Below, in pieces: positions 1-64,000 of a stretch of 64,000 nucleotides of DNA (position 1 is its first letter; each line of letters starts with the position of its first letter). Origin of the DNA: Streptomyces roseirectus (GTDB lineage Bacteria > Actinomycetota > Actinomycetes > Streptomycetales > Streptomycetaceae); assembly GCF_014489635.1 (NCBI RefSeq), contig NZ_CP060828.1, forward strand, positions 2,828,001-2,892,000, given 5' to 3'. The notes under the pieces were generated by a model. That model searched no databases. It was not told where the DNA came from and worked only from the letters and a program-made list of their open reading frames with translations. The position numbers and the translations under genes are program-made.

Positions 1-51
1 GCTCCAGCCTCCGTCGCGGAGGGGGTCCGGCACATCGGGAGAGTTCCGCAT
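1..51 (-). CDS. possible 5' end of a gene running off the left edge
   Basis: An ATG at 51 on the minus strand opens 17 codons that stay open to the edge of the window (peptide begins MRNSPDVPDP). Third codon positions are mostly G or C, which fits Streptomyces coding DNA. There is no convincing Shine-Dalgarno directly upstream. Too little is visible to name a product, and it may not be a gene. Confidence 0.2.
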   Translation of the reverse strand, partial: MRNSPDVPDPLRDGGWS

Positions 52-83
52 CTTGGCGGCGGGCAGGGGGCCTTAGAGACGGG

Positions 84-140
84 ATGAGGGTCCTTAGGGA
101 GCGCCGTAGGTGCCTACGTCGCCCCTCTGAGGACCCTCAT
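84..140 (-). terminator. long stem-loop, probable terminator of the following minus-strand gene
   Basis: The outer arms ATGAGGGTCCT (84-94) and AGGACCCTCAT (130-140) are perfectly complementary. The inner arms CGTAGG (105-110) and CCTACG (113-118) are also perfect, with partly paired DNA between them. The 57-base element lies 12 bases past the stop of the gene ending at 153. A rho-independent terminator is the simplest reading, although no clear T-run follows. Confidence 0.55.
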
Positions 141-152
141 GCCGGTAGTGGT

Positions 153-698
153 TCAGCTCGCGGACGGCAGCCCCAGAAGCGCGTCGCTGTACTTCAGGAC
201 GGCCAGCAGCAGGCCGATCACCCCGAGGGCGACGCCGCCCCACGCGATGGACTTGATCCACGCGGGCTGCGCCGTGCCGGGCGCCCCGAAGGCGGGGCGG
301 ACCAGGACGACGACGGCGGTCACGAGGGCGGTGAGGGCGAAGAGCCCGGCCCACATCGCGCTGGTCTTCCACGCGTCGCCGTACACCTCCTTGACCTGCG
401 TCGCGACACTCGCCGACGACGACGTCCGCAATTGCCCGATCAGCGTCTCGCGCGCGGACGCGACCGTGCCGATCCAACTGCCGCTCAGCGAGACGAAGCC
501 GAGCACGACGGCGACGACGGCCGCCGCGCCCTGGCCGACGAACGAGGGCTCCTTCTCCGCGCCGCCGGCTTCCTCGTCCGCCCCTTCGAGCAGTTCGGCG
601 TCACCGTCGTCCGGAGTGCCGTCCTCGGCCGGCTCCACTTCGGAGATGTCCGCGACGGCTCCTGTGGCGTCGCTGTTCTCTTCTGTCTTCGTTGCCAT
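153..698 (-). CDS. acidic-tailed integral membrane protein, unknown function
   Basis: This 181-residue protein has a Glu/Asp-rich, probably cytoplasmic N-terminus (about residues 1-55). Three hydrophobic segments follow, near residues 60-80, 112-132 and 150-172. I recognise no enzymatic motif and cannot assign a family. The ATG at 698 is chosen because the frame further upstream is Arg/Pro-rich antisense translation of the acetyltransferase gene. It lies 35 bases downstream of the acetyltransferase gene on the same strand and may be its last operon member, followed by the strong hairpin at 84-140. That it is a real gene is clear from its codon use and membrane segments. Confidence 0.75.
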   Translation of the reverse strand: MATKTEENSDATGAVADISEVEPAEDGTPDDGDAELLEGADEEAGGAEKEPSFVGQGAAAVVAVVLGFVSLSGSWIGTVASARETLIGQLRTSSSASVATQVKEVYGDAWKTSAMWAGLFALTALVTAVVVLVRPAFGAPGTAQPAWIKSIAWGGVALGVIGLLLAVLKYSDALLGLPSAS

Positions 699-733
699 GC
701 CCCGCACCGTACGGACGCCGTCTGAGAGGTTCC

Positions 734-1309
734 TTAATGATCGTCGCGGGCGGTACGCGCGCGGAGGGCGTGCCATTCGGGGGCGAGGAGGGACCAGATC
801 TCGATGTCGTGGCGTGTGCCCTTGTGGAGGTGGCTGCCGCGCAGGACGCCGTCGCGCCGCATGCCGAGGCGACGGGCGACGTTGAGGCTGGGGGTGTTGC
901 CGGAGGCGGCGTGCCATTCGACGCGGTGCATGCCGCGTTCGAGGACGGCCCAGTCGATGAGGACGTGCATCGCGCGCGTGATGAGCCCCTTGCCGACGCC
1001 GGCGGGCTCCAGCCAGCAGCCGACCTCGCAGACGCCGGTGGCCGCGTCGAACGTCCGGAAGAGGACGCCGCCGATGAGCTTCCCGTCGGACCAGATGCCG
1101 TGCAGGCTGCCGGAGTCCTCGGTGCGTTTGTCGGCGAACCGCTTGAGCAACGCGCGCGTGGAGTCGACGTCGGTCTCGCGGGAGCCGAAGCCGATGAACT
1201 GGCCTATGTGTTCGCGCCCCCGGTCGAAGTGGGCGAGAAGTTCCTCGGCGTGCCACGTCTCAAGGGGCCTCAGCTCGGCCCCGTCGTCCCCCAGGGACAC
1301 CCCGTACAT
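734..1309 (-). CDS. GNAT family N-acetyltransferase, RimJ/RimL type
   Basis: The 191-residue protein follows the ribosomal-protein/amino-acid acetyltransferase (RimL-like) pattern: an N-terminal LRPLETWHAEEL strand-helix, a central GCWLEPAGVGKGLITRA acetyl-CoA-binding loop, and a C-terminal region (WHAASGNTPSLNVARRLGM) typical of motif B. Such enzymes transfer acetyl from acetyl-CoA to a protein N-terminus, an amino acid or a small amine; the substrate cannot be told from sequence. The ATG at 1309 has a GAGGAG ribosome-binding site six bases upstream, located in the 15-base gap after the MMPL transporter gene, so the two are probably co-transcribed. Confidence 0.88.
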   Translation of the reverse strand: MYGVSLGDDGAELRPLETWHAEELLAHFDRGREHIGQFIGFGSRETDVDSTRALLKRFADKRTEDSGSLHGIWSDGKLIGGVLFRTFDAATGVCEVGCWLEPAGVGKGLITRAMHVLIDWAVLERGMHRVEWHAASGNTPSLNVARRLGMRRDGVLRGSHLHKGTRHDIEIWSLLAPEWHALRARTARDDH

Positions 1310-1324
1310 GTACCGCTCCTCATC

Positions 1325-3496
1325 TCATACGACGATCTTCTCCGGCACCCTCTCACGCGTCCGCCCCTCGATGCTCACCCGAGGCAGCACCCGCCCCAGC
1401 CACCCCGGCAGCCACCAGTTCGCGCCGCCGAGCAGGTGCATCAGCGCCGGCACGAGCAGTGTCCGCAGGACGAACGCGTCCAGGGCGACGGCCGCCGCGA
1501 GGGCGATGCCGAACATGGCGATCACCCGGTCCCCGCTGAGCACGAACGCGAGGAACACCGAGATCATGATGACGGCCGCCGAGTTGATGACCCGGCTGGT
1601 CTCGGCGAGCCCCACGCGCACCGCGCGCCGGTTGTCGCCGGTCTCCAGCCACTCCTCGTACATGCGGCTGACCAGGAACACCTGGTAGTCCATCGAGAGC
1701 CCGAACAGCACGGACACGAGGATCACCGGCAGGAACGGCTCGATCGGCCCGGCCCGCCCGAGCCCCAGCGGCTCGCTCCCCCACCCCCACTGGAACACGG
1801 CGACGACGACCCCGAAGGCGCCCGCGACGGCCGCGAGGTTCATCGCGGCGGCCTTGAGGGGTATCCCGACCGACCGGAACGCGAGGAGCAGCAGCACGCA
1901 CCCGAGCCCGATCACGACCCCGACGAACAGCGGCAGTTTCCCGACTACGACGTCCGCGAAGTCGTCGTACCCGGCGGTCACCCCGCCGACCGTCACGTCC
2001 AGCGAGGTCCCCGCGTGCGCGCGCGGCAGCACCTCGCCGCGCAGCCGCTCGACGAGTTCGCTGGTGCGCCGGGACTGCGGCGCGGAGTCGGGGACGACGG
2101 TGAGGTAGGCGACGTCCCCGCGCGCGTCGAACGTCACCGGGGTCACCGACGCGACGCCCGGCGTCGTCCGCAGCACGGTGTCGAGGCTGTCGAGCGCGAG
2201 CCGGTCCTCGGCGCCGGAGACGGGTGTGACGAGCGTCAGGGGGCCGTTGACGCCGGGGCCGAAGCCGGCGGCGAGGAGGTCGTACGCCTGCCGGGTGGTG
2301 CTGGCGCGCGGGTCGTTGCCCTGGTCGGAGGTGCCCAGGCGCAGGGCGAAGGTGGGCAGGGCGAGGACGGTGACGAGGGCCAGAGCGAGCGTGCCGAGGA
2401 GGCGGGGGTGGCGTTCGACGAACGCGGACCAGCGGGCGGCGAGTCCTGTGGGCAGTTCCGGCGCGGGGCCGTGTTCGGTGAGCCGTCGTCGCTCCCGGCC
2501 GCTCAGCGCGCGCGTGCCGATGTACGACAGCAGCGCGGGCAGCAGGGTGACGGCCGCGGCGACGGTGAGGACGACCGTCAGGGACGCGGCGATCGCGACG
2601 CCGTCGAGGAAGCTCAGGCGCAGGATCAGCATCCCGAGGAGGGCGATGCACACGGTGGCGCCCGCGAAGACGACGGCCCGCCCGGTCGTCGTGACGGCCT
2701 CGGTGGCGGCGTCCGTGACCGTCAGGCCGCGTTTGAGTCCGCGCCGGTGGCGGGTGACGACGAACAGGGCGTAGTCGATGCCCACTCCGAGGCCGACGAG
2801 CATCCCGAGCATCGGCGCGAAGTCGGCGACGGTCATCGCGTGCCCGAGGAGCACGGTCGCGCCGTACGCGGTGCCGACGCTGACGAGGGCGGTCGCGATC
2901 GGCAGGAGGGAGGCGGCGAGGGAGCCGAAGGCGAGGAAGAGGACGACCGCCGCGACGACGACGCCCACGGCCTCGGCGAGGTGCCCGCCGGAGGGCTCCG
3001 CGAGGGCGACCGCGCTGCCGCCGAGCGCGACCTGGAGGCCGTCGCCCTCGGCGGCCTTCGCGGTCGTCACGAGGGCCCGCGCCTCCCGCGTCGAGACGTC
3101 CCGCGCGGGGGCGTCGAAGGTGACGGTCGCGTAGGCGGTGTGCGCGTCCCGGCTGACCTGGCGTTCGCCGACCGAGGCGATGCCGGGGAGGGCGGCGATC
3201 CGGTCGAGGGTCGCGGTCATGGTCTGTTCGACGGCGGCGTCCCGCACGGACCCCTTCACGTGCCAGACGACGGTGTCGGTGTCCCCGCCGAGCTTCGGGA
3301 AGCCCCGCTCCAGGAGGGCGGCGGCGCGGCCCGACTCGGTGCCGGGTATCTCGTAGTCGTTGGAGTACGCCGGGCCCATGACGGCCGCCGCCGCGCTCAC
3401 CCCGGCGAGGGTGCACAGCCACAGCAGGACGGTGAGAAGGCGGTGCTGGACACACCAACGAGCGAGCGCTGCCACGAAACGTGCTCCCGGACGCAT
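1325..3496 (-). CDS. MMPL/RND-family transporter
   Basis: This 723-residue protein has the duplicated MMPL architecture. Each half has one N-terminal transmembrane helix, a large extracytoplasmic domain (about residues 45-160 and 385-510) and a block of five helices. The first block carries MLVGLGVGIDYALFVVTRHR and the second the matching LFGLSMDYQVFLVSRMYEEW, the conserved GxxxDY proton-relay motif of this superfamily. Actinobacterial members export lipids, glycolipids or antibiotics using proton-motive force, and the substrate here is unknown. The ATG at 3496 is preferred to a TTG two codons upstream; no clear ribosome-binding site is seen. It is followed closely by the acetyltransferase gene. 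Confidence 0.9.
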   Translation of the reverse strand: MRPGARFVAALARWCVQHRLLTVLLWLCTLAGVSAAAAVMGPAYSNDYEIPGTESGRAAALLERGFPKLGGDTDTVVWHVKGSVRDAAVEQTMTATLDRIAALPGIASVGERQVSRDAHTAYATVTFDAPARDVSTREARALVTTAKAAEGDGLQVALGGSAVALAEPSGGHLAEAVGVVVAAVVLFLAFGSLAASLLPIATALVSVGTAYGATVLLGHAMTVADFAPMLGMLVGLGVGIDYALFVVTRHRRGLKRGLTVTDAATEAVTTTGRAVVFAGATVCIALLGMLILRLSFLDGVAIAASLTVVLTVAAAVTLLPALLSYIGTRALSGRERRRLTEHGPAPELPTGLAARWSAFVERHPRLLGTLALALVTVLALPTFALRLGTSDQGNDPRASTTRQAYDLLAAGFGPGVNGPLTLVTPVSGAEDRLALDSLDTVLRTTPGVASVTPVTFDARGDVAYLTVVPDSAPQSRRTSELVERLRGEVLPRAHAGTSLDVTVGGVTAGYDDFADVVVGKLPLFVGVVIGLGCVLLLLAFRSVGIPLKAAAMNLAAVAGAFGVVVAVFQWGWGSEPLGLGRAGPIEPFLPVILVSVLFGLSMDYQVFLVSRMYEEWLETGDNRRAVRVGLAETSRVINSAAVIMISVFLAFVLSGDRVIAMFGIALAAAVALDAFVLRTLLVPALMHLLGGANWWLPGWLGRVLPRVSIEGRTRERVPEKIVV

Positions 3497-3657
3497 GAGC
3501 AAGAGAAGACGCGTGAGCGACTTCTGTCACTCTTCGAGCACTCTTTCAGGGGAAGATGATCGTTTGCCCTGTTCGTGGGGTTACTCACGGAAATGCAAGC
3601 CAGATCACAGGACAATAACAACGTCTCTGTCAGCTGGTCGGCCTGGCCCGGCTTGGT

Positions 3658-3987
3658 CTAGTCGGTCTGGTCCCCGAAGGCCATCACCATGACACCGAGG
3701 ATCAGCAGCCACAGGGCGCGCCGGGTGTGGCCGCGCGAGCCGAGGAACGCGGCGAACGCGCAGACCGCGGCGCCGGTCGCGAACGCCGCGGGGACGAGGG
3801 CCGAGGAGGGGCCGCCCAGCCGCATGAGGGCGGCGGCGAGACCGGCGAGGGCGAGCAGGGCGCCGGTGCCGGTCGCCGTCCAGCGGGCCCGGCGCGCGTC
3901 CTCGGCGGGGTCCGTGTCGTCGTCGTAGGCGTCCATGGGAGGGTGCGCGGTCACGTCGGCTGTCTCGTCCCGGGTGTCGGTCCTCAT
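3658..3987 (-). CDS. small two-to-three-helix membrane protein, unknown function
   Basis: The 109-residue product has a hydrophilic, acidic N-terminus (about 35 residues, DAYDDDTDPAEDARR) followed by three short hydrophobic segments, near residues 38-55, 62-82 and 88-105, so it is probably a membrane protein. No enzymatic motif is visible. It stands alone between the gatB terminator region and the MMPL gene on the same strand, with about 160 bases of non-coding DNA on either side. Codon use is typical of the region. Its function is not recognised. Confidence 0.7.
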   Translation of the reverse strand: MRTDTRDETADVTAHPPMDAYDDDTDPAEDARRARWTATGTGALLALAGLAAALMRLGGPSSALVPAAFATGAAVCAFAAFLGSRGHTRRALWLLILGVMVMAFGDQTD

Positions 3988-4089
3988 GGCGCGCGAGCGT
4001 AGCGCGTCATGTTGAGAGCGGTTCGGTGAGGAGTACGGCCCCGCTGCCCCGGATCACTCAACGCGGAATCTCAACGCGGGAAAGCGGGA

Positions 4090-4123
4090 AAGGGGGCCGG
4101 CGCGTCGCGGCGCCAACCCCCTT
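4090..4123 (-). terminator. rho-independent-type terminator of the gatCAB operon
   Basis: A 14-base-pair stem (4090-4103 with 4110-4123, including two G-U pairs when read on the minus strand) encloses a six-base loop and ends with TT then CCC on the transcript. It begins 22 bases past the gatB stop codon. Confidence 0.7.
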
Positions 4124-4144
4124 CGGGACTTCAGGACGTGAGGG

Positions 4145-5659
4145 TCAGCCCTCCGTCACACCCAGCTGCGCCAGGATCAGCTCCTTGACGCGTGCCGCGT
4201 CCGCCTGGCCCCGCGTCGCCTTCATGACGGCGCCGACCAGCGCGCCGGCCGCCGCGACCTTGCCGCCGCGGATCTTGTCGGCGATGCCGGGGTTGCCGGC
4301 GATGGCGTCCTCGACGGCCTTGGTGAGGGCGCCGTCGTCCGAGACGACCTTCAGGCCCCGCTTGTCGACGACCTCGTCCGGGGTGCCTTCGCCCGCGAGG
4401 ACGCCTTCGATGACCTGGCGGGCCAACTTGTCGTTCAGGTCACCCTTGGCGACGAGTTCGGAGACCCGGGCGACCTGCGCCGGGGTGATCGCCAGCTCGT
4501 CCAGGGAGACCTGGGCCTCGTTGGCGCTGCGCGCGAGTTCGCCCATCCACCACTTGCGGGCGGAGGCCGCGTCGGCGCCGGCGTCGATCGTCGCGACAAT
4601 CGGGTCCAGCGCGCCCGCGTTGAGGATCGCCTGCATGTCGGTGGCGGAGATGCCCCACTCGTCGAGCAGCCGGTTGCGGCGGGCCAGCGGCAACTCCGGG
4701 AGCCCGGCGCGCAGTTCCTCGACCCACTCGCGGGACGGGGCGACCGGCACGAGGTCGGGCTCCGGGAAGTACCGGTAGTCCTCGGCCTCCTCCTTCACGC
4801 GGCCCGAGGTCGTCGACCCGGTGTCCTCGTGGAAGTGGCGGGTCTCCTGGACGATCGTGCCGCCGCCGTTCAGGACGGCCGCGTGCCGCATGATCTCGAA
4901 GCGGGCCGCGCGCTCGACGGACCGCAGCGAGTTGACGTTCTTCGTCTCGCTGCGGGTGCCGAACTTCTCCCGGCCGTGCGGGCGCAGCGACAGGTTGACG
5001 TCGCAGCGCATCTGGCCCATCTCCATGCGGGCCTCGGAGACGCCGAGCGCCTTGATCAGCTCGCGCAGCTCACGGACGTAGGCGCGGGCGACCTCGGGGG
5101 CACGCTCGCCGGCGCCCTCGATCGGCTTGGTGACGATCTCGATGAGCGGGATGCCGGCCCGGTTGTAGTCGAGCAGGGAGTGGGACGCGCCGTGGATCCG
5201 GCCGGTGGCGCCGCCGACGTGCGTCGACTTGCCGGTGTCCTCCTCCATGTGGGCGCGCTCGATCTGCACGCGGAAGGTCTCGCCGTCCTCCAGTTGGACG
5301 TCCAGATAGCCGTTGAAGGCGATCGGCTCGTCGTACTGGGAGGTCTGGAAGTTCTTCGGCATGTCCGGATAGAAGTAGTTCTTCCGGGCGAAGCGGCACC
5401 ACTCGGCGATCTCGCAGTTCAGCGCGAGGCCGATCTTGATCGCGGACTCGACGCCGGTCGCGTTGACGACGGGCAGCGCACCGGGCAGGCCGAGGCAGAC
5501 CGGGCAGGTCTGGGTGTTCGCGTCCTGCCCGAGGGCGGTCGAACAGCCGCAGAACATCTTGGTCTTGGTGCCGAGTTCGACATGGACCTCAAGGCCCATG
5601 ACGGGGTCGTACGACGCGAGAGCGTCCTCGTACGACACCAGGTCGGTCGTGGTGGTCAC
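4145..5659 (-). CDS. gatB: aspartyl/glutamyl-tRNA(Asn/Gln) amidotransferase subunit B
   Basis: GatB binds misacylated Glu-tRNA(Gln) or Asp-tRNA(Asn), activates the acyl group with ATP and completes transamidation with ammonia supplied by GatA. The 504-residue length is standard. The catalytic cradle is visible from residue 18 ([37 protein letters not shown]), including the cysteine pairs that bind zinc and the [18 protein letters not shown] signature. The C-terminal helical and YqeY-like tail (about residues 360-504) contacts tRNA. The GTG at 5659 has GAGAGGGAAG upstream. It is the last gene of gatC-gatA-small protein-gatB, with 16 bases separating it from the small gene. Confidence 0.97.
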
Positions 5660-5675
5660 GGTGAAAACTTCCCTC

Positions 5676-5918
5676 TCAGCCCAGCAGGACGTCGTCGTCG
5701 CCCAGCCGCTTCAGCTCGCGGTACAGGATGGCGAGGCCGGTGACGATCGCGACCGCGGAGACGGTGGCGTCGATCAGGCGCAGGGTGTCCTGCTCGGCGC
5801 GGGCCTTCTTGATCTGCTTGGCGACACCGAACGCGCCGAACGCGGTGGTGGCGATGGACACGTACGTACCGGACTTGGACTTCTTGAAGCCCTTGGCCTT
5901 CGACAGTGCGTTGCTCAC
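5676..5918 (-). CDS. 80-residue membrane-anchored protein embedded in the gat operon
   Basis: The GTG at 5918 overlaps the gatA stop codon by four bases (GTGA), so translation is probably coupled to gatA; a GGAGGAGG Shine-Dalgarno lies about ten bases upstream inside gatA. The product is very basic at the N-terminus ([18 protein letters not shown]), has a hydrophobic stretch around residues 19-31, a charged linker ([14 protein letters not shown]) and a second hydrophobic helix at about 49-65, and ends acidic. I do not recognise the family. Its position between gatA and gatB suggests co-expression with tRNA transamidation but does not show a role in it. Confidence 0.8.
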
Positions 5919-7408
5919 AGCGACGGAGCCTCCTCCAGGAGCGGGTGACCCCACTTTTCCACGAAGGCGGCCTCGACGGCGGCCCCGACCTTGTAAAGCC
6001 GGTCGTCCTTGAGGGCCGGCGCGATGATCTGGAGCCCGACCGGCAGCCCGTCCTCCGGCGCGAGACCGCACGGCAGGGACATCGCCGCGTTGCCCGCGAG
6101 GTTGGTCGGGATGGTGCACAGGTCGGCCAGGTACATCGCCATCGGGTCGTCGGCGCGCTCGCCGATCGCGAAGGCGGTGGTCGGCGTGGTCGGCGAGACG
6201 ATGACGTCGACCTGCTCGAACGCCTTCTCGAAGTCCCGCGTGATGAGCGTGCGGACCTTCTGGGCGCTGCCGTAGTAGGCGTCGTAGTAGCCGCTGCTCA
6301 GCGCGTACGTGCCGAGGATGATCCGGCGCTTCACCTCGGGGCCGAAGCCGTCGGCGCGGGTGATCGACGTGACCTCCTCCGCCGAGTGCGTGCCGTCGTC
6401 GCCGGTCCGCCGGCCGTAGCGCAGGCCGTCGAAGCGGGCCAGGTTGGAGGAGCACTCGGACGGCGCGATCAGGTAGTACGCCGACAGCGCGAGGTCGAAG
6501 CTCGGGCAGTCCAGCTCGACGATCTCGGCGCCCAGCTCCTTCAGGAGCTGCACGGACTCGTCGAAGCGCTGGACGACGCCGGCCTGGTAGCCCTCGCCGC
6601 GGAACTGCTTGACGACGCCGACACGCATCCCGGCGACGCTGCCGTTGCGGGCCGCCTCGACGACCGGCGGGACGGGGGCGTCGATCGACGTCGAGTCCAT
6701 CGGGTCGTGGCCGGCGATGACCTCGTGCAGCAGCGCCGCGTCCAGGACCGTGCGCGCGCAGGGGCCGCCCTGGTCGAGGGAGCTGGAGAACGCGACCATG
6801 CCGTAGCGGGACACGGCCCCGTACGTCGGCTTCACGCCGACCGTGCCGGTGACGGCGGCGGGCTGGCGGATCGAGCCGCCGGTGTCCGTGCCGATCGCGA
6901 GGGGCGCCATGTGCGCGGCGAGCGCGGCGGACGAGCCGCCGCCGGAGCCGCCGGGGATCTTCGTCAGGTCCCAGGGGTTGCCGGTCGGGCCGTACGCGCT
7001 GTTCTCGGTGGAGGACCCCATGGCGAACTCGTCCATGTTGGTCTTGCCGAGGATGACGACGTCGGCGGCCTTCAGGCGCTTGGTGAGCGTCGCGTCGTAG
7101 GGCGGGATCCAGCCCTCGAGGATCTTCGAGCCGACCGTCGTGGGGATGCCCTCGGTCGTGAAGATGTCCTTCAGCGCGAGGGGGACGCCCGCGAGGGGGC
7201 CCAGCTTCTCGCCGTTCGCCCGCTTCTCGTCGACGGCGCGCGCCTGCTTGAGCGCGCCCTCGCGGTCGACGTGCAGGAAGGCGTGCACCTTCTCGTCGAC
7301 GGCCTCGATGCGGGCCAGGTGGGCCTCGGTGACCTGTACGGCGGTGAGTTCGCCGGACGCGATCTTCTCCGCCGTCTCGGCGGCCGTGAGCTTGATGATG
7401 TCCGTCAC
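5915..7408 (-). CDS. gatA: aspartyl/glutamyl-tRNA(Asn/Gln) amidotransferase subunit A
   Basis: GatA is the glutaminase subunit of the GatCAB complex and releases ammonia from glutamine for GatB. The 497-residue protein is full length and carries the amidase-signature Ser-cisSer-Lys triad. The Lys is in LALKDIF near residue 80, the Gly/Ser-rich loop [14 protein letters not shown] near 153-166 supplies the cis-Ser, and the nucleophilic Ser lies in [12 protein letters not shown] near 179. The GTG at 7408 lies three bases beyond the TAA of gatC. Its own stop overlaps the start of the 80-residue gene. Streptomycetes use this indirect route for Gln- and/or Asn-tRNA, so the operon should be essential. 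Confidence 0.97.
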
Positions 7409-7411
7409 TGT

Positions 7412-7708
7412 TTAGTCCTCCCCCAGGATCTGCGGCACCTTGAAACGCTGCTGCTCCTGGGCCGGGGCGCCGGAGAGCGCCTGCACGGGGGTGAGCGAGG
7501 GACGGACCTCGTCCGCCCGCATGACGTTCGTCAGCGGCAGCGGGTGTGAGGTCGGGGGTACGTCTTGATCCGCGACCTCACTGACGCGGGCGACCGCGCC
7601 GATGATGTCGTCCAGCTGTCCCGCGAAGTGATCCAACTCTTCGCTCTCCAGCTCCAGACGCGCCAGCCGGGCGAGGTGGGCGACCTCCTCGCGCGTAATG
7701 CCAGGCAT
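7412..7708 (-). CDS. gatC: aspartyl/glutamyl-tRNA(Asn/Gln) amidotransferase subunit C
   Basis: The 98-residue GatC begins [20 protein letters not shown], the typical N-terminal helix of this subunit, and has the [14 protein letters not shown] segment that wraps the GatA-GatB interface. It stabilises GatA and is required for assembly of the complex. It is the first gene of the operon, so the promoter should lie in 7709-7860. The ATG at 7708 is the family start; a possible weak ribosome-binding site (AGAGGAACGCTGC) precedes it. Confidence 0.95.
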
Positions 7709-8087
7709 GCAGCGTTCCTCTGGGGTGAGTGTGTGTGGTTTGGGGCCAATCCTAGGGGGCGGGGGTGGGTGGGCGGTAAACGGTTATGGCGGGGCCGGGC
7801 GGTCGGGCTTTGGTTGCCCTCGGTTCCGCTGCGGGGGGCGTTGTGGATTTTTGAGCATTAAGGGGCAGGTGGGGGGTCAGTCGGAATTCGAACCGGCACC
7901 AGCTACCGTCCCGGCGGGCGCGCCAGCGCACGTTGGGACGGCCACCGGCATCAGCCACCCACCCTGGCGGGCGCGCAGCGCCCGTTCCAGGGGCGCGGGG
8001 AACTGCGCGACCAGCCACAACGGCGCAGCACCGCCATCGCACAGCACCCGGCAGGACGCACGAACTGTCCACGCACCCGCAGACGCG
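7709..8087. other. intergenic region upstream of gatC
   Basis: The 379 bases hold no gene I can support. The part next to gatC is G/T-rich and should contain the operon promoter, though I cannot point to good -35 and -10 hexamers. The part next to the rmdB stop carries the Streptomyces repeat noted separately. Confidence 0.6.
7960..8032 (+). repeat. Streptomyces dispersed intergenic repeat (GGGGAACTGCGCGACCAGCC type)
   Basis: The segment contains a short inverted repeat around GGCGGGCGCGCAGCGCCCG, followed by AGGGGCGCGGGGAAC and TGCGCGACCAGCCACAAC. From memory this core recurs in intergenic regions of many Streptomyces genomes. It lies just past the 3' end of rmdB. A related element of opposite orientation is at 29909-29986. 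Confidence 0.55.
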
Positions 8088-10256
8088 TCACTCTGCGGCA
8101 GGCAGCGCGGCGCGAGGACGTTGCCAACCCCGGGCACCCCGCGCGCGGAGCCACGCGGTCGTCTCCTCGGGAGGCATCGCGGCGGCGACCAGCCAACCCT
8201 GGACGGCGTCGCAGCCGAGGTCACGGAGGCGTTCCCACGTCTCGTCGTCCTCGACGCCCTCCGCGACGACCAGCAGACCCAGGGAGTGCGCGAGGTCGAC
8301 GGTGCAGCGGACGATCTCCGCGTCCTGGGTGTCGACGGCGAGGCGGGCGACGAAGGAGCGGTCGATCTTCAGCTCGCTGACGGGCAACCGTCGAAGGTGG
8401 ACCAAGGAGGAGTACCCGGTGCCGAAGTCGTCGAGGGACATCTTGACGCCGTGCCCGGTGAGCCCGTTGAGCGTGTCGGCGGCCCGCTGAGGGTCTTCGA
8501 GGAGCACATGTTCGGTGATCTCCAGCTGCAAGGCCCCCGCGGGGACCCCGTGGCGGGCCAGCCGCGCCGCGACGGACCCGGCGAACCCGGGCGTGTGGAC
8601 GTCACGCGGCGAGACGTTCACCGCGACCGGCACCCGCAGTCCCTGAGCCCGCCAGCGCGCGACCTGCGCGAGGGCCGTCTCCAGCACGTACTCGGTGAGG
8701 TGCGGCATCAGTCCGGACGACTCGGCGATCGCGATGAACTCGTCCGGCGGCACCTTCCCCCGCTCGGGGTGCACCCACCGCACCAGGGCCTCAAGTCCGG
8801 CCACCTGCCCGTCGAACCGCACCTTGGGCTGGTAGTGCAGCTGCACCTCGTGCGCGTCGAGGGCCCGCCGCAGATCCCCCAACAGCCCCAGCCGGTCGGG
8901 GGTGTTGGAGTCCCGCTTGGACTCGTACACCTCGACGCCGGTCTGGTCCCGCTTCGCCTGGTACATCGCGACGTCGGCACGCCGCAGCAGCCCTTCCGCG
9001 TCGACGGCGTGGTCGGGGAAGACGGCGACCCCGGCGCTGGCCTCCAGCACGAGGGTGAGTCCGTCGAGGTCGAGGGGTGAGCTGAGCGTCGTCACCAGTC
9101 CCCGCGCGACCCGCGTCGCGGACGTCGTCGAGTCGGCGACCGGCAGCAGGACCGCGAACTCGTCCCCGCCCAGCCGCGCGACCTCGGCCCCGCGCGGGAG
9201 CGCCGTCTTGAGCCGGTCGGCAATCTGGAGGAGAAGCCGGTCACCGGCGAGATGCCCGAGTGTGTCGTTGACGGACCTGAAACGGTCGAGGTCGATCAGC
9301 ATGAGGGCGGCCCGCGCCCCGATCCGCTCGGCGTCGTCGAGCGCCGTCCAGGTCCGCTCCAGCAGCCACTGCCGGTTGGGCAGCCCGGTGAGCGGGTCCC
9401 TGAGCTGTTCCTCGGCCCTGATGCGCGCGATCCACAGCGTGGAGTCGAGCGCGATGAGCGGGATGGAGAACAGCGGCAGCAGCACGGGCTCCGCGTCCGC
9501 GACGACGCACACCAGCGGCGCGATCCCGAGGAGCGCGACGGCGACGATGCCCTGCCGCACGAGCGCCGTCCGCGCGACGGTCGGCACGCCGCCGTTCGCG
9601 GGCGCCTGGAGGAACCAGAGCAGCACGCGTGTGACGGCGAGGTAGGCGACGGCGACGAGGACGATCTGCGGCGCCGTGTAGAGCGTCCACGTCTCGGGGT
9701 CCCAGGGCGCCTCGACGGTCGGCACCCGTCCGCCCACCGCGAGCACCAGCGCGCCCGCGCCGATGCCGAGGATGTCGACGGCGCCGTGCAGCACCCCCTG
9801 CCGCCAGCGGTGGCGCCGGGCGATGCCGACGAGGACGACGACGGTGAGGCTGACGAGTCCGGCGGGGACCCAGCCGTACAGCAGCAGGACGGCGAGCGTG
9901 AGGGCCGCGCCCGAGCCCGTGCCGCCCCACCAGCGCGCCCGCCCCAGCATGACGAGGTGTCCGACGACGACGCCCGTCAGGAGCGCCAGCGACCAGCCCA
10001 GTTCGCCGGAGGGGAACAGGGCGTGTCCGCCCGTGAAGGCCCGGTAGAACCCGGCGCCCAGCGCGAACGCGGCGGCCGCGACGACGACGGCGGGCAGCGC
10101 CGGCCAGGTCTGCCGCTCCCCCTCGCCCTCGGCGGCCGGCAGCGCCACCACGGCCTCCTCGGCCGTGCGACCGGCCCACAGGCTCCGCCAGCTGATCCCG
10201 GCCGTCCGGCGCGGGCGCAGCCGGGAGTCCGGGGCGGCGCTCTCGGTCGGTTCCAT
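8088..10256 (-). CDS. rmdB: membrane GGDEF-EAL cyclic-di-GMP protein, RmdB-like
   Basis: The 722-residue protein has about six to eight transmembrane helices (residues 45-265), then a GGDEF domain (about 280-445; RLGGDEFAVLLP intact, with DPLTGLPNR at its start), then an EAL domain (about 455-710; LEALVRW, VNVSPRD, LDDFGTGYSSL and ELKIDRSFV intact). It could therefore both make and break cyclic-di-GMP. This architecture beside ligA and gatCAB matches RmdB of S. coelicolor, reported to act mainly as a phosphodiesterase affecting development. The ATG at 10256 has GAGAGGGACGGGA upstream and is preferred to a GTG five codons earlier. Confidence 0.9.
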   Translation of the reverse strand: MEPTESAAPDSRLRPRRTAGISWRSLWAGRTAEEAVVALPAAEGEGERQTWPALPAVVVAAAAFALGAGFYRAFTGGHALFPSGELGWSLALLTGVVVGHLVMLGRARWWGGTGSGAALTLAVLLLYGWVPAGLVSLTVVVLVGIARRHRWRQGVLHGAVDILGIGAGALVLAVGGRVPTVEAPWDPETWTLYTAPQIVLVAVAYLAVTRVLLWFLQAPANGGVPTVARTALVRQGIVAVALLGIAPLVCVVADAEPVLLPLFSIPLIALDSTLWIARIRAEEQLRDPLTGLPNRQWLLERTWTALDDAERIGARAALMLIDLDRFRSVNDTLGHLAGDRLLLQIADRLKTALPRGAEVARLGGDEFAVLLPVADSTTSATRVARGLVTTLSSPLDLDGLTLVLEASAGVAVFPDHAVDAEGLLRRADVAMYQAKRDQTGVEVYESKRDSNTPDRLGLLGDLRRALDAHEVQLHYQPKVRFDGQVAGLEALVRWVHPERGKVPPDEFIAIAESSGLMPHLTEYVLETALAQVARWRAQGLRVPVAVNVSPRDVHTPGFAGSVAARLARHGVPAGALQLEITEHVLLEDPQRAADTLNGLTGHGVKMSLDDFGTGYSSLVHLRRLPVSELKIDRSFVARLAVDTQDAEIVRCTVDLAHSLGLLVVAEGVEDDETWERLRDLGCDAVQGWLVAAAMPPEETTAWLRARGARGWQRPRAALPAAE

Positions 10257-10410
10257 TCCCGTCCCTCTCACAGCCGGCGGTGCCCACGCCGTGCGGCGCG
10301 CGCCCGGCCGTGCTCCGGGCGGCGCCGCGTGGGAAAACCCTGGTCCCCAACAGTAGGCCGCTCAGGGCGAGTAGGGGCAGCGCTCGGTGACGGTTGCCCG
10401 ATTACGCACC

Positions 10411-10450
10411 GGCCACCCGTATCGCCGTGGAATGCGCCGAACGGGTGGCC
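10411..10450 (-). terminator. inverted repeat past ligA, probable terminator
   Basis: GGCCACCCGT (10411-10420) and ACGGGTGGCC (10441-10450) form a perfect ten-base-pair stem with a 20-base loop. It begins nine bases after the ligA stop codon on the minus strand. There is no T-run after it. Confidence 0.55.
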
Positions 10451-10458
10451 TTTCACGG

Positions 10459-12645
<2,187 letters not shown>

Positions 12646-13635
12646 TTACTCAGGGTCGTCCGCGAGGGATCTCGCCGCCCGGACGCAGTGGGCGAGCGCG
12701 GTGCGGGCGTACGCGGGGGAAGCACCCGCGAGCCCGCACGCCGGGGTCACCGTCACGGCCTCGGCGAGAAGCGCCGGTGACAGCCCCAGCCTGCGCCACA
12801 GCGTCCTGACACCCATGACGCTACCGGCAGGGTCTGACAATGCCGTGTCCGTGCCCGGCACGACACCGGCGAAGAGCCGCGTCCCCGCCTCCACGGCCTC
12901 CCCGATCACCTCGTCGTCACGCTCGGTGAGCAGCGCGAAGTCGAAGGAGACGGCGTTCGCCCCGGCCCGGCGCAGCAGTGCGAACGGGACGTCGGGGGCG
13001 CAGGAATGCACGACCGTCGCCGGGTTGACGGCGAGGACGTCCCGCAGTGTCGCCTCGACGATCTGCCGGTCCACGGCCCGGTGGGTGCGATAGCCGCTGG
13101 CGGTCTTCACCTGACCGCGCAGGACGGCGGTGAGGGACGGTTCGTCGAGCTGGAGCACGAGTTGCGCGCCGGGTACGCGGCGCTGGACGTCCGCCAGGTG
13201 GCCGCGCAGGCCCTCCGCGAGGGAGGCGGCGAGGTCGCGGCAGGCTCCGGGGTCGGAGAGCGCGGACTCTCCGTTGCGCAGTTCCAGGGCGGCGGCCAGC
13301 GTCCAGGGGCCGACGGCCTGGACCTTGAGGAGGCCGTCGTACTCCTGCGTGAACTCCTCCAGGGCGTCCAGGTCCTCGCCCAGCCAGGAGCGCGCCCGCT
13401 TCGTGTCGCGTCCGGGGCGGTCGCCCAGGCGCCAGCCGCTGGGCTCCACGCGCGCGTACATCTCGACGAGCATCCCCGCCGTCCGGCCGATCATGTCGGC
13501 GCCCGGCCCGCGCGCGGGGAGTTCGGGCAGGTGCGGGAAGTCCTCGAACGAGCCGGTGACGGTCTTGGCGGCCTCGCGGGCGTCACCGCCCGGCAGGGAG
13601 CCGACGCCGGTGGCGGGGGGAAATTCTGGGTTCAC
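12646..13635 (-). CDS. short cobalamin-independent methionine synthase (MetE C-terminal)-like protein
   Basis: The 329-residue protein resembles only the C-terminal catalytic barrel of MetE: it opens with ATGVGSLPGGD, has VGPWTLAAAL and QLDEPSLTAVL strands, and ends with VTPACGLAGASPAYA. The expected zinc ligands are visible as His in VHSCAPDVPF (HxC) and Cys in PACGLA. Full MetE is about 750 residues, so this is the single-domain core type. Such proteins can use simpler methyl donors than methyltetrahydrofolate triglutamate, and the donor here is not known. It is separated by 12 bases from ligA and is probably co-transcribed with it. The GTG start at 13635 lacks a clear ribosome-binding site. 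Confidence 0.85.
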   Translation of the reverse strand: MNPEFPPATGVGSLPGGDAREAAKTVTGSFEDFPHLPELPARGPGADMIGRTAGMLVEMYARVEPSGWRLGDRPGRDTKRARSWLGEDLDALEEFTQEYDGLLKVQAVGPWTLAAALELRNGESALSDPGACRDLAASLAEGLRGHLADVQRRVPGAQLVLQLDEPSLTAVLRGQVKTASGYRTHRAVDRQIVEATLRDVLAVNPATVVHSCAPDVPFALLRRAGANAVSFDFALLTERDDEVIGEAVEAGTRLFAGVVPGTDTALSDPAGSVMGVRTLWRRLGLSPALLAEAVTVTPACGLAGASPAYARTALAHCVRAARSLADDPE

Positions 13636-13743
13636 GGGTGAAGCCTACGTAGCCCGGCGGGGCGGGACCTCCGCGCAACCTCCTCCGGCGATCGGCACTC
13701 TTCCTGTCCGGCCGTCAGCAGCCGTTCCGGGGGGAGCCTTCTC

Positions 13744-15198
13744 GTGTCATGCCGTCGCACGCCCGTGGTGTGGGCCGTTCCGGTCCTGTGGACGCTCGCG
13801 CTGGGGCTGTGGGGGCTGACGCGGCAGGGCAGCGTGTGGCGGGACGAGGCGGCGACCTGGCAGGTCGCGGAGCGCTCCCCCGGCGAGATCTGGCGGATGC
13901 TGGCCAACGTCGACGTCGTGCACGGGTGTTACTACCTGCTGATGCACGTCGTGTTCGAGTGGTTCGGGGCGGGCGTGGTGTCGCTGCGGATGCCCTCGGT
14001 GCTCGCGGGCGCGGTCGCGGCGGGGTGTGTGGCGGTCGTGGGGAGCCGGCTGGGCGGGGTGTGGGTGGGGCTGGTCGCGGGGACCGCGTTCGGGCTGCTG
14101 CCGGCCGTGCAGTTCCAGCTCCAGGAGGGGCGCGCGTACGCGTTGGTGGCGGCGGGGGCGGCCGTGGCGACGCTGCTGCTGGTGAACGCGCTCCAGGGGG
14201 AGGGCCGTCGGTGGCTGTGGGCCGCGTACGGGGGTGTCGTGCTGTTCGCGGGGCTGCTGAACTGGCTCTCGCTGATGCTGCTCGCGGCGCACGCGGTGAC
14301 GTTGCTGTGGTGCGGGGCCGGGCGCCGGGTGTGGGCGCGCTGGGCGGTCGCCTCCGGGGCCGCCGTCGCGGGGGTGCTGCCGTTGGTGCTGTTCAGCCGG
14401 GGGCAGGCCGAACAGGTGTCGTGGATACCGCCGCTGAGCTGGCAGATGCTGATCGGGCCGACGGTGCTGGTGGCGATCGGGTGCGCGGGGGCGCTGGTGG
14501 ACCGCCCGCGTGTGGGGCGGCTGTCGGTGACGGCCGTGGGGCTGCCGCTGCTGGTGGTGCCGCAGGCCGGGCTCGTCCTGGTGTCGCTGGTGAAGCCGCT
14601 CTACATGGACCGGTATGTCCTTTACAGCATGCTGGGGCTGACGCTTCTGATCGGATCGTCCCTAGGGGCGGCGATACGGACATTTCCGAAAGCGCGGGGG
14701 TGGGTGCTCGCGGGGGTGCTGGGGCTGGCGACGGTCGCCCTGCTGCCGTACTCGCTGGCGAAGCGGGCGCCGGAGAGCCGGGTGGACGACGTCCTGGCCG
14801 TCGCCTCCGACGTGCGGCGGCTGAAGGGGGACGGGGACGCCGTGGTGTTCGTTCCGGCGGCCCGGCGGGACGCGTGGCTGGTGTCGCCGGACGCGTTCGC
14901 CGGGCTGCGGGACGTCGCGCTGGTGGAGGGGCCCCGGGAGTCCGGGACGCTGAAGGGGATCGAGGCGGAGCCAGGGCGCATCCGGGACGTGTTGCTGGGT
15001 GAGCGGCGGGTGCTGCTGGTGACCGACGCGAAGGACATCGCGCGGCCCGCGCGCGCGGCGCGGGACCGGGCGAAGGCGGAGGTGCTGGGGCGGTACTTCA
15101 GGGTGGTCGCGGACGAACAGGTGCGGGGGCGGCGGGTGACCGTGTACGAGCGGCTGCCCGTGGGGGTCAGCGTCCCGGGCGGACCGTCAGGTCGTTGA
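13744..15198 (+). CDS. PMT/GT39-like membrane glycosyltransferase
   Basis: The 484-residue protein has an N-terminal transmembrane helix followed by the acidic motif QGSVWRDEAATW (Asp-Glu near residues 32-33). This is characteristic of GT-C enzymes that use polyprenyl-phosphate sugars outside the membrane. About ten hydrophobic helices follow up to residue 350, including LLNWLSLMLLAAHAVTLLW. A soluble C-terminal domain (about 350-484) is probably extracytoplasmic. The GTG at 13744 has CCGGGGGGAG eight bases upstream. The sugar donor and acceptor cannot be inferred. Its 3' end overlaps the convergent SDR gene by 32 bases. Confidence 0.85.
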   Translation: MSCRRTPVVWAVPVLWTLALGLWGLTRQGSVWRDEAATWQVAERSPGEIWRMLANVDVVHGCYYLLMHVVFEWFGAGVVSLRMPSVLAGAVAAGCVAVVGSRLGGVWVGLVAGTAFGLLPAVQFQLQEGRAYALVAAGAAVATLLLVNALQGEGRRWLWAAYGGVVLFAGLLNWLSLMLLAAHAVTLLWCGAGRRVWARWAVASGAAVAGVLPLVLFSRGQAEQVSWIPPLSWQMLIGPTVLVAIGCAGALVDRPRVGRLSVTAVGLPLLVVPQAGLVLVSLVKPLYMDRYVLYSMLGLTLLIGSSLGAAIRTFPKARGWVLAGVLGLATVALLPYSLAKRAPESRVDDVLAVASDVRRLKGDGDAVVFVPAARRDAWLVSPDAFAGLRDVALVEGPRESGTLKGIEAEPGRIRDVLLGERRVLLVTDAKDIARPARAARDRAKAEVLGRYFRVVADEQVRGRRVTVYERLPVGVSVPGGPSGR

Positions 15199-15865
15199 TC
15201 TCGGCGTCCCTCGGGAGGTCGATCGCCGTCAGGATCGCCGTCGCGACGGACTCCGGGTCGATCCAGCGCGCGGGGTCGTACTCCTTGCCCTCCTGCTGGT
15301 GCACCTTGGCCTGCATGGGGCTCGCCGTGCGGCCCGGGTAGACCGAGGTGACGCGGACGCCGTTCGCGTGCTCCTCGTGGCGCAGGGAGTCGGCGAGGGC
15401 CTTCAGGCCGTGCTTGGACGCGGCGTACGCGGACCACTCGGCGTGCGCGTTCAGGCCGGCGCCGGAGTTGACGAAGACGACGTGGCCCTTCGTCGTGCGG
15501 AGCTGGGGCAGGAGGTGGCGGGTCAGCTCGGCGGGCGCGATCAGGTTGACGTTGAGCTGGTGGCGCCAGGTCTTCGGGGTGAGGTCGCCGACGGGGCCCA
15601 GGTCGACGACCCCGGCGATGTGCAGGAGCGTGTCGACGCGGTCGGGGAGGGACTGGTGGGAGAACGCCCAGCTGAGCTTGTCGGGGTCGGCCAGGTCGCC
15701 CACGAGGGTGCGGGCGCCGGGGAACTCCTTCGCCAGCTCCTTCGCCCGGCCCGCGTCGCGCGCGTGGAGCACGAGGTCGTCCCCGCGCGCGTGCAGGCGC
15801 CGGGCGACCGCTGCGCCGATTCCCGAACCGGCGCCGGTGATCACATGTGTTGGCATGTCCGCCAT
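15167..15865 (-). CDS. short-chain dehydrogenase/reductase
   Basis: The 232-residue protein has the SDR nucleotide-binding glycine motif TGAGSGIG near residue 11, the HIAGVVDLGP strand and the catalytic YAASKHG (Tyr and Lys four apart) near residue 147, with a Ser in FVNSGAG upstream of it. It should oxidise or reduce an alcohol/ketone with NAD(P); the substrate is unknown. The ATG at 15865 is used; an in-frame ATG lies three codons later. It lies seven bases downstream of the LOG-family gene on the same strand, which suggests an operon. Confidence 0.88.
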   Translation of the reverse strand: MADMPTHVITGAGSGIGAAVARRLHARGDDLVLHARDAGRAKELAKEFPGARTLVGDLADPDKLSWAFSHQSLPDRVDTLLHIAGVVDLGPVGDLTPKTWRHQLNVNLIAPAELTRHLLPQLRTTKGHVVFVNSGAGLNAHAEWSAYAASKHGLKALADSLRHEEHANGVRVTSVYPGRTASPMQAKVHQQEGKEYDPARWIDPESVATAILTAIDLPRDAEINDLTVRPGR

Positions 15866-15872
15866 GCTCGCA

Positions 15873-16403
15873 TCAGGCGGCGCCCGTGAGGTACGCGAGC
15901 GCTTCCGCCGGGTCCTTCGCGAAGGCGATCAGGTCGGCGAGGGGCAGGGGGAGGAAACCTTCCGCCTCCATCCGCTCCAACTGGAGCTTCAGGCCGTCGT
16001 AGAAGCCCTCGGTGTTCAGCAGGACGACCGGCTTCGCCGTGTGGCCGTGCTTCTTCAGCTCCAGGATCTCCGTCGCCTCGTCGAGCGTGCCCATGCCGCC
16101 GACCAGGATCGCGACCGCGTCCGCCTTCTCCACGAGCAGTTTCTTGCGCTCGGCCAGGTCCTTCGCGACGACCATCTCGTCCACGCCGGGGCGGACCTTC
16201 GCGGCCAAGAACTCCACGGACACCCCGCACAGACGCCCGCCGGCGGCCTCCGTGCCGTCCGCGACGACCTTCATCAGGCCGCTGTCCGAGCCGCCCCACA
16301 CCAGCGTGTGGCCGCCCTTGCCGAGCAGCGTCGCGAACTCCCTCGCGGGGGTCGTGTAGCGGTCGTCGAGGTCGGCGGCGGAGAGGAAGACACAGATGCG
16401 CAT
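15873..16403 (-). CDS. LOG-family (TIGR00730) Rossmann protein
   Basis: The 176-residue protein begins MRICVFLSAADLDD and has the LOG-type signature GGMGTLDEATEI near residue 107, with WGGSDSGLMKVVADG near the nucleotide site. Classical LOG enzymes release cytokinin bases from nucleoside 5'-monophosphates and show PGGxGTxxE. Here the first Pro is Val (LVGGMGTLDE), so activity is likely but not certain. The ATG at 16403 matches the family start better than a GTG three codons upstream; neither has a good ribosome-binding site. It is divergent from the DUF427 gene with 50 bases between. Confidence 0.85.
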   Translation of the reverse strand: MRICVFLSAADLDDRYTTPAREFATLLGKGGHTLVWGGSDSGLMKVVADGTEAAGGRLCGVSVEFLAAKVRPGVDEMVVAKDLAERKKLLVEKADAVAILVGGMGTLDEATEILELKKHGHTAKPVVLLNTEGFYDGLKLQLERMEAEGFLPLPLADLIAFAKDPAEALAYLTGAA

Positions 16404-16453
16404 GCGGGACACGGTACGGGGAACGTCCGCGGGGGTCCCGGCGTTTTCCTGGC

Positions 16454-16777
16454 ATGACCAACGGACACCGCATCACCGTCGAGCCGTCCTCCGCGCACGT
16501 GCGCGTGGTGCACGGCGATCAGGTCCTGGCCGAGAGCGAGCGGGCGCTGCTCCTTGAGGAGACCGGCTGTCCCCCGCGCTACTACCTCCCCGCCGAGGAC
16601 GTCCGCCTCGACCTCCTGACCCCCTCCGACACCCACACCGTCTGCCCCTTCAAGGGCACCGCGTCCTACTGGTCCCTGCCGGACGCCCCCGACCTGGCCT
16701 GGTCGTACCCCGAGCCCCTGCCCGACGTCGCGGCGATCAAGGGGCATGTGTGCTTCTACGCGCCGGAGGTGTCCTAG
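16454..16777 (+). CDS. DUF427 domain protein
   Basis: This 107-residue single-domain protein shows the DUF427 pattern: ITVEPSSAHVRVVHGDQVLAES, then a YYLPAEDVRLDLL core, CPFKGTASYWSL and a terminal VCFYAPEV. The fold is a small beta barrel. No catalytic activity is firmly established for the family, although the conserved CPFKGxAxYW stretch suggests a ligand pocket. The start at 16454 has no evident Shine-Dalgarno and could be leaderless. It converges on mnmA with ten bases between stop codons. Confidence 0.9.
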   Translation: MTNGHRITVEPSSAHVRVVHGDQVLAESERALLLEETGCPPRYYLPAEDVRLDLLTPSDTHTVCPFKGTASYWSLPDAPDLAWSYPEPLPDVAAIKGHVCFYAPEVS

Positions 16778-16787
16778 CCTCGGACCC

Positions 16788-17909
16788 TCAGACGCCGGCC
16801 GGGGTCCGGCGGGTGGTCGTCGCGATGGTGGCGGAGCCGACGACGCGGGTGTCGTCGTACAGGACGATCGCCTGGCCGGGGGCGACGCCTCGGACCGGGT
16901 CGGTGAAGGTGACCTGGAGTTCGTCGCCGACCAGTTCGGCCGTGACCTCGGTCTCGCCGCCGTGGGCGCGGAGCTGGGCGGTGTAGGTGGCCGGTCCTGT
17001 GGGGGCGGTGCCGCACCAGCGGGGCTTGATCGCGGTGAGGGCGGTGACGTCGAGGGAGGCCGCCGGGCCCACCGTCACCGTGTTGTTCACCGGGGAGATG
17101 TCGAGGACGTAGCGGGGCTTGCCGTCGGGGGCGGGGGTGCCGATGCGCAGGCCCTTGCGCTGGCCGATGGTGAAGCCGAAGGCGCCGTCGTGGGTGCCCA
17201 GCTTCTCGCCGGACTCGTCGAGGATGTCGCCCTCGGACTTGCCGAGGCGGTTGGCCAGGAAGCCCTGGGTGTCGCCGTCCGCGATGAAGCAGATGTCGTG
17301 GGAGTCGGGCTTCTTGGCGACCGCGAGGCCACGGCGTTCGGCCTCCGCGCGGATCTCGTCCTTGGTCGTGAGGGTGTCGCCGAGCGGGAACATCGCGTGC
17401 GCGAGCTGCTTCTCGTCGAGGACGCCGAGGACGTACGACTGGTCCTTCGCCATGTCGCTGGCGCGGTGGAGTTCGCGGGTGCCGTCCTCGCGGAGCACGA
17501 CCGTCGCGTAGTGGCCCGTGCACACCGCGTCGAAGCCGAGGGCGAGGGCCTTGTCGAGGAGCGCGGCGAACTTGATCTTCTCGTTGCAGCGCAGGCACGG
17601 GTTGGGGGTGCGGCCGGCCTCGTACTCGGCGATGAAGTCCTCGACGACGTCCTCGCGGAAGCGGTCCGCCAGGTCCCAGACGTAGAACGGGATCCCGATC
17701 ACGTCCGCCGCGCGGCGCGCGTCGCGGGAGTCCTCGATCGTGCAACAGCCACGCGCGCCCGTGCGGAAGGATTGCGGGTTGGCGGAGAGGGCCAGGTGGA
17801 CACCGGTCACGTCGTGGCCGGCTTCCGCTGCTCGGGCAGCGGCTACAGCGGAGTCGACCCCGCCGGACATGGCGGCGAGGACTCGGAGGGGGCGCGCGGT
17901 CTCAGTCAT
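16788..17909 (-). CDS. mnmA: tRNA 2-thiouridine(34) synthase MnmA
   Basis: MnmA (TrmU) inserts sulfur at C2 of wobble uridine 34 in tRNA for Lys, Glu and Gln using ATP and a persulfide relay. The 373-residue protein has the PP-loop [12 protein letters not shown] near residue 12, the first catalytic Cys in [12 protein letters not shown] (near 107), the [11 protein letters not shown] region, and the second Cys in [11 protein letters not shown] (PxWC, near 295). The ATG at 17909 is preferred because GGAGGAGCT sits immediately upstream; an extension to 17969 has no such site. The sulfur donor is probably the cysteine desulfurase gene at 18753-19922. Confidence 0.96.
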
Positions 17910-17995
17910 AGCTCCTCCAGGGTACGGGGCGGCGGGAACTCGGGTGGCCGGATATCCGTTGGGGATCATGTGGGGGCAGGGCGAGAGAGGGTTCC

Positions 17996-18670
17996 ATGGG
18001 GTCCAGGAAGCGGGACGGCGAGCGGCGGATCGGGCGGCGCGCGCTGATCGCCGGGGGTGCGGCGGCGGTCGTCGGCGGCGGGGCGTTCGCCGTGCGTGAC
18101 GATCTGTCGCGGCTGTGGTGGCAGCTGCCGGGCAACCAGCGGCCTCGCGTCGAGGGCGCCGTCGACTTCCAGGGCGCGCGCTGGGTGGAGGCGTCGGACG
18201 CGAACTTCCGCTGGGCGGACCGGCCCGACGACTACGACGTCGACATGATCGTCGTCCATGTCACCCAGGGCGACTTCGACAGTGCCGTCAAGGCGTTCCA
18301 GGACCCCGGGCACCGGGCCGCCGCGCACTACATCGTCGGGCAGGACGGCCGGATCGCGCAGATGATCCGGGAGCTGGACGTCGCGTACCACGCGGGGAAC
18401 CGCTCCTACAACGAGCGGAGCGTGGGCATCGAGCACGAGGGGTTCGTGGACCGGCCGCAGGACCTCACGGACGCGATGTACACGGCCTCGGCCCGGCTGG
18501 CGGCCGGGATCTGCGCGCGGTACGGGATCCCGGTCGACCGGAAGCACATCATCGGGCACGTGGAGGTGCCGGGGACGGACCACACGGACCCCGGGGAGCA
18601 CTGGGACTGGGACCGGTACCTGAAGCTGGTGAGTGAGGCGCGGGAGGCGTTGTCTAAGGCGGAGGCGTGA
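17996..18670 (+). CDS. exported N-acetylmuramoyl-L-alanine amidase (Amidase_2/PGRP type)
   Basis: The 224-residue protein starts with a probable twin-arginine signal ([21 protein letters not shown]). An Amidase_2 zinc-hydrolase domain follows, about residues 75-215. The zinc ligands are seen as His in IVVHVTQG and the paired His in [16 protein letters not shown], and [14 protein letters not shown] is the family core. It should cleave the amide bond between MurNAc and the stem peptide of peptidoglycan outside the cell. The ATG at 17996 has GAGAGGG five bases upstream. The gene is divergent from mnmA (86 bases between) and convergent with the desulfurase gene. Confidence 0.9.
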
Positions 18671-18752
18671 GGTGCGGAGGCGTGAGGGGGTGGGGGTGGT
18701 GGTGAGCTAGGGGCAACGGGGTTGCGGGAGCGCGGAGTCGAGCGAGTCCCGG

Positions 18753-19922
18753 TTACGACAGCCCCGCCGCTCGCGCCCGCTCCACCGCCGGGCCGATCGC
18801 CTTCGCGACCGCCTCGACGTCGTCCTCCGTGGAGGTGTGGCCCAGGGAGAAGCGGAGGGTGCCGCGGGCGAGGTCGGGGTCGGTGCCGACGGCCAGCAGG
18901 ACGTGGCTCGGCTGGGCCACACCGGCCGTGCAGGCGGAGCCCGTCGAGCACTCGATGCCCTGCGCGTCGAGGAGGAGGAGCAGGGAGTCGCCCTCGCAGC
19001 CGGGGAACGTGAAGTGGGCGTTCGCGGGCAGGCGGCCCTCGCGCGCCGGGTCGCCGCCGAGGATCGCGTCCGGGACGGCCGTCCGGACCGCCTCGACGAG
19101 GCTGTCGCGCAGGGCGCCGATCTCCCGCGCGAACGTCTCCCGGTTCGCGGCGGCGTGGTGGCCGGCGACCGCGAACGACGCGATGGCCGGGGTGTCCAAC
19201 GTGCCCGAGCGGACGTGGCGTTCCTGGCCGCCGCCGTGCAGGACGGGGACGGGGGTGTACTCGCGGCCGAGCAGCAGGGCGCCGATGCCGTACGGGCCGC
19301 CGACCTTGTGGCCCGAGACCGTCATCGCGGCGAGGCCCGACTCCGCGAAGTCCAGGGGGAGTTGGCCGAACGCCTGGACGGCGTCCGCGTGCATCGGGAT
19401 GCCGTACTCCCGGGCGACGTCCGCGAGTTCACGGACCGGCAGCACCGTGCCGATCTCGTTGTTCGCCCACATGATCGTGGCGAGGGCGACGTCGTCGGGG
19501 TTCTTCTCGATGGCCTCGCGCAGGGCGTCCGGGTGGACCCTGCCGTACCCGTCCACCGGCAGGTACTCGACCGTCGCGCCCTCGTGCTCCGCGAGCCAGT
19601 CGACGGCGTCGAGGACGGCGTGGTGTTCGACGGGGCTGGCCAGGACGCGGGTGCGCGCCGGGTCGTTGTCGCGGCGCTCCCAGTAGAGGCCCTTCACCGC
19701 GAGGTTGTCCGCCTCGGTGCCGCCGGAGGTGAACACGACCTCGCTGGGCCGGGCCCCCAACGCCTCCGCCAGGGTCTCCCTGGCCTCCTCGACCGTACGC
19801 CGGGCTCTGCGCCCCGCCGCGTGCAGCGCTGAGGCGTTGCCGGTGACTCCCAGGTGCGCGGTCAGTGCCTCTGCCGCCTGCGGGAGCATCGGGGTGGTTG
19901 CGGCGTGGTCGAGATAGGCCAT
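18753..19922 (-). CDS. cysteine desulfurase (IscS/NifS type)
   Basis: The PLP enzyme removes sulfur from cysteine as an enzyme-bound persulfide. The 389-residue protein begins [20 protein letters not shown] and shows [12 protein letters not shown], the cofactor Lys in [12 protein letters not shown] (near residue 202) and the persulfide Cys in [19 protein letters not shown] (near 325). Its neighbourhood with mnmA implies tRNA 2-thiolation; Fe-S cluster assembly in actinobacteria usually uses a separate SufS. No Shine-Dalgarno is seen before the ATG, and a TACAAT hexamer lies only 10-15 bases upstream, so the mRNA may be leaderless. Confidence 0.93.
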
Positions 19923-19924
19923 GG

Positions 19925-19937
19925 TTCAGCGATTGTA
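19925..19937 (-). promoter_or_regulatory. -10-like TACAAT close to the desulfurase start
   Basis: TACAAT occupies 19932-19937 on the minus strand and ends ten bases before the ATG at 19922. Transcription starting about seven bases downstream would leave almost no leader, which fits the absence of a ribosome-binding site. No good -35 is seen. Confidence 0.4.
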
Positions 19938-20105
19938 CGGGCCGGGGGGTAGGGGGTGCGGGGCGGTGGGGGGCTGTGGGGTGGTGCGCGGGGCGGGCGG
20001 CGTCCGGCGGCGTGTCCGGCGGGCCGGTTCGGGGGTGAACGCCGGGGCGGTTCAGGGGTGAACGCCGTGTCCGATTCCTGCCAGCTTTCGGTGGCGGGGG
20101 TCGGC

Positions 20106-20858
20106 ATGCTCCTTCACATGAAGCGACTTGAGGGACATGTGGCACTGGTCACGGGCGGCAGCCGGGGCATCGGGGCGGCCGTGGCGGTGCGGTTGGCGGA
20201 AGAAGGGGCCGACGTCGTCGTCACGTACGAGCGGCGGGCGGAGGCGGCCGGCGAGGTGGTGCGGCGGATCGAGGACGCGGGCCGGCGGGGGGTGGCGGTT
20301 CAGGCCGACTGCGCCGTGCCGGAGGCGCCGGCCGACGCCGTGGAGGAGGCCGTCTCCGCGTTCGGGCGGCTGGACGTGCTCGTCAACAACGCGGCCGTCT
20401 TTCCGACCGGGCCGATCGACGCGTGGAAGGTCGACGAGGTGGACCGGACCCTCGCCGTCAACGTCCGGGCGCCCTTCCTCGCCGCGCAGGCCGCCGTGCG
20501 GTACATGGGGCGGGGCGGGCGGATCATCAGCGTCGGGAGCAACGTCGCCGACCGGGTGCCGTTCCCGGGGCTGGCGCTGTACTCGATGAGCAAGACGGCG
20601 CTGGAGGGGATGACGCGGGGGCTGGCCAGGGAGCTGGGGCCGCGCGGGATCACCGTCAACCTGCTGCACCCGGGGCCGACCGACACGGACGCCAATCCGG
20701 CGGACGGGCCGAACGCGGGCGGTATCGCGGGGTTCACGGCGGTGGGGCGGTACGCGGAGCCGGCGGAGATCGCGGCGACGGTGGCGCATCTCGCGGGGCC
20801 GGAGGGGGCGTTCATCACCGGCGCGTCGATCCATGTGGACGGGGGGTTCACCGGCTGA
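20106..20858 (+). CDS. short-chain dehydrogenase/reductase, FabG-like
   Basis: The 250-residue protein has TGGSRGIG in the NADP site, VNNAAVFPTG after strand 4, the catalytic Ser in ISVGSNVAD, YSMSKTALEGMTR with the Tyr-Lys pair (near residue 159) and the C-terminal FITGASIHVDGGFTG typical of FabG-like reductases. The specific substrate is unknown. Starting at 20106 places GGCGGGGGTCGGC upstream; a second ATG at 20118 has no good ribosome-binding site. It stands alone between divergent and convergent neighbours. Confidence 0.88.
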   Translation: MLLHMKRLEGHVALVTGGSRGIGAAVAVRLAEEGADVVVTYERRAEAAGEVVRRIEDAGRRGVAVQADCAVPEAPADAVEEAVSAFGRLDVLVNNAAVFPTGPIDAWKVDEVDRTLAVNVRAPFLAAQAAVRYMGRGGRIISVGSNVADRVPFPGLALYSMSKTALEGMTRGLARELGPRGITVNLLHPGPTDTDANPADGPNAGGIAGFTAVGRYAEPAEIAATVAHLAGPEGAFITGASIHVDGGFTG

Positions 20859-20893
20859 GGGTCATGGGCGGGCGGGGGCTCGGGCGCGGGCGG

Positions 20894-21163
20894 TCACAGG
20901 CTCCAGGAGATCGTCGAGTCGGCCTGCATGAACGCCGCGAGGACCACGAGGTCGGCGATGCCGAGGGTGAGGCCGAGGAGGGCTCGCCCCCGGCGGGTGG
21001 TGCCCCGGAGGAGGGCGACGGCCGCGAGGGTGATGGCGATGGGGCCCAGGAAGAGGTTCAGGGCGAGCAGGCCGACCAGGCCGAGGACGAAGGAGGCCAC
21101 GGCCATGCCGTCGGGGTCCCGGCGGGTCGTGGGGGTGGTGGCGGGGGCGGTGAGGTGCGGCAT
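20894..21163 (-). CDS. DUF4190-type small membrane protein
   Basis: This 89-residue protein has a short Thr/Pro-rich N-terminus (to residue 19), then MAVASFVLGLVGLLALN, a turn, and a second and third hydrophobic stretch (FLGPIAITLAAVALLRG, ALLGLTLGIADLVVLAAFM). The pattern matches the DUF4190 family of two-helix actinobacterial membrane proteins, whose role is unknown. Only two bases separate its ATG from the stop of the upstream 58-residue membrane protein gene, so they form a unit divergent from the FabR-like regulator. Confidence 0.8.
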   Translation of the reverse strand: MPHLTAPATTPTTRRDPDGMAVASFVLGLVGLLALNLFLGPIAITLAAVALLRGTTRRGRALLGLTLGIADLVVLAAFMQADSTISWSL

Positions 21164-21165
21164 GG

Positions 21166-21342
21166 TCAGGCTTCCCTTCGGGCGCCCGGGGCGCGGCGGC
21201 GGGCGGTGCGTTCACGGATGGCGAAGATCGTGAGCCAGGTGGCGACGACGGCGGTGGCGACGAGGGTGACGCTCAGGGGGGCGTGGGCCACTGTGCCCAT
21301 CGCTACGCCCAGGAGGAGGAGCGCGGCTACCAGGAACAGCAT
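21166..21342 (-). CDS. 58-residue membrane protein divergent from a TetR regulator
   Basis: An ATG at 21342 opens a 58-codon gene: MLFLVAALLLLGVAMGTVAH, then a second hydrophobic segment (VTLVATAVVATWLTIFAI), then a basic tail (RERTARRRAPGARREA). Two helices with a positive C-terminus suggest an inner-membrane protein with N-out/C-in or hairpin topology. AAGGGA lies upstream of the start. The stop is two bases before the start of the DUF4190 gene. The family is not recognised. Its start lies 34 bases from an inverted repeat that is a likely operator for the divergent TetR protein. Confidence 0.7.
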   Translation of the reverse strand: MLFLVAALLLLGVAMGTVAHAPLSVTLVATAVVATWLTIFAIRERTARRRAPGARREA

Positions 21343-21375
21343 GGGGGGTCCCTTCGCGAGGCGTGTTTCCGGTCG

Positions 21376-21463
21376 GTGAACAGTTGTAGGTACAGTTGTT
21401 CACTGACTTGGAAGTCTAGTACCCCACCCCGGCTTTTCAATTACGGAGAACAGTTGTTAACTG
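21376..21463. promoter_or_regulatory. probable TetR operator region with three ACAGTTGT copies
   Basis: GTGAACA (21376-21382) and TGTTCAC (21397-21403) form an inverted repeat around two direct copies of ACAGTTGT. A third copy sits in CAGTT-gtt-AACTG (21451-21463), which ends six bases before the regulator's ATG. The DNA between is AT-richer than its surroundings and should hold divergent promoters. The arrangement suggests autoregulation and control of the small membrane genes. Confidence 0.6.
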
Positions 21464-21468
21464 GAGAG

Positions 21469-22095
21469 ATGAGTCACACCGTCGGCATCCGGCAGGCGCA
21501 GAAGCTGAAGACCCGCCAGGCCATCCTGGACGCCGCGCTGGAACTCCTTGAGGAGCAGAGTCTCAGCAGCCTCGGGCTGCGGGAGGTGACACGTGCCGTC
21601 GGAATCGCGCCGACCGCCTTCTACCGGCACTTCCGCTCCATCCCCGACCTCGGTGTCGCCCTGGTCGAAGCGGCGCTGGGCAGCCTGCACCCGATGATCG
21701 GCACGACGGTGATCGCGACCGACGACCCCGAGCAACGCATCGCCCGCGCACTGGAGTTGATCGACCACCACGTCTCCGCCAACCCCGCGCACGTCCGCTT
21801 CATCGCCCGCGAGCGGCACGGCGGGGTCCAGCCGGTCCGCGAGGCGATCCGCTCCCAACTCGACCGGTTCGCCGAGGAGGTGCGCGACGAACTCGCCAAG
21901 GACCCCCAGGCGCACGGCTGGAGCGACGCCGACCTCCTCATGCTGGCCCAGCTCTACGTCGACCAGATGCTCATCGTCGCCTCCCTGTTCCTGGACACCC
22001 TCGACGCACCGGCCCAGGAACGCGCCCTCGTCGTCGACCGGGTCGCCCGCCAGATGCGGTTGATCGCCGTCGGGCGCACGCATTGGAACGACTGA
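21469..22095 (+). CDS. TetR-family regulator, FabR/DesT-like
   Basis: The 208-residue protein begins GIRQAQKLKTRQAILDAALELL and has the helix-turn-helix LGLREVTRAVGIAPTAFYRHF (about residues 36-56). The wording of this region, including GIAPTAFYRHFRSIPDLG and the following RERHGG segment, closely resembles FabR of E. coli and DesT of Pseudomonas. Those proteins sense acyl-CoA/acyl-ACP saturation and repress desaturase genes. No desaturase gene is adjacent, so its regulon is not visible here. The ATG at 21469 is preceded by GGAGAG, and the frame further upstream crosses the operator DNA. Confidence 0.85.
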   Translation: MSHTVGIRQAQKLKTRQAILDAALELLEEQSLSSLGLREVTRAVGIAPTAFYRHFRSIPDLGVALVEAALGSLHPMIGTTVIATDDPEQRIARALELIDHHVSANPAHVRFIARERHGGVQPVREAIRSQLDRFAEEVRDELAKDPQAHGWSDADLLMLAQLYVDQMLIVASLFLDTLDAPAQERALVVDRVARQMRLIAVGRTHWND

Positions 22096-22179
22096 GGGGG
22101 GACGGGGGCAGGGACGTGGACGGGTTCGGCGCCGCGTAAGTCGGAGGCGACGCCCGGTGTTCCGGTGCGCCGCCGAAGC

Positions 22180-22500
22180 TCAGCCCTGCTGCTGGGTGCC
22201 CTGCTGACCCTGGCCGCCACCGGGTCCGCCGCAGCCACCGCCGCCGGCCTGGCCGCCACCCCCGGGCCCACCCGACGGCGCTCCCGACGGCAACGCGGTC
22301 GGCACCCCCGTCGGCTGCCCGCTCGGCGCCCCGTTCAGCATCGCCGTCGGCTGTCCCGTGGGCGCCCCGCTCGGTGCCTGGCACTGCTGCTGCCCGGAGT
22401 TCCCGCTGGTGGACGACGAGTCGCCGGAGCCGCAGGCGGCGAGGGTGAGGGGCGAGAGCGCGAGGAGGGCCACCGCGGGGACGAGACGCGCACGCTTCAT
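22180..22500 (-). CDS. small Gly/Pro/Gln-rich lipoprotein
   Basis: The 106-residue protein has a lipoprotein signal peptide (MKRARLVPAVALLALSPLTL) with the lipobox LAAC, cysteine at residue 23. The mature part is low complexity: a Ser/Gly linker, then repeats of the type PSGAPTGQPT, and a Gly/Gln-rich tail with a second cysteine pair. It is probably anchored on the outer face of the membrane and flexible. GGAG lies ten bases upstream of the ATG at 22500. No function can be proposed. The next gene on the same strand (the WYL regulator) is 120 bases upstream. Confidence 0.75.
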   Translation of the reverse strand: MKRARLVPAVALLALSPLTLAACGSGDSSSTSGNSGQQQCQAPSGAPTGQPTAMLNGAPSGQPTGVPTALPSGAPSGGPGGGGQAGGGGCGGPGGGQGQQGTQQQG

Positions 22501-22620
22501 GAGAGAACAGCTCCTAGGAGGATGAGTAAGTCCTGAGGGCTTGAACTCAACCAACCGCGTCTGGGGCTTCCTTGGGATCTGTCTGTTCGCCGCCTGTCGA
22601 TCGGGGAAAGCCCGCTCCGG

Positions 22621-23589
22621 TCAGGCGTCCTCGTACAGGGCCGTGACCGAGGCCGCCGCCGCGCGCAGTTCGGCGCGCACCTCGGGCGGTGAGACCACCT
22701 CCACCCGGTCGGAGAACATGAGGAGTTGGCGGGTCGCCCCGAGCTGGTTGTAGCTGAGCCGGACGGTGACCCAGTCGCCGGAGAGGTCCAACTTCTCCTG
22801 CGGATCGGCGAGTTGGGCCGCCGCGAGCCGGAGGAAGAAGTCGATCCGGTCGCGCGGGACCCGTACGACGACCTCGATGCCGTCGGGACGTTCCTCCACC
22901 TGGCGCCTCAACACCTCCCAGGCGTCGGAGAGTTCGACGCCGGGGCGGCGGCGGACGAGATCGGGGAGCGGCTTCGCCCGCTGGATCCGCTCCGCGCGGA
23001 ACAGTTGGGGCGTGCCGCGCCGGTCGGCGACGAGGTACCAGACGCCGGCCTTGGAGACGAGGCCATAGGGGTCGACGGTGTAGGTGCGGGGCTCGGTGGC
23101 GCCGCTGTGCCGGTAACTCAGGCGCAGGCGGCGGTCGCTGAAGACGGCGTCCTGGAGGACGTCCAGGTCCACGGCGGTGTGCTCGCCGCTCATCCACCAC
23201 CGGGTCGCGTCCACGAGGATGCGGCGGCTGGTCACCTCGGCGGCCGGGCGGTGCGGGGCGGGGAGCGCGGCCATCACCTTGCGCAGGGCGGAGCCCAACG
23301 CCGAGTCCAGGCCCAGGGCTTCGTGCGCGCCCTGGGCCGCCAGCACGAACAGGGCCCGCGACTCGTCGGCGGTCAGGCCGGTGACGTCCGTGCGGAAACC
23401 GGACAGGAGGCGGATGCCGCCGTGCCGGCCCCGTTCCGCGTACACCGGAACGCCCGCTGCCGACAGGGCCTCGATGTCCCGGTAGATCGTCCGGTCGGAG
23501 ACCTCCAGGCGGTCGGCCAACTCGCGGGCGGGGACCAGGGACCGGGTCTGGAGCAGCAGCAGGATGGAGAGCAGGCGATCTGATTTCAC
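22621..23589 (-). CDS. YafY-type HTH-WYL transcriptional regulator
   Basis: The 322-residue protein has an N-terminal winged helix-turn-helix of the HTH_11/DeoR type (ILLLLQTRSLVPARELADRLEVSDRTIYRDIEAL, residues 9-42). A WYL domain (about residues 140-220, with VDPYGLVSKAGVWYLVADR) and a C-terminal WCX extension follow. WYL domains bind nucleic-acid-related or other ligands and switch DNA binding. It is divergent from the TIGR03086 protein gene, with 84 bases between the starts, so this intergenic DNA is its likely target. Confidence 0.9.
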   Translation of the reverse strand: MKSDRLLSILLLLQTRSLVPARELADRLEVSDRTIYRDIEALSAAGVPVYAERGRHGGIRLLSGFRTDVTGLTADESRALFVLAAQGAHEALGLDSALGSALRKVMAALPAPHRPAAEVTSRRILVDATRWWMSGEHTAVDLDVLQDAVFSDRRLRLSYRHSGATEPRTYTVDPYGLVSKAGVWYLVADRRGTPQLFRAERIQRAKPLPDLVRRRPGVELSDAWEVLRRQVEERPDGIEVVVRVPRDRIDFFLRLAAAQLADPQEKLDLSGDWVTVRLSYNQLGATRQLLMFSDRVEVVSPPEVRAELRAAAASVTALYEDA

Positions 23590-23673
23590 CGGCCAAGCAT
23601 CTCGTAAACCTGACGGCGGGTGTCAGGTATCGGCGTGAACATCCTCGTACTCAGCCGTTACGGAAGGCACGCC

Positions 23674-24258
23674 ATGCTCCTCGATCCCCGTCCCCTCTAC
23701 GCCCGAGCCGCCGCGCAGGTCGGCGAACTGATCCACACGGTACGCCCCGACGCGCTCGACTCACCCACCCCCTGCCCCGACTTCGACGTCCGCACCCTCC
23801 TCTCCCACCTCGTCGGCGTGACCGTCCGCGTCGCCGTCACCGGGGAAACCGGCGACGGCCTCACGGTTGACGCGTTCGCGCCGGGCATCGACGACGACGC
23901 CTGGAGCACCGCCTTCACCGAGGCACACGCCCGTTCGGTAAAGGCATGGCAGGACGACGCCCTGCTCGCCACACCGGTACGAGTCCCCTGGGGCGAAGTC
24001 CCCGGCGCCGCCGCGCTGTCCGGATACGTAATGGAACTAGCCACCCACACCTGGGACTTGAACGAATCCCTGGGCCACCCCCTCCACCTCTCCCCCGAGA
24101 TCGGCGAGTTCGCCCTCAACACCGCCCTCCACGCCCTCCCCGGCCCCGACCGCCCCACCGGCATCCCGTTCGCCTCAGCAACGCCGGCCCCCGAAGGCAC
24201 CGACGCGTACGGGAAGTTGGCGGCTTGGACGGGGCGGCCAGTTACCGGGGTCGCGTGA
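23674..24258 (+). CDS. TIGR03086/maleylpyruvate-isomerase-like metal-binding protein
   Basis: The 194-residue protein resembles the DinB-like four-helix domain of mycothiol-dependent maleylpyruvate isomerase. SPTPCPDFDVRTLLSHLVG carries the first metal-binding His, and MELATHTWDLNESLGHPLHL the second His pair. Such proteins bind a divalent metal and are thought to use mycothiol, the actinobacterial thiol, as cofactor or substrate. The ATG at 23674 has GGAAGG seven bases upstream; the extra 18 codons before it run through the intergenic promoter DNA. It is paired divergently with the WYL regulator. Confidence 0.82.
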   Translation: MLLDPRPLYARAAAQVGELIHTVRPDALDSPTPCPDFDVRTLLSHLVGVTVRVAVTGETGDGLTVDAFAPGIDDDAWSTAFTEAHARSVKAWQDDALLATPVRVPWGEVPGAAALSGYVMELATHTWDLNESLGHPLHLSPEIGEFALNTALHALPGPDRPTGIPFASATPAPEGTDAYGKLAAWTGRPVTGVA

Positions 24259-24425
24259 GTTGGCCGGGGCGGAGGTACTGGCCGGGGTCGCGTGAGCTGA
24301 CCGGGGCGGAGGTACTGGCCGGGGGCGGGGAGCCGGCCGGGGGCGGGCACTGGCCGGAGGCGGGCACTGGCCGGAGGCGGGGAGCCGGCCGGAGGCGGGC
24401 ACTGGCCGGAGGCGGGGAGCCAGCC
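24250..24425 (+). repeat. GC-rich short tandem repeats, block 1
   Basis: Two 37-base units start at 24250 and 24287 (GTCGCGTGAGTTGGCCGGGG type). They are followed by five to seven copies of a 16-18 base unit of the form ACTGGCCGGAGGCGGGC, some ending GGAGCC. The first unit overlaps the last codons of the preceding gene. No protein can be supported here. Confidence 0.75.
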
Positions 24426-24435
24426 CCGGACATGT

Positions 24436-24530
24436 GCACCAGCCCGGGGACGAGGGCATCCCCCAAGGCAAGGGCACCAGCCCAGGAACAAGGACGCCAA
24501 CCCGGGACGAGGGCGCCAGCCCAGGGCGGG
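24436..24530 (+). repeat. short tandem repeats, block 2
   Basis: About five degenerate 18-22 base units of the form GCACCAGCCCGGGACGAGG follow block 1 directly. Confidence 0.6.
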
Positions 24531-24939
24531 GATGCGGGCCGGTCACAGCAAGTGCGGCCAGTGACGGGGGGCGTGGCTGCCGCCCGGCCGGATACGCGTC
24601 GCGAGCCGCGCACGTCGAGGTGGACCGCCCCGAGCGCGGCCGGAGCCCGCAGCGCCTGGACCTCGCGGCGGGGCGATGTCCCGCCGGGTGGCGTACCGAC
24701 GCGGAACCGGTGACTCGGCAGGCCAGCCCGCCGGGGCTGCCGCCGGCGAATCGCATCGGGCGCCAGCGCCGGCGAGCAGCACGCGTCGCGGCTGGACAGG
24801 CAGGCTCGCGGCAGCCGCGTCGGCTCCGGGGCGCAGGCCAACACCCCCGCACGCTCACACCACCCAGCGGGACACCTGCCAATGCCGCACAGGGCTGGGC
24901 CGACGCGGACGCCGGAGAACACGGGCCGTTCAGATCCCG
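24531..24939. other. non-coding GC-rich spacer between repeat blocks
   Basis: The 409 bases show no reading frame with normal codon bias, no RNA gene and no clear repeat. Several open frames exist only because GC-rich DNA has few stop codons. Confidence 0.55.
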
Positions 24940-25478
24940 GCGTGAACGAGGAGGCACGCGGCCCGAGTTACAAGTGGCCCGGCGTAAACGCCGAAGCCCG
25001 CCCCGGTTCCCGAGCGACACGGCGTGAACCCGGCAGCGTGCGACCCGACTTCCAGTGGCGCGGCATGAATTGAAAGGCGCGCGGCCCGCGAGCCCCGAGC
25101 AGCGCCGCGTGCCCCCGGAAACGTGCGCCCCGGGTTCCAACGGCACGGCATGAACTCAGGAGCGCGTATCCCACGAGCCCCGATCAGCACCACGTGAACC
25201 CGAAAGCCCACGGCCCGAGTTCCACACGGCGCGGCACTGACCCGAGAGCGCGCACCCCGCGCACCCCGACCAGCGCGACGCGAACCCGAAAGCCCACGGC
25301 CCGAGTTCCAGCACGACATGAACCCGGAAGCGCGGACCCCGGTCACCACAGCGTGAACCCGGAAGCGCGCGGCCCGCGAGTCCCGATCGGCGCGGCGTGA
25401 ACCCGGGAGCGCGCGGCCCGAGTTCATGCGGGTCGGCGTCAACTCGGAGCCCCACAGCCCGTGTTCACGACTGCATGA
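24940..25478 (+). repeat. 13-unit degenerate tandem array of 35-44 base units
   Basis: Units start near 24940, 24982, 25022, 25063, 25107, 25148, 25192, 25234, 25278, 25316, 25351, 25395 and 25436. Each begins GCGTGAACCCGGAAGCGCG or a near relative, continues with GGCCC, and ends in one of two versions: a short form with CGAGTTCCA and a 44-base form with GCGAGCCCCGATCAG. The two forms largely alternate. The array ends inside the last codons of the convergent thioesterase gene. Confidence 0.85.
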
Positions 25479-26310
25479 CTCGCGCCAGTTGCCGGGACTG
25501 TGCGACCAAGCGGTTCTCGCTGTCCCAGACCTCCGCGTCCTCCTCGAGGAAGCCGCCGGCGAGGTTGCGGGTGGTGGTGGAGACGCGGAGGGGGCCGGGG
25601 GCGGGGAGGGCGCGGATGTGGGCGGTGAGTTCGATGGTGGGGACCCAGCCTTTGATGCCCATGTCGAAGACTGTTGGGGGGAGGGCGTCGACGGCGAGGA
25701 GGAGGGAGAGGGGGTCGGCGTCGCGGCCGTCCGCGAGGCCGAACCAGGCGCGGGACTCGCCCTTGCCGGAGGGTTGGCCGAGGGCCCAGCCGACGGTGGC
25801 CGGGTCGAGCTTGAGCAGGACGCGGTCGGCGATGGGCTGGTGGTCGGCGGAGCCGGGTGCGTCGTCGGGCCCGACGCAGTGCGCGAGGGGCGGGAAGGCG
25901 GGCGGCTTCGCCGTGGTGCGGACGTCGTCGGGGAGGGACGCCAGGTCGCCGTAGGAGGCGAGGACGCGGATGCGCTCGGTCTCGGTGCCGTCGGCCTCGT
26001 ACTGGAACAGGGACGCCTGGCCGGTGGAGAGCGTGCGGCCGGTGCGGATCGTCTCCGCGCGGACGGTCGCCGGGCCGGGGCGCGACGCGCTCAGGTAGTG
26101 GGCCGAGATCGTGAAGGGGTGGGGGTGCGCCAGCGTCTCACCGAGGGCGCGGGCGAGGACGGCCAGGAGGTAGCCGCCGTTGAGGGCACCAAAGATCGTC
26201 CAGCCCTCTGGGAGGTCGATGCCGTACACACCGGGTTCGTGTGGGGTGAGTGCCGTCGCGCGGTCGAACTCGCTGTTTCCGACGGTGGCGGGGGCGGCTG
26301 TCTCTGGCAT
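25465..26310 (-). CDS. acyl-CoA thioesterase-like protein (double hot-dog)
   Basis: The 281-residue protein matches TesB-like two-hot-dog-domain thioesterases of actinobacteria. The N-terminal half contains GWTIFGALNGGYLLAVLARAL (hot-dog helix) and HPHPFTISAHYLSASRPG. The C-terminal half contains LLLAVDALPPTVFDMG and ELTAHIRALPAPG, ending with NRLVAQSRQLARVM. It should hydrolyse acyl-CoA esters; chain length is unknown. The ATG at 26310 has no strong ribosome-binding site. Its 3' end lies in the tandem repeat array, and it is divergent from the esterase gene. Confidence 0.87.
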   Translation of the reverse strand: MPETAAPATVGNSEFDRATALTPHEPGVYGIDLPEGWTIFGALNGGYLLAVLARALGETLAHPHPFTISAHYLSASRPGPATVRAETIRTGRTLSTGQASLFQYEADGTETERIRVLASYGDLASLPDDVRTTAKPPAFPPLAHCVGPDDAPGSADHQPIADRVLLKLDPATVGWALGQPSGKGESRAWFGLADGRDADPLSLLLAVDALPPTVFDMGIKGWVPTIELTAHIRALPAPGPLRVSTTTRNLAGGFLEEDAEVWDSENRLVAQSRQLARVMQS

Positions 26311-26441
26311 GCGTGAACGATACAGCAGGTGATTACTAAGCGGTAGCTTTATGTCCCGCCCTGGTGAGGGCCCAGCAATTTCTCGGTAAGTGTCCGCACA
26401 CGTCCGTAAACCCGACGCCCGGGTTTTCCCTCTGTAGAGAC

Positions 26442-27677
26442 ATGAGCCTTACCGGGACCCCCTTCCTCTACACGCTGATCGTGCTGGCCGTCGTCGCCGT
26501 CGCGCTGCCGCTCTTCCTGTGGACGCGGCTGCGGGGTCCACGCGTCCTGCGGGCCGGGGTCCGCTTCCTGATGCTGCTGTTCGCGCAGGGGACGGCCGTC
26601 GCGCTGGTCTTCACCCTCGTCAACAACTCCAACAACCTGTACGACAACTGGGCGGACCTGCTCGGCACGGGTTCCCACGTCAACCAGGCCCGTGACCTCG
26701 GCGCGAGCGGGACCGGCGGGATAGCGCTGAAGAAGCTCCCGAAGGTCAAGCAGAAGTTCACCGAGGCCACCGGTCCCGGGATGAGCGCGGCCGGCGGGGT
26801 CATGCAGACCGAGCTGAAGGGCCAGGTCTCCGGCGTCACCGCGGAGGTCTACGTCTGGCTGCCGCCGCAGTACAACGACCCCTCGCTCAAGAACATCCAC
26901 TTCCCGGTCGTCGAACTGCTGCCCGGCTACCCCGGCTCCGCCAAGGCGTGGTTCGGCTCCCTGCACGCCCACGAACAGCTCGCCTCCCTCATGCGCCAGG
27001 GCAAGGTCGCGCCGTTCATCCTGGTCGCCCCGCGGACGACGCTGCTGGCGGGCGTCGACACGGGGTGCGCGAACGTCCCGGGCACCGTCAACGCGGACAC
27101 CTGGCTCAGCATCGACGTCCCGAAGATGGTGACCGACAACTTCCGCGCGCTGCCCGCGCCCAAGGGCTGGGCGGTCGCCGGGTACTCGGCCGGCGCGCAC
27201 TGCGCGACGAAGCTGGCCATCGCCCACCCCGACCGCTACCGGGCCGCCGTCAGCATGTCGGGGTACAACGACCCGATGGGCGAGCGCTCCTCGCTGACCG
27301 CGCAGGACCCGGCGCTGCGGCGGTCGACCAACCCCTACTTCATGCTGAAGAAGGCGGCCACTCCCCCGGCGATCTCCCTCTACCAGTCCGGGCAGCCCGG
27401 CGACGGCTACGAGGCGGGGCTCGCGCTGAAGAAGGAGGCGAAGGCGCCGACGGTCGTGGACGTGATCTACATCCCGAAGAAGGTCGGCGGGCACAACATG
27501 AAGCTGTGGAAGCCGCAGGTGGTGCCGGCGTTCGAGTGGCTGACCCGGCAGATGGGGCTGACGAACGTGAACGGCGGGGGCGGGGCCGGGGACGGCGCCG
27601 GAGGTACTACGGGTACTACGGGTACCAGCGGAACGGACGCCGCCGGAGAGCGGAGTACTACTCCTCTCGGACAGTAG
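26442..27677 (+). CDS. membrane-anchored alpha/beta-hydrolase (esterase)
   Basis: The 411-residue protein has two or three N-terminal transmembrane segments (residues 8-28, 42-62). An extracellular alpha/beta-hydrolase domain of the esterase D/PHB-depolymerase type follows, with the nucleophile in VAGYSAGAHCA (near residue 248) and GGHNMKLW near 350 supplying the likely catalytic His. A low-complexity Gly/Thr tail (GAGGTTGTTGTSGT) ends the protein. Mycolyltransferase-like hydrolases have a comparable fold, but a streptomycete has no mycolates, so a carboxyl-esterase is more likely. The ATG at 26442 is chosen at the start of the hydrophobic region; the ribosome-binding site is weak. Its last 20 bases overlap the convergent TRIC gene. 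Confidence 0.85.
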   Translation: MSLTGTPFLYTLIVLAVVAVALPLFLWTRLRGPRVLRAGVRFLMLLFAQGTAVALVFTLVNNSNNLYDNWADLLGTGSHVNQARDLGASGTGGIALKKLPKVKQKFTEATGPGMSAAGGVMQTELKGQVSGVTAEVYVWLPPQYNDPSLKNIHFPVVELLPGYPGSAKAWFGSLHAHEQLASLMRQGKVAPFILVAPRTTLLAGVDTGCANVPGTVNADTWLSIDVPKMVTDNFRALPAPKGWAVAGYSAGAHCATKLAIAHPDRYRAAVSMSGYNDPMGERSSLTAQDPALRRSTNPYFMLKKAATPPAISLYQSGQPGDGYEAGLALKKEAKAPTVVDVIYIPKKVGGHNMKLWKPQVVPAFEWLTRQMGLTNVNGGGGAGDGAGGTTGTTGTSGTDAAGERSTTPLGQ

Positions 27678-28320
27678 AGCGGCGGTTCCACGCGCGCGGC
27701 GCCCGCCAGTGGAACCGCATCGCCAGCAGCCGCAGCACGAACGCGGTGACGGCCGCGAGGCCGCTGGTCAGCGGCGTGAGGACGCCGTAGTGGATGCAGA
27801 CGGCGACCATCGTCGCGCCGACCATCGCCGGGACCGCGTAGAGATCGCGGTCCCAGCGCAGCAGGGACGGGACCTCGTTGGCGAGGACGTCCCGCAGGAC
27901 ACCGCCGCCGACCCCGGTCGCGAGGCCGAGGGTCGCGGACGCGGTGAGGCCGAGACCGTGGTCGTACGCCTTCGTCGTCCCCGTGACACAGAACAGGCCG
28001 AGGCCGGCCGCGTCGAAGACGTTCACCGCGTTCTGGATGCGCTCCACCTCCGGGTGGAGGAAGACGACCAGCAGGGCGGCGATCAGCGGGGTGAGGAAGT
28101 AGCCCAGGTCCGTGAAGGCCGCCGGGGGCACCGCGCCGATCACCAGGTCCCGGATCAGCCCGCCGCCCAGCGCGGTGACCTCGGCGAGGACGGCGATGCC
28201 GAAGACGTCGAAGTTCTTGCGGACGGCCAGCAGGGCGCCGGAGAGCGCGAAGACGAAGATGCCGGCCAGGTCCAGGGTGTGCTGGACGGAGGGGCTGAAG
28301 ATTTGCTGGAGCACCCGCAC
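27658..28320 (-). CDS. TRIC/UPF0126 family cation channel
   Basis: The 220-residue protein has seven hydrophobic segments arranged as two homologous three-helix repeats plus one. The paired glycine motifs GGGLIRDLVIG (near residue 54) and GGGVLRDVLANEVP (near 140) are diagnostic of this family. Prokaryotic members form homotrimeric potassium-permeable channels. A basic C-terminus (RFHWRAPRAWNRRS) is probably cytoplasmic. It may be transcribed with the M1 peptidase, since the two genes are 51 bases apart on the same strand, but it lies downstream of it. Confidence 0.9.
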   Translation of the reverse strand: MRVLQQIFSPSVQHTLDLAGIFVFALSGALLAVRKNFDVFGIAVLAEVTALGGGLIRDLVIGAVPPAAFTDLGYFLTPLIAALLVVFLHPEVERIQNAVNVFDAAGLGLFCVTGTTKAYDHGLGLTASATLGLATGVGGGVLRDVLANEVPSLLRWDRDLYAVPAMVGATMVAVCIHYGVLTPLTSGLAAVTAFVLRLLAMRFHWRAPRAWNRRSTVREE

Positions 28321-28371
28321 ATTCTTCCCTATGAGCGGGCGTCCTCCTTGCTATGCAAGGTCATGCGCGGG

Positions 28372-29763
28372 TCAGAGCGCCGGTTTCCCTGTGGTGAAGA
28401 GCCAGGTGTCGAAGAGGTCGTCGAGCTGCCGCCCGGAGATCTTCTCCGCGAGCCGGATGAACTCGGCCGTGTTCGCGTTGCCGTACCGGTGGAGCTTCGT
28501 CCAGGTCGGCAGGAGCTTGAAGAAGGCCGCGTCGCCGATGCGTTCACGCAGGACCTGGAGGGTCATCGCGCCGCGCTGGTAGACCGCCGAGGCGAACATC
28601 GTGTCGCGCTGCGGGTCTCCGACGGTGACCTGCCAGAACGCGCTGTTCGAGGGGCGGGAGTTGTACCCGGCGAGGAACGCGTCGTGCGCGGTGCGGGTGC
28701 CCTTGTGCTCGTCCCACAGCCACTGGCTGTACGTCGCGAAGCCCTCGTTGAGCCAGATGTCCTTCCAGCGCTCCACGGTGACCGAGTCGCCGAACCACTG
28801 GTGGGCCAGCTCGTGGACGATCGTCGACTCGCTGCGGACGGCCGAGTAGACGGGCTTGCTCTGCACCTCCAGGGAGAAGCCCGCCTCCGGCATGTCGTCC
28901 ACGATCGCGCCGGTCTCCTCGAAGGGGTAGGGGCCGAAGACCGTGGACCAGTAGTCGGTGGCCTCCGCCGTGACGGCGTACACGTCGACGTCGTTGCTGT
29001 TGGCCAGGACGGGGTCGATCGCCACGTAGATGGGGGTGCCGCCCGGGGTGACGCCGGTCCGCACGTCGAACTTGCCGATCGTCGCCGTCGCGAGGTAGGT
29101 CGCCATCGGCTTCGACTCGCGCCAGTGCGTGTACGTCGCGTCGCCCTTGTCGTACGTCGAGACCAGGCGGCCGTTCGAGACCGCCGTCAGGCCCTTGGGC
29201 GTGCGGATGCGGATGTCGTACGTCGCCTTGTCCGAGGGGTGGTCGCTGGACGGGAACCAGGTCGACGCGGCGTTCGGTTCGCAGGCGACGAAGACGCCGT
29301 CCGTCGTCTTCATCCAGCCGTAGTTCGAGCCGAAGACGATGGGGCCGCCCAGGGGTTCGGGCACACCGCCGTAGGTGACGCGCACCTTGAACGTCCGGCC
29401 CTCGCGCAGGCTCTGACGGGGTGTCACCTGTATCTCGTCGCCGGACCTCGTGAACTCCGCCTTCTTTCCGTTCACTTCGACCCTCGTCACCGCCAACTTC
29501 TGGAGGTCCAGGTCGAATGCGGAGAGGTGCTGGGTCGCTCTGGCCGTCAGCGTCGTCTCGCCGTCCAGGCGGTCGGTGTCCGGGTTGTACGCGAGGCCCA
29601 GGTCGTAGTGCAGGGCGTCGTAGCCCCCGTTGCCCAACTGCGGGAAGTACGTGTCGCCCACGCCGTCCGCCCCCGGGGTGGGGGCGGGTGCGGCGGCTAC
29701 GACGAAGAGGGTGGCGGCAGCGGCTACGGCGGTACCTGCCCAGGCCGAACGGGAGAGTGCCAT
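28372..29763 (-). CDS. secreted M1-family aminopeptidase-like metallopeptidase
   Basis: The 463-residue protein has a signal peptide (residues 1-30, SAWAGTAVAAAATLFVVAAA), an M1 N-terminal beta domain and the catalytic domain with the zinc motif HELAHQWFGD (near residue 317) and the third ligand Glu in LNEGFATYSQW. In place of the GAMEN exopeptidase motif there is EAGFSLEVQS. The protein is about half the length of PepN (about 850 residues) and lacks the large C-terminal helical domain, as in other short secreted actinobacterial members. The ATG at 29763 has AGGGACG upstream. It sits next to the oligopeptide importer genes, suggesting joint use of external peptides. Confidence 0.9.
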   Translation of the reverse strand: MALSRSAWAGTAVAAAATLFVVAAAPAPTPGADGVGDTYFPQLGNGGYDALHYDLGLAYNPDTDRLDGETTLTARATQHLSAFDLDLQKLAVTRVEVNGKKAEFTRSGDEIQVTPRQSLREGRTFKVRVTYGGVPEPLGGPIVFGSNYGWMKTTDGVFVACEPNAASTWFPSSDHPSDKATYDIRIRTPKGLTAVSNGRLVSTYDKGDATYTHWRESKPMATYLATATIGKFDVRTGVTPGGTPIYVAIDPVLANSNDVDVYAVTAEATDYWSTVFGPYPFEETGAIVDDMPEAGFSLEVQSKPVYSAVRSESTIVHELAHQWFGDSVTVERWKDIWLNEGFATYSQWLWDEHKGTRTAHDAFLAGYNSRPSNSAFWQVTVGDPQRDTMFASAVYQRGAMTLQVLRERIGDAAFFKLLPTWTKLHRYGNANTAEFIRLAEKISGRQLDDLFDTWLFTTGKPAL

Positions 29764-29908
29764 GGTCGTCCCTTTCGCGCGGGGTGTCGGACAAGGTGAT
29801 CTTGCCCGTCGGCGACTGGACGTGTTCATGACTTTGCCAACTCGTCATGAGGGGGCGGGGATTGCTCGCCTAAGAGCGCCTAAGAGGGTGCCGCAGAAGG
29901 TCGTTTGG

Positions 29909-29986
29909 CGAGTGCGGCGCCCGTCGTGGCTTGTCGCGCCCGCGCGGCGGGAGCCGCACATCAGCACGGCCCCGCGCCCCCAAACG
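29909..29986 (-). repeat. Streptomyces dispersed intergenic repeat, second copy
   Basis: Read on the minus strand, GGGGGCGCGGGGCCGTGC, a GCGGCTCCCGCCGC hairpin and CGACAAGCCACGACGG occur in order. This resembles the element at 7960-8032 and, from memory, a common Streptomyces intergenic repeat. It abuts the 3' end of the oppF gene. Confidence 0.55.
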
Positions 29987-29987
29987 G

Positions 29988-31163
29988 CTACGGCTTCGCC
30001 TCGCCGTCCGCCTCCGGCGTCTCGACCTCCGACGTCTCCGACACCTCCGCCGCCACCGCCGTCGACGTCTCCGCCGACTCCGCCAGGACCTCGTCCGCGA
30101 CCAGTTCCGCAGCCTGCTTGGCCTCCGTCAGGAGGACCGTCTCCTGCGGGGCCTGGTCAGCGAAGTTCTCCGGGTGGTGGCAGGCGACCCGCTGGCCCGG
30201 GATCAGCTCCAGCAGCGGGGGCTCCGTCGTGCGGCAGAGCTCCGTCGCCTTCCAGCAGCGGGTGTGGAACCGGCAGCCGCTGGGGGGCGAGATCGGGGAC
30301 GGGACGTCACCGCGCAGGAGGATGCGTTCGCTCTTGGCGCCCCGGCGCTTCGGGTCCGGGATGGGGACGGCCGAGAGCAGCGCCTTGGTGTAGGGGTGCA
30401 TCGGCGACTTGTAGAGCTTGTCCCGGTCCGCCAGCTCGACGATCTTGCCGAGGTACATCACCGCGATGCGGTCGGAGACGTGCCGGACGACCGAGAGGTC
30501 GTGGGCGATGATGACGTACGTCAGGCCCAGCTCGCTCTGGAGGTCGTCCAGCAGGTTCACCACCTGCGCCTGGATCGAGACGTCCAGCGCGGAGACCGGC
30601 TCGTCGGCCACGACCAGCTTGGGGTTGAGCGCCAACGCCCGCGCGATGCCGATGCGTTGCCGCTGCCCGCCGGAGAATTCGTGCGGATACCGGTTGTAGT
30701 GCTCGGGGTTGAGCCCCACGACCGACAACAGCCGCTGCACCTCGGCCTTGACGCCGCCCTCGGGGGTCACGCCCTGGAGCTTGAAGGGCGCGCTGACGAT
30801 CGTCCCGATGGTGTGCCGGGGGTTCAGCGACGAGTACGGGTCCTGGAAGATCATCTGGACGTCGCGGCGCAGCGGACGCATGCCCGCGACGCCGAGGTGC
30901 GTGATGTCCTTGCCCTGGAACTCGACGCTGCCGCCGGTCGGTTCGAGGAGCCGCGTGATGAGCCGGCCCATCGTCGACTTGCCGCATCCGGACTCGCCGA
31001 CGACGCCCAGCGTCTCGCCCTTGCGGACCTCGAAGTCGATGCCGTCGACGGCGCGCACGGCACCTGACTGGCGCTGGAAGAGGCCCTTGCGGATGGGGAA
31101 GTGCTTCTGGAGACCGGTGACCTTCAGCAGGACCTCGGGCGTCTCGTTCACAACATCACTCAC
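29988..31163 (-). CDS. oligopeptide ABC transporter ATP-binding protein (OppF/DppF type)
   Basis: The 391-residue ATPase has Walker A GESGCGKST, the Q-loop FQDPYSSLNP, the signature SGGQRQRIG, Walker B LVVADEPVSALD and a switch His in IIAHDLSVVRH. The oligo_HPY region with its cysteines (CRFHTRCWKATELCR, near residue 305) follows. The last 50 or so residues form an Ala/Glu/Thr-rich acidic tail (AETSTAVAAEVSETSEVETPEA) not usual in the family. The GTG at 31163 overlaps the stop of the upstream ATPase gene by four bases (GTGA), which decides the start. It is the last gene of the five-gene importer operon. Confidence 0.95.
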   Translation of the reverse strand: MSDVVNETPEVLLKVTGLQKHFPIRKGLFQRQSGAVRAVDGIDFEVRKGETLGVVGESGCGKSTMGRLITRLLEPTGGSVEFQGKDITHLGVAGMRPLRRDVQMIFQDPYSSLNPRHTIGTIVSAPFKLQGVTPEGGVKAEVQRLLSVVGLNPEHYNRYPHEFSGGQRQRIGIARALALNPKLVVADEPVSALDVSIQAQVVNLLDDLQSELGLTYVIIAHDLSVVRHVSDRIAVMYLGKIVELADRDKLYKSPMHPYTKALLSAVPIPDPKRRGAKSERILLRGDVPSPISPPSGCRFHTRCWKATELCRTTEPPLLELIPGQRVACHHPENFADQAPQETVLLTEAKQAAELVADEVLAESAETSTAVAAEVSETSEVETPEADGEAKP

Positions 31164-32232
31164 AGCTTCGGCGCAATCTCTTCGGTCCAGATCCGCTCCC
31201 GCTGCTCCTGCCCGAGATGGCAGGCGGCCCAGTGTCCGCCGCCGACCTCGGTCAGCTCGGGCCGGACGGTGCGGGTGACGTTGTCCTTGGGGAGGTCCGC
31301 GTACGGGCAGCGGGGGTTGAAGGCGCAGCCGGACGGGATGTTGATCAGGGACGGCGGCGCGCCCTTGATCGGGATCAGGCGGTCCGTCTCGTCGCGGTCG
31401 AGCCGCGGCATCGAACCGAGCAGACCCCAGGTGTAGGGGTGGCGGGGTGCGGCGAACACGTCCTCGGCGGGCCCGCGTTCGACGCACCGGCCGCCGTACA
31501 TGACGAGCAGGTCGTCGGCCATCTCGGCGACCACCCCGAGGTCGTGCGTGATCATGATGACCGCGGAGCCGAACTCCTTCTGGAGGTCACGGATCAGGTC
31601 GAGGATCTGCGCCTGGACGGTCACGTCGAGCGCGGTCGTCGGCTCGTCGGCGATCAGCAGCTCGGGGTTGTTGACCAGCGCCATGGCGATCATCGCGCGC
31701 TGGCGCATACCGCCGGAGAACTCGTGCGGGTAGCCGTCGACGCGCTTGTCGGGCTCGGGGATGCCGACCCGGTCGAGCATCTCGACGGCGCGCTTGCGGG
31801 CCTCCTTCTTGGTGACCTCGTGGTGGACCCGGTACGCCTCGACGATCTGCTGCCCGACCGTGTAGTACGGGTGCATCGCGGAGAGCGGGTCCTGGAAGAT
31901 CATCGCCATCTTCCGGCCGCGCAGCCGCCGCACCTCGTCGGTGGGGGCGGCGATCAGCTCCTGGCCGTCGAGCCAGACCTCGCCGCTGACGCGGGCGTTC
32001 TTCGCGGAGCGGTGCAGGCCCATGAGGCCGAGCGAGGTGACGGACTTGCCGGAGCCGGACTCGCCGACGATGCCGAGGGTGCGGCCGCGCCGGACGTCGA
32101 AGCTGACGCCGTCGACGGACTTGACGAGGCCGTCGTCCGTGTTGAAGTGGATCTTCAGGTCACGGACGGAGAGGAAGGCGTCGTCCGGGGCGTCCACGAC
32201 CGGCTCTCCCGGGGCCGCTTTGTCGAGCTTGC

Positions 32233-32236
<4 letters not shown>
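31160..32236 (-). CDS. oligopeptide ABC transporter ATP-binding protein (OppD/DppD type)
   Basis: The 358-residue ATPase has Walker [20 protein letters not shown], signature SGGMRQRAM, Walker [13 protein letters not shown] and [10 protein letters not shown], then the oligo_HPY cysteine cluster ([14 protein letters not shown], near residue 300). It pairs with the neighbouring OppF-type ATPase to drive peptide import. The GTG at 32236 overlaps the permease stop by four bases (GTGA). A Walker-A Lys-Ser in place of the usual Lys-Ser/Thr-Thr pair is normal for this subfamily. Confidence 0.95.
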
Positions 32237-33243
<1,007 letters not shown>

Positions 33244-33251
33244 AGCTGTCC

Positions 33252-33300
33252 GGCTCCGGGTGACCGGGGCGGATCGTCTCCGCCCCGGTCACCCGGAGCC
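33252..33300 (-). terminator. perfect 22-bp stem-loop between binding protein and permease genes
   Basis: Bases 33252-33273 are exactly complementary to 33279-33300, with a five-base loop. It lies 36 bases after the stop of the binding-protein gene and eight bases before the permease start. In ABC operons such a hairpin often acts as a partial terminator and mRNA stabiliser that raises binding-protein output over the membrane subunits. There is no T-run. Confidence 0.75.
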
Positions 33301-33336
33301 TTCACCTGCCTTTCGAGAAGATTCCAGCCTGCTCTG

Positions 33337-35085
33337 CTACTTGGACGAGCTCATCAGCAGGTAGTCGTACATACCCAGGTACGCCTCGGTGACCGTGACG
33401 TTCGTCGCGGACGCCGGACGGAAGAGCAGGTTCTTGCGGTAGAGGGTCGGGACGACCGTGGCGGTGTCCATGACCATCTTGTCGATGTCGCCCCACGCCT
33501 TGGTGCGGGCGGCGGTGTCGGTGTTGGCGATCGCGGCGGACAGGGCCGCGTTGATCTTCGGGTCGTTCAGCTCCATCAGGTTGTTGCCGCCCGAGGGCTT
33601 GATGGCGGAGCCGTTGACGATCTGGTCGAGGAAGCCGAAGCCGGTCGGCCAGTCGGCGCCCCACGCCATGGAGAGCATGCCCAGCTTCTGCTGGTGGACG
33701 TAGGACGGGACGCCCGCGAAGTTCGAGAAGTACTTGCCGGCCGGGAACTGCCGGATCTCGACGTTGATGCCGTACTTCTTCAGCGACGCCTGGACGGCGG
33801 TGGCCTGCGCGATCTCGGCGGGCCGGTCGGAGCGGGCCGTCAGGATCGTGCTGAAGCCGTTCGGCTTGCCGCAGGCGGTCAGGAACTCCTTGACCTTGGC
33901 CGCGTCGCCCTTGCTGCCGGGCGTGGCGTAGGTGTCGAACTTGGTGTAGCCGTTGACCGACGGCGGCAGCAGCGTGGTGGCGATGTCACCCTTCGGGGAC
34001 CCGCCGGCCGCGTCGAGGATGGACTGCTTGTCGACGGCGTACTGCACGGCCTTGCGGCAGTTGATGTTGTTGAACGGCTCGACGTTCTGGTTCAGCGCGA
34101 TGTACTGCGTGGCGCCGGCGTACGAGCTGTCCGTCTGGTTGGCGTACTTGCCCTTGAGGACCTTCGGCTGGGTCGCGGCCTGGACGCCGGTGCCGGCCGC
34201 GTCGACGGTGACCTTGTCGGAGAGCAGGTCGTTGTCGATCGTGACCGCGTTCACCTTGAACTTGATCGTGATCTTGTCCGGCAGGGCCTTGCGGATCGGG
34301 TCCGTCTTGGCGTCCCACTGCGGGTTGCGCACGAGGGTGGCGCTGCGGCCCTCCTCGTAGGACTGGAACTGGTAGGGGCCCGAGGAGACCATGTGCTGGA
34401 CGTACTTGGCGCCGTCGTCCTTCGCGGCCGGCACGGGGGCCGTCTGCGAGAAGGTCGCCAGGTAGTCGAAGTCCGCGAACGGCTGCTTCAGCTTGAAGAC
34501 GATCGTCTGCGCGTCCGGGGTCTCGATGGACGCGAGCCCGTTGGGGTTCTTGTCCTTGTACGGGCCCTGGTACTTGTCGCCGCCGACCAGGTACGACTTG
34601 AAGTACGTCGGGCCGTTGGACAGCACCTCGGGCGCGAAGTTGGAGCGCTCGACGGCGTACTTGACGTCCTTGGACGTGACCGGGGTCCCGTCCTGGAACT
34701 TGACGCCCGTGCGCAGCTTGTACGTCCACGTCTTGGCGCCGTCGCTCGGCACGCCCAGCGACTCGGCCAGGTCGGGGACGACGGTCAGGCCGTCCTTGCC
34801 GGCGGCCGGCTTGAACGTGGTGAGCGTACGGCCGTACAGGCGGGAGAAGTTCTGCACCCAGCCGTAGTACGTGTTGCCGGGGTCGAGGGAGTCCGCCACG
34901 TCGGAGTGCTCGAAGCTGAGGGTGCCCCCCTTCTTGTTCGAGACGTTGACGATGGAGGTCAGCGCCTCGTCCTTCTTGCCCTTGGCCGAGCCACTGCCAC
35001 TGTCGCTGTCGCCGCCGCAGGCGCTAGCGCCCAGCGTGATCGCCAGGACCGACGCGATCGCGGCGGTCACCTTTCTCGTCTTCAC
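33337..35085 (-). CDS. oligopeptide ABC transporter substrate-binding lipoprotein (SBP_bac_5)
   Basis: The 582-residue protein has a lipoprotein signal (VTAAIASVLAITLGASACGG, lipid-acceptor Cys near residue 22) and a family-5 solute-binding fold. Marks of the fold are GGTLSFEHSDVADSLDPGNTYY at the start of the mature part, YKLRTGVKFQDGTPVTSKDVKYAVER (near 130) and NINCRKAVQYAVDKQSI (near 345). It captures extracellular oligopeptides and delivers them to the permeases. The GTG at 35085 has AGGGGG ten bases upstream; the longer frame before it lies between genes. It is flanked by the two permease genes. Confidence 0.95.
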   Translation of the reverse strand: MKTRKVTAAIASVLAITLGASACGGDSDSGSGSAKGKKDEALTSIVNVSNKKGGTLSFEHSDVADSLDPGNTYYGWVQNFSRLYGRTLTTFKPAAGKDGLTVVPDLAESLGVPSDGAKTWTYKLRTGVKFQDGTPVTSKDVKYAVERSNFAPEVLSNGPTYFKSYLVGGDKYQGPYKDKNPNGLASIETPDAQTIVFKLKQPFADFDYLATFSQTAPVPAAKDDGAKYVQHMVSSGPYQFQSYEEGRSATLVRNPQWDAKTDPIRKALPDKITIKFKVNAVTIDNDLLSDKVTVDAAGTGVQAATQPKVLKGKYANQTDSSYAGATQYIALNQNVEPFNNINCRKAVQYAVDKQSILDAAGGSPKGDIATTLLPPSVNGYTKFDTYATPGSKGDAAKVKEFLTACGKPNGFSTILTARSDRPAEIAQATAVQASLKKYGINVEIRQFPAGKYFSNFAGVPSYVHQQKLGMLSMAWGADWPTGFGFLDQIVNGSAIKPSGGNNLMELNDPKINAALSAAIANTDTAARTKAWGDIDKMVMDTATVVPTLYRKNLLFRPASATNVTVTEAYLGMYDYLLMSSSK

Positions 35086-35113
35086 CGAGGAAAGCCCCCT
35101 CTGTCGTAGTGGA

Positions 35114-36112
35114 TCACTTGCTGCGAGGGTCGAGTGCGTCGCGCAGCCCGTCACCCAGCAGGTTGAACGCCAGGACCGTGATGAAGATCGCCAGTCCGGG
35201 CACGAACATGTACTGCGGATCCGCGGTGTAGAGATCCACTGCGTTGCTGAGCATCCCGCCCCAGGAAGCCTGCGGCGGAGCGATGCCGACCCCGAGGAAG
35301 CTCAGGCTGGCCTCGAAGAGGATGTTCGTCGGGATGATCAGCGTCGAGTAGACGAGGATCGGCGCGACGAGGTTCGGGAGGAGTTCCCGGAACAGGACGT
35401 ACGGGCCGCGTGCGCCCATGCTGTGCGCGGCCTCGACGAACTCCCGCTTGCGCAGGGTCATCGTCTGGGCGCGCACGATGCGGCCGATGTACGGCCAGCT
35501 GAAGAAGCCGATCACGAAGATCAGCACGCAGATCCGCAGCGGGAGCCCGTTCAGGCCGAAGAAGCCGTCCTGCACGGAGGCGGAGATGGCGATGGCGAAG
35601 AGCAGCAGCGGGAAGGCGAGGAAGGTGTCCATCAGCCGGCTGATGATCGAGTCGACCCAGCCGCCGTAGTAGCCGGCGACGACGCCGAGGACGGTGCCGA
35701 TGACCACGGACAGGAGGGTCGCGCCGCCCGCGACGAGCAGGGAGACCCAGGAGCCGTCGATGATGCGGGCGAGCATGTCGCGGCCGTACTGCGGGTCGAC
35801 GCCGAGCGGGTGGTCCCAGCTCATGCCGCCCCAGCCGCCGATCGGGGCCTGCATCGCCGGGTCGATGAGGTCCTGGTTGAACTCGTTGGGGTCGAGGCCG
35901 AAGATCGCCTCGATGGGCTTGGCGAGCACCGCCATGAGGACGAGCAGCACCACGACGATGCCGCCGGCCACGGCCAGCTTGTCGCGTTTGAACCGGGTCC
36001 AGGCGATCTGGGTGAGTGAACGCCCCTCGATCTGACTCTGTTTGGCTCCGGCGAGCACGGCCTCCGGCTGTGCTCCGGCCTCCGACCCGGTGGTCTCGAT
36101 CGGTGCGGTCAC
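35114..36112 (-). CDS. oligopeptide ABC transporter permease (DppC/OppC type)
   Basis: The 332-residue permease has the OppC N-terminal extension (SLTQIAWTRFKRDKLAVAGG), six transmembrane helices and the EAA loop (KREFVEAAHSMGARGPYVLFRELLPN, near residue 225), ending GLRDALDPRSK as is usual. The GTG at 36112 has AGGGTC upstream. It is the first gene of the importer operon, 28 bases before the binding-protein gene, so the operon promoter is expected in 36113-36442. A perfect inverted repeat GCCGGT-ggtg-ACCGGC lies about 20 bases upstream of the start and could be a regulatory site. Confidence 0.95.
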   Translation of the reverse strand: MTAPIETTGSEAGAQPEAVLAGAKQSQIEGRSLTQIAWTRFKRDKLAVAGGIVVVLLVLMAVLAKPIEAIFGLDPNEFNQDLIDPAMQAPIGGWGGMSWDHPLGVDPQYGRDMLARIIDGSWVSLLVAGGATLLSVVIGTVLGVVAGYYGGWVDSIISRLMDTFLAFPLLLFAIAISASVQDGFFGLNGLPLRICVLIFVIGFFSWPYIGRIVRAQTMTLRKREFVEAAHSMGARGPYVLFRELLPNLVAPILVYSTLIIPTNILFEASLSFLGVGIAPPQASWGGMLSNAVDLYTADPQYMFVPGLAIFITVLAFNLLGDGLRDALDPRSK

Positions 36113-36442
36113 AGTGCACTGACCCTTCCCGCCGGTGGTGACCGGCCTTACTCGCGTCTTATGGGAGGCGAGTCTTCAACGCGCTCGCGATCACGCGCCA
36201 GGTCTGGCGGCGAAAGTATGCACAACCGTGATGCCGACTGCGGGATTCCGTTATCCGAACAGCAGGTAACGGCCGCCGGACGAGGGCAAGTTGACCAAAA
36301 GGTGCAGGTCGCCGCGATAGGGTTCAGCGCTACGCGCGGAGATGAACAGGGGGCGGTGTAACGACCACGTTTCCTGAGATGACGGAGCGTCAGGAGGTAC
36401 TGGTGAGTAGGCGGTGGTCGTAGGCCGTGATCTCAGCCGGCC
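36113..36442. other. divergent-free intergenic region upstream of the peptide importer
   Basis: The 330 bases contain the importer promoter (not pinpointed), the inverted repeat at 36131-36146, and on the plus strand TTGACC (36291-36296) and TAGGGT (36318-36323), 21 bases apart, which is too wide for an ideal promoter. Farther along is the small plus-strand open frame described separately. Confidence 0.5.
36379..36423 (+). CDS. possible 14-residue peptide or abandoned gene start
   Basis: The frame encodes MTERQEVLVSRRWS and stops at 36423. Inside it an ideal AGGAGG (36392-36397) precedes a GTG in the same frame. No plus-strand gene follows for 2.9 kb, so this may be a leader peptide of an unseen RNA, the remnant of a lost gene, or chance. 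Confidence 0.25.
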   Translation: MTERQEVLVSRRWS

Positions 36443-37267
36443 TCAGTACGCGCCCGGCGTCGCCGGATAGCCGTAGCCGGCCGCCGGGGACTGCTGCCGC
36501 ACCGGGGGCTGCTGCTGCGCCGGGGCGTGCGCCTCGCGGTCGTAGAACGGGCGGGCGTTGGCCCGCATCCACATCACGACCGGGTCGTACTCGTCGGTCA
36601 TCGCGACCGTCGACACGGACAGGCCGTCCGGGACGGCGCCGATGGACTGCTGCATCATCGCCCGCACCGCGTCCACGGACTGCGGGGACGCGTCGTAGAC
36701 GTCCAGGCCGATCGACAGGTACGGCTGGCCGAGGGCCGGCTGGACCCACGCGCGGCGCAGCGAGCGGATCGCCGGGGTGCGGTGGGCGTTCTGGCCGAGC
36801 AGGGCGTAGAAGTGCGGGATCTCCACCGCCGGGTCCGAGAGCCGGAGCGGGCCGGGGGGCTGGCGGTCCAGGCCCGTCGCGATCCGGCGCAGGTCCGCCC
36901 ACGGGACGCCGACGCCGCCGCCCGGCGCGTGCGGGTTCAGCCACAGGCCGTGCCGGTCCGGGTACAGCGTGCGGGCCGCGTCGAGGCCGTCGACCACCTC
37001 GTACGAGCGGTTCCAGCCGCTCGCGGAGAGCTCCTGGGCGGAGGTGACGGCGGGCGCGTAGGCGTGGCCGTCGACCTCCATCGAGCCGTACTGGGCGTCC
37101 GGGGAGCCGGCCTGGCCGTGCCACAGCAGCATCCAGACCTGGCCGGTGGCGGGGGTGGAGAGGGCGCGCAGAAGTGCCTCGTAGGCGTCGTAGCGGCCAG
37201 GCGTGACCTGCCGCAGCATGTGCTCGACCTCGCCGGTCGCAGCGGTGCCGCTCACGCTCACGCCCAC
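36443..37267 (-). CDS. SseB-family protein with Gln/Pro-rich tail
   Basis: The 274-residue protein matches the actinobacterial group annotated as enhanced serine sensitivity protein SseB C-terminal domain. It has an N-terminal half with QVWMLLWHGQAGSPDAQYGSMEVDGHAYAP, then LSIGLDVYDASPQSVDAVRAMMQ and the closing DPVVMWMRANARPFYDRE. A low-complexity tail (APAQQQPPVRQQSPAAGYGYP) follows. The molecular function is unknown; in E. coli extra SseB makes cells serine-sensitive. The next gene on the strand is a second SseB-family protein whose C-terminus shares the motif WMKANVRPF. The start codon region has no clear ribosome-binding site. Confidence 0.8.
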   Translation of the reverse strand: MGVSVSGTAATGEVEHMLRQVTPGRYDAYEALLRALSTPATGQVWMLLWHGQAGSPDAQYGSMEVDGHAYAPAVTSAQELSASGWNRSYEVVDGLDAARTLYPDRHGLWLNPHAPGGGVGVPWADLRRIATGLDRQPPGPLRLSDPAVEIPHFYALLGQNAHRTPAIRSLRRAWVQPALGQPYLSIGLDVYDASPQSVDAVRAMMQQSIGAVPDGLSVSTVAMTDEYDPVVMWMRANARPFYDREAHAPAQQQPPVRQQSPAAGYGYPATPGAY

Positions 37268-37383
37268 GTCTCTACCGCCCCTTCGTGAGTTGCCCCGTGT
37301 GTGCCGTTGCCCTGCGTCGTGGTCAAGCTTAAGCGCCTACGGGGGGTTCGCCGGTTGGGTGTTCGGCGGGTGCGGGGTGCCGG

Positions 37384-38175
37384 TCACCTGCCGTGGGTGT
37401 GGAAGGGCCGCACATTCGCCTTCATCCACACCCCCACCGGGTCCTCCGCCACGTCCAGGAGGATCAGGTTCACCTGCCAGGGGATCGGGACGCGGCCGAG
37501 CGCCCGGCCCAGGGCGTCCAGCGGGCGTTCCCTCACGTCGCCCTCCCACTGGCTGAGTTCGACGCCCACGAACAGCACCGGGGCCGAGGTCTCGATCGCC
37601 GCGAGGCAGCGGCGGGCGGTGAGGACGACGCCCGTCGCCTCGAACTCCTTGGACGCCTCGGCGAGGAAGTCCACGGGGTCGTCCTGCCAGTCCGGTTCGA
37701 AGAGGCGGACGCGGGCGCCGGAGGCGGTGCCGTCGAGGGGGGTGCGGCCGGCCCGGCAGAGGTCGGCGACGGCCGGGGGCGGGAGGGGGACGCCGACGAC
37801 GCCGTCGGGGTTGAGGGCGATGCCGACCTGGGGCGGGAGGCCCCGCGCGAACTCGACCGCCGGGGCGATCGTGTACGACATGTGGGCGCCGGCGACCTGG
37901 CGGAACTGTTCCTCCGAGGTGAACACGGGGACGTGGACCTGGCCGGCGATGTCGATCGTGGGGAGGTCCAGCGGGCCGGTGCGGGGGCCGCCGCCGTTGG
38001 GGAGGGGGATCCAGACGAAGCTGCGGGCCAGGACCTCGATTATTCGGCCGCCCGCCGAGGGGACGCCCAGGGAGGCGGACAGCACCTCCTCCAGTTCGTT
38101 GCCCGGCCAGCCGCCGTGGGGATAGGGGTGTGCGGGGGCCGGGAAGTCGGTCGGGAGGTCCGCCGGGAAGTCCAT
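37384..38175 (-). CDS. SseB-family protein
   Basis: The 263-residue protein has the SseB layout. An N-terminal part (NELEEVLSASLGVP ... SFVWIPLP) is followed by FTSEEQFRQVAGAHMSYTIAPAVEFARGLPPQVGIALNPDG, the classic SseB N-terminal domain core. The C-terminal domain ends LDVAEDPVGVWMKANVRPFHTHGR. It shares this ending with its neighbour at 36443-37267, so the two are likely paralogues. Function is unknown. It lies between the importer and the glycine-cleavage genes, and 116 bases upstream of its partner. Confidence 0.85.
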   Translation of the reverse strand: MDFPADLPTDFPAPAHPYPHGGWPGNELEEVLSASLGVPSAGGRIIEVLARSFVWIPLPNGGGPRTGPLDLPTIDIAGQVHVPVFTSEEQFRQVAGAHMSYTIAPAVEFARGLPPQVGIALNPDGVVGVPLPPPAVADLCRAGRTPLDGTASGARVRLFEPDWQDDPVDFLAEASKEFEATGVVLTARRCLAAIETSAPVLFVGVELSQWEGDVRERPLDALGRALGRVPIPWQVNLILLDVAEDPVGVWMKANVRPFHTHGR

Positions 38176-38245
38176 CTCTGTCTACCGCCTGCTGGGAACC
38201 GCTGTTGGAGAGGAGAGTTTAAGGGGGCGCGGGCCGGCCCGGTGG

Positions 38246-38914
38246 TCAGCCGGTGAACGCGATCCTGCGCAGCACGTCCACCGCCTGGCGGTCCATGAGC
38301 ACCGCCGCCCCGCAGCCGTCCGGCAGGTTGCCCTTCTCCACCGAGCGGATCAGGCGGGACGCCGCGTGCCGGTGGCGCAGGAACGCGTACTTCGACACAC
38401 CCCTCCCCCGCTCGCGCTGGCCCTGGAGCGCCGTGTCCGGGGTGACGTCCAGCAGCAGCAGGTGGAGCGTGCCGCCCCGGCGGCGGGCCGCGCGGGCGAG
38501 CCAGGAGCGGACCCAGGACTGGGTGCCGCAGTCGTGGACGACGACGCCCTCGCCGGAGCGCAGCGCCCGCCACAGGCCCGCGTAGTGGGCGACGCGGACG
38601 AGGGGGCGGTAGACGGCGTACGGGAGGTACGCCGGCGTCCGCTCGTCCCAGCGGTCGCGGGTGTCCTGGGAGTCGACGCGGGTGCCGTGGACGGCGCGGC
38701 GCATCAGCGTGGACTTGCCGCTGCCGGGCAGGCCCGTGACGACGACGAGGTCGCGGGGGCCGAAGAGGAGGGCGTGGGGGCTGTGGCCCGCGCGGTCGCG
38801 CAGGTCGCGGACGACCGGTGCGGGGCGGTCGGCGCACGACTCCCTGGCCGGGGCGCCGGGCTGTGCGGGCAGGGTGAGCGCCGAGGTCGTCGCGTACGCC
38901 GTGGTCCTGTTCAC
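38246..38914 (-). CDS. P-loop ATPase/kinase of the AAA_33 type
   Basis: The 222-residue protein has a Walker A motif VVVTGLPGSGKSTLMRRA near residue 60, a substrate-side region VDSQDTRDRW, a VVHDCGTQSWVRSWLA strand and LHLLLLDVTPDTALQGQRERGRGVS, the lid and Arg pattern seen in small-molecule kinases such as shikimate/gluconate kinase relatives. The phosphate acceptor is unknown. The GTG at 38914 has GGGGAGG about ten bases upstream. It is divergent from the riboswitch-controlled gcvT operon with about 190 bases before the aptamer. Confidence 0.82.
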   Translation of the reverse strand: MNRTTAYATTSALTLPAQPGAPARESCADRPAPVVRDLRDRAGHSPHALLFGPRDLVVVTGLPGSGKSTLMRRAVHGTRVDSQDTRDRWDERTPAYLPYAVYRPLVRVAHYAGLWRALRSGEGVVVHDCGTQSWVRSWLARAARRRGGTLHLLLLDVTPDTALQGQRERGRGVSKYAFLRHRHAASRLIRSVEKGNLPDGCGAAVLMDRQAVDVLRRIAFTG

Positions 38915-39103
38915 CGTGATCGTCCTCCCCTTGGGGCCACACCTTTCAGGTACGGGTCTCCCCATAGACAGTAAAGAGAAGGTAATGGAATCTGTCTCCC
39001 GATTTCATGCGCGTACGGGTACAGGCCGGTTACAGATGCGGCCTGCCGCGGGGTGGGGTTCACGTGCGATGATGGCCGCGCCAACTGCATACCGGCCGTT
39101 TGA

Positions 39104-39332
39104 ATCCGCGCGGGAGAGTCCTCAGCAGCCGTTTCGCTGGGGCGCCGAAGGAGCAAGTCCCTCCCTTGAATCTCTCAGGCACCGTTACCGCGCGGGCGAG
39201 GCACATCTGAAAAGCGGGCCGCCTGCGGTGGCCCCACCCAAGGTGCAAGCCGTGTTCCCCGTCCGGGTCATGGCGAACCTCTCAGGTTCCGATGACAGAT
39301 GGGGAGGATCTTCCCGTTCCGTACGGGGAGCC
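39104..39332 (+). ncRNA. tandem glycine riboswitch upstream of gcvT
   Basis: Two aptamers lie in series. Aptamer 1 (about 39104-39195) shows GGGAGAGTCC, GGGCGCCGAAGGAGCAAG, CTCTCAGGCACC and closing CCGCGCGG arms. Aptamer 2 (about 39203-39302) shows closing arms CATCTG and CAGATG, CACCCAAGGTGCAAGC and ACCTCTCAGGTTCC. Glycine binding to such tandem RNAs usually turns on glycine-cleavage genes. A seven-base-pair hairpin at 39311-39317/39323-39329 follows and may belong to the expression platform; the gcvT ribosome-binding site GGGAG is at 39354-39358. No T-run terminator is visible, so control may be at translation. Confidence 0.9.
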
Positions 39333-39369
39333 CTTTCCTCGCCCGTCACTCCTGGGAGACGACCGTCCG

Positions 39370-40488
39370 ATGACCAGCAGTTCCCCGCGCCGTACGGCGC
39401 TCGACGCCCTGCACCGCTCACTCGGCGCGACGATGACCGACTTCGCCGGCTGGGACATGCCGCTGCGCTACGGCTCCGAGCGGGACGAGCACACCGCGGT
39501 CCGCACGAAGGCCGGCCTGTTCGACCTCTCGCACATGGGTGAGATCACCGTCACCGGCCCGCAGGCCGCCGCGCTGCTGAATCACGCGCTGGTCGGCGAC
39601 CTCGCGGCCGTCGGCGTGGGCCGGGCCCGCTACACGATGATCTGCCGGGCCGACGGCGGCATCCTGGACGACCTGATCGTCTACCGGCTCGCCGAGACCG
39701 AGTTCATGGTCGTCGCCAACGCCTCGAACGCGCAGGTCGTGCTGGACGCGCTGACCGAGCGGGCCGCCGGGTTCGACGCCCTCGTGCGCGACGACCGGGA
39801 CGCGTACGCGCTGATCGCCGTCCAGGGGCCGGAGGCGGCCGGGATCGTCGGCGCGCTGACGGACGCCGACCTCAAGGGGCTCAAGTACTACGCCGGGCTG
39901 CCGGGGACCGTCGCCGGGGTGCGGGCGCTGATCGCGCGCACCGGGTACACGGGCGAGGACGGGTTCGAGCTGTTCGTGGCGCCGTCGGACGCCGTGGCGC
40001 TGTGGGAGGCGCTGTCCGCCGAGGGCGCGGACGCGGGCCTCGTGCCCTGCGGGCTCTCCTGCCGGGACACGCTGCGTCTGGAGGCGGGCATGCCGCTGTA
40101 CGGGCACGAGCTGTCGACGGACCTGACGCCCTTCGACGCCGGGCTCGGGCGGGTCGTGAAGTTCGCCAAGGAGGGCGACTTCGTGGGGCGCGCGGCGCTG
40201 GCCGAGGCCGCCGAGCTGGCCGCACAGCAGCCGCCGCGGGTGCTGGTCGGGCTGGTCGCCGAGGGGCGGCGGGTGCCGCGCGCCGGGTACGCGGTCGTCG
40301 CGGACGGCGCGGTGATCGGCGAGGTGACGTCCGGGGCGCCCTCCCCCACGCTGGGCAAGCCGATCGCGATGGCGTACGTCGACGCGGCGCACTCCGCGCC
40401 GGGGACGGCCGGGGTCGGGGTGGACATCCGGGGCAGCCACGAGCCGTACGAGGTCGTGGCTCTGCCGTTCTACCAGCGCCAGAAGTGA
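39370..40488 (+). CDS. gcvT: glycine cleavage system T protein (aminomethyltransferase)
   Basis: GcvT moves the aminomethylene group from the H-protein lipoyl arm to tetrahydrofolate, releasing ammonia. The 372-residue protein has the folate-binding signature: LSHMGEITVTGPQA and the catalytic Asp region with RYTMICRADGGILDDLIVYRL (near residues 84-104). It also has TGYTGEDGFEL, and the C-terminal barrel ends with SHEPYEVVALPFYQR. The ATG at 39370 has GGGAG 12 bases upstream; an earlier in-frame ATG lies inside the second riboswitch aptamer. It heads gcvT-gcvH-glyA; gcvP is not in the window. Confidence 0.96.
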   Translation: MTSSSPRRTALDALHRSLGATMTDFAGWDMPLRYGSERDEHTAVRTKAGLFDLSHMGEITVTGPQAAALLNHALVGDLAAVGVGRARYTMICRADGGILDDLIVYRLAETEFMVVANASNAQVVLDALTERAAGFDALVRDDRDAYALIAVQGPEAAGIVGALTDADLKGLKYYAGLPGTVAGVRALIARTGYTGEDGFELFVAPSDAVALWEALSAEGADAGLVPCGLSCRDTLRLEAGMPLYGHELSTDLTPFDAGLGRVVKFAKEGDFVGRAALAEAAELAAQQPPRVLVGLVAEGRRVPRAGYAVVADGAVIGEVTSGAPSPTLGKPIAMAYVDAAHSAPGTAGVGVDIRGSHEPYEVVALPFYQRQK

Positions 40489-40544
40489 CCCTTCCGTAGC
40501 TCTCTATTCATCAGCACTCCCCCGCGTACAGGAGAATTCAGGCC

Positions 40545-40922
40545 ATGAGCAACCCCCAGAACCTGCGCTACAGCAAGGAACACGAGTGGATCTCGGCCGC
40601 CGAGGACGGCGTCTCGACGGTCGGGATCACCGAGCACGCGGCGAACGCCCTCGGCGACGTCGTCTTCGTCCAGCTTCCGGCGGTCGGTGACGCCGTGACC
40701 GCGGGCGAGTCCTGCGGCGAGCTGGAGTCGACGAAGTCGGTGAGCGAGCTGTACGCGCCGGTCTCCGGTGAGATCACCGCCGTCAACCCGGACGTCGTCG
40801 AGGACCCGTCGCTGGTCAACTCCGAGCCGTTCGAGGGCGGTTGGCTGTTCAAGGTGCGGGTCGCCGGTGAGCCGGGCGAGCTGCTGTCCGCCGATGAGTA
40901 CACCGCTTACACCGCCGGCTGA
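40545..40922 (+). CDS. gcvH: glycine cleavage system H protein
   Basis: GcvH is the lipoylated shuttle of the glycine cleavage complex. The 125-residue protein has [37 protein letters not shown] and the lipoyl-attachment lysine in [17 protein letters not shown] (near residue 64), all at the family's standard spacing. It lies 56 bases after gcvT, with an AGGAG ribosome-binding site in ACAGGAGAATTCAGGCC before the ATG, and 12 bases before glyA. Confidence 0.97.
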
Positions 40923-40934
40923 GGAGTCGTCCCC

Positions 40935-42200
40935 ATGTCTGTCCTGAACACGTCCCTGCACGAGCTGGACCCCGAGGTCGCCGCCGCCGTCGACGCGGAG
41001 CTGAACCGGCAGCAGTCGACGCTGGAGATGATCGCGTCGGAGAACTTCGCTCCGCTCGCGGTCATGGAGGCGCAGGGGTCCGTTCTCACGAACAAGTACG
41101 CCGAGGGGTATCCGGGGCGCCGGTACTACGGCGGGTGTGAGCACGTCGACGTCGCCGAGCAGATCGCCATCGACCGGGTCAAGGAGCTGTTCGGCGCGGA
41201 GTACGCGAACGTCCAGCCGCACTCGGGGGCGTCCGCGAACCAGGCCGCGCTGTTCGCGCTGGCGCAGCCCGGGGACACGATCCTGGGGCTCGACCTCGCG
41301 CACGGGGGGCACCTCACGCACGGGATGCGGCTGAACTTCTCCGGCAAACAGTTCAATGTCGTCGCCTACCACGTGTCCCCCGAGACCGGTCTGGTGGACA
41401 TGGCCGAGCTGGAGCGGCTGGCCATCGAGCACCGGCCGAAGGTGATCATCGCCGGGTGGTCCGCGTACCCGCGTGAGCTGGACTTCGCGGCGTTCCGGCG
41501 GATCGCCGACGAGGTCGGGGCGTACCTGTGGGTCGACATGGCGCACTTCGCCGGGCTCGTCGCGGCGGGGCTGCACGCGAACCCCGTGCCGTACGCGGAC
41601 GTCGTCACGTCCACGACGCACAAGACGCTCGGCGGGCCCCGGGGCGGGATCATCCTCGCGAAGCAGGCGTTCGCGAAGAAGCTCAACTCCTCCGTCTTCC
41701 CCGGGTTCCAGGGGGGTCCGCTGGAGCACGTCATCGCCGCGAAGGCCGTGTCCTTCAAGGTGGCCGCGTCCGAGGAGTTCCGCGAGCGGCAGCGCCGGAC
41801 GCTGGAGGGCGCCCGCATCCTCGCCGAGCGCCTGACCGCTCCGGACGCCCGTGAGGCGGGCGTCAACGTCCTCTCCGGCGGGACGGACGTCCACCTCATC
41901 CTCGTCGACCTCCGCGAGTCCGCGCTCGACGGGCAGCAGGCCGAGGACCGGCTCCACGAGGTCGGCATCACCGTCAACCGCAACGCCGTCCCCGACGACC
42001 CGCGTCCCCCGATGGTCACCTCCGGCCTCCGCATCGGCACTCCCGCGCTCGCCACGCGCGGCTTCGACGCGTCGGACTTCGCCGAGGTCGCCGACGTCAT
42101 CGCTGAGGCCCTGAAGCCGTCCTACGACGCGGAGTCCCTGCGCATCCGCGTCAAGGCCCTGGCCGACCGGCATCCGCTGTACCCCGGCCTGAACAAGTAG
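40935..42200 (+). CDS. glyA: serine hydroxymethyltransferase
   Basis: GlyA interconverts serine and glycine with tetrahydrofolate. The 421-residue PLP enzyme shows [33 protein letters not shown], the Asp-containing [13 protein letters not shown] and the cofactor Lys in [15 protein letters not shown] (near residue 230). The ATG follows gcvH by 12 bases and is preceded by GAGGAG, so it is co-transcribed. Together with GcvT/H it recycles the methylene-tetrahydrofolate made from glycine into serine, which sdaA downstream can break down. Confidence 0.97.
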
Positions 42201-42352
42201 AACGGCTCACCGGGGCGTTCGGGGTCTGCCGGGCGGGGTGGGGCTGGGCTTGGCGCGGCCCCACGGTCCGGCGTTGCGCCGGACCGCGTTCGGCGGCGGA
42301 GCCGGGCGGGCGGGGTTACGGTTCGGCGGTGAGCCGGGCTGCGGGGCCGTCG
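42201..42352. other. GC-rich spacer after glyA
   Basis: The 152 bases include GGTCCGGCGTTGCGCCGGACC (around 42266-42286), a nearly perfect inverted repeat about 70 bases past the glyA stop that could end the gcvT-gcvH-glyA transcript. No gene is seen. Confidence 0.5.
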
Positions 42353-42802
42353 GTTCGGTTCCCGGCCGGGCCGGGCAGGCGCTTCGGCGCTGCGCCCCGG
42401 GCGGGCGGAACTGCGGCCCGGCTCCCGACCTCACTGGGCACGCGGCTCCGCGTTCCGCCAGGCTACGGGGTCGGCCCGGTTCCCGGCCGGGCCGGGCAGG
42501 CGCTTCGGCGCTGCGCCGGGCGGCAGGGCGTCGGCTTGGTTCCGGGGCGGCGGCTCGGGGCTGGGCGACGGGTTCGGCTCGGTTCCCAGCAGGGCCGAGC
42601 AGACGCTTCGGCGCTGCGCCCCGGGCGGGCGGAACTGCGGCCCGGCTCCCGACCTCACTGGGCACACGGCTCCGCGTTCCGCCAGGCTACGGGGCCGGCC
42701 CGGTTCCCGGCCGGGCCGGGCAGGCGCTTCGGCGCTGTGCCCCGGGCGGCAGGGCGTCGGCTTGGTTCCGGGGCGGCGGCTCGGGGCTGGGCGACGGGTT
42801 CG
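42353..42802 (+). repeat. 224-226 bp tandem duplication with UUCG hairpins
   Basis: Copy 1 (about 42353-42576) and copy 2 (about 42577-42802) match closely at a constant 224-base offset, with one two-base insertion in copy 2. Each copy contains two hairpin cores GCGC-TTCG-GCGC (42379, 42500, 42603 in shorter form, 42724), giving a 121/103/121 base spacing. The segment GGCGGAACTGCGGCCCGGC is identical in both copies. No open frame here has convincing codon use. Confidence 0.85.
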
Positions 42803-43401
42803 GTTACAGGGTGGCTGTTCCGCGAGCCGGGCCGGCGGCACCCGGCCGGACGGCCCGGACCCGGTTGTCGCCTTGCCGGCCCGGCCCGGAGCGGATCTTG
42901 TCCTCCGGCCCGGGGCTCGGCGCCGTCGGCCGTTCCCCGGCACCGGTGCCGGCCCCGGCAAGCGGTCCTCTTGCTCGGGGGCGCGGTTCCGTGGTCCGGT
43001 CTGTGGGCTGGGTGGCGGTCCGGCCGGCCGGGGCTTGCGCTCGGGGCGGTGGGGCGTTCCGGGTCGGTTCCGGGCCGGGGGTGGGGGTCTGTCCGCGCGG
43101 GCTCTTGGGCTGGGGCGGGGCTTCGTCCAGTTCGGTCCGGCGTCGGCGTCGGCCGGTCGTGCCTGGGCGGCGTGGGGAGCCGGCTTCTCGGGGCCGGGTG
43201 AGGGGTGGGGGCTGTGGGGCTTTTATGCTGGGTGCGGGGTGGTTTCGTATCTTCCGTCCTGGTCCGGGGGCTGGTTCGCCGGCCAGTTGCTCGGATCGCT
43301 TCATGTCCGTACCCGGTGCCGCTCGCGTGCCGGGTTGAGCAGGTTGTTTCCCGGTGGGGCGCTCGATGGCGCGTGCCTCGCCCTTTCTGGTTGGAGTTCC
43401 C
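42803..43401. other. non-coding GC-rich region before sdaA
   Basis: About 600 bases hold no supported gene. The DNA is rich in GGCCGGG-type words, decaying from the tandem duplication, and becomes G/T-rich near 43200-43260. The sdaA promoter should be in the last 200 bases, but no clear hexamers or riboswitch are seen. Confidence 0.5.
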
Positions 43402-44769
43402 GTGGCCATCTCTGTGTTCGACCTCTTCTCGGTCGGCATCGGACCTTCGAGTTCCCACACGGTGGGCCCGATGCGGGCGGCGCGGATGTTCGCGCGGCGG
43501 CTGCGGAGCGAGGGACTGCTGGACTCGGTGACGGCGGTGCGGACGGAGCTGTACGGGTCGCTGGGGGCGACCGGTCACGGGCACGGGACGCCGAAGGCCG
43601 TCCTGCTGGGCCTGGAGGGCAACTCGCCGCGGACGGTGGACGTCGAGGGCGCGGACGACCGGGTCGAGGCGATCAAGTCGTCCGGTTCGCTGCGGCTGCT
43701 GGGCGAGCGGGAGATCGCGTTCTCGTTCGACGACGACCTGATCCTGCACCGGCGCAAGGCGCTTCCGTACCACGCGAACGGCATGACGATCTGGGCGTAC
43801 GACGCCGGGGGCGCCGAGGTGCTGTGCCGGACGTACTACTCGGTGGGCGGCGGTTTCGTCGTCGACGAGGAGGCGGTCGGCGCGGACCGCATCAAGCTGG
43901 ACGACACGGCCCTCAAGTACCCCTTCCGCACCGGTGACGAACTCCTGCGCCTCACCAAGGAGACGGGGCTGTCGATCTCCGCGCTGATGCTGGAGAACGA
44001 GCGCGCCTGGCGCACGGAGGACGAGATCCGCGCCGGGCTCCTGGACATCTGGCACGTCATGCGGGCGTGCGTGTCGCGGGGCATGTCCCGTGAGGGAATC
44101 CTCCCCGGGGGCCTGCGAGTTCGCCGACGTGCTGCCGTGACGGCCCGTCAACTCCGGGCGGAGGGCGATCCGTTGGCCCGCTCGATGGAGTGGATCACGC
44201 TGTACGCGATGGCGGTGAACGAGGAGAACGCGGCGGGCGGGCGCGTGGTGACGGCCCCCACGAACGGCGCCGCCGGCATCATCCCGGCCGTCCTGCACTA
44301 CTACATCAACTTCGTGCCCGGCGCCGACGAGGACGGCGTCGTCCGCTTCCTGCTCGCCGCCGGCGCCATCGGGATGCTGTTCAAGGAGAACGCGTCCATC
44401 TCCGGCGCCGAGGTCGGCTGCCAGGGCGAGGTCGGCTCCGCCTGTTCCATGGCCGCCGGCGCCCTCGCCGAAGTCCTAGGCGGCTCCCCTGAGCAGGTCG
44501 AGAACGCCGCCGAGATCGGCATGGAACACAACCTCGGCCTCACCTGCGACCCCGTCGGCGGGCTCGTCCAGATCCCCTGCATCGAACGCAACGGCATGGC
44601 CGCCGTCAAGGCCGTCACCGCCGCCCGCATGGCCATGCGCGGCGACGGCTCCCACAAGGTGTCCCTCGACAAGGTCATCAAGACCATGAAGGAGACGGGG
44701 GCCGACATGAGCGTCAAGTACAAGGAGACGGCGCGCGGCGGGCTGGCGGTCAACATCATCGAGTGCTGA
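43402..44769 (+). CDS. sdaA: L-serine ammonia-lyase (iron-sulfur type)
   Basis: SdaA converts L-serine to pyruvate and ammonia. The 455-residue single-chain enzyme begins [22 protein letters not shown] and carries the [4Fe-4S]-ligand cysteines in [15 protein letters not shown] (near residue 340) and [18 protein letters not shown] (near 380), plus [26 protein letters not shown]. The GTG at 43402 has TTGGAG upstream; extending to 43354 would add 16 codons without family similarity. It forms a serine/glycine catabolic group with the riboswitch operon upstream. Confidence 0.96.
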
Positions 44770-44783
44770 GCCGGCGGCGCGGC

Positions 44784-44814
44784 GAAGCTCCGGTTCGGCA
44801 CCGGCCGGAGCTTC
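44784..44814. terminator. bidirectional terminator between sdaA and upp
   Basis: GAAGCTCCGG (44784-44793) and CCGGAGCTTC (44805-44814) form a perfect ten-base-pair stem with an 11-base loop. It sits 14 bases past the sdaA stop and 24 bases past the convergent upp stop, so it can serve both. It also marks the edge of the accessory cluster. Confidence 0.75.
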
Positions 44815-44838
44815 GTCACACCGTCGTGGGCGGGTTGG

Positions 44839-45540
44839 TCACGGTGTCCGGGGGAGGTCCGTGCCGAAGTAGCGGTCTCCGAAGTCGCCGATGCCCGGCA
44901 GCATGTAGGCGTTCTCGTTGAGCCGTTCCTCGATGGCGGAGGTCACGATGCGTACGCCGGGGTGGCGTTCGCGGACGGCGGTGATGCCTTCGGGGCAGGT
45001 GATGAAGGTGACGAAGACGATGTTCTGTTCCGGCACGCCCAGTTCGAGCAGGGTGCCGATGGCGGCCAGTGCGGTGCCGCCGGTGGCGAGCATGGGGTCG
45101 AGGAGGAGGACCTGGCGGGTGGCGATGTCCTCGGGGAAGGCCGTGTAGTAGAGGCTCGGCAGCTTGGTCGTCCTGTCGCGCTGGATGAGGATCTTGCCGA
45201 TCCTGATGCCGGGGACGACGGCGCGCAGTTCGGCCTCCATGCTCTCCCCGGCGCGCACGATCGGCACGCCGACCAGTTTGTCGGCGAAGCGCAGGCCCCG
45301 GTAGGTGCGGCCGACGGGGGTGGTGACGTCGTGCGGTTCGAACGGCAGGAGGTTCAGGGCCGCCTCGGTCAGCATGCGGATGATCCGGCCGGTGTAGAAG
45401 ACGAAGTCCTCGCGGCGGGCGTCGCGGTCCCGGACGATGGTGTGCAGGGCGCGCAACTGGTCGGTCTGCGGGAGGAGGTGGACCGCTTCGTCGAGACGGT
45501 GCGCGACCGCGGTCCCGGGCTGGGTGGTCAGGGTGGTCAT
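44839..45540 (-). CDS. upp: uracil phosphoribosyltransferase (cluster-associated, MinD-like)
   Basis: The 233-residue enzyme joins uracil and PRPP to UMP. It shows [26 protein letters not shown], the PRPP loop [18 protein letters not shown] (near residue 150) and the uracil-binding tail [21 protein letters not shown]. The ATG at 45540 has GAGGAG upstream. It is about 25 residues longer at the N-terminus than housekeeping Upp proteins. It ends the minus-strand cluster with the NRPS and C-glycosidase-like genes. In the published minimycin cluster the equivalent gene (minD) protects the producer by enlarging the UMP pool, and I infer the same job here. Confidence 0.93.
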
Positions 45541-45599
45541 CGAAGGCTCCTCGATGAGGGCGAGTCGTGAGGGCGGGTCGTGGAAGTGGGCGTGGGGCG

Positions 45600-47564
45600 T
45601 CAGTCGGCCGGGGGCTCGTCGAAGGTGGGGGGAAGTTCCGGCGTGGCGGTGAACTGACCCGCGGCGACGCGGTACACGGACCTGCCGCCCGAACGGAGCC
45701 ACAGTTCGCGCATCACGTAGACGAGCTTGGCGTTGTGCTCCTCGTCCTCCTCGACGGCGCGGGCGATGTGCCAGTCCCACTCGCGGGCCCAGCGCGGGTC
45801 GTCCACGTCGTCCAGGGCGGTCGAGAAGAGGTCGTCGATCGCCGCCAGCTTGGCGGGCGTCACGAAGTGGGCCCGGGAGAACAGCACGCCGAGGGCGCCG
45901 GTCCAGTAGCACGCGACGGCTCGCCCGCGTTCCTCGGCGGGCAGGGCGTCCGCGATGTGCCGCATGGCGTGCAGGGCGGTGAGCAGGTGGAGCAGGATGA
46001 AGTCGCCGGGTTCGGTCAGGTAGAGGACGGTGACGGCGTAGCCGAGCTGGTCCCAGCTGGCCTCGGGGTCCTGCGCGTCGACCCAGGACGGCGTCTCGTA
46101 CATCCGCGGGTGGCCCTCGCCGAGCATGCGGGCGATGCGGTACTGGAGTCCGGAGCGCAGCAGTTCCGGGTGGATGCCGTCGGTCGTGCCGTCGTACAGG
46201 CTCTCGATCGCGGCGCCGGTGCCGGGCCGCTCCTGCCAGTGGCGCGCGATGCGCAGGAGCGAGTCGAGGGGGCTGTCGGTGTTCGGCGCCGTCGAGGGCC
46301 GGGCCCGCTCGGGGTGGCAGTCGACGTAGGCGAAGGCCAGGTAGGCAAGGCCCTCGAGGGTCATCCGGCGGTTGCCCGCGTCCAGGCCCCAGCCCAGGTG
46401 GATGGTCGCATGCTGGAGTGCCCCGGCCCATCCGGCGAGCAGGCGCGGGACGTAGGTCCGCAGCAGGGCCGGCATCCCCAGTTCCTTCTCCCGCCGGTCG
46501 AAGAAGGCGCTGTAGGCGGCGAAGTCGCGGCGCTTGCCGAGGAGTTCGAGCCAGTTGCCCTCGTCGACGACGAGCTGCGGGGCCCGCGCCGGCTCCACCC
46601 GGCAGCCGTACGGCGTCAGGGCGATGTAGTTGTCGTGGAAGGCCACGATCCGCCGGGGGTCCACACCGAGGCCGTCGAGGGCGACGACCGCGTGTTTGAC
46701 GTGGTTGGTGAGGTGGCCGTTGAACTCGATGTGGTAGGTGGTGTCGTCGAGGAGATCGGTGACGGTGCGGTCGTCCGCCGGCAGGACACCGAGGATCTGC
46801 GTCACGGCCTGCGGGAAGGTGTCGGCGATGTGGGTCGGCGCCGCCGTCTCCAGCTGCGCCCGCTCGTGCACGCCGTAGGTGACCGCCACGGAGGCCATGC
46901 CGGCCGCCGCGGCCATCTTCAGGTCGTGGGTGGTGTCGCCGACCATGACGGCGTGCTCCGGCAGGGCGTCGTGCCGGCCGAGGATGAGCAGGCCCGACTC
47001 GGGGTGCGGCTTGGGGTGCGTGACGTCGTCGGCGCCGACCAGCGTGGTGATGTGGTCGCGCAGCCCCGCGGCGGTGAGCAGGGCGTCGGCGCTCGTGTGG
47101 AACTTGCTGGTGGCCACGGTCACCGTGATGCCCTGGCGGCGCAGTTCGGCAAGGCCCTCGGGGACGCCGGGGAAGACCAGGGAGCGGGCGCGGGGCAGGA
47201 CGACGGTGCGGAACGCCTCCTGGTAGCGGGCCACGCCCTCGGTGACCGAGGGGTCCTCCCGCTCCACGCCCAGCAGGTTCGCGAACGCCTGCTGGAGCGG
47301 GAGGCCGATGGTGGCGCGGACGTCCGCGGGGTCGGGGGGCGTGAGGCCCATCGCCTCGAAGGCGGCGGTGAACGCGTCCACGATCGCCCGGGGCGAGTCG
47401 ACGAGGGTGCCGTCGAGGTCGAACATCGCGACGCGGACGGGCGCGGTGCGCTGCCGGTCGGCCGGTGCCGCCGTGGGCGCGGGGGTCATCGTGGTCATCG
47501 TCGGGTTCTCCACCGTCGTCAAGTCGGTTGTCGTCAGGGTCCGTTCGGCCGGGGCGGCGCTCAT
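45600..47564 (-). CDS. indB: HAD phosphatase fused to DUF4243 (questin-oxidase-like) domain, IndB/MinC-like
   Basis: The 654-residue protein has a Thr/Ala-rich lead (1-42), then a HAD phosphatase domain (about 43-255) with the nucleophile in [11 protein letters not shown] (Asp49, Asp51) and motif [16 protein letters not shown]4243 domain (about 270-640) follows, opening [27 protein letters not shown] and containing [16 protein letters not shown]. In indigoidine/minimycin clusters the phosphatase half dephosphorylates a C-nucleoside 5'-phosphate, and the DUF4243 half, related to a fungal Baeyer-Villiger-type oxidase, is a good candidate for ring oxidation. The ATG at 47564 overlaps the upstream stop (ATGA), so translation is coupled. 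Confidence 0.9.
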
Positions 47565-48514
47565 CGGCCGTCCTCCCGCCGCAGCCGGGCGTGGGCCGCC
47601 GCGAGCCGGCCGCCGATCTCGGCGGTGTGGATGAGGACGGCCATGTTGGCGCGGGCGGAGCGGCCTTCGGTGGCCCGGTCCACCGCCCGCATGACGTACT
47701 TGGTGACGGCGCCGCCGCGCACCCCGTCCGCCTCCGCGCCGCGCAGGGCGTCGGCGATGGCCGCCTCGACGTCCTGGTCGTCGATGGCGTCCTCCGGCCG
47801 GGTCGGGCTGGTGATGAGGACGCCGCCGGGGTTGCCCAGCGCCCAGTGGGTGTCGACGGCGCGGGCGATGAGGGCCGGGTCGTCGAGGCGCTGGGGCGCG
47901 CGCAGTCCGCTGGAGCGGCAGTAGAAGGCGGGGAAGTCGTCCGACTCGTAGGCGATCACGGGGACGCAGTGGGTCTCCAGGAACTCCAGGGTCAGGCCGA
48001 GGTCGAGGATCTTCTTCGCGCCGGCGCAGACCACCGCGACCTTGGAGCGGGTGAACTGGATCAGGTCGGAGGAGACGTCCATGGTGGTCTCGGCGCCCCG
48101 GTGGACGCCGCCGATGCCGGCGGAGGAGAAGAAGGGGATGCCGGCGAGTTCCGCGGCGACCAGCGAGGAGGCGACGGTGGTGGCGCCGGCCTTGCCCGAG
48201 GCGAGGACGGCCGCGAGGTCCCGGCTGCTGACCTTCGGGATGCCGGGGGTACTGGCGAAGCGCTCGATGTCGCCGTCGGTCATCCCGATCAGGATGCGGC
48301 CGGCGTCGATGCCGATCGTGGCGGGCACGGCGCCGCCGGCCCGTACGGCGTCCTCCACCTTGCGGGCGGTGGCGGCGTTGTCGGGGTAGGGCAGGCCGTG
48401 GGTGATGACGTTCGACTCCAGGGCGACCACGGGGTCGCCGGCGGCGAGCGCGGTCGCCACCTCGTCGGTGAAGACCAGGGGCACCGAGGAGTGCCGGGGG
48501 GCGGGGATCGTCAT
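47561..48514 (-). CDS. indA: pseudouridine-5'-phosphate glycosidase-like C-glycosidase, IndA/MinB-like
   Basis: The 317-residue protein matches Psu[22 protein letters not shown] (near residue 30), [24 protein letters not shown], the catalytic lysine region [24 protein letters not shown] and [22 protein letters not shown]. PsuG reversibly joins uracil and ribose-5-phosphate through a C-C bond. In this cluster the enzyme is expected to act in the synthetic direction on the NRPS-derived pyridine to build a C-nucleoside phosphate. The ATG at 48514 has AAGGAC upstream. The gene lies 32 bases after the NRPS stop and overlaps the HAD gene by four bases. Confidence 0.93.
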
Positions 48515-48546
48515 GGGAGGGTCCTTACGGGAGAAGCGGGCGGCGG

Positions 48547-48771
48547 TCAGTAGTTGGGGGTCTTGCTCAGCAACTCCGGCCGGCCGACGATCTCCGGGAG
48601 GTAGACCCGCTCGTTCCACAGGTCCTGGGCGACGGGCTCGAGGGCGATGGAGACGACGCCCTCCTCGCAGCCGAAGGCGTTGCTCACGGCGGTGGTGACG
48701 GCGGCGACCAGCTCCCGCTCCTTCTCCTCGGTGATCGGCACCGGGAAGTGCTTGATGTTGATGTGCGGCAC
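48547..48771 (-). CDS. possible internally started free tautomerase (PptA-like)
   Basis: Within the NRPS frame, codon GTG at 48771 directly precedes CCG for the proline of [11 protein letters not shown], and an ideal GGAGG lies five bases upstream of that GTG. Initiation there would give a 74-residue protein that, after removal of Met, begins with Pro. 4-oxalocrotonate-tautomerase enzymes need exactly such a free N-terminal proline as catalytic base. The sequence also matches E. coli PptA along its length ([13 protein letters not shown], ending SKTPNY). Inside the fusion this proline would be an ordinary peptide-bonded residue. Internal initiation is inference. Confidence 0.45.
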
Positions 48772-51700
48772 GGTGGCCTCCGGGATCTGGATGCGGACGG
48801 ACAGGGTCGGCTCGGGGGACTCGGCGGCGGTCAGCCGGTCGGTGACGACCTTGGCGAGCTCGGCGACGTGCGGCTCGCGCAGGAGTTCGTAGTGGCCGGC
48901 CCGCAGGGGGTGGACGGCGGGCGGGTGGGCGGACCAGCCGTCCTCGCCCTCGATGAAGGAGTAGTTGTCGTCGGTGGCCTTGACCAGGGTCACGGGGGTG
49001 CGCAGCCGGCGTCCGCGCAGCTCGTGGAAGTCGTAGGTGAGGGAGTAGGTGCGCCGCACGATGTCGGTGACGGCGCGGACCAGGCCCTCGCCGAGGCCGG
49101 GGAAGTGCTCGGTGACGAAGGCGACGAAGCCGTCCTCGTCGCTGACGGTGTCCAGGCACCGGTCCAGGCGGGGGCCGGTGAGGGTGCCGGCGAACACGGA
49201 GAAGAGCAGGGCGAGGAAGGCGCGGTCGGTGAAGTCGGCGCGGCCGGTGGCGCCGGCGGCGTCCTCGGGCCGTAGCTGCGGCTGGCCGGGGGCCACCAGG
49301 AAGAGGTGTTCCACGCGCTCGCCCGCCTGCTCCAGCTGCCGGGCGGCCTCGAAGGCGACGCGGGCGCCGAAGGAGTATCCGCACAGCAGGTAGGGGCCGT
49401 GCGGCTGGATCTCCCGCAGGGCCGCGACGTCGGCGGCGGCCATGGCGGCGACGTCGTCGTAGGGGTGTTCGCCGGGGTTGATGCCGTGGGCCTGGATCCC
49501 GTAGACGGGCCGTTCGGTGCCCAGGGCCGCGGCCAGCGGGCGCAGGTTCATCGGGTAGCCGCCGAGGCCGGGCCAGCAGTACAGGGGGGTGCCCCGGCCC
49601 TCCGGCTGGAGCGGCACCAGGCGGGAGGCGGGCTGCGGTGCGGCGGCCTCCAGGCGGGCGGCGAGCTTCTCCACGGTGGGGGCCTCGAACAGGATCTGCA
49701 GCGGTATCCCGCCGCCGAAGTCCGCGTTGAGGCGGCTGACCAGGGCCACCGCGAGCAGCGAGTTGCCGCCCAGCTCGAAGAAGTCGTCGACGACGGAGAC
49801 CTGGTCCCGTTTGAGCACCGCCTGCCAGATGTCACGGATGCGGCGTTCCAGCGGCCCCCGGGGGGCGACGAAGGCGCGCCCGCCGACCGCCAGTTGGCTC
49901 TCCTGGGTGGCTTGCAGGGCCTTGAGGTCGATCTTGCCGTTGGCGGTCTGGGGCAGCCGGTCCAGGACGACGATCCGGTTGGGCAGCATGTAGCGGGGCA
50001 GCAGGCCGGCCAGGTCCTCCTTGATCAGTTCGGCCGGACCCTGCATGTGGACCACGTCCTCCTTCATGTCCTCGCCGCGCCACTGGGCGTCGCTGACCCG
50101 CCCGCCGACGCAGAAGTAGGAGGGGCCGGACGGCAGTCCGCAGTCGGCGAGGATGCGGCCCAGCCGCTTGGCGGACGGCAGGTCGTTGCCGGACTTGGAG
50201 CTGTAGCCCGAGGACATGAAGCCCAGGTGGAGGTCGTTCATCTGGAGGCGCTGGAGCGCGCGGCCCAGGTCGAGGTAGTGCCGCCAGGAGTCGGGGGCGG
50301 TGGCGACCATGCTGACGCCGAAGTCGGAACGCTCGTAGACCCGCTGGTTGATGGCGATGACGTGCTTCTTGAGGATCACGTCGTCGCTCACCCGGGTGAG
50401 ACCGGTACCGGTGTAGCGGTACTGGCCCGGCGGGAGGCCGTCGACCCGGTGGGAGTGCGTCTGGACGTAGAGGTCGAAGGCGTCGGCGTCACCGGTGGCG
50501 CCGGGCCCGGCCGCGCGCAGGTCGAAGCTGCCCAGGTAGTGGTCGTCCGGGGCGCAGTCGAGGCGGTCCTTGACGGCGGGCCGGTGGGCGGCGGCGGTAA
50601 TGCGCAGGCCGTGGGCCGGCAGCACCTCCTCGAAGAGGCCGACCATGTGGCCCGCCTCGATCTCCAGCACCTCGCGGATGTTGTTGCGGTAGACGGGTTC
50701 GATGGCGCCGTGCTTGCCGAGGAAGTGCAGCCGCGTGTGGCCGTCCGGGACCCGGGAATCGGCGTCGATGAGGACGAGCCGGTGGTGGAGCGGGTGGTAG
50801 TAGTGCAGGCCGGCCGGGATGTCGTTGCCCGCGCCGACCTCGACGTAGAGCTGCGTGGCGTACAGGGAGCCGGGTGAGGCGTAGGCGTACTTGGGCAGCA
50901 GCCGCTGGTCGCTGAGGTGGCTGCCGAAGTTCCGCAGGATGCGGCCGAGTTCGTCGCGGCCGATCAGGTCCGAGGTGCGGGCGGGCGGTTGTGGGCGGGT
51001 GCGCGGGCCGAGCAGCCGCAGGATGTCCTCCTGGCTGACCGCGGCGGCGCCCTCGTAGAAGCGGTAGGTCTTGCGGGAGAAGGCCAGGGCGCGCTGCTCG
51101 GGGGTGGCCTCGGCGCCGGGCAGGTCGAGTGCGGTGCGGCCGGCCAGGTCGGCCTCGTCGCGCAGGCCGGGGTGCGACAGCTGGGCCCTGACCTGGAGGC
51201 GGCTCTGTTTGGACTGGTGGTGGGAGCCGTGGTTGCCCTGGTCCATCAGGGCGGCTTCCTTCGGGTTGAGTTCGACGAAGGCGACGAGGTTCTGGAAGCC
51301 GGTGGTGGCGTCGTCGTGCAGCAGGACGGCGGCGGAGCGGACCCAGTCGTGGGCCTCGACGGTCTGGCGTATCTCGTCCAGCTCGACCCGGTAGCCGCGC
51401 AGCTTGACCTGGTTGTCGGCGCGGCCGACGAACTGGACGGTGCCGTCGGCGTTGAGGTGGGCGAGGTCGCCGGTGCGGTAGAGGCGGGCGCCGGGTGCCT
51501 TGGAGAAGCGGTCGGGCACGAACCGGTCGGCGGTCAGGTCCGGGCGTCCGAGGTAGCCGCGGGCCACCTGGGCGCCGCCGATGTGGAGTTCGCCGACCTC
51601 TCCGGCGGGGACCGGTTCGCCGTCCGCGTCGAGGATGTGCAGGGTGGTGTCGCGCACCGCGGTGCCGATCGGCATGACGAGCGGGCCGTCCGCGAGGGCG

Positions 51701-52677
51701 GCGGCGTCCACGGTGAAGGACGTGGCGTTGATGGTGCACTCGGTGGGGCCGTAGAGGTTGACCAGGCGGGCGTGCGGCATGGTGTCCAGGCACTGGGCGG
51801 CGAGGCCGCGGGACAGCGCCTCGCCGCCGCTGAAGATGCGGCGCAGGGTGTGGCAGGTGTCGAACTTCTCGGTGTCCAGGAGCGCCTGGAGCAGGGTGGG
51901 GACGCACTGGAGCGTGGTCACCGCGTGCCGCTCGATGGTGGCGATGATCGCCTCGGGGTCGCGGTAGATACCGGGAGCGCCCATCACGACGGTGCTGCCG
52001 CAGGCGGGGGCGAGCAGTTCCCACTGTGCGGCGTCGAAGCTCATCGGGGTTTTCTGCAGGATCCTCTCGTTCCCGTCGATGCCGCACTCGTCGTGCAGCC
52101 AGCGCAACTGGCCGACGATGCTGTGGTGTTCGATCATCACCCCCTTCGGTTTTCCGGTGCTGCCGGAGGTGTAGATGACGTATGCGAGGTCTCCCGGCTG
52201 GGTGCCGGGCTCCGGCGGGGCGGTCACCTGGGGGTACTGCTCGGCCGCCTCGAAGATGTCGTCGAGGGTGAGCGCGATGAGTCCGGCGGGCGCCAGTTCC
52301 CGTAGGGCGGGGCGCAGGGACTCCTGTGTGAGGGTGACGTCCACGCCGGCGTCCGACAGCATGTACGAGATCCGGTCCTCCGGGTATTCCGGGGACAGCG
52401 GCACATAGCTTCCGCCGGCCCAGAGGATTCCCCAGATCGCGGTCAGCAGGTCGAGCGAGGGCTCCATGAAGACGCCCACCCTGCTGTCCCGGTCCGCTCC
52501 TTCCTGCCGCAGCACGGCCCCCACCAGCTCGCTGCGCCGGACCAGCTCGGCGAACGTGAGGCTCTGCTCGTCGTGCACGGCGGCGATACGTCCGGGGGTG
52601 ATTCTCGCCTGTTCGCGGAGCAGGGCGGGGAGATCCGAGATCGCGCCACGAGAATCGGGGACGGTTTCTGTATTCAT
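48547..52677 (-). CDS. indC: indigoidine-synthetase-type NRPS (A-Ox-T-TE) with C-terminal tautomerase domain
   Basis: The 1376-residue enzyme activates L-glutamine, oxidises and cyclises it to an aminopyridinedione. The adenylation domain shows [11 protein letters not shown] (near residue 167), NLYGPTE and [19 protein letters not shown] (near 425). An FMN oxidase domain is inserted between A8 and A9/A10 (about 505-860, from [10 protein letters not shown] to YFCVGG). NGKIDL (near 914), a T domain with the phosphopantetheine Ser in ELGGNSLLA (near 973) and a TE with GYSFGAR (Ser near 1102) follow. BpsA stops here (about 1280 residues); this protein adds a PptA-like tautomerase domain (from Pro1304). 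The ATG at 52677 is preferred because AAGGA sits seven bases upstream; an ATG five codons earlier is the alternative. Confidence 0.93.
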
Positions 52678-52801
52678 GGGGATGTCCTTCATCCGCGTCT
52701 CTGAGTGAAAGCGCCCTTTTAAAGGGGAGTGGGGCGCTCCACTGAACTTTTCGTTCTTTTCTGGTGCGGTACTCCGGGAAATTCGCCCGCTGATTCGGGG
52801 G
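52678..52801 (-). promoter_or_regulatory. structured leader between the transporter and NRPS genes
   Basis: The 124-base gap is AT-richer than its surroundings and can fold in two exclusive ways. One uses CCCTTT-t-AAAGGG together with AGTGG/CCACT arms; the other pairs AGCGCCC (52710-52716) with GGGCGCT (52732-52738). The DNA may contain a separate NRPS promoter or a leader switch. No clear hexamers are seen. Confidence 0.35.
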
Positions 52802-54097
52802 TCAGCCGATTCGACGGTTCCGGCCGGCGGGAACGGCCGCCGCCATCTGCAGCAGGGTCAGCAGCAGGACGAACGCGATCGGCAGCCGCCAGCCGCCGGA
52901 ACGGTCGTAGAGGACCCCGACCAGGAGCGAGCCCGGGATGGACAGGGCGTAGCCGCGGCTCTGCACGAATCCGGACAGGCGGGCCGAGGAGGCGCTGTCC
53001 CGGCCGCGCATGCCGATCATCGCCAGGGCCAGCGGGAAGGAGCAGTTGGCGATGCCCAGCAGGATCGCCCAGAGCCAGGGCGTGACGGACGCGTCGACGA
53101 GGAGGCCGGTGAATCCGGCGAAGCCGCAGACGCCGGTCGCGACGGCGAGTCCGCTCTGGTGGCGCATGCGGTCGGCGGCGGCCGACACGGCGAACGACAG
53201 CGGTATGCCGAGCAGGGAGGAGACGGAGAACAGCAGCCCCGCGGCGCCGGCGGAGAGTCCGGCGTCCCGGTAGATCTGGGGCAGCCAGCCGATGATGATG
53301 TAGGCGACGCTGGCCTGGAGGCCGAAGTAGGCGGCGAGGGCCCGGGCCGTGGGGTCGCGCGAGAGCCGTGTCTCGACGGCGGGTGGCGGGACGGGGGAGC
53401 CTGGCGGGCTCGGTGTGCCTAGTGAGCCTGGCGGGCCGGCCGCCCCGCCGATGTGCCCGTCGGGCGGTCTTCGGGCCGCGAGGGTGAGCCAGGCCGGTAC
53501 GGCCAGCGCGGCCAGGACGGACCAGGTGGCGAGGCCGTAGCGCCAGTCGCCGCCGAACGCCTCCGTCAGGGGCGCCGTGAGCGCCGCCGCGGACGACGCG
53601 CCCACGTTGAGGGCCATCGAGTACAGGCCGGTCATCGTGCCCACCCGGTCGGGGAAGTACTGCTTCACGACCATCGGCAGCAGCACGTTGACCACGGCGA
53701 TGCCGGCCAGGGACAGCGCGGTGAAGACGAGGAACAGCACCGCGTCGAAGGCGAACGGCCTCAGCGCCAGCCCCACGGCCAGGACCGCGCCGGCGACCGC
53801 GATGGCGCTGCCCGCTCCGAAGCGGCGGGCCAGGAGCGGCGTGACCGAGCCGACCACCGCGAAGCACACCGCGGGGACGGCGGTCACCAGTCCGGTCATC
53901 GACCCGCTCATGTCGAGGCTGTCACTGACCTCCTCCAGCACCGGTCCGAGGCTGGTGACCCCCGGGCGGAGGTTGAGGGCGGCCAGCACCAGTGCCACCA
54001 CGGCCGCACGGCGCACGCCCCTCGATAAGCCGTCGCGGCCGACGCCGGGGACAGCTGTCGCTTCGTTGCCCTTACCTAAGGTCATAGACCCCATCAT
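52802..54097 (-). CDS. MFS exporter of the CynX/NimT type, MinT-like
   Basis: The 431-residue protein has 12 predicted helices: LVLAALNLRPGVTSLGPVLEEV in helix 1, GLVTAVPAVCFAVVGSVTPLLARRFG for helix 2 and the MFS loop, and TGLYSMALNVGASSAAALTAPL. A long Pro/Gly-rich central loop (PPGSLGTPSPPGSPVPPP, near residue 240) joins the halves. NimT/CynX relatives move small polar compounds. By position next to the NRPS gene it matches the exporter minT of the minimycin cluster, so export of the product is the likely role. Start codons at 54097, 54094 or 54085 are all possible; none has a strong ribosome-binding site. The promoter overlaps the GntR operator candidate. Confidence 0.85.
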   Translation of the reverse strand: MMGSMTLGKGNEATAVPGVGRDGLSRGVRRAAVVALVLAALNLRPGVTSLGPVLEEVSDSLDMSGSMTGLVTAVPAVCFAVVGSVTPLLARRFGAGSAIAVAGAVLAVGLALRPFAFDAVLFLVFTALSLAGIAVVNVLLPMVVKQYFPDRVGTMTGLYSMALNVGASSAAALTAPLTEAFGGDWRYGLATWSVLAALAVPAWLTLAARRPPDGHIGGAAGPPGSLGTPSPPGSPVPPPAVETRLSRDPTARALAAYFGLQASVAYIIIGWLPQIYRDAGLSAGAAGLLFSVSSLLGIPLSFAVSAAADRMRHQSGLAVATGVCGFAGFTGLLVDASVTPWLWAILLGIANCSFPLALAMIGMRGRDSASSARLSGFVQSRGYALSIPGSLLVGVLYDRSGGWRLPIAFVLLLTLLQMAAAVPAGRNRRIG

Positions 54098-54099
54098 AG

Positions 54100-54125
54100 A
54101 GTCATCCCATGACTGGATGTCCAGT
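54100..54125. promoter_or_regulatory. overlapping inverted repeats, candidate GntR operator
   Basis: AGTCAT-ccc-ATGACT (54100-54114) and ACTGGA-tg-TCCAGT (54112-54125) are both perfect and share ACT. They lie between the exporter start and the divergent GntR gene. A related half-site, GGATGACTGG, recurs at 54145-54154. This is the natural binding region for the adjacent regulator. Confidence 0.6.
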
Positions 54126-54178
54126 GATTTTTCGTAAAGTCGTAGGATGACTGGGGCTTCTGGCGTAGGGTGGGCGGC

Positions 54179-54832
54179 ATGAATATGGGCCCCGTCCGCC
54201 GTCAAGTCCTGGGCGACCTGGTGATCGCCAAGCTGCGCGATCAGATCACCTCAGGCGCCTGGCCCGTGGGGAGTCGCATCCCCACCGAGACCGAACTGGT
54301 CGAACAACTCGATGTCGCCCGCAACACCGTGCGCGAGGCCGTCAAAGCCCTGGCGCACACCGGGCTGCTGGACATCCGCCACGGTTCCGGCTCCTACGTC
54401 CAGGCCACCAGCGAGCTGGCCGGCATCATGCGCAACCGGTTCAAGGACGTCAGGACGGAGGACGTCGTCGAGGTCCGCAGCGCGCTGGAGGTCCGGGCCG
54501 CCAAGCTCGCCTGCCAGCACCGCACGGACGACGATCTGGCCCGGCTCGAAGGCGTCCTCCAGCAGCGGCAGGACGCGTGGACCGCCGGCGACCGGGTCGC
54601 CTTCGTCAACGCCGACGTCGCCTTCCACCTCGCCGTCGTCACCGCGTCCCGCAACACCGTGCTGGCCGGGCTCCACGCCGACCTCGGCGAGGTCATCCGC
54701 GACTCCCTCCTCGACCACTTCAGCGACACGCTGCACACCGAGCAGTTCCAGGATCATGCCGGGCTCGTCGACGCGATTCGTGACCGCGATATCGGCCGGG
54801 CGGTGCAGGAGGCGGCCTCCTACATGGACTGA
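54179..54832 (+). CDS. GntR-family regulator, FadR/FCD type
   Basis: The 217-residue protein has an N-terminal winged helix-turn-helix (GSRIPTETELVEQLDVARNTVREAVKALAHTGLLDIRHGSGSYV, residues 32-75). A helical FCD ligand-binding domain follows (about 90-210), with metal-site-like residues in VNADVAFHLAVV and DHAGLVDAIRDRD. FCD regulators respond to carboxylates or similar small molecules. Divergent from the exporter and NRPS operon, with inverted repeats in the gap, it is the probable pathway-specific switch. The ATG at 54179 is preferred over one three codons upstream (GGGTGGGCGG spacing). Confidence 0.88.
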   Translation: MNMGPVRRQVLGDLVIAKLRDQITSGAWPVGSRIPTETELVEQLDVARNTVREAVKALAHTGLLDIRHGSGSYVQATSELAGIMRNRFKDVRTEDVVEVRSALEVRAAKLACQHRTDDDLARLEGVLQQRQDAWTAGDRVAFVNADVAFHLAVVTASRNTVLAGLHADLGEVIRDSLLDHFSDTLHTEQFQDHAGLVDAIRDRDIGRAVQEAASYMD

Positions 54833-55111
54833 CCGCCTGGACCGGCTATCCGGGCGAAGAGGCGACGAACGCCGTTCCGGCTGGAATGTCTACCGGTCAT
54901 TTCGCTCTCTCTTACTTCCGTCGATTTCCGGAACATCCGTCCCGTGGAATTTAACCGGCCGGGTCGAGAGCGGCCAACCCCTAATGCGGTACGCCGGTTC
55001 TGGGGGCGAATAGGGGCGGGAGCCCGGCGGCGATGGCGGGGTGGCCCCTGCCGGGCCCGCCGGCGCCCCGAATAGGATCTCCGTGATCCGGAACCGGGGT
55101 GAGGAGAGAAC

Positions 55112-55585
55112 ATGGCTGACGAGCGGTTCGAGGTGGCGCGGGAGGTCGCGGCGTCGCCGGAGCGGATATTCGCGTTGCTCCGGGACCCGAAGGGGCATGT
55201 GGCCATCGACAGTTCGGGGATGTTGCAGGGGGCGGACGGGGAGCCGGTGACGAAGGCCGGGGACTCGTTCGTCGTGCACATGGACCGGGAGGCGCTGAAC
55301 GACTTCCCGATGGGGCGGTACGACGTGACGGTGGCGATCACGGCGTACGAGGAGGGCCGGCTGATCGAGTGGACGCCCCGGTCCCCCGACTTCCAGCCGG
55401 ACGTCAACCACCACTACGGGTACGTCCTGGAAGCCACCCCGACCGGCACGCTCGTCACCTCGTACTACGACTGGAGCCGCATCCACGAGAAGTACCGCGC
55501 CGCCGGCATCTTCCCGATCCTCCCGGAGTCCGCACTGCGCGCGACCCTGGGGATCCTGGCCCGGACGGTCGAGAACGAGGGCTGA
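55112..55585 (+). CDS. SRPBCC (START-like) family protein
   Basis: The 157-residue protein has the SRPBCC/polyketide-cyclase-2 pattern: an opening strand FEVAREVAASPERIFALLRDPKGHVAIDSS, central VAITAYEEGRLIEWTPRSPDF and YGYVLEATPTGTLVTSYYDWSRI, and a C-terminal helix ESALRATLGILARTVENEG. These helix-grip proteins bind hydrophobic ligands; a specific ligand or reaction cannot be named. GAGGAGAG precedes the ATG at 55112. It is six bases from the next gene. Confidence 0.87.
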   Translation: MADERFEVAREVAASPERIFALLRDPKGHVAIDSSGMLQGADGEPVTKAGDSFVVHMDREALNDFPMGRYDVTVAITAYEEGRLIEWTPRSPDFQPDVNHHYGYVLEATPTGTLVTSYYDWSRIHEKYRAAGIFPILPESALRATLGILARTVENEG

Positions 55586-55591
55586 GCGGCG

Positions 55592-56131
55592 TTGCCCGAT
55601 GTGCTCGGTTTCTACGAGGAGTTCGACGACAGCGTTCGGCTCAACGGATCCGTCCGGGCGGCCGTCCGGGCGGTGGGCGAGCCGGACGAGGCGGAGTTGG
55701 TGGCGTACCTCGACGCCGGGCACATCCTGATCGACGTGATGGAGGGGGGACGCGACGTCCTCACGGGGCTGCCGCACCGGCACTCCCTGGGCTGCTCCTC
55801 TCCCGTGACCGACGGCACCTGGTTCTGGCGGCTCGATCTGCCGCACTACGTCGAGACCCACCACGTCCAGCTCCCGGCGGCGTTCCTCACGCACGTCCGC
55901 GGCCTGGGCCACCGCATGCCCCCGCTGATCACCGCGCGGTTCGCCACGCTGCACGACGCGGTGATGCCGGTGATCGGGTGGGCGTCGGCGGTGCCGTGGC
56001 GGGTGCCGGACGCGGTGATCGAGCCCACGCCGCGCGGCGGGCCGACCAGGGCCCGGTCCGCCCCCGATCCGCTCGCACGGGACCGGCCCCACGGCTCCTG
56101 GGCCAAGCCCCGCAAGCCCAGGCGTACATGA
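55592..56131 (+). CDS. conserved-looking protein of unknown function
   Basis: The 179-residue product starts at a TTG (55592) with GAGGG upstream, six bases after the SRPBCC gene, so the two are probably co-transcribed. It contains AYLDAGHILIDVMEGGRDVLTGLPHRHSLGCSSPVTDGTWFWRLDLPHYVETHHVQLP and a basic, Pro-rich C-terminus. Codon bias is normal. No catalytic motif or family is recognised; the GHILID ... GTWFWRLDLPHYVE stretch suggests a small alpha/beta domain similar to proteins encoded beside toxin-immunity genes, but this is weak. Confidence 0.7.
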   Translation: MPDVLGFYEEFDDSVRLNGSVRAAVRAVGEPDEAELVAYLDAGHILIDVMEGGRDVLTGLPHRHSLGCSSPVTDGTWFWRLDLPHYVETHHVQLPAAFLTHVRGLGHRMPPLITARFATLHDAVMPVIGWASAVPWRVPDAVIEPTPRGGPTRARSAPDPLARDRPHGSWAKPRKPRRT

Positions 56132-56207
56132 GCGCCGGATAGCATCAAGCGACCGCCCGCTGAACAGTGGGCGGCGGGCCAGTGGCTAGTGGTGAGGGGC
56201 GGAGCGG

Positions 56208-58001
56208 GTGGCGGTCGGTGGGGTGGAGTGGCTGCGGGTGCCCGTCGGGGAGGACGCGGCGCGGTGGGTGACTCGGGACGGGTGCCGGCGGGTGCTGTTC
56301 GTCGTCCACAACGTCACGTCCGCGACCCGGCTGCTGGACGTGCTGCCGCTGTTCCACAGCGATCCCCGGGTGCAGTTGTTCGCCACGTGCACGGGGTCGT
56401 CGCCGTTCCTCGCCGGGGTGCCCGAGTTGCTGGCGGGGGTGGGGGTGCCTGTGGTGCCTTGGGAGCAGGCGAAGGGGACGGGGTTCGATCTCGCGGTGTC
56501 GGCCAGTTATGGGGGTGAACTAGGGCTGATACGGGCGAAGTTGGCGGTGTTGTCACATGGCGTCGGGTACAACAAGCGGCTGGCCGCGCCGAAACCGCAC
56601 GTCACGGAGACAAAGCAAGTACCCGACAAGGCACCGGTGTTCGGGCTCTCACCCGACTGGTTGCTCCGCGAGAACGGCGCTCCCCTCGCCACGGCGACCG
56701 TCCTCTCGCACCCCGAACAGCTCACCAGACTCCGCGAGTCGGTGCCGGAAGCGGCGGGCACGGCGGCCCTCGCCGGTGACCCCTGCTTCGACAGGATCCT
56801 CGCCGGTCTTCCCGAACGCGCCCGGTACAGAAGGGCGTTGGGAGTGGGCGAGGGGCAGAGACTGGTTGTCGTCAGCTCGACGTGGGCGCCCCGTTCGCTG
56901 TTCGGCGGTGACGCGACCGCGCACGACGACCTCCTCCCCTGGCTGCTGGACCGCCTGGCGACGGACCTCCCGGCGGACGAGTACCGCAAGACGGCGGTCC
57001 TGCACCCCAACATCTGGCACGGGCACGGCCCCGGCCAGGTGAGGGCGTGGCTGGACAACGCCCGGAGGGCGGGCCTGGACCTGGTGGACCCCTTGGAGGG
57101 CTGGCGCCAGGCCCTGATCGCGGCGGACTGCGTCCTGGGCGACCACTCCAGCGTGACGTACTACGCGGCGTCCATCGGCGTCCCGGTCCTCCTGGGCGCG
57201 TTCCCGCAGGGGGACTTGGCCCAGGACTCCCCGGTGGCGGCGCTGGGCCGCACGGCCCCGCACCTGTCCCGGCGAGGCAGTCTGAGGGACCAGATCGACC
57301 GGACGATCGCCGAACACGACCCGGCACGCTACAAGGACCTCGCGGAGCAGACGAGTTCGGCACCCGGCGAGTCGGCCTCCCTCCTGCGCCGCCTGTTCTA
57401 CGGCCTGTTGGACCTCCCCGAACCCGACACCCACCCCGCCCTCCTGGACCCCCTCCCCCTCCCCCCGTACACCCCGGCCCAACTCACCGCCCCGGTGCGC
57501 GTGTTCACCCGCCGCGGGGACACTCCCGCCCCGGAGATCGAGGTCACCAGGCACGCCGTCACCGGCGACACCCCCGACCCCTCGGACGACGAGCACGACG
57601 CCCACACGTCCGTCGACGAGGAGACCCGCGAGACGGGCCGGCTGGCCCTCGCGGACGTCGTCGTGCGCCGGGCCCGCGAGGACGACCCGCGCCTGGGCCC
57701 GCCGCCCGCGTGGACGGCGGAGACGCTGGCGAGGTACCCGTACTGCGGCATGGCGGTGTACGTCGACGGCCCGGACCGGTGTGTCGCGGGCACCCGGGAC
57801 GGCCACGTCGTCCGCCTGACGGCGACACCGGCCCCGGACGGCCGCGCGGACCTGTGCGACCCGGCGGCGTACGCGTCGGCGCTCTACGCGCACCTGCTCG
57901 AACACCCGCACCCACCCGCCGAGTTGACGGTATGGACAGGCACCCGGGCGCACCGCGTCAACGTCGCGCCCTACTCCCCCAGTTCACCCAGCCGCTCCTG
58001 A
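56208..58001 (+). CDS. TagF-like GT-B transferase homologue
   Basis: The 597-residue protein resembles CDP-glycerol glycerophosphotransferase/GT-B proteins. An N-terminal Rossmann half has CRRVLFVVHNVTSATRLLDVLPLF and VLSHGVGYNKR. A C-terminal half has GDPCFDRIL, RLVVVSSTWAPRSLFG, TAVLHPNIWHGHG and the nucleotide-site pattern ADCVLGDHSSVTYYAASIGVPVLLGAF (near residues 300-325). An acidic linker (about 440-490) and a C-terminal module of about 110 residues (RYPYCGMAVYVDGPDRC) follow. In streptomycetes such proteins are sometimes misnamed translation initiation factor 2. A GTG start at 56208 is used; one at 56223 is possible. The 3' end overlaps the convergent STAND gene by 31 bases. Confidence 0.7.
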   Translation: MAVGGVEWLRVPVGEDAARWVTRDGCRRVLFVVHNVTSATRLLDVLPLFHSDPRVQLFATCTGSSPFLAGVPELLAGVGVPVVPWEQAKGTGFDLAVSASYGGELGLIRAKLAVLSHGVGYNKRLAAPKPHVTETKQVPDKAPVFGLSPDWLLRENGAPLATATVLSHPEQLTRLRESVPEAAGTAALAGDPCFDRILAGLPERARYRRALGVGEGQRLVVVSSTWAPRSLFGGDATAHDDLLPWLLDRLATDLPADEYRKTAVLHPNIWHGHGPGQVRAWLDNARRAGLDLVDPLEGWRQALIAADCVLGDHSSVTYYAASIGVPVLLGAFPQGDLAQDSPVAALGRTAPHLSRRGSLRDQIDRTIAEHDPARYKDLAEQTSSAPGESASLLRRLFYGLLDLPEPDTHPALLDPLPLPPYTPAQLTAPVRVFTRRGDTPAPEIEVTRHAVTGDTPDPSDDEHDAHTSVDEETRETGRLALADVVVRRAREDDPRLGPPPAWTAETLARYPYCGMAVYVDGPDRCVAGTRDGHVVRLTATPAPDGRADLCDPAAYASALYAHLLEHPHPPAELTVWTGTRAHRVNVAPYSPSSPSRS

Positions 58002-60283
58002 ACCCGCCCCGCCCCGGCCAGATCCCCGAGCCTGAGATACCACTCCTCGGCAACCCGCAGATCGGCGGCCTCCTCCCCCCGCCGCCCACCCCGGCGATAC
58101 ACCCCCGCCCGCACCTCGACCGCATCGGCGAGCTGAACCCCGGCCCCCTCGGCGGTCATGACGGCGACGGCGTTGTCGAGACAGACGAGCGCCTGTTCCA
58201 GGTCCCCGGCGTTGAGGTGCAGCTCACCGAGGCACATGTAGACGCGCCCCTCGTTGTACCGGTCCCCGAGTGGACCGAGTGAACGGAACCCCACGAGCGC
58301 CCCGTTGAGCCGCCCGAGCGCGGCGTCGAACTCCCCGGCCCCGCTCTCGGCGCGCCCGGTGTGCAGATCGAGCAGCGCGACGGCCCGCGCCTTGTCCGCC
58401 CACCCGTCGTCCCCGTCGGCGACCCGCTCCCAGATCCCCCGCGCCTCCTGGAACCGCCGCCCGGCCTCCCGCCAGTTCCACAGCCGCAGTTGGAGCAGCC
58501 CGGCCGTCTCGACGGCACTGGCCTCGCCCCGCAGGTGCCCGCAGGCGCGGTCGGCGGCGACGGCTTCGGCGAGCGCGTCCGAGGCGTCGTCCGCGCGCCC
58601 GACTCCCATGTAGGCGAAGGCGAGTTGGACCAGGACGCGGCCCACCGCGCGCGGGTCCCCGAACTCGGCGGCCTGCCTGCGGGCGGCCTCGGCACCGAGG
58701 AGGTGGGTGTCGATCCACTGCGCGTGGAACCCGAGCCGCAGATGCAGGCTCCACATGGCCTCGCACAACTGCCAGACGAGGTCGTCGAATCCGTGGTGGG
58801 CGGCGGCGCGGATCACGGCGGCGGTGTTCTCCCGCTCGCGGCTCAGCTCTTCCAACGCCCGCTTGGCGTCGCCGGGTTGAGGCTGCTCGCGCAGGTTCCG
58901 GTAGGCGGGACCCACCCGCCAGCGCAGCGGCATGACCTGGTGGTCGGCGCGGGCGGTGGACTTGAGCGTGGCGACGGCGACGCGGCGCACGGCGGCGGCG
59001 ACGCGCCCGTGACCGTCCTCGGTGAGGGCCAGCTCGCGGGCGTGGGCGCGGGCGGCGTCGTGGAAGCGGTAGCGCTCCTCGGCGACCTCCTCCAACAGGT
59101 GGACGCGGGCGAGGAGTTCGAGCAGGGAGCGGGCCGCGCTCTCATCGACGCCGGCGGCCTGCGCGGCGAGCGGGACGGTGAGGGCGGGCCAGGACCAGGA
59201 GCCGAGCGCGCGGTAGAACGCGGCGGCGTCCGGGGCGAGTTCGGCGTAGGAGACGTCGTGGGCGAGGCGTACGGGGTCGTCGGTCACCGGGCTTCCTCCC
59301 GCGTCCTGTCGTAGCTCCCGGGCCACCCGCTCCCAGCTGAGGTGTTCGCGTTCGGCGAGTCCGGCGCCGGTCGTGCACACGGCGAGCGGGTACCCGCCGG
59401 TGCCCTCGGCCACCGCCCGGACGGCCGCCTCCGGGGCGGCTCTTCCCACCGTACGCGTGAGCAGGAGCATGGCGTCCTCGGTGGACAGCGGGGTGAGCGT
59501 GCGCGGGCGGGCGCCGTGGTGGGCGGTCAGGCGGGTGAGCCGGTGGCGGCTCGTGACGAGGGTCAACGAGGTGGGCGAGGCCGGGATCAGGGGCATGACC
59601 TGGGCGTCGTCGTGCGCGTTGTCGAGGACGACGAGGAGGCCGCGGTCGGCGGTGAGCGTGCGGTAGAGGTCGCGTTGGCGGGCCTCGTCGCCGGGGATCC
59701 GGTCGGGCGCGACGCCGAGGGCTTCGAGGAAGCGGGCGAGGACGTCGGAGGGGGTGAGGGCGGTGGCGGCGGAGTCTCCGGCGAGGTCGACGAACAGGTC
59801 GCCGTCGGGGAAGCGTTCACGCAGCCGGCTGCCGCCCCGGACGGCCACGGCGGTCTTGCCGATGCCGCCGGGTCCGGTGAGCACGCCGACGAACGGGCCG
59901 TCGCCCTCGTCGGGCAGCGCCTCGATCCACTCGACGACGTCCTCGCGGTCGGTGAAGACGGAGGTCGACGGCGGCAGCATGCGGGGGCGGGCGGGGGCCG
60001 TCGGGGCGGTGCGGCGGGCCAGCCAGGACGCCTCACGCAGCCACTCGGCCACTTCGTCGGCCAACTCCTGGGAGTTGCCGGAGAGTTCGAGCAAGTCGCG
60101 GGCGGCGTCGGCGCGTTCGGACTCGGTGACCGGCAGCGTGGCGCCGGCTTCGGGGCGGGCGCGGCCCAGCAGGCTGTAGAGCCGTTCGGAGATCCGGCGC
60201 CCCGCCTCGCCGCCCGCGCCGGACAGGGCGCCCGAGGCGACCGTGCTGACAGCCGAGAACGCCAACCCCATCAACGGTTCCAC
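57971..60283 (-). CDS. STAND NTPase with NB-ARC and TPR domains
   Basis: The 770-residue protein begins with a short hydrophobic stretch (LMGLAFSAVSTVASGALSGAGG). It has an NB-ARC ATPase (about 120-400) with P-loop LTGPGGIGKTAVAV, Walker B GLLVVLDNAHDD and sensor LTLVTSRHRLTRL, then a winged-helix linker and C-terminal tetratricopeptide-like repeats (about 500-770). It is like the AfsR C-terminal half without a DNA-binding domain, and so is probably a signalling or defence switch. The GTG at 60283 has GGGGAG upstream. It is divergent from a WD40 gene. Confidence 0.88.
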   Translation of the reverse strand: MEPLMGLAFSAVSTVASGALSGAGGEAGRRISERLYSLLGRARPEAGATLPVTESERADAARDLLELSGNSQELADEVAEWLREASWLARRTAPTAPARPRMLPPSTSVFTDREDVVEWIEALPDEGDGPFVGVLTGPGGIGKTAVAVRGGSRLRERFPDGDLFVDLAGDSAATALTPSDVLARFLEALGVAPDRIPGDEARQRDLYRTLTADRGLLVVLDNAHDDAQVMPLIPASPTSLTLVTSRHRLTRLTAHHGARPRTLTPLSTEDAMLLLTRTVGRAAPEAAVRAVAEGTGGYPLAVCTTGAGLAEREHLSWERVARELRQDAGGSPVTDDPVRLAHDVSYAELAPDAAAFYRALGSWSWPALTVPLAAQAAGVDESAARSLLELLARVHLLEEVAEERYRFHDAARAHARELALTEDGHGRVAAAVRRVAVATLKSTARADHQVMPLRWRVGPAYRNLREQPQPGDAKRALEELSRERENTAAVIRAAAHHGFDDLVWQLCEAMWSLHLRLGFHAQWIDTHLLGAEAARRQAAEFGDPRAVGRVLVQLAFAYMGVGRADDASDALAEAVAADRACGHLRGEASAVETAGLLQLRLWNWREAGRRFQEARGIWERVADGDDGWADKARAVALLDLHTGRAESGAGEFDAALGRLNGALVGFRSLGPLGDRYNEGRVYMCLGELHLNAGDLEQALVCLDNAVAVMTAEGAGVQLADAVEVRAGVYRRGGRRGEEAADLRVAEEWYLRLGDLAGAGRVQERLGELGE

Positions 60284-60354
60284 GCAGCACTCCCCAACTC
60301 GCCGGTGCGGAAATCGTATCCACAAGATCCCAAGGGGCGGCAGGGAGGCGGAAG

Positions 60355-61449
60355 ATGGCGTTTTTCTTACCGAGTGCCATGATTTACACACACTCCGCTA
60401 CCGTTCGTTCTGTGACTGGCTTGCAAGCCGCGCTCCGGGGACTGCTGGGAAGCGGTGTCGTCGAAGCGCTGAATCTCTCCGCGTCCATGCGACCGGCCGG
60501 CCCGCGCCGAACTCGCCCCGCCCACCACCCTCGTTGGATCCCCGTCCTCCTCACCACCCTCGCGCTCGTCCTCACGTGTCTGACCACGGCGGCGGCGCAG
60601 GGGGTGATCCCCACGCCGTGGACGAAGCCGGCGCCGGCCGGAGGGACGGTCCCGGAGGTCCGGTGGACGCGGGTCGGTGAGGTGCGGACTCGGGTCGGCG
60701 AGGTGATCCTCGCGTTCTCGCCGGCGGACAGGAACCGCCTGCTGGCGGCGGGGACCGGCGTGGAGGAGTGGGACGTGCGGGACGCGGCACGCCCGAGGCG
60801 GGCGCACGTCTGGCGGACGCCGCACCCCGTGACGGTGCTGGGCGTCGACCCGGACCGGCGGACGGTGGTGGCCGCCTCGGGCAGGCAACTCCTGTCCTGG
60901 GAGGGCGGGTCGGGGATGCTGTCGCGGCTGGAGTCCACCCCCGAGGCCCGCGAGGTGAAGGCGGTCAGGAAACGCGCGAGGAGCCTCGACATCGTGGTGC
61001 GGCGCTCGGACAGCCTGACCGTGCTCCAGGAGGCCGGCACGACGGACGACTCGGGTCGGTACGGTTTCATGACGACGGCCGGTTTCCCCCAGGCGACCCA
61101 CGCCGCCCAGTTCTCCCCGGACGGCGACTCCCTGGCTCTCGCGGACGACTTGGGCAACGTCCAGCTCTGGGACCTGTCCCGGAACTACGAACCCACGCCC
61201 AGGGGACGCCCGTTGAACACCGGCGCCCGCCTCCCTCGCGCCCTCGCGTTCAGCCCGGACGCCGCCCTGCTCGCGGTGATCGGCCGCGACGGAGCCGTCC
61301 GCCTGTGGGACATCAGGCACCCGAGCCGCCCGCACCCACTGGGCCACCCCGTCGGCCGACCGGCCACGTCGCTCGCGTTCAGCCCGGACTCCCGGCTGGT
61401 CGCGACGGCGGACACGGACGGCAACGTCACCCTGTGGCAGCGGAGTTGA
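60355..61449 (+). CDS. membrane-anchored WD40-repeat protein
   Basis: The product (364 residues from 60355) has a transmembrane segment RWIPVLLTTLALVLTCLTTAAA (near 60-80). A beta-propeller region follows, in which several WD40 blades end in WD or LWD pairs (VEEWDVRDAARP, VQLWDLSRN, VRLWDIRHPSRP, VTLWQRS). About five to six blades are visible, a minimal or incomplete propeller. The start is uncertain: the ATG at 60355 has GGGAGG upstream but the first 20 codons are unusual and include a rare TTA (bldA) codon; the ATG at 60487 fits coding bias better. It converges on the large WD40 gene at 61457-64000, with seven bases between. Confidence 0.78.
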   Translation: MAFFLPSAMIYTHSATVRSVTGLQAALRGLLGSGVVEALNLSASMRPAGPRRTRPAHHPRWIPVLLTTLALVLTCLTTAAAQGVIPTPWTKPAPAGGTVPEVRWTRVGEVRTRVGEVILAFSPADRNRLLAAGTGVEEWDVRDAARPRRAHVWRTPHPVTVLGVDPDRRTVVAASGRQLLSWEGGSGMLSRLESTPEAREVKAVRKRARSLDIVVRRSDSLTVLQEAGTTDDSGRYGFMTTAGFPQATHAAQFSPDGDSLALADDLGNVQLWDLSRNYEPTPRGRPLNTGARLPRALAFSPDAALLAVIGRDGAVRLWDIRHPSRPHPLGHPVGRPATSLAFSPDSRLVATADTDGNVTLWQRS

Positions 61450-61456
61450 CGCACAC

Positions 61457-64000
61457 TCACTCGCACGGCGGCGCGTACGGAAGATCCGCCGAGACGTGCT
61501 CACGCCACGCCTCCTTCGTCATCGCCGTACGGCTCGCCGCGCACACCAGCGCCCGCGCGCGGCCCATGTCGGTCTGCCAGAGGCGGACGGTGCCGTCGCC
61601 CCCGGTGCTGACGAGGGCGCTGTTCGGCAGGAAGCGCAGGCCGGAGACGGTGCCGACGTGGCCGGTGACAGGGTCGCCGTACAGACCGGTGTGCGCGGGG
61701 TCGGTGGTGTTCCAGAGGCGGATCTCGCCGCCCGCGTCGCCGCTGGCGAGGAGGGTGCCGTCGGGCGAGAAGTCGACGGAGTGAAGCATCGCCCCGGCGG
61801 TGAGGGCGCCGCCGGCCTCGCGCGGGGCGCCGGAGCCGGAGACGTCCCAGAGGTGAATACGGCTGTCACCGCCCGCGGTTGAGAGGAGGCGGCCGTCGCG
61901 GCTGAGGGCGACGGCGAAGACGACCTGCGGGGCGATGGCGTACCCGGTCATCACCGGCACCGTGCCCCGCCCGGTCCGCCAGGCGCGCAGCAGGCCGATC
62001 ATGTCGCCCGAGTACACCTTGCCGCCCGTGGGCCCGGCCGCCAACGCCCGTACGGGCAGGGTGAGTCCGCCGAGGTCGCCGCCAAGTGCCGTGGGCCGGG
62101 CCGGATTAGCGGTGTTCCAGGCGCGCAGTCCGCCGGCGTACCGGTTGCGGATCTCCAGGTAGGCGACGGCGAGCGTGTCGCCGTCGGCGCTGAAGGCGAC
62201 GGCCGACACCGGGTGCCCGGGGCCGGCCAGCGGGGGCGCGAGGGCGACCGGCCGGGCGGGCGAGGAGACGTCCCACAGCCGGACCTCGCCGGTGAACTCC
62301 CCGGTGGCCAGCACGGGTTGACGTCCGGGGCGGAACGCGAGCGTGTTCACCGCCCCGGCGAGCGGCGGGAGTTCACCGAGCCTGACGAACCGGTCCGGCA
62401 CGGAGACGTCCCACAGCGTGACACGGTTGCCGGTGGCGACGGCGATGCGCCGCCCGTCGGGGCTCGCGGCGAGCGCCAGCACCTCGTCGCCGATCAGCAG
62501 CGCCGGGGGCAGCCGCCACACGCGGACGAGTCCGTCGGCGCCGCCACTGACGACCGTACGGCTGTCGGGGCCGAACGCGAGGGCGCTGACGAGACCCGAA
62601 TGGCCGCGCAGCGCAGGGGAGATGAGGCGGGCGCGGGCCGGGGCGCGGACGTTCCAGAGGTGGACGCCGCCGGAGGTGTCGCCGGTCGCGAGGAGCTGCC
62701 CGTCGGGGCTGAAGGCGACGGTGTTGACGGCCGCGCGGAGCATGAGCTGGTTGACCTGGGGGAGGCGGGCCGGGCGCGTGAGGTCCCACAGCAGGACCCG
62801 GTAGTCGCTGGAGGCGGTCGCGAGGGTCCGGCCGTCGGGGCTGACCGCGACCTGGTTGACGACGAGGCCGTGGCCGCGCGCCGGGTCGGGCAGCGGCTTC
62901 GGGCGGGCCGGGTCGGTGACGTCCCACAGCTTCAACAGGGCCGCCCCGGTGGCTCCTTGGGCGGTTCCGCCGCCCACGACGAGGACCTTGCCGTCGGGGG
63001 TGAGGGCGACGGAGTTGACGCCCTGGCCGCGCACGCTCAGCGGGGTGCTGAGCCGGCGCGGGCGGCGCGGGTCGGCGAGGCTCCACAGCTGGACGTCACC
63101 CATGAGCTGGGCCGGCGTGCCGGGTTTGCCGAAGCCGCTGGTGGTGAGGCCGACGGCGAGGGTGCGGCCGTCGGCGCTGAGCGCGAGGCTCCCGACCGTC
63201 CCGGCGGAGACCCGCACGGGCGCGGACAGCGGCTGCGGGCGGGCCGGGTCGGACGCGTCGAGGACGCGCAGCAGACCGTCCGAACTCCCCCAGATCACCA
63301 GCTTGTTGCGCGCGTCGTGGACGACGGGCTGGATGCCGCCGGTCTTGGTGCCGGCGCGCGTCGGCGGGCCGGCCGGGGTGGGGGCGGCGGTGCGGGGGAC
63401 GTGCCAGGCGCGCAGCCGGCCGAGGGTGTCGGCGGGGGTGGAAGCGGCGGTCAGGAGCCTGCCGCCGGGGCCGAACGCGACGCTGTGGACGAGGCCGAAC
63501 CGGTCGGGCAGGGTCTGCGGCAGCACCGCGCCCGACGCGGTCAGCAGCCGGGTGCGCAGGGCGTCCGTGGGCCTCATCCCATAGGCGGTCAGGTCGAGTT
63601 GGGCGGCGAGCGCGCTGTCCGTGGCGCGCAGCCGGTCGGCCTCGGCGGTGACCCGGTTGAAGATCGCCTCGTCCCGCTGCTCGACGGCCTCCCGGCCCCG
63701 GTCGAGCGCGTACACGGCGAGCGCGGACGCGGTCAGGGCGAGCACGGAGACGACGGCGACGGCGCCCCGGCGCAGCCCGCGGCCCCGGCGCTGGTGGGTT
63801 CCGGAGGCGCGCAGGAAGTCGGCGGCGAGCGGGGTGACGTCGGCGGGGTCGGCAACTGCCGTCCAGGAGCGGGCCAGTTCGAGGCGGGCGCCGCGCAACA
63901 GGGCGTCCTTGTCGCGGCGTCCGCTGTCGGACCAGCGCGCGGCGGCCTCCCACACCTCCTGGCGGACCAGGGTGCCCTCTTTGCGGGGCGCGATCCACTC
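61457..64000 (-). CDS. STAND/WD40 protein, 5' end beyond the window
   Basis: The 847 visible residues are open to the right edge. The first part (EWIAPRKEGTLVRQEVWEAAARW ... RSWTAV) resembles the end of an nSTAND1-type NTPase domain. A transmembrane segment GAVAVVSVLALTASALAVYAL and the coiled AVEQRDEAIFNRVTAEADRLRATDSALAAQLDLTAY follow. Next comes a long chain of WD40 blades (about 12-14, VQLWSLADPRRP, LKLWDVTDPARP, VLLWDLTRPARL, VHLWNVRAPARA, VTLWDVSVPDRF, VRLWDVSSPARP and others), enough for two propellers. The NTPase domain itself is off the window. Confidence 0.88.
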   Translation of the reverse strand, partial: EWIAPRKEGTLVRQEVWEAAARWSDSGRRDKDALLRGARLELARSWTAVADPADVTPLAADFLRASGTHQRRGRGLRRGAVAVVSVLALTASALAVYALDRGREAVEQRDEAIFNRVTAEADRLRATDSALAAQLDLTAYGMRPTDALRTRLLTASGAVLPQTLPDRFGLVHSVAFGPGGRLLTAASTPADTLGRLRAWHVPRTAAPTPAGPPTRAGTKTGGIQPVVHDARNKLVIWGSSDGLLRVLDASDPARPQPLSAPVRVSAGTVGSLALSADGRTLAVGLTTSGFGKPGTPAQLMGDVQLWSLADPRRPRRLSTPLSVRGQGVNSVALTPDGKVLVVGGGTAQGATGAALLKLWDVTDPARPKPLPDPARGHGLVVNQVAVSPDGRTLATASSDYRVLLWDLTRPARLPQVNQLMLRAAVNTVAFSPDGQLLATGDTSGGVHLWNVRAPARARLISPALRGHSGLVSALAFGPDSRTVVSGGADGLVRVWRLPPALLIGDEVLALAASPDGRRIAVATGNRVTLWDVSVPDRFVRLGELPPLAGAVNTLAFRPGRQPVLATGEFTGEVRLWDVSSPARPVALAPPLAGPGHPVSAVAFSADGDTLAVAYLEIRNRYAGGLRAWNTANPARPTALGGDLGGLTLPVRALAAGPTGGKVYSGDMIGLLRAWRTGRGTVPVMTGYAIAPQVVFAVALSRDGRLLSTAGGDSRIHLWDVSGSGAPREAGGALTAGAMLHSVDFSPDGTLLASGDAGGEIRLWNTTDPAHTGLYGDPVTGHVGTVSGLRFLPNSALVSTGGDGTVRLWQTDMGRARALVCAASRTAMTKEAWREHVSADLPYAPPCE

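Follow-up and report, generated by a model that had tools for sequence, protein, structure and literature searches.

A conserved start codon inside indigoidine/minimycin-type synthetase genes is predicted to yield a free tautomerase with an N-terminal proline

Fused genes that also give their C-terminal part as a separate protein, through an in-frame internal start, have been described before. In the lincomycin cluster of Streptomyces lincolnensis, lmbN contains an active internal start, as Western blots that included an early stop have shown (PMC4351081). The likeness to the locus described here is twofold: a fused gene of a Streptomyces biosynthetic cluster provides the C-terminal domain alone from an internal start, as is predicted for the present gene, and one of the fused parts, the carrier protein in the case of LmbN, is encoded by a different gene in a sister cluster. 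LmbN differs, in the available text of that paper, in that it joins a carrier protein to an isomerase rather than an NRPS to a tautomerase (Tau), involves no N-terminal catalytic residue and is called a recent fusion. The large-subunit gene cas8b likewise contains an internal in-frame start that gives rise to a separate small subunit, Cas11b, but this is a defense complex and the abstract mentions no requirement for a free N-terminal proline (PMC11899642). The synthetases of the IndC/MinA/BpsA type have the same A-Ox-T-TE-Tau order as the gene studied here and an IndA-like neighbor (PMC12766979, PMC8724604, PMC3992020); in the accessible parts of these sources, however, Tau is described as an NRPS domain or a separate gene, without mention of an internal start. 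Fused and discrete tautomerases in indigoidine clusters have already been published (PMC3992020, PMC12766979), a tautomerase gene, igiF, is listed in PMC5014874, a tautomerase motif appended to NRPSs such as indigoidine synthetase is noted in PMC5818174, and a review of the pathway draws Tau as an NRPS domain (PMC8724604). Our literature search found no description of an internal start in these NRPS genes in the available portions of the papers; the primary papers on minimycin and on S. chromofuscus IndC may mention one. As far as these sources extend, the fusion and the discrete forms are known, as is an active internal start in a different fused gene of Streptomyces, and the internal start in these NRPS genes is apparently new.

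The window, a 64,000-nucleotide stretch of the Streptomyces roseirectus genome, contains an NRPS gene of the indigoidine/minimycin synthetase type (Table 1). Over residues 19-1381 its product shares 46% identity with Arad_12458 of Rhizobium rhizogenes K84, which is annotated as an indigoidine synthase; the A-Ox-T-TE order that marks such synthetases is present (with A, T and TE recognized by Pfam), and the neighboring gene is IndA-like. The Ox region, approximately 400 residues between A and T, matched no significant family in a Pfam search and has weak similarity to the BmdC NRPS oxidase (E 0.0016). The full-length NRPS-tautomerase has a mass of 151 kDa. Where the tautomerase domain begins, the mRNA has the sequence GGAGG-CCACC-GTG-CCG, in the reading frame of the NRPS ORF (52692-48547), so that the placement of GGAGG, five bases, GTG and the proline codon given by the first-pass annotation is correct (48781-48766, minus strand, NRPS frame). 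A scan of 48400-49200 for promoters and terminators, by a method that covers Streptomyces promoters poorly, found none.

Table 1. Features of the synthetase gene and of the two genes downstream of it in the window
Feature	Positions	Strand	Basis or remarks
NRPS, indigoidine/minimycin synthetase type	48547..52692	-	ORF and translation, 1381 aa; Pfam AMP-binding, PP-binding, Thioesterase, Tautomerase
NRPS domains			residues: A 25-381; Ox-like region within 481-880; T 950-1014; TE from 1036; linker; tautomerase 1309-1381
GGAGG, internal Shine-Dalgarno (predicted)	48777..48781	-	sequence; conservation over fusions
Five-base spacer CCACC, GGAGG to GTG	48772..48776	-	sequence
Internal start codon GTG (predicted), Val 1308 of the NRPS	48769..48771	-	conserved NTG
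CCG, catalytic Pro codon	48766..48768	-	sequence
TGA stop, common to NRPS and tautomerase frame	48547..48549	-	sequence
Predicted separate CDS, PptA-like tautomerase, 73 aa, 8.1 kDa, N-terminal Pro once Met is removed	48547..48771	-	
IndA-like gene, PF04227	47561..48514	-	Pfam, 364 bits; next in operon; ATG start picked by eye
HAD phosphatase and Questin-oxidase-like fusion	45600..47564	-	Pfam PF13419 at 47-228, PF14027 at 286-618

The two genes downstream of the NRPS agree with the published description of the minimycin cluster, as far as the available text of PMC8724604 gives it. The ATG chosen for the IndA-like gene lies 32 nt past the tautomerase stop, and its product may have a MinB-like C-glycosidase role; the HAD/questin-oxidase fusion is probably MinC-like, to judge by its architecture. 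Other genes surround this group. An MFS transporter domain is encoded immediately upstream of the NRPS (52802-54205, minus strand) and is a candidate exporter. Adjoining the HAD/questin-oxidase gene is an open frame (44839-46431, minus strand) with a uracil phosphoribosyltransferase domain at its residues 321-524, the real start of which must be further inside, and a single gene with serine dehydratase alpha and beta domains faces the cluster (43354-44769, plus strand).

The approximately 74 residues past the TE had been noted as a match to PptA-type tautomerases, and this assignment held at the level of the family. The isolated domain scores 28.5 bits against Pfam PF01361, above the cut-off of 22, and 68.6 bits against the NCBIfam PptA equivalog NF002324, below the curated cut-off of 83; judged by these profiles, the domain is PptA-like, not PptA itself. 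Its sequence matches the solved E. coli YdcE. An AF2 model of the 73-residue domain (pLDDT 96.5, order E-H-E-H) has 1gyj, YdcE, as its best solved match in Foldseek (TM 0.88), and its length lies within the 58-84 residues of the beta-alpha-beta fold of the superfamily. The window domain is thus a tautomerase by sequence and modeled fold. It shares with PptA/YdcE the fold and the proline at the head of the domain, but YdcE is a stand-alone protein, whereas the window domain is fused and falls below the PptA equivalog cut-off. The proline at the first position is invariant across 31 aligned sequences, as are H2, K6, L20, S40, W51, V55, E59, L67, K69, P71 and Y73. Characterized members of the superfamily use this proline as their N-terminus, and members without Pro-1 have also been reported, according to the accessible text of a superfamily review (PMC5818174).

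The first-pass annotation had proposed that internal translation within the NRPS frame could make an N-Pro tautomerase, and this receives support from an NTG conserved in 49 of 49 fusions with a Shine-Dalgarno (SD) sequence at a nearly fixed distance. From this conservation we consider it very probable that the start is real and selected, and that one gene yields both the 151-kDa NRPS-tautomerase and a free 8.1-kDa N-Pro tautomerase through internal initiation. Initiation at the NRPS start would produce the full A-Ox-T-TE-Tau synthetase, and ribosomes on the internal AGGAGG-type site would begin at the NTG right before the tautomerase proline. Methionine aminopeptidase would take off the fMet to leave a free N-terminal proline, the general base or acid of the tautomerase superfamily, which presumably acts in catalysis here as well; the window protein would then begin with PHINIK. 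The small protein may then tautomerize the glutamine-derived ring released by the TE, and the tautomerized ring could enter an IndA/MinB-type C-glycosylation branch or allow faster product formation.

To build the comparison set, tautomerases were searched for in 392 congeneric genomes, 297 from the family, 394 from the class and a further 297 from the family of G904; these samples overlap, and matches were found in 43, 31, 11 and 21 genomes, respectively. A GTDB contig scan gave 23 loci, and the plasmid search yielded 41 records, four of which were read; those left out include H6-H9, which also have an annotated NRPS under the match. The first 79 loci comprise 37 in-frame TE fusions, 37 with a same-strand TE upstream without in-frame fusion, and 5 without a nearby TE. 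A later set of 24 loci added 9 fusions, and the four plasmid loci are all fused. After L102, which lies on the same contig as L041, was dropped and near-copies were kept, 49 fusions remained, from Actinomycetota except for one from Cyanobacteriota and two from Alphaproteobacteria. From these, 27 representatives share less than 90% nucleotide identity (median pairwise identity 0.68 over all 36 aligned genes). Places outside the sequence-level set number 11 of 43 among congeneric genomes and 3 of 33 elsewhere in the searches (G383, also among the 11; G479; and the second G544 place). An Ox NRPS is present in nine of the 11, with open-frame lengths that differ between tautomerase and Ox, and from these lengths none of the nine looks fused; the remaining two are the weakest matches. 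One candidate fusion, L138, was rejected as discrete: although its open frame is long, the tautomerase and the TE are in different frames.

Immediately before the catalytic proline, the 49 fusions have ATG (25), GTG (20) or TTG (4). Comparison of homologous NRPSs had been put forward as a check on a conserved ribosome-binding site and valine codon; the site proved conserved (GG in 49/49), but valine did not, and it is the start codon itself that is kept. Among 1312 codon columns in the 27 representatives, six always contain a start codon. Five of these are invariant Met, and the sixth, before the proline, is the only one in which the residue varies (14 GTG, 10 ATG, 3 TTG). Were only the full-length protein made, Val, Met or Leu before the proline would be structural and the domain would work without a free N-terminus or as a non-catalytic module. 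The residue is hydrophobic throughout, V, M or L in all 49 fusions, and the reports of members without Pro-1 (PMC5818174, in its available text) lend this some plausibility. Hydrophobicity cannot, however, explain the missing GTC, which makes up 60% of Val codons in these genes (GTG, 36%), the missing CTG and CTC, which make up 92% of Leu codons, or the missing Ile codons. TTG accounts for just 3.4% of Leu codons, yet all 4 Leu cases at the start site among the 49 fusions are TTG, and Pro1 is invariant, in keeping with the use of proline as the N-terminus in the characterized members that the same review describes. We regard a purely full-length product as highly improbable.

The naive probability of the column pattern is 2e-11, a value that overstates independence, as the loci are related and include near-copies. 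Because relatedness makes such naive probabilities too small, clades were examined one by one. In clade A, the clade of the window (10 rows), the codon is GTG except for one ATG, and only 3 of 30 other GTG-majority columns are all-start; in clade B (9 fused rows) the corresponding number is only 1 of 34. Clade D has TTG throughout and no further TTG-majority column. Clade C has mostly ATG, and 11 of its 16 other ATG-majority columns are likewise all-start; since Met has one codon, ATG sites such as these are less informative.

Conservation extends to the ribosome-binding site. GG occurs at -10/-9 in 49/49 fusions, although the residues encoded over it vary in the 27 representatives (K/Q/E/P, then E/D/V/A). 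Of the 200 codon pairs with equal or greater variability, this site alone has an invariant GG. An SD match of at least 5 nt at a spacing of 4-10 precedes 45 of the 49 start sites, compared with 82 of the 2090 in-frame NTG codons elsewhere; the match is just 4 nt at the other 4 sites. In 22 of 27 genes the SD energy places the site among the top 5% of in-frame NTGs, with middling ranks for L042 and L085 (0.19 and 0.17). This energy is similar to that at the tautomerase starts of the 37 loci, L094 included, in which the upstream TE is not fused (-8.8 in fusions vs -8.6, p 0.40). Against synonymous recoding of the linker, SD strength gave no signal (0/27 at p <=0.05, Fisher p 0.60). As recoding yields equally strong sites, conservation of the SD runs through the choice of residues, and there may be a protein-level reason for the K/Q-E linkers. 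The case for the SD thus rests on its position, its rarity among NTG sites and the residue-independent GG. Taken together, these genes have the conserved in-frame start codon and SD expected of internal initiation, with the SD alone not above synonymous expectation.

The mRNA is also open at the start: within a gene, just 1% of the other in-frame NTGs are, on average, equally or more open. Compared with GC-matched windows, openness reaches p <=0.05 in 22/27 genes, two of them with only 7 and 10 control windows, and the shift relative to synonymous recoding is smaller (significant in 6/27, mean p 0.27). A free tautomerase could in principle arise by proteolysis between the linker and the proline, without internal initiation, and clade A has the kind of long stretch of uneven length, 42-54 residues from the column of window residue 1266 (the window-1266 column) to the start, that may be found in cleavable linkers. 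Proteolysis accounts for neither the start-codon nor the SD nucleotide conservation, and the two residues that precede the start codon are not constant (8 types at -1 and 7 at -2 in the 27 representatives); we consider it exceedingly improbable as the source of the free protein.

The history of the fusion bears on whether the internal start is still in use. In a tree of 60 NRPS cores, in which L094 is labeled unfused, the fusion label needs 8 changes, with a least number of 2 forced by starred branches and a mean of 19.1 for shuffled labels. All-fused clades are A (10 rows, support 100, starred), C (10 rows at support 85, with a starred group of nine at 99) and D (4 rows, support 100, starred); clade B consists of 9 fused rows and L094. 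The last (G082:C1) would be a fusion but for a frameshift, from an assembly error or true decay, in its TE at strand-corrected positions of about 4800-4816, with the tautomerase frame, SD and GTG intact; it is counted among the 37 non-fused loci and is absent from the 49. Without L094, 36 non-fused loci remain, in which the NRPS stop and the tautomerase start range from overlapping to being separated by a 268-nt gap, and discrete tautomerases, as separate downstream genes in related clusters, have equally strong SD sites. Overlaps are of 1 nt in L115, 13 nt in L112, L113 and L073, and 14 nt in L052. Those in L112, L113, L115 and L073 are out of frame, which is typical of translational coupling, and the layout is intermediate between separate genes and a fusion. 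L043 is discrete: a TGA in the tautomerase frame closes its NRPS, and 15 nt separate the end of this stop from the tautomerase start; on this arrangement of codons, the loss of one stop would yield the fused form with the start intact.

The NTG and SD could accordingly be a relic of a once separate tautomerase gene, left after recent stop losses, with internal initiation now dispensable. Non-fused loci are as common as fused ones (37/79, including the frameshifted L094), the number of label changes in the tree and the single in-frame TGA of L043 speak for it as well, and the authors of the lmbN study took its internal start as a sign of recent fusion (PMC4351081, in the text available). Against this, fourfold sites within clades A-D differ by a mean of 0.32-0.38, yet the codon stays NTG; GTG and ATG are both present in clades A, B and C, the sole GTG of clade C being in the row outside its starred group at 99, and the NTG set is never left. 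Two fusions on Rhizobium plasmids, with 72.6% nucleotide identity, both keep an internal ATG with CAGGAG or CGGGAG, and hence GGAG. A relic is therefore quite improbable, and a start that is still used remains our preferred reading. The fusion itself also appears to matter: the distance from the window-1266 column to the start varies in clade A, as given above, and from 30 to 40 residues in clade D with the frame kept, and because TE-Tau length changes stay in frame in all-fused clades, this suggests that the full-length protein is under selection as well.

The two Rhizobium loci, fused indigoidine synthase-tautomerases, are L146 5001-5222 (pAtK84c) and L147 5001-5222 (pTiK1_93). In the 5 kb downstream lie genes for a DMT transporter (the name given in L147), a cysteine synthase and a phosphopantetheinyl transferase as well as cysE; an IndA annotation is absent there. 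A further plasmid fusion is that of S. clavuligerus ATCC 27064, whose tautomerase match is at 1692767-1692988, plus strand, of plasmid NZ_CP027859, a reference for published ribosome profiling (PMC7210306; mapped reads said to be at ENA PRJEB36893). In NZ_CP045850.1, the record of this strain that was read, it starts with the internal ATG.

Among the 392 congeneric genomes searched, 41 of the 43 with a tautomerase relative also have an Ox NRPS domain, the two exceptions being the weakest matches, and 22 of 63 Ox-domain genomes are without a tautomerase relative at E 1e-3. From these numbers, the tautomerase accompanies the pathway and is not essential to every Ox NRPS. The NRPS alone is described as enough for the blue pigment (PMC3992020), and for minimycin Tau has been proposed to prepare the ring for C-glycosylation (PMC8724604), each in the available text. 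The pyridinedione-to-hydroxypyridone step suggested in the first-pass annotation would agree with the minimycin proposal. Given the IndA-like and MinC-like neighbors, preparation for C-glycosylation is the more likely role of Tau here. It is conceivable, though doubtful, that the two products co-assemble, with the tethered Tau, its proline blocked, serving to dock free N-Pro subunits that complete a dimer or hexamer. If so, an active tautomerase would be built onto the synthetase next to the TE.

Domain fusions seen in genomes may conceal separately translated subunits, and a simple screen suggests itself, for codon-alignment columns in which every codon is a start codon but the encoded residue is not constant. 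For this family, a conserved internal start would reconcile the need for a free N-terminal proline with a tautomerase fused to an NRPS. If this is true, the expression and engineering of these synthetases would change, as recoded genes, or hosts that do not read the internal start, could lose the active tautomerase.
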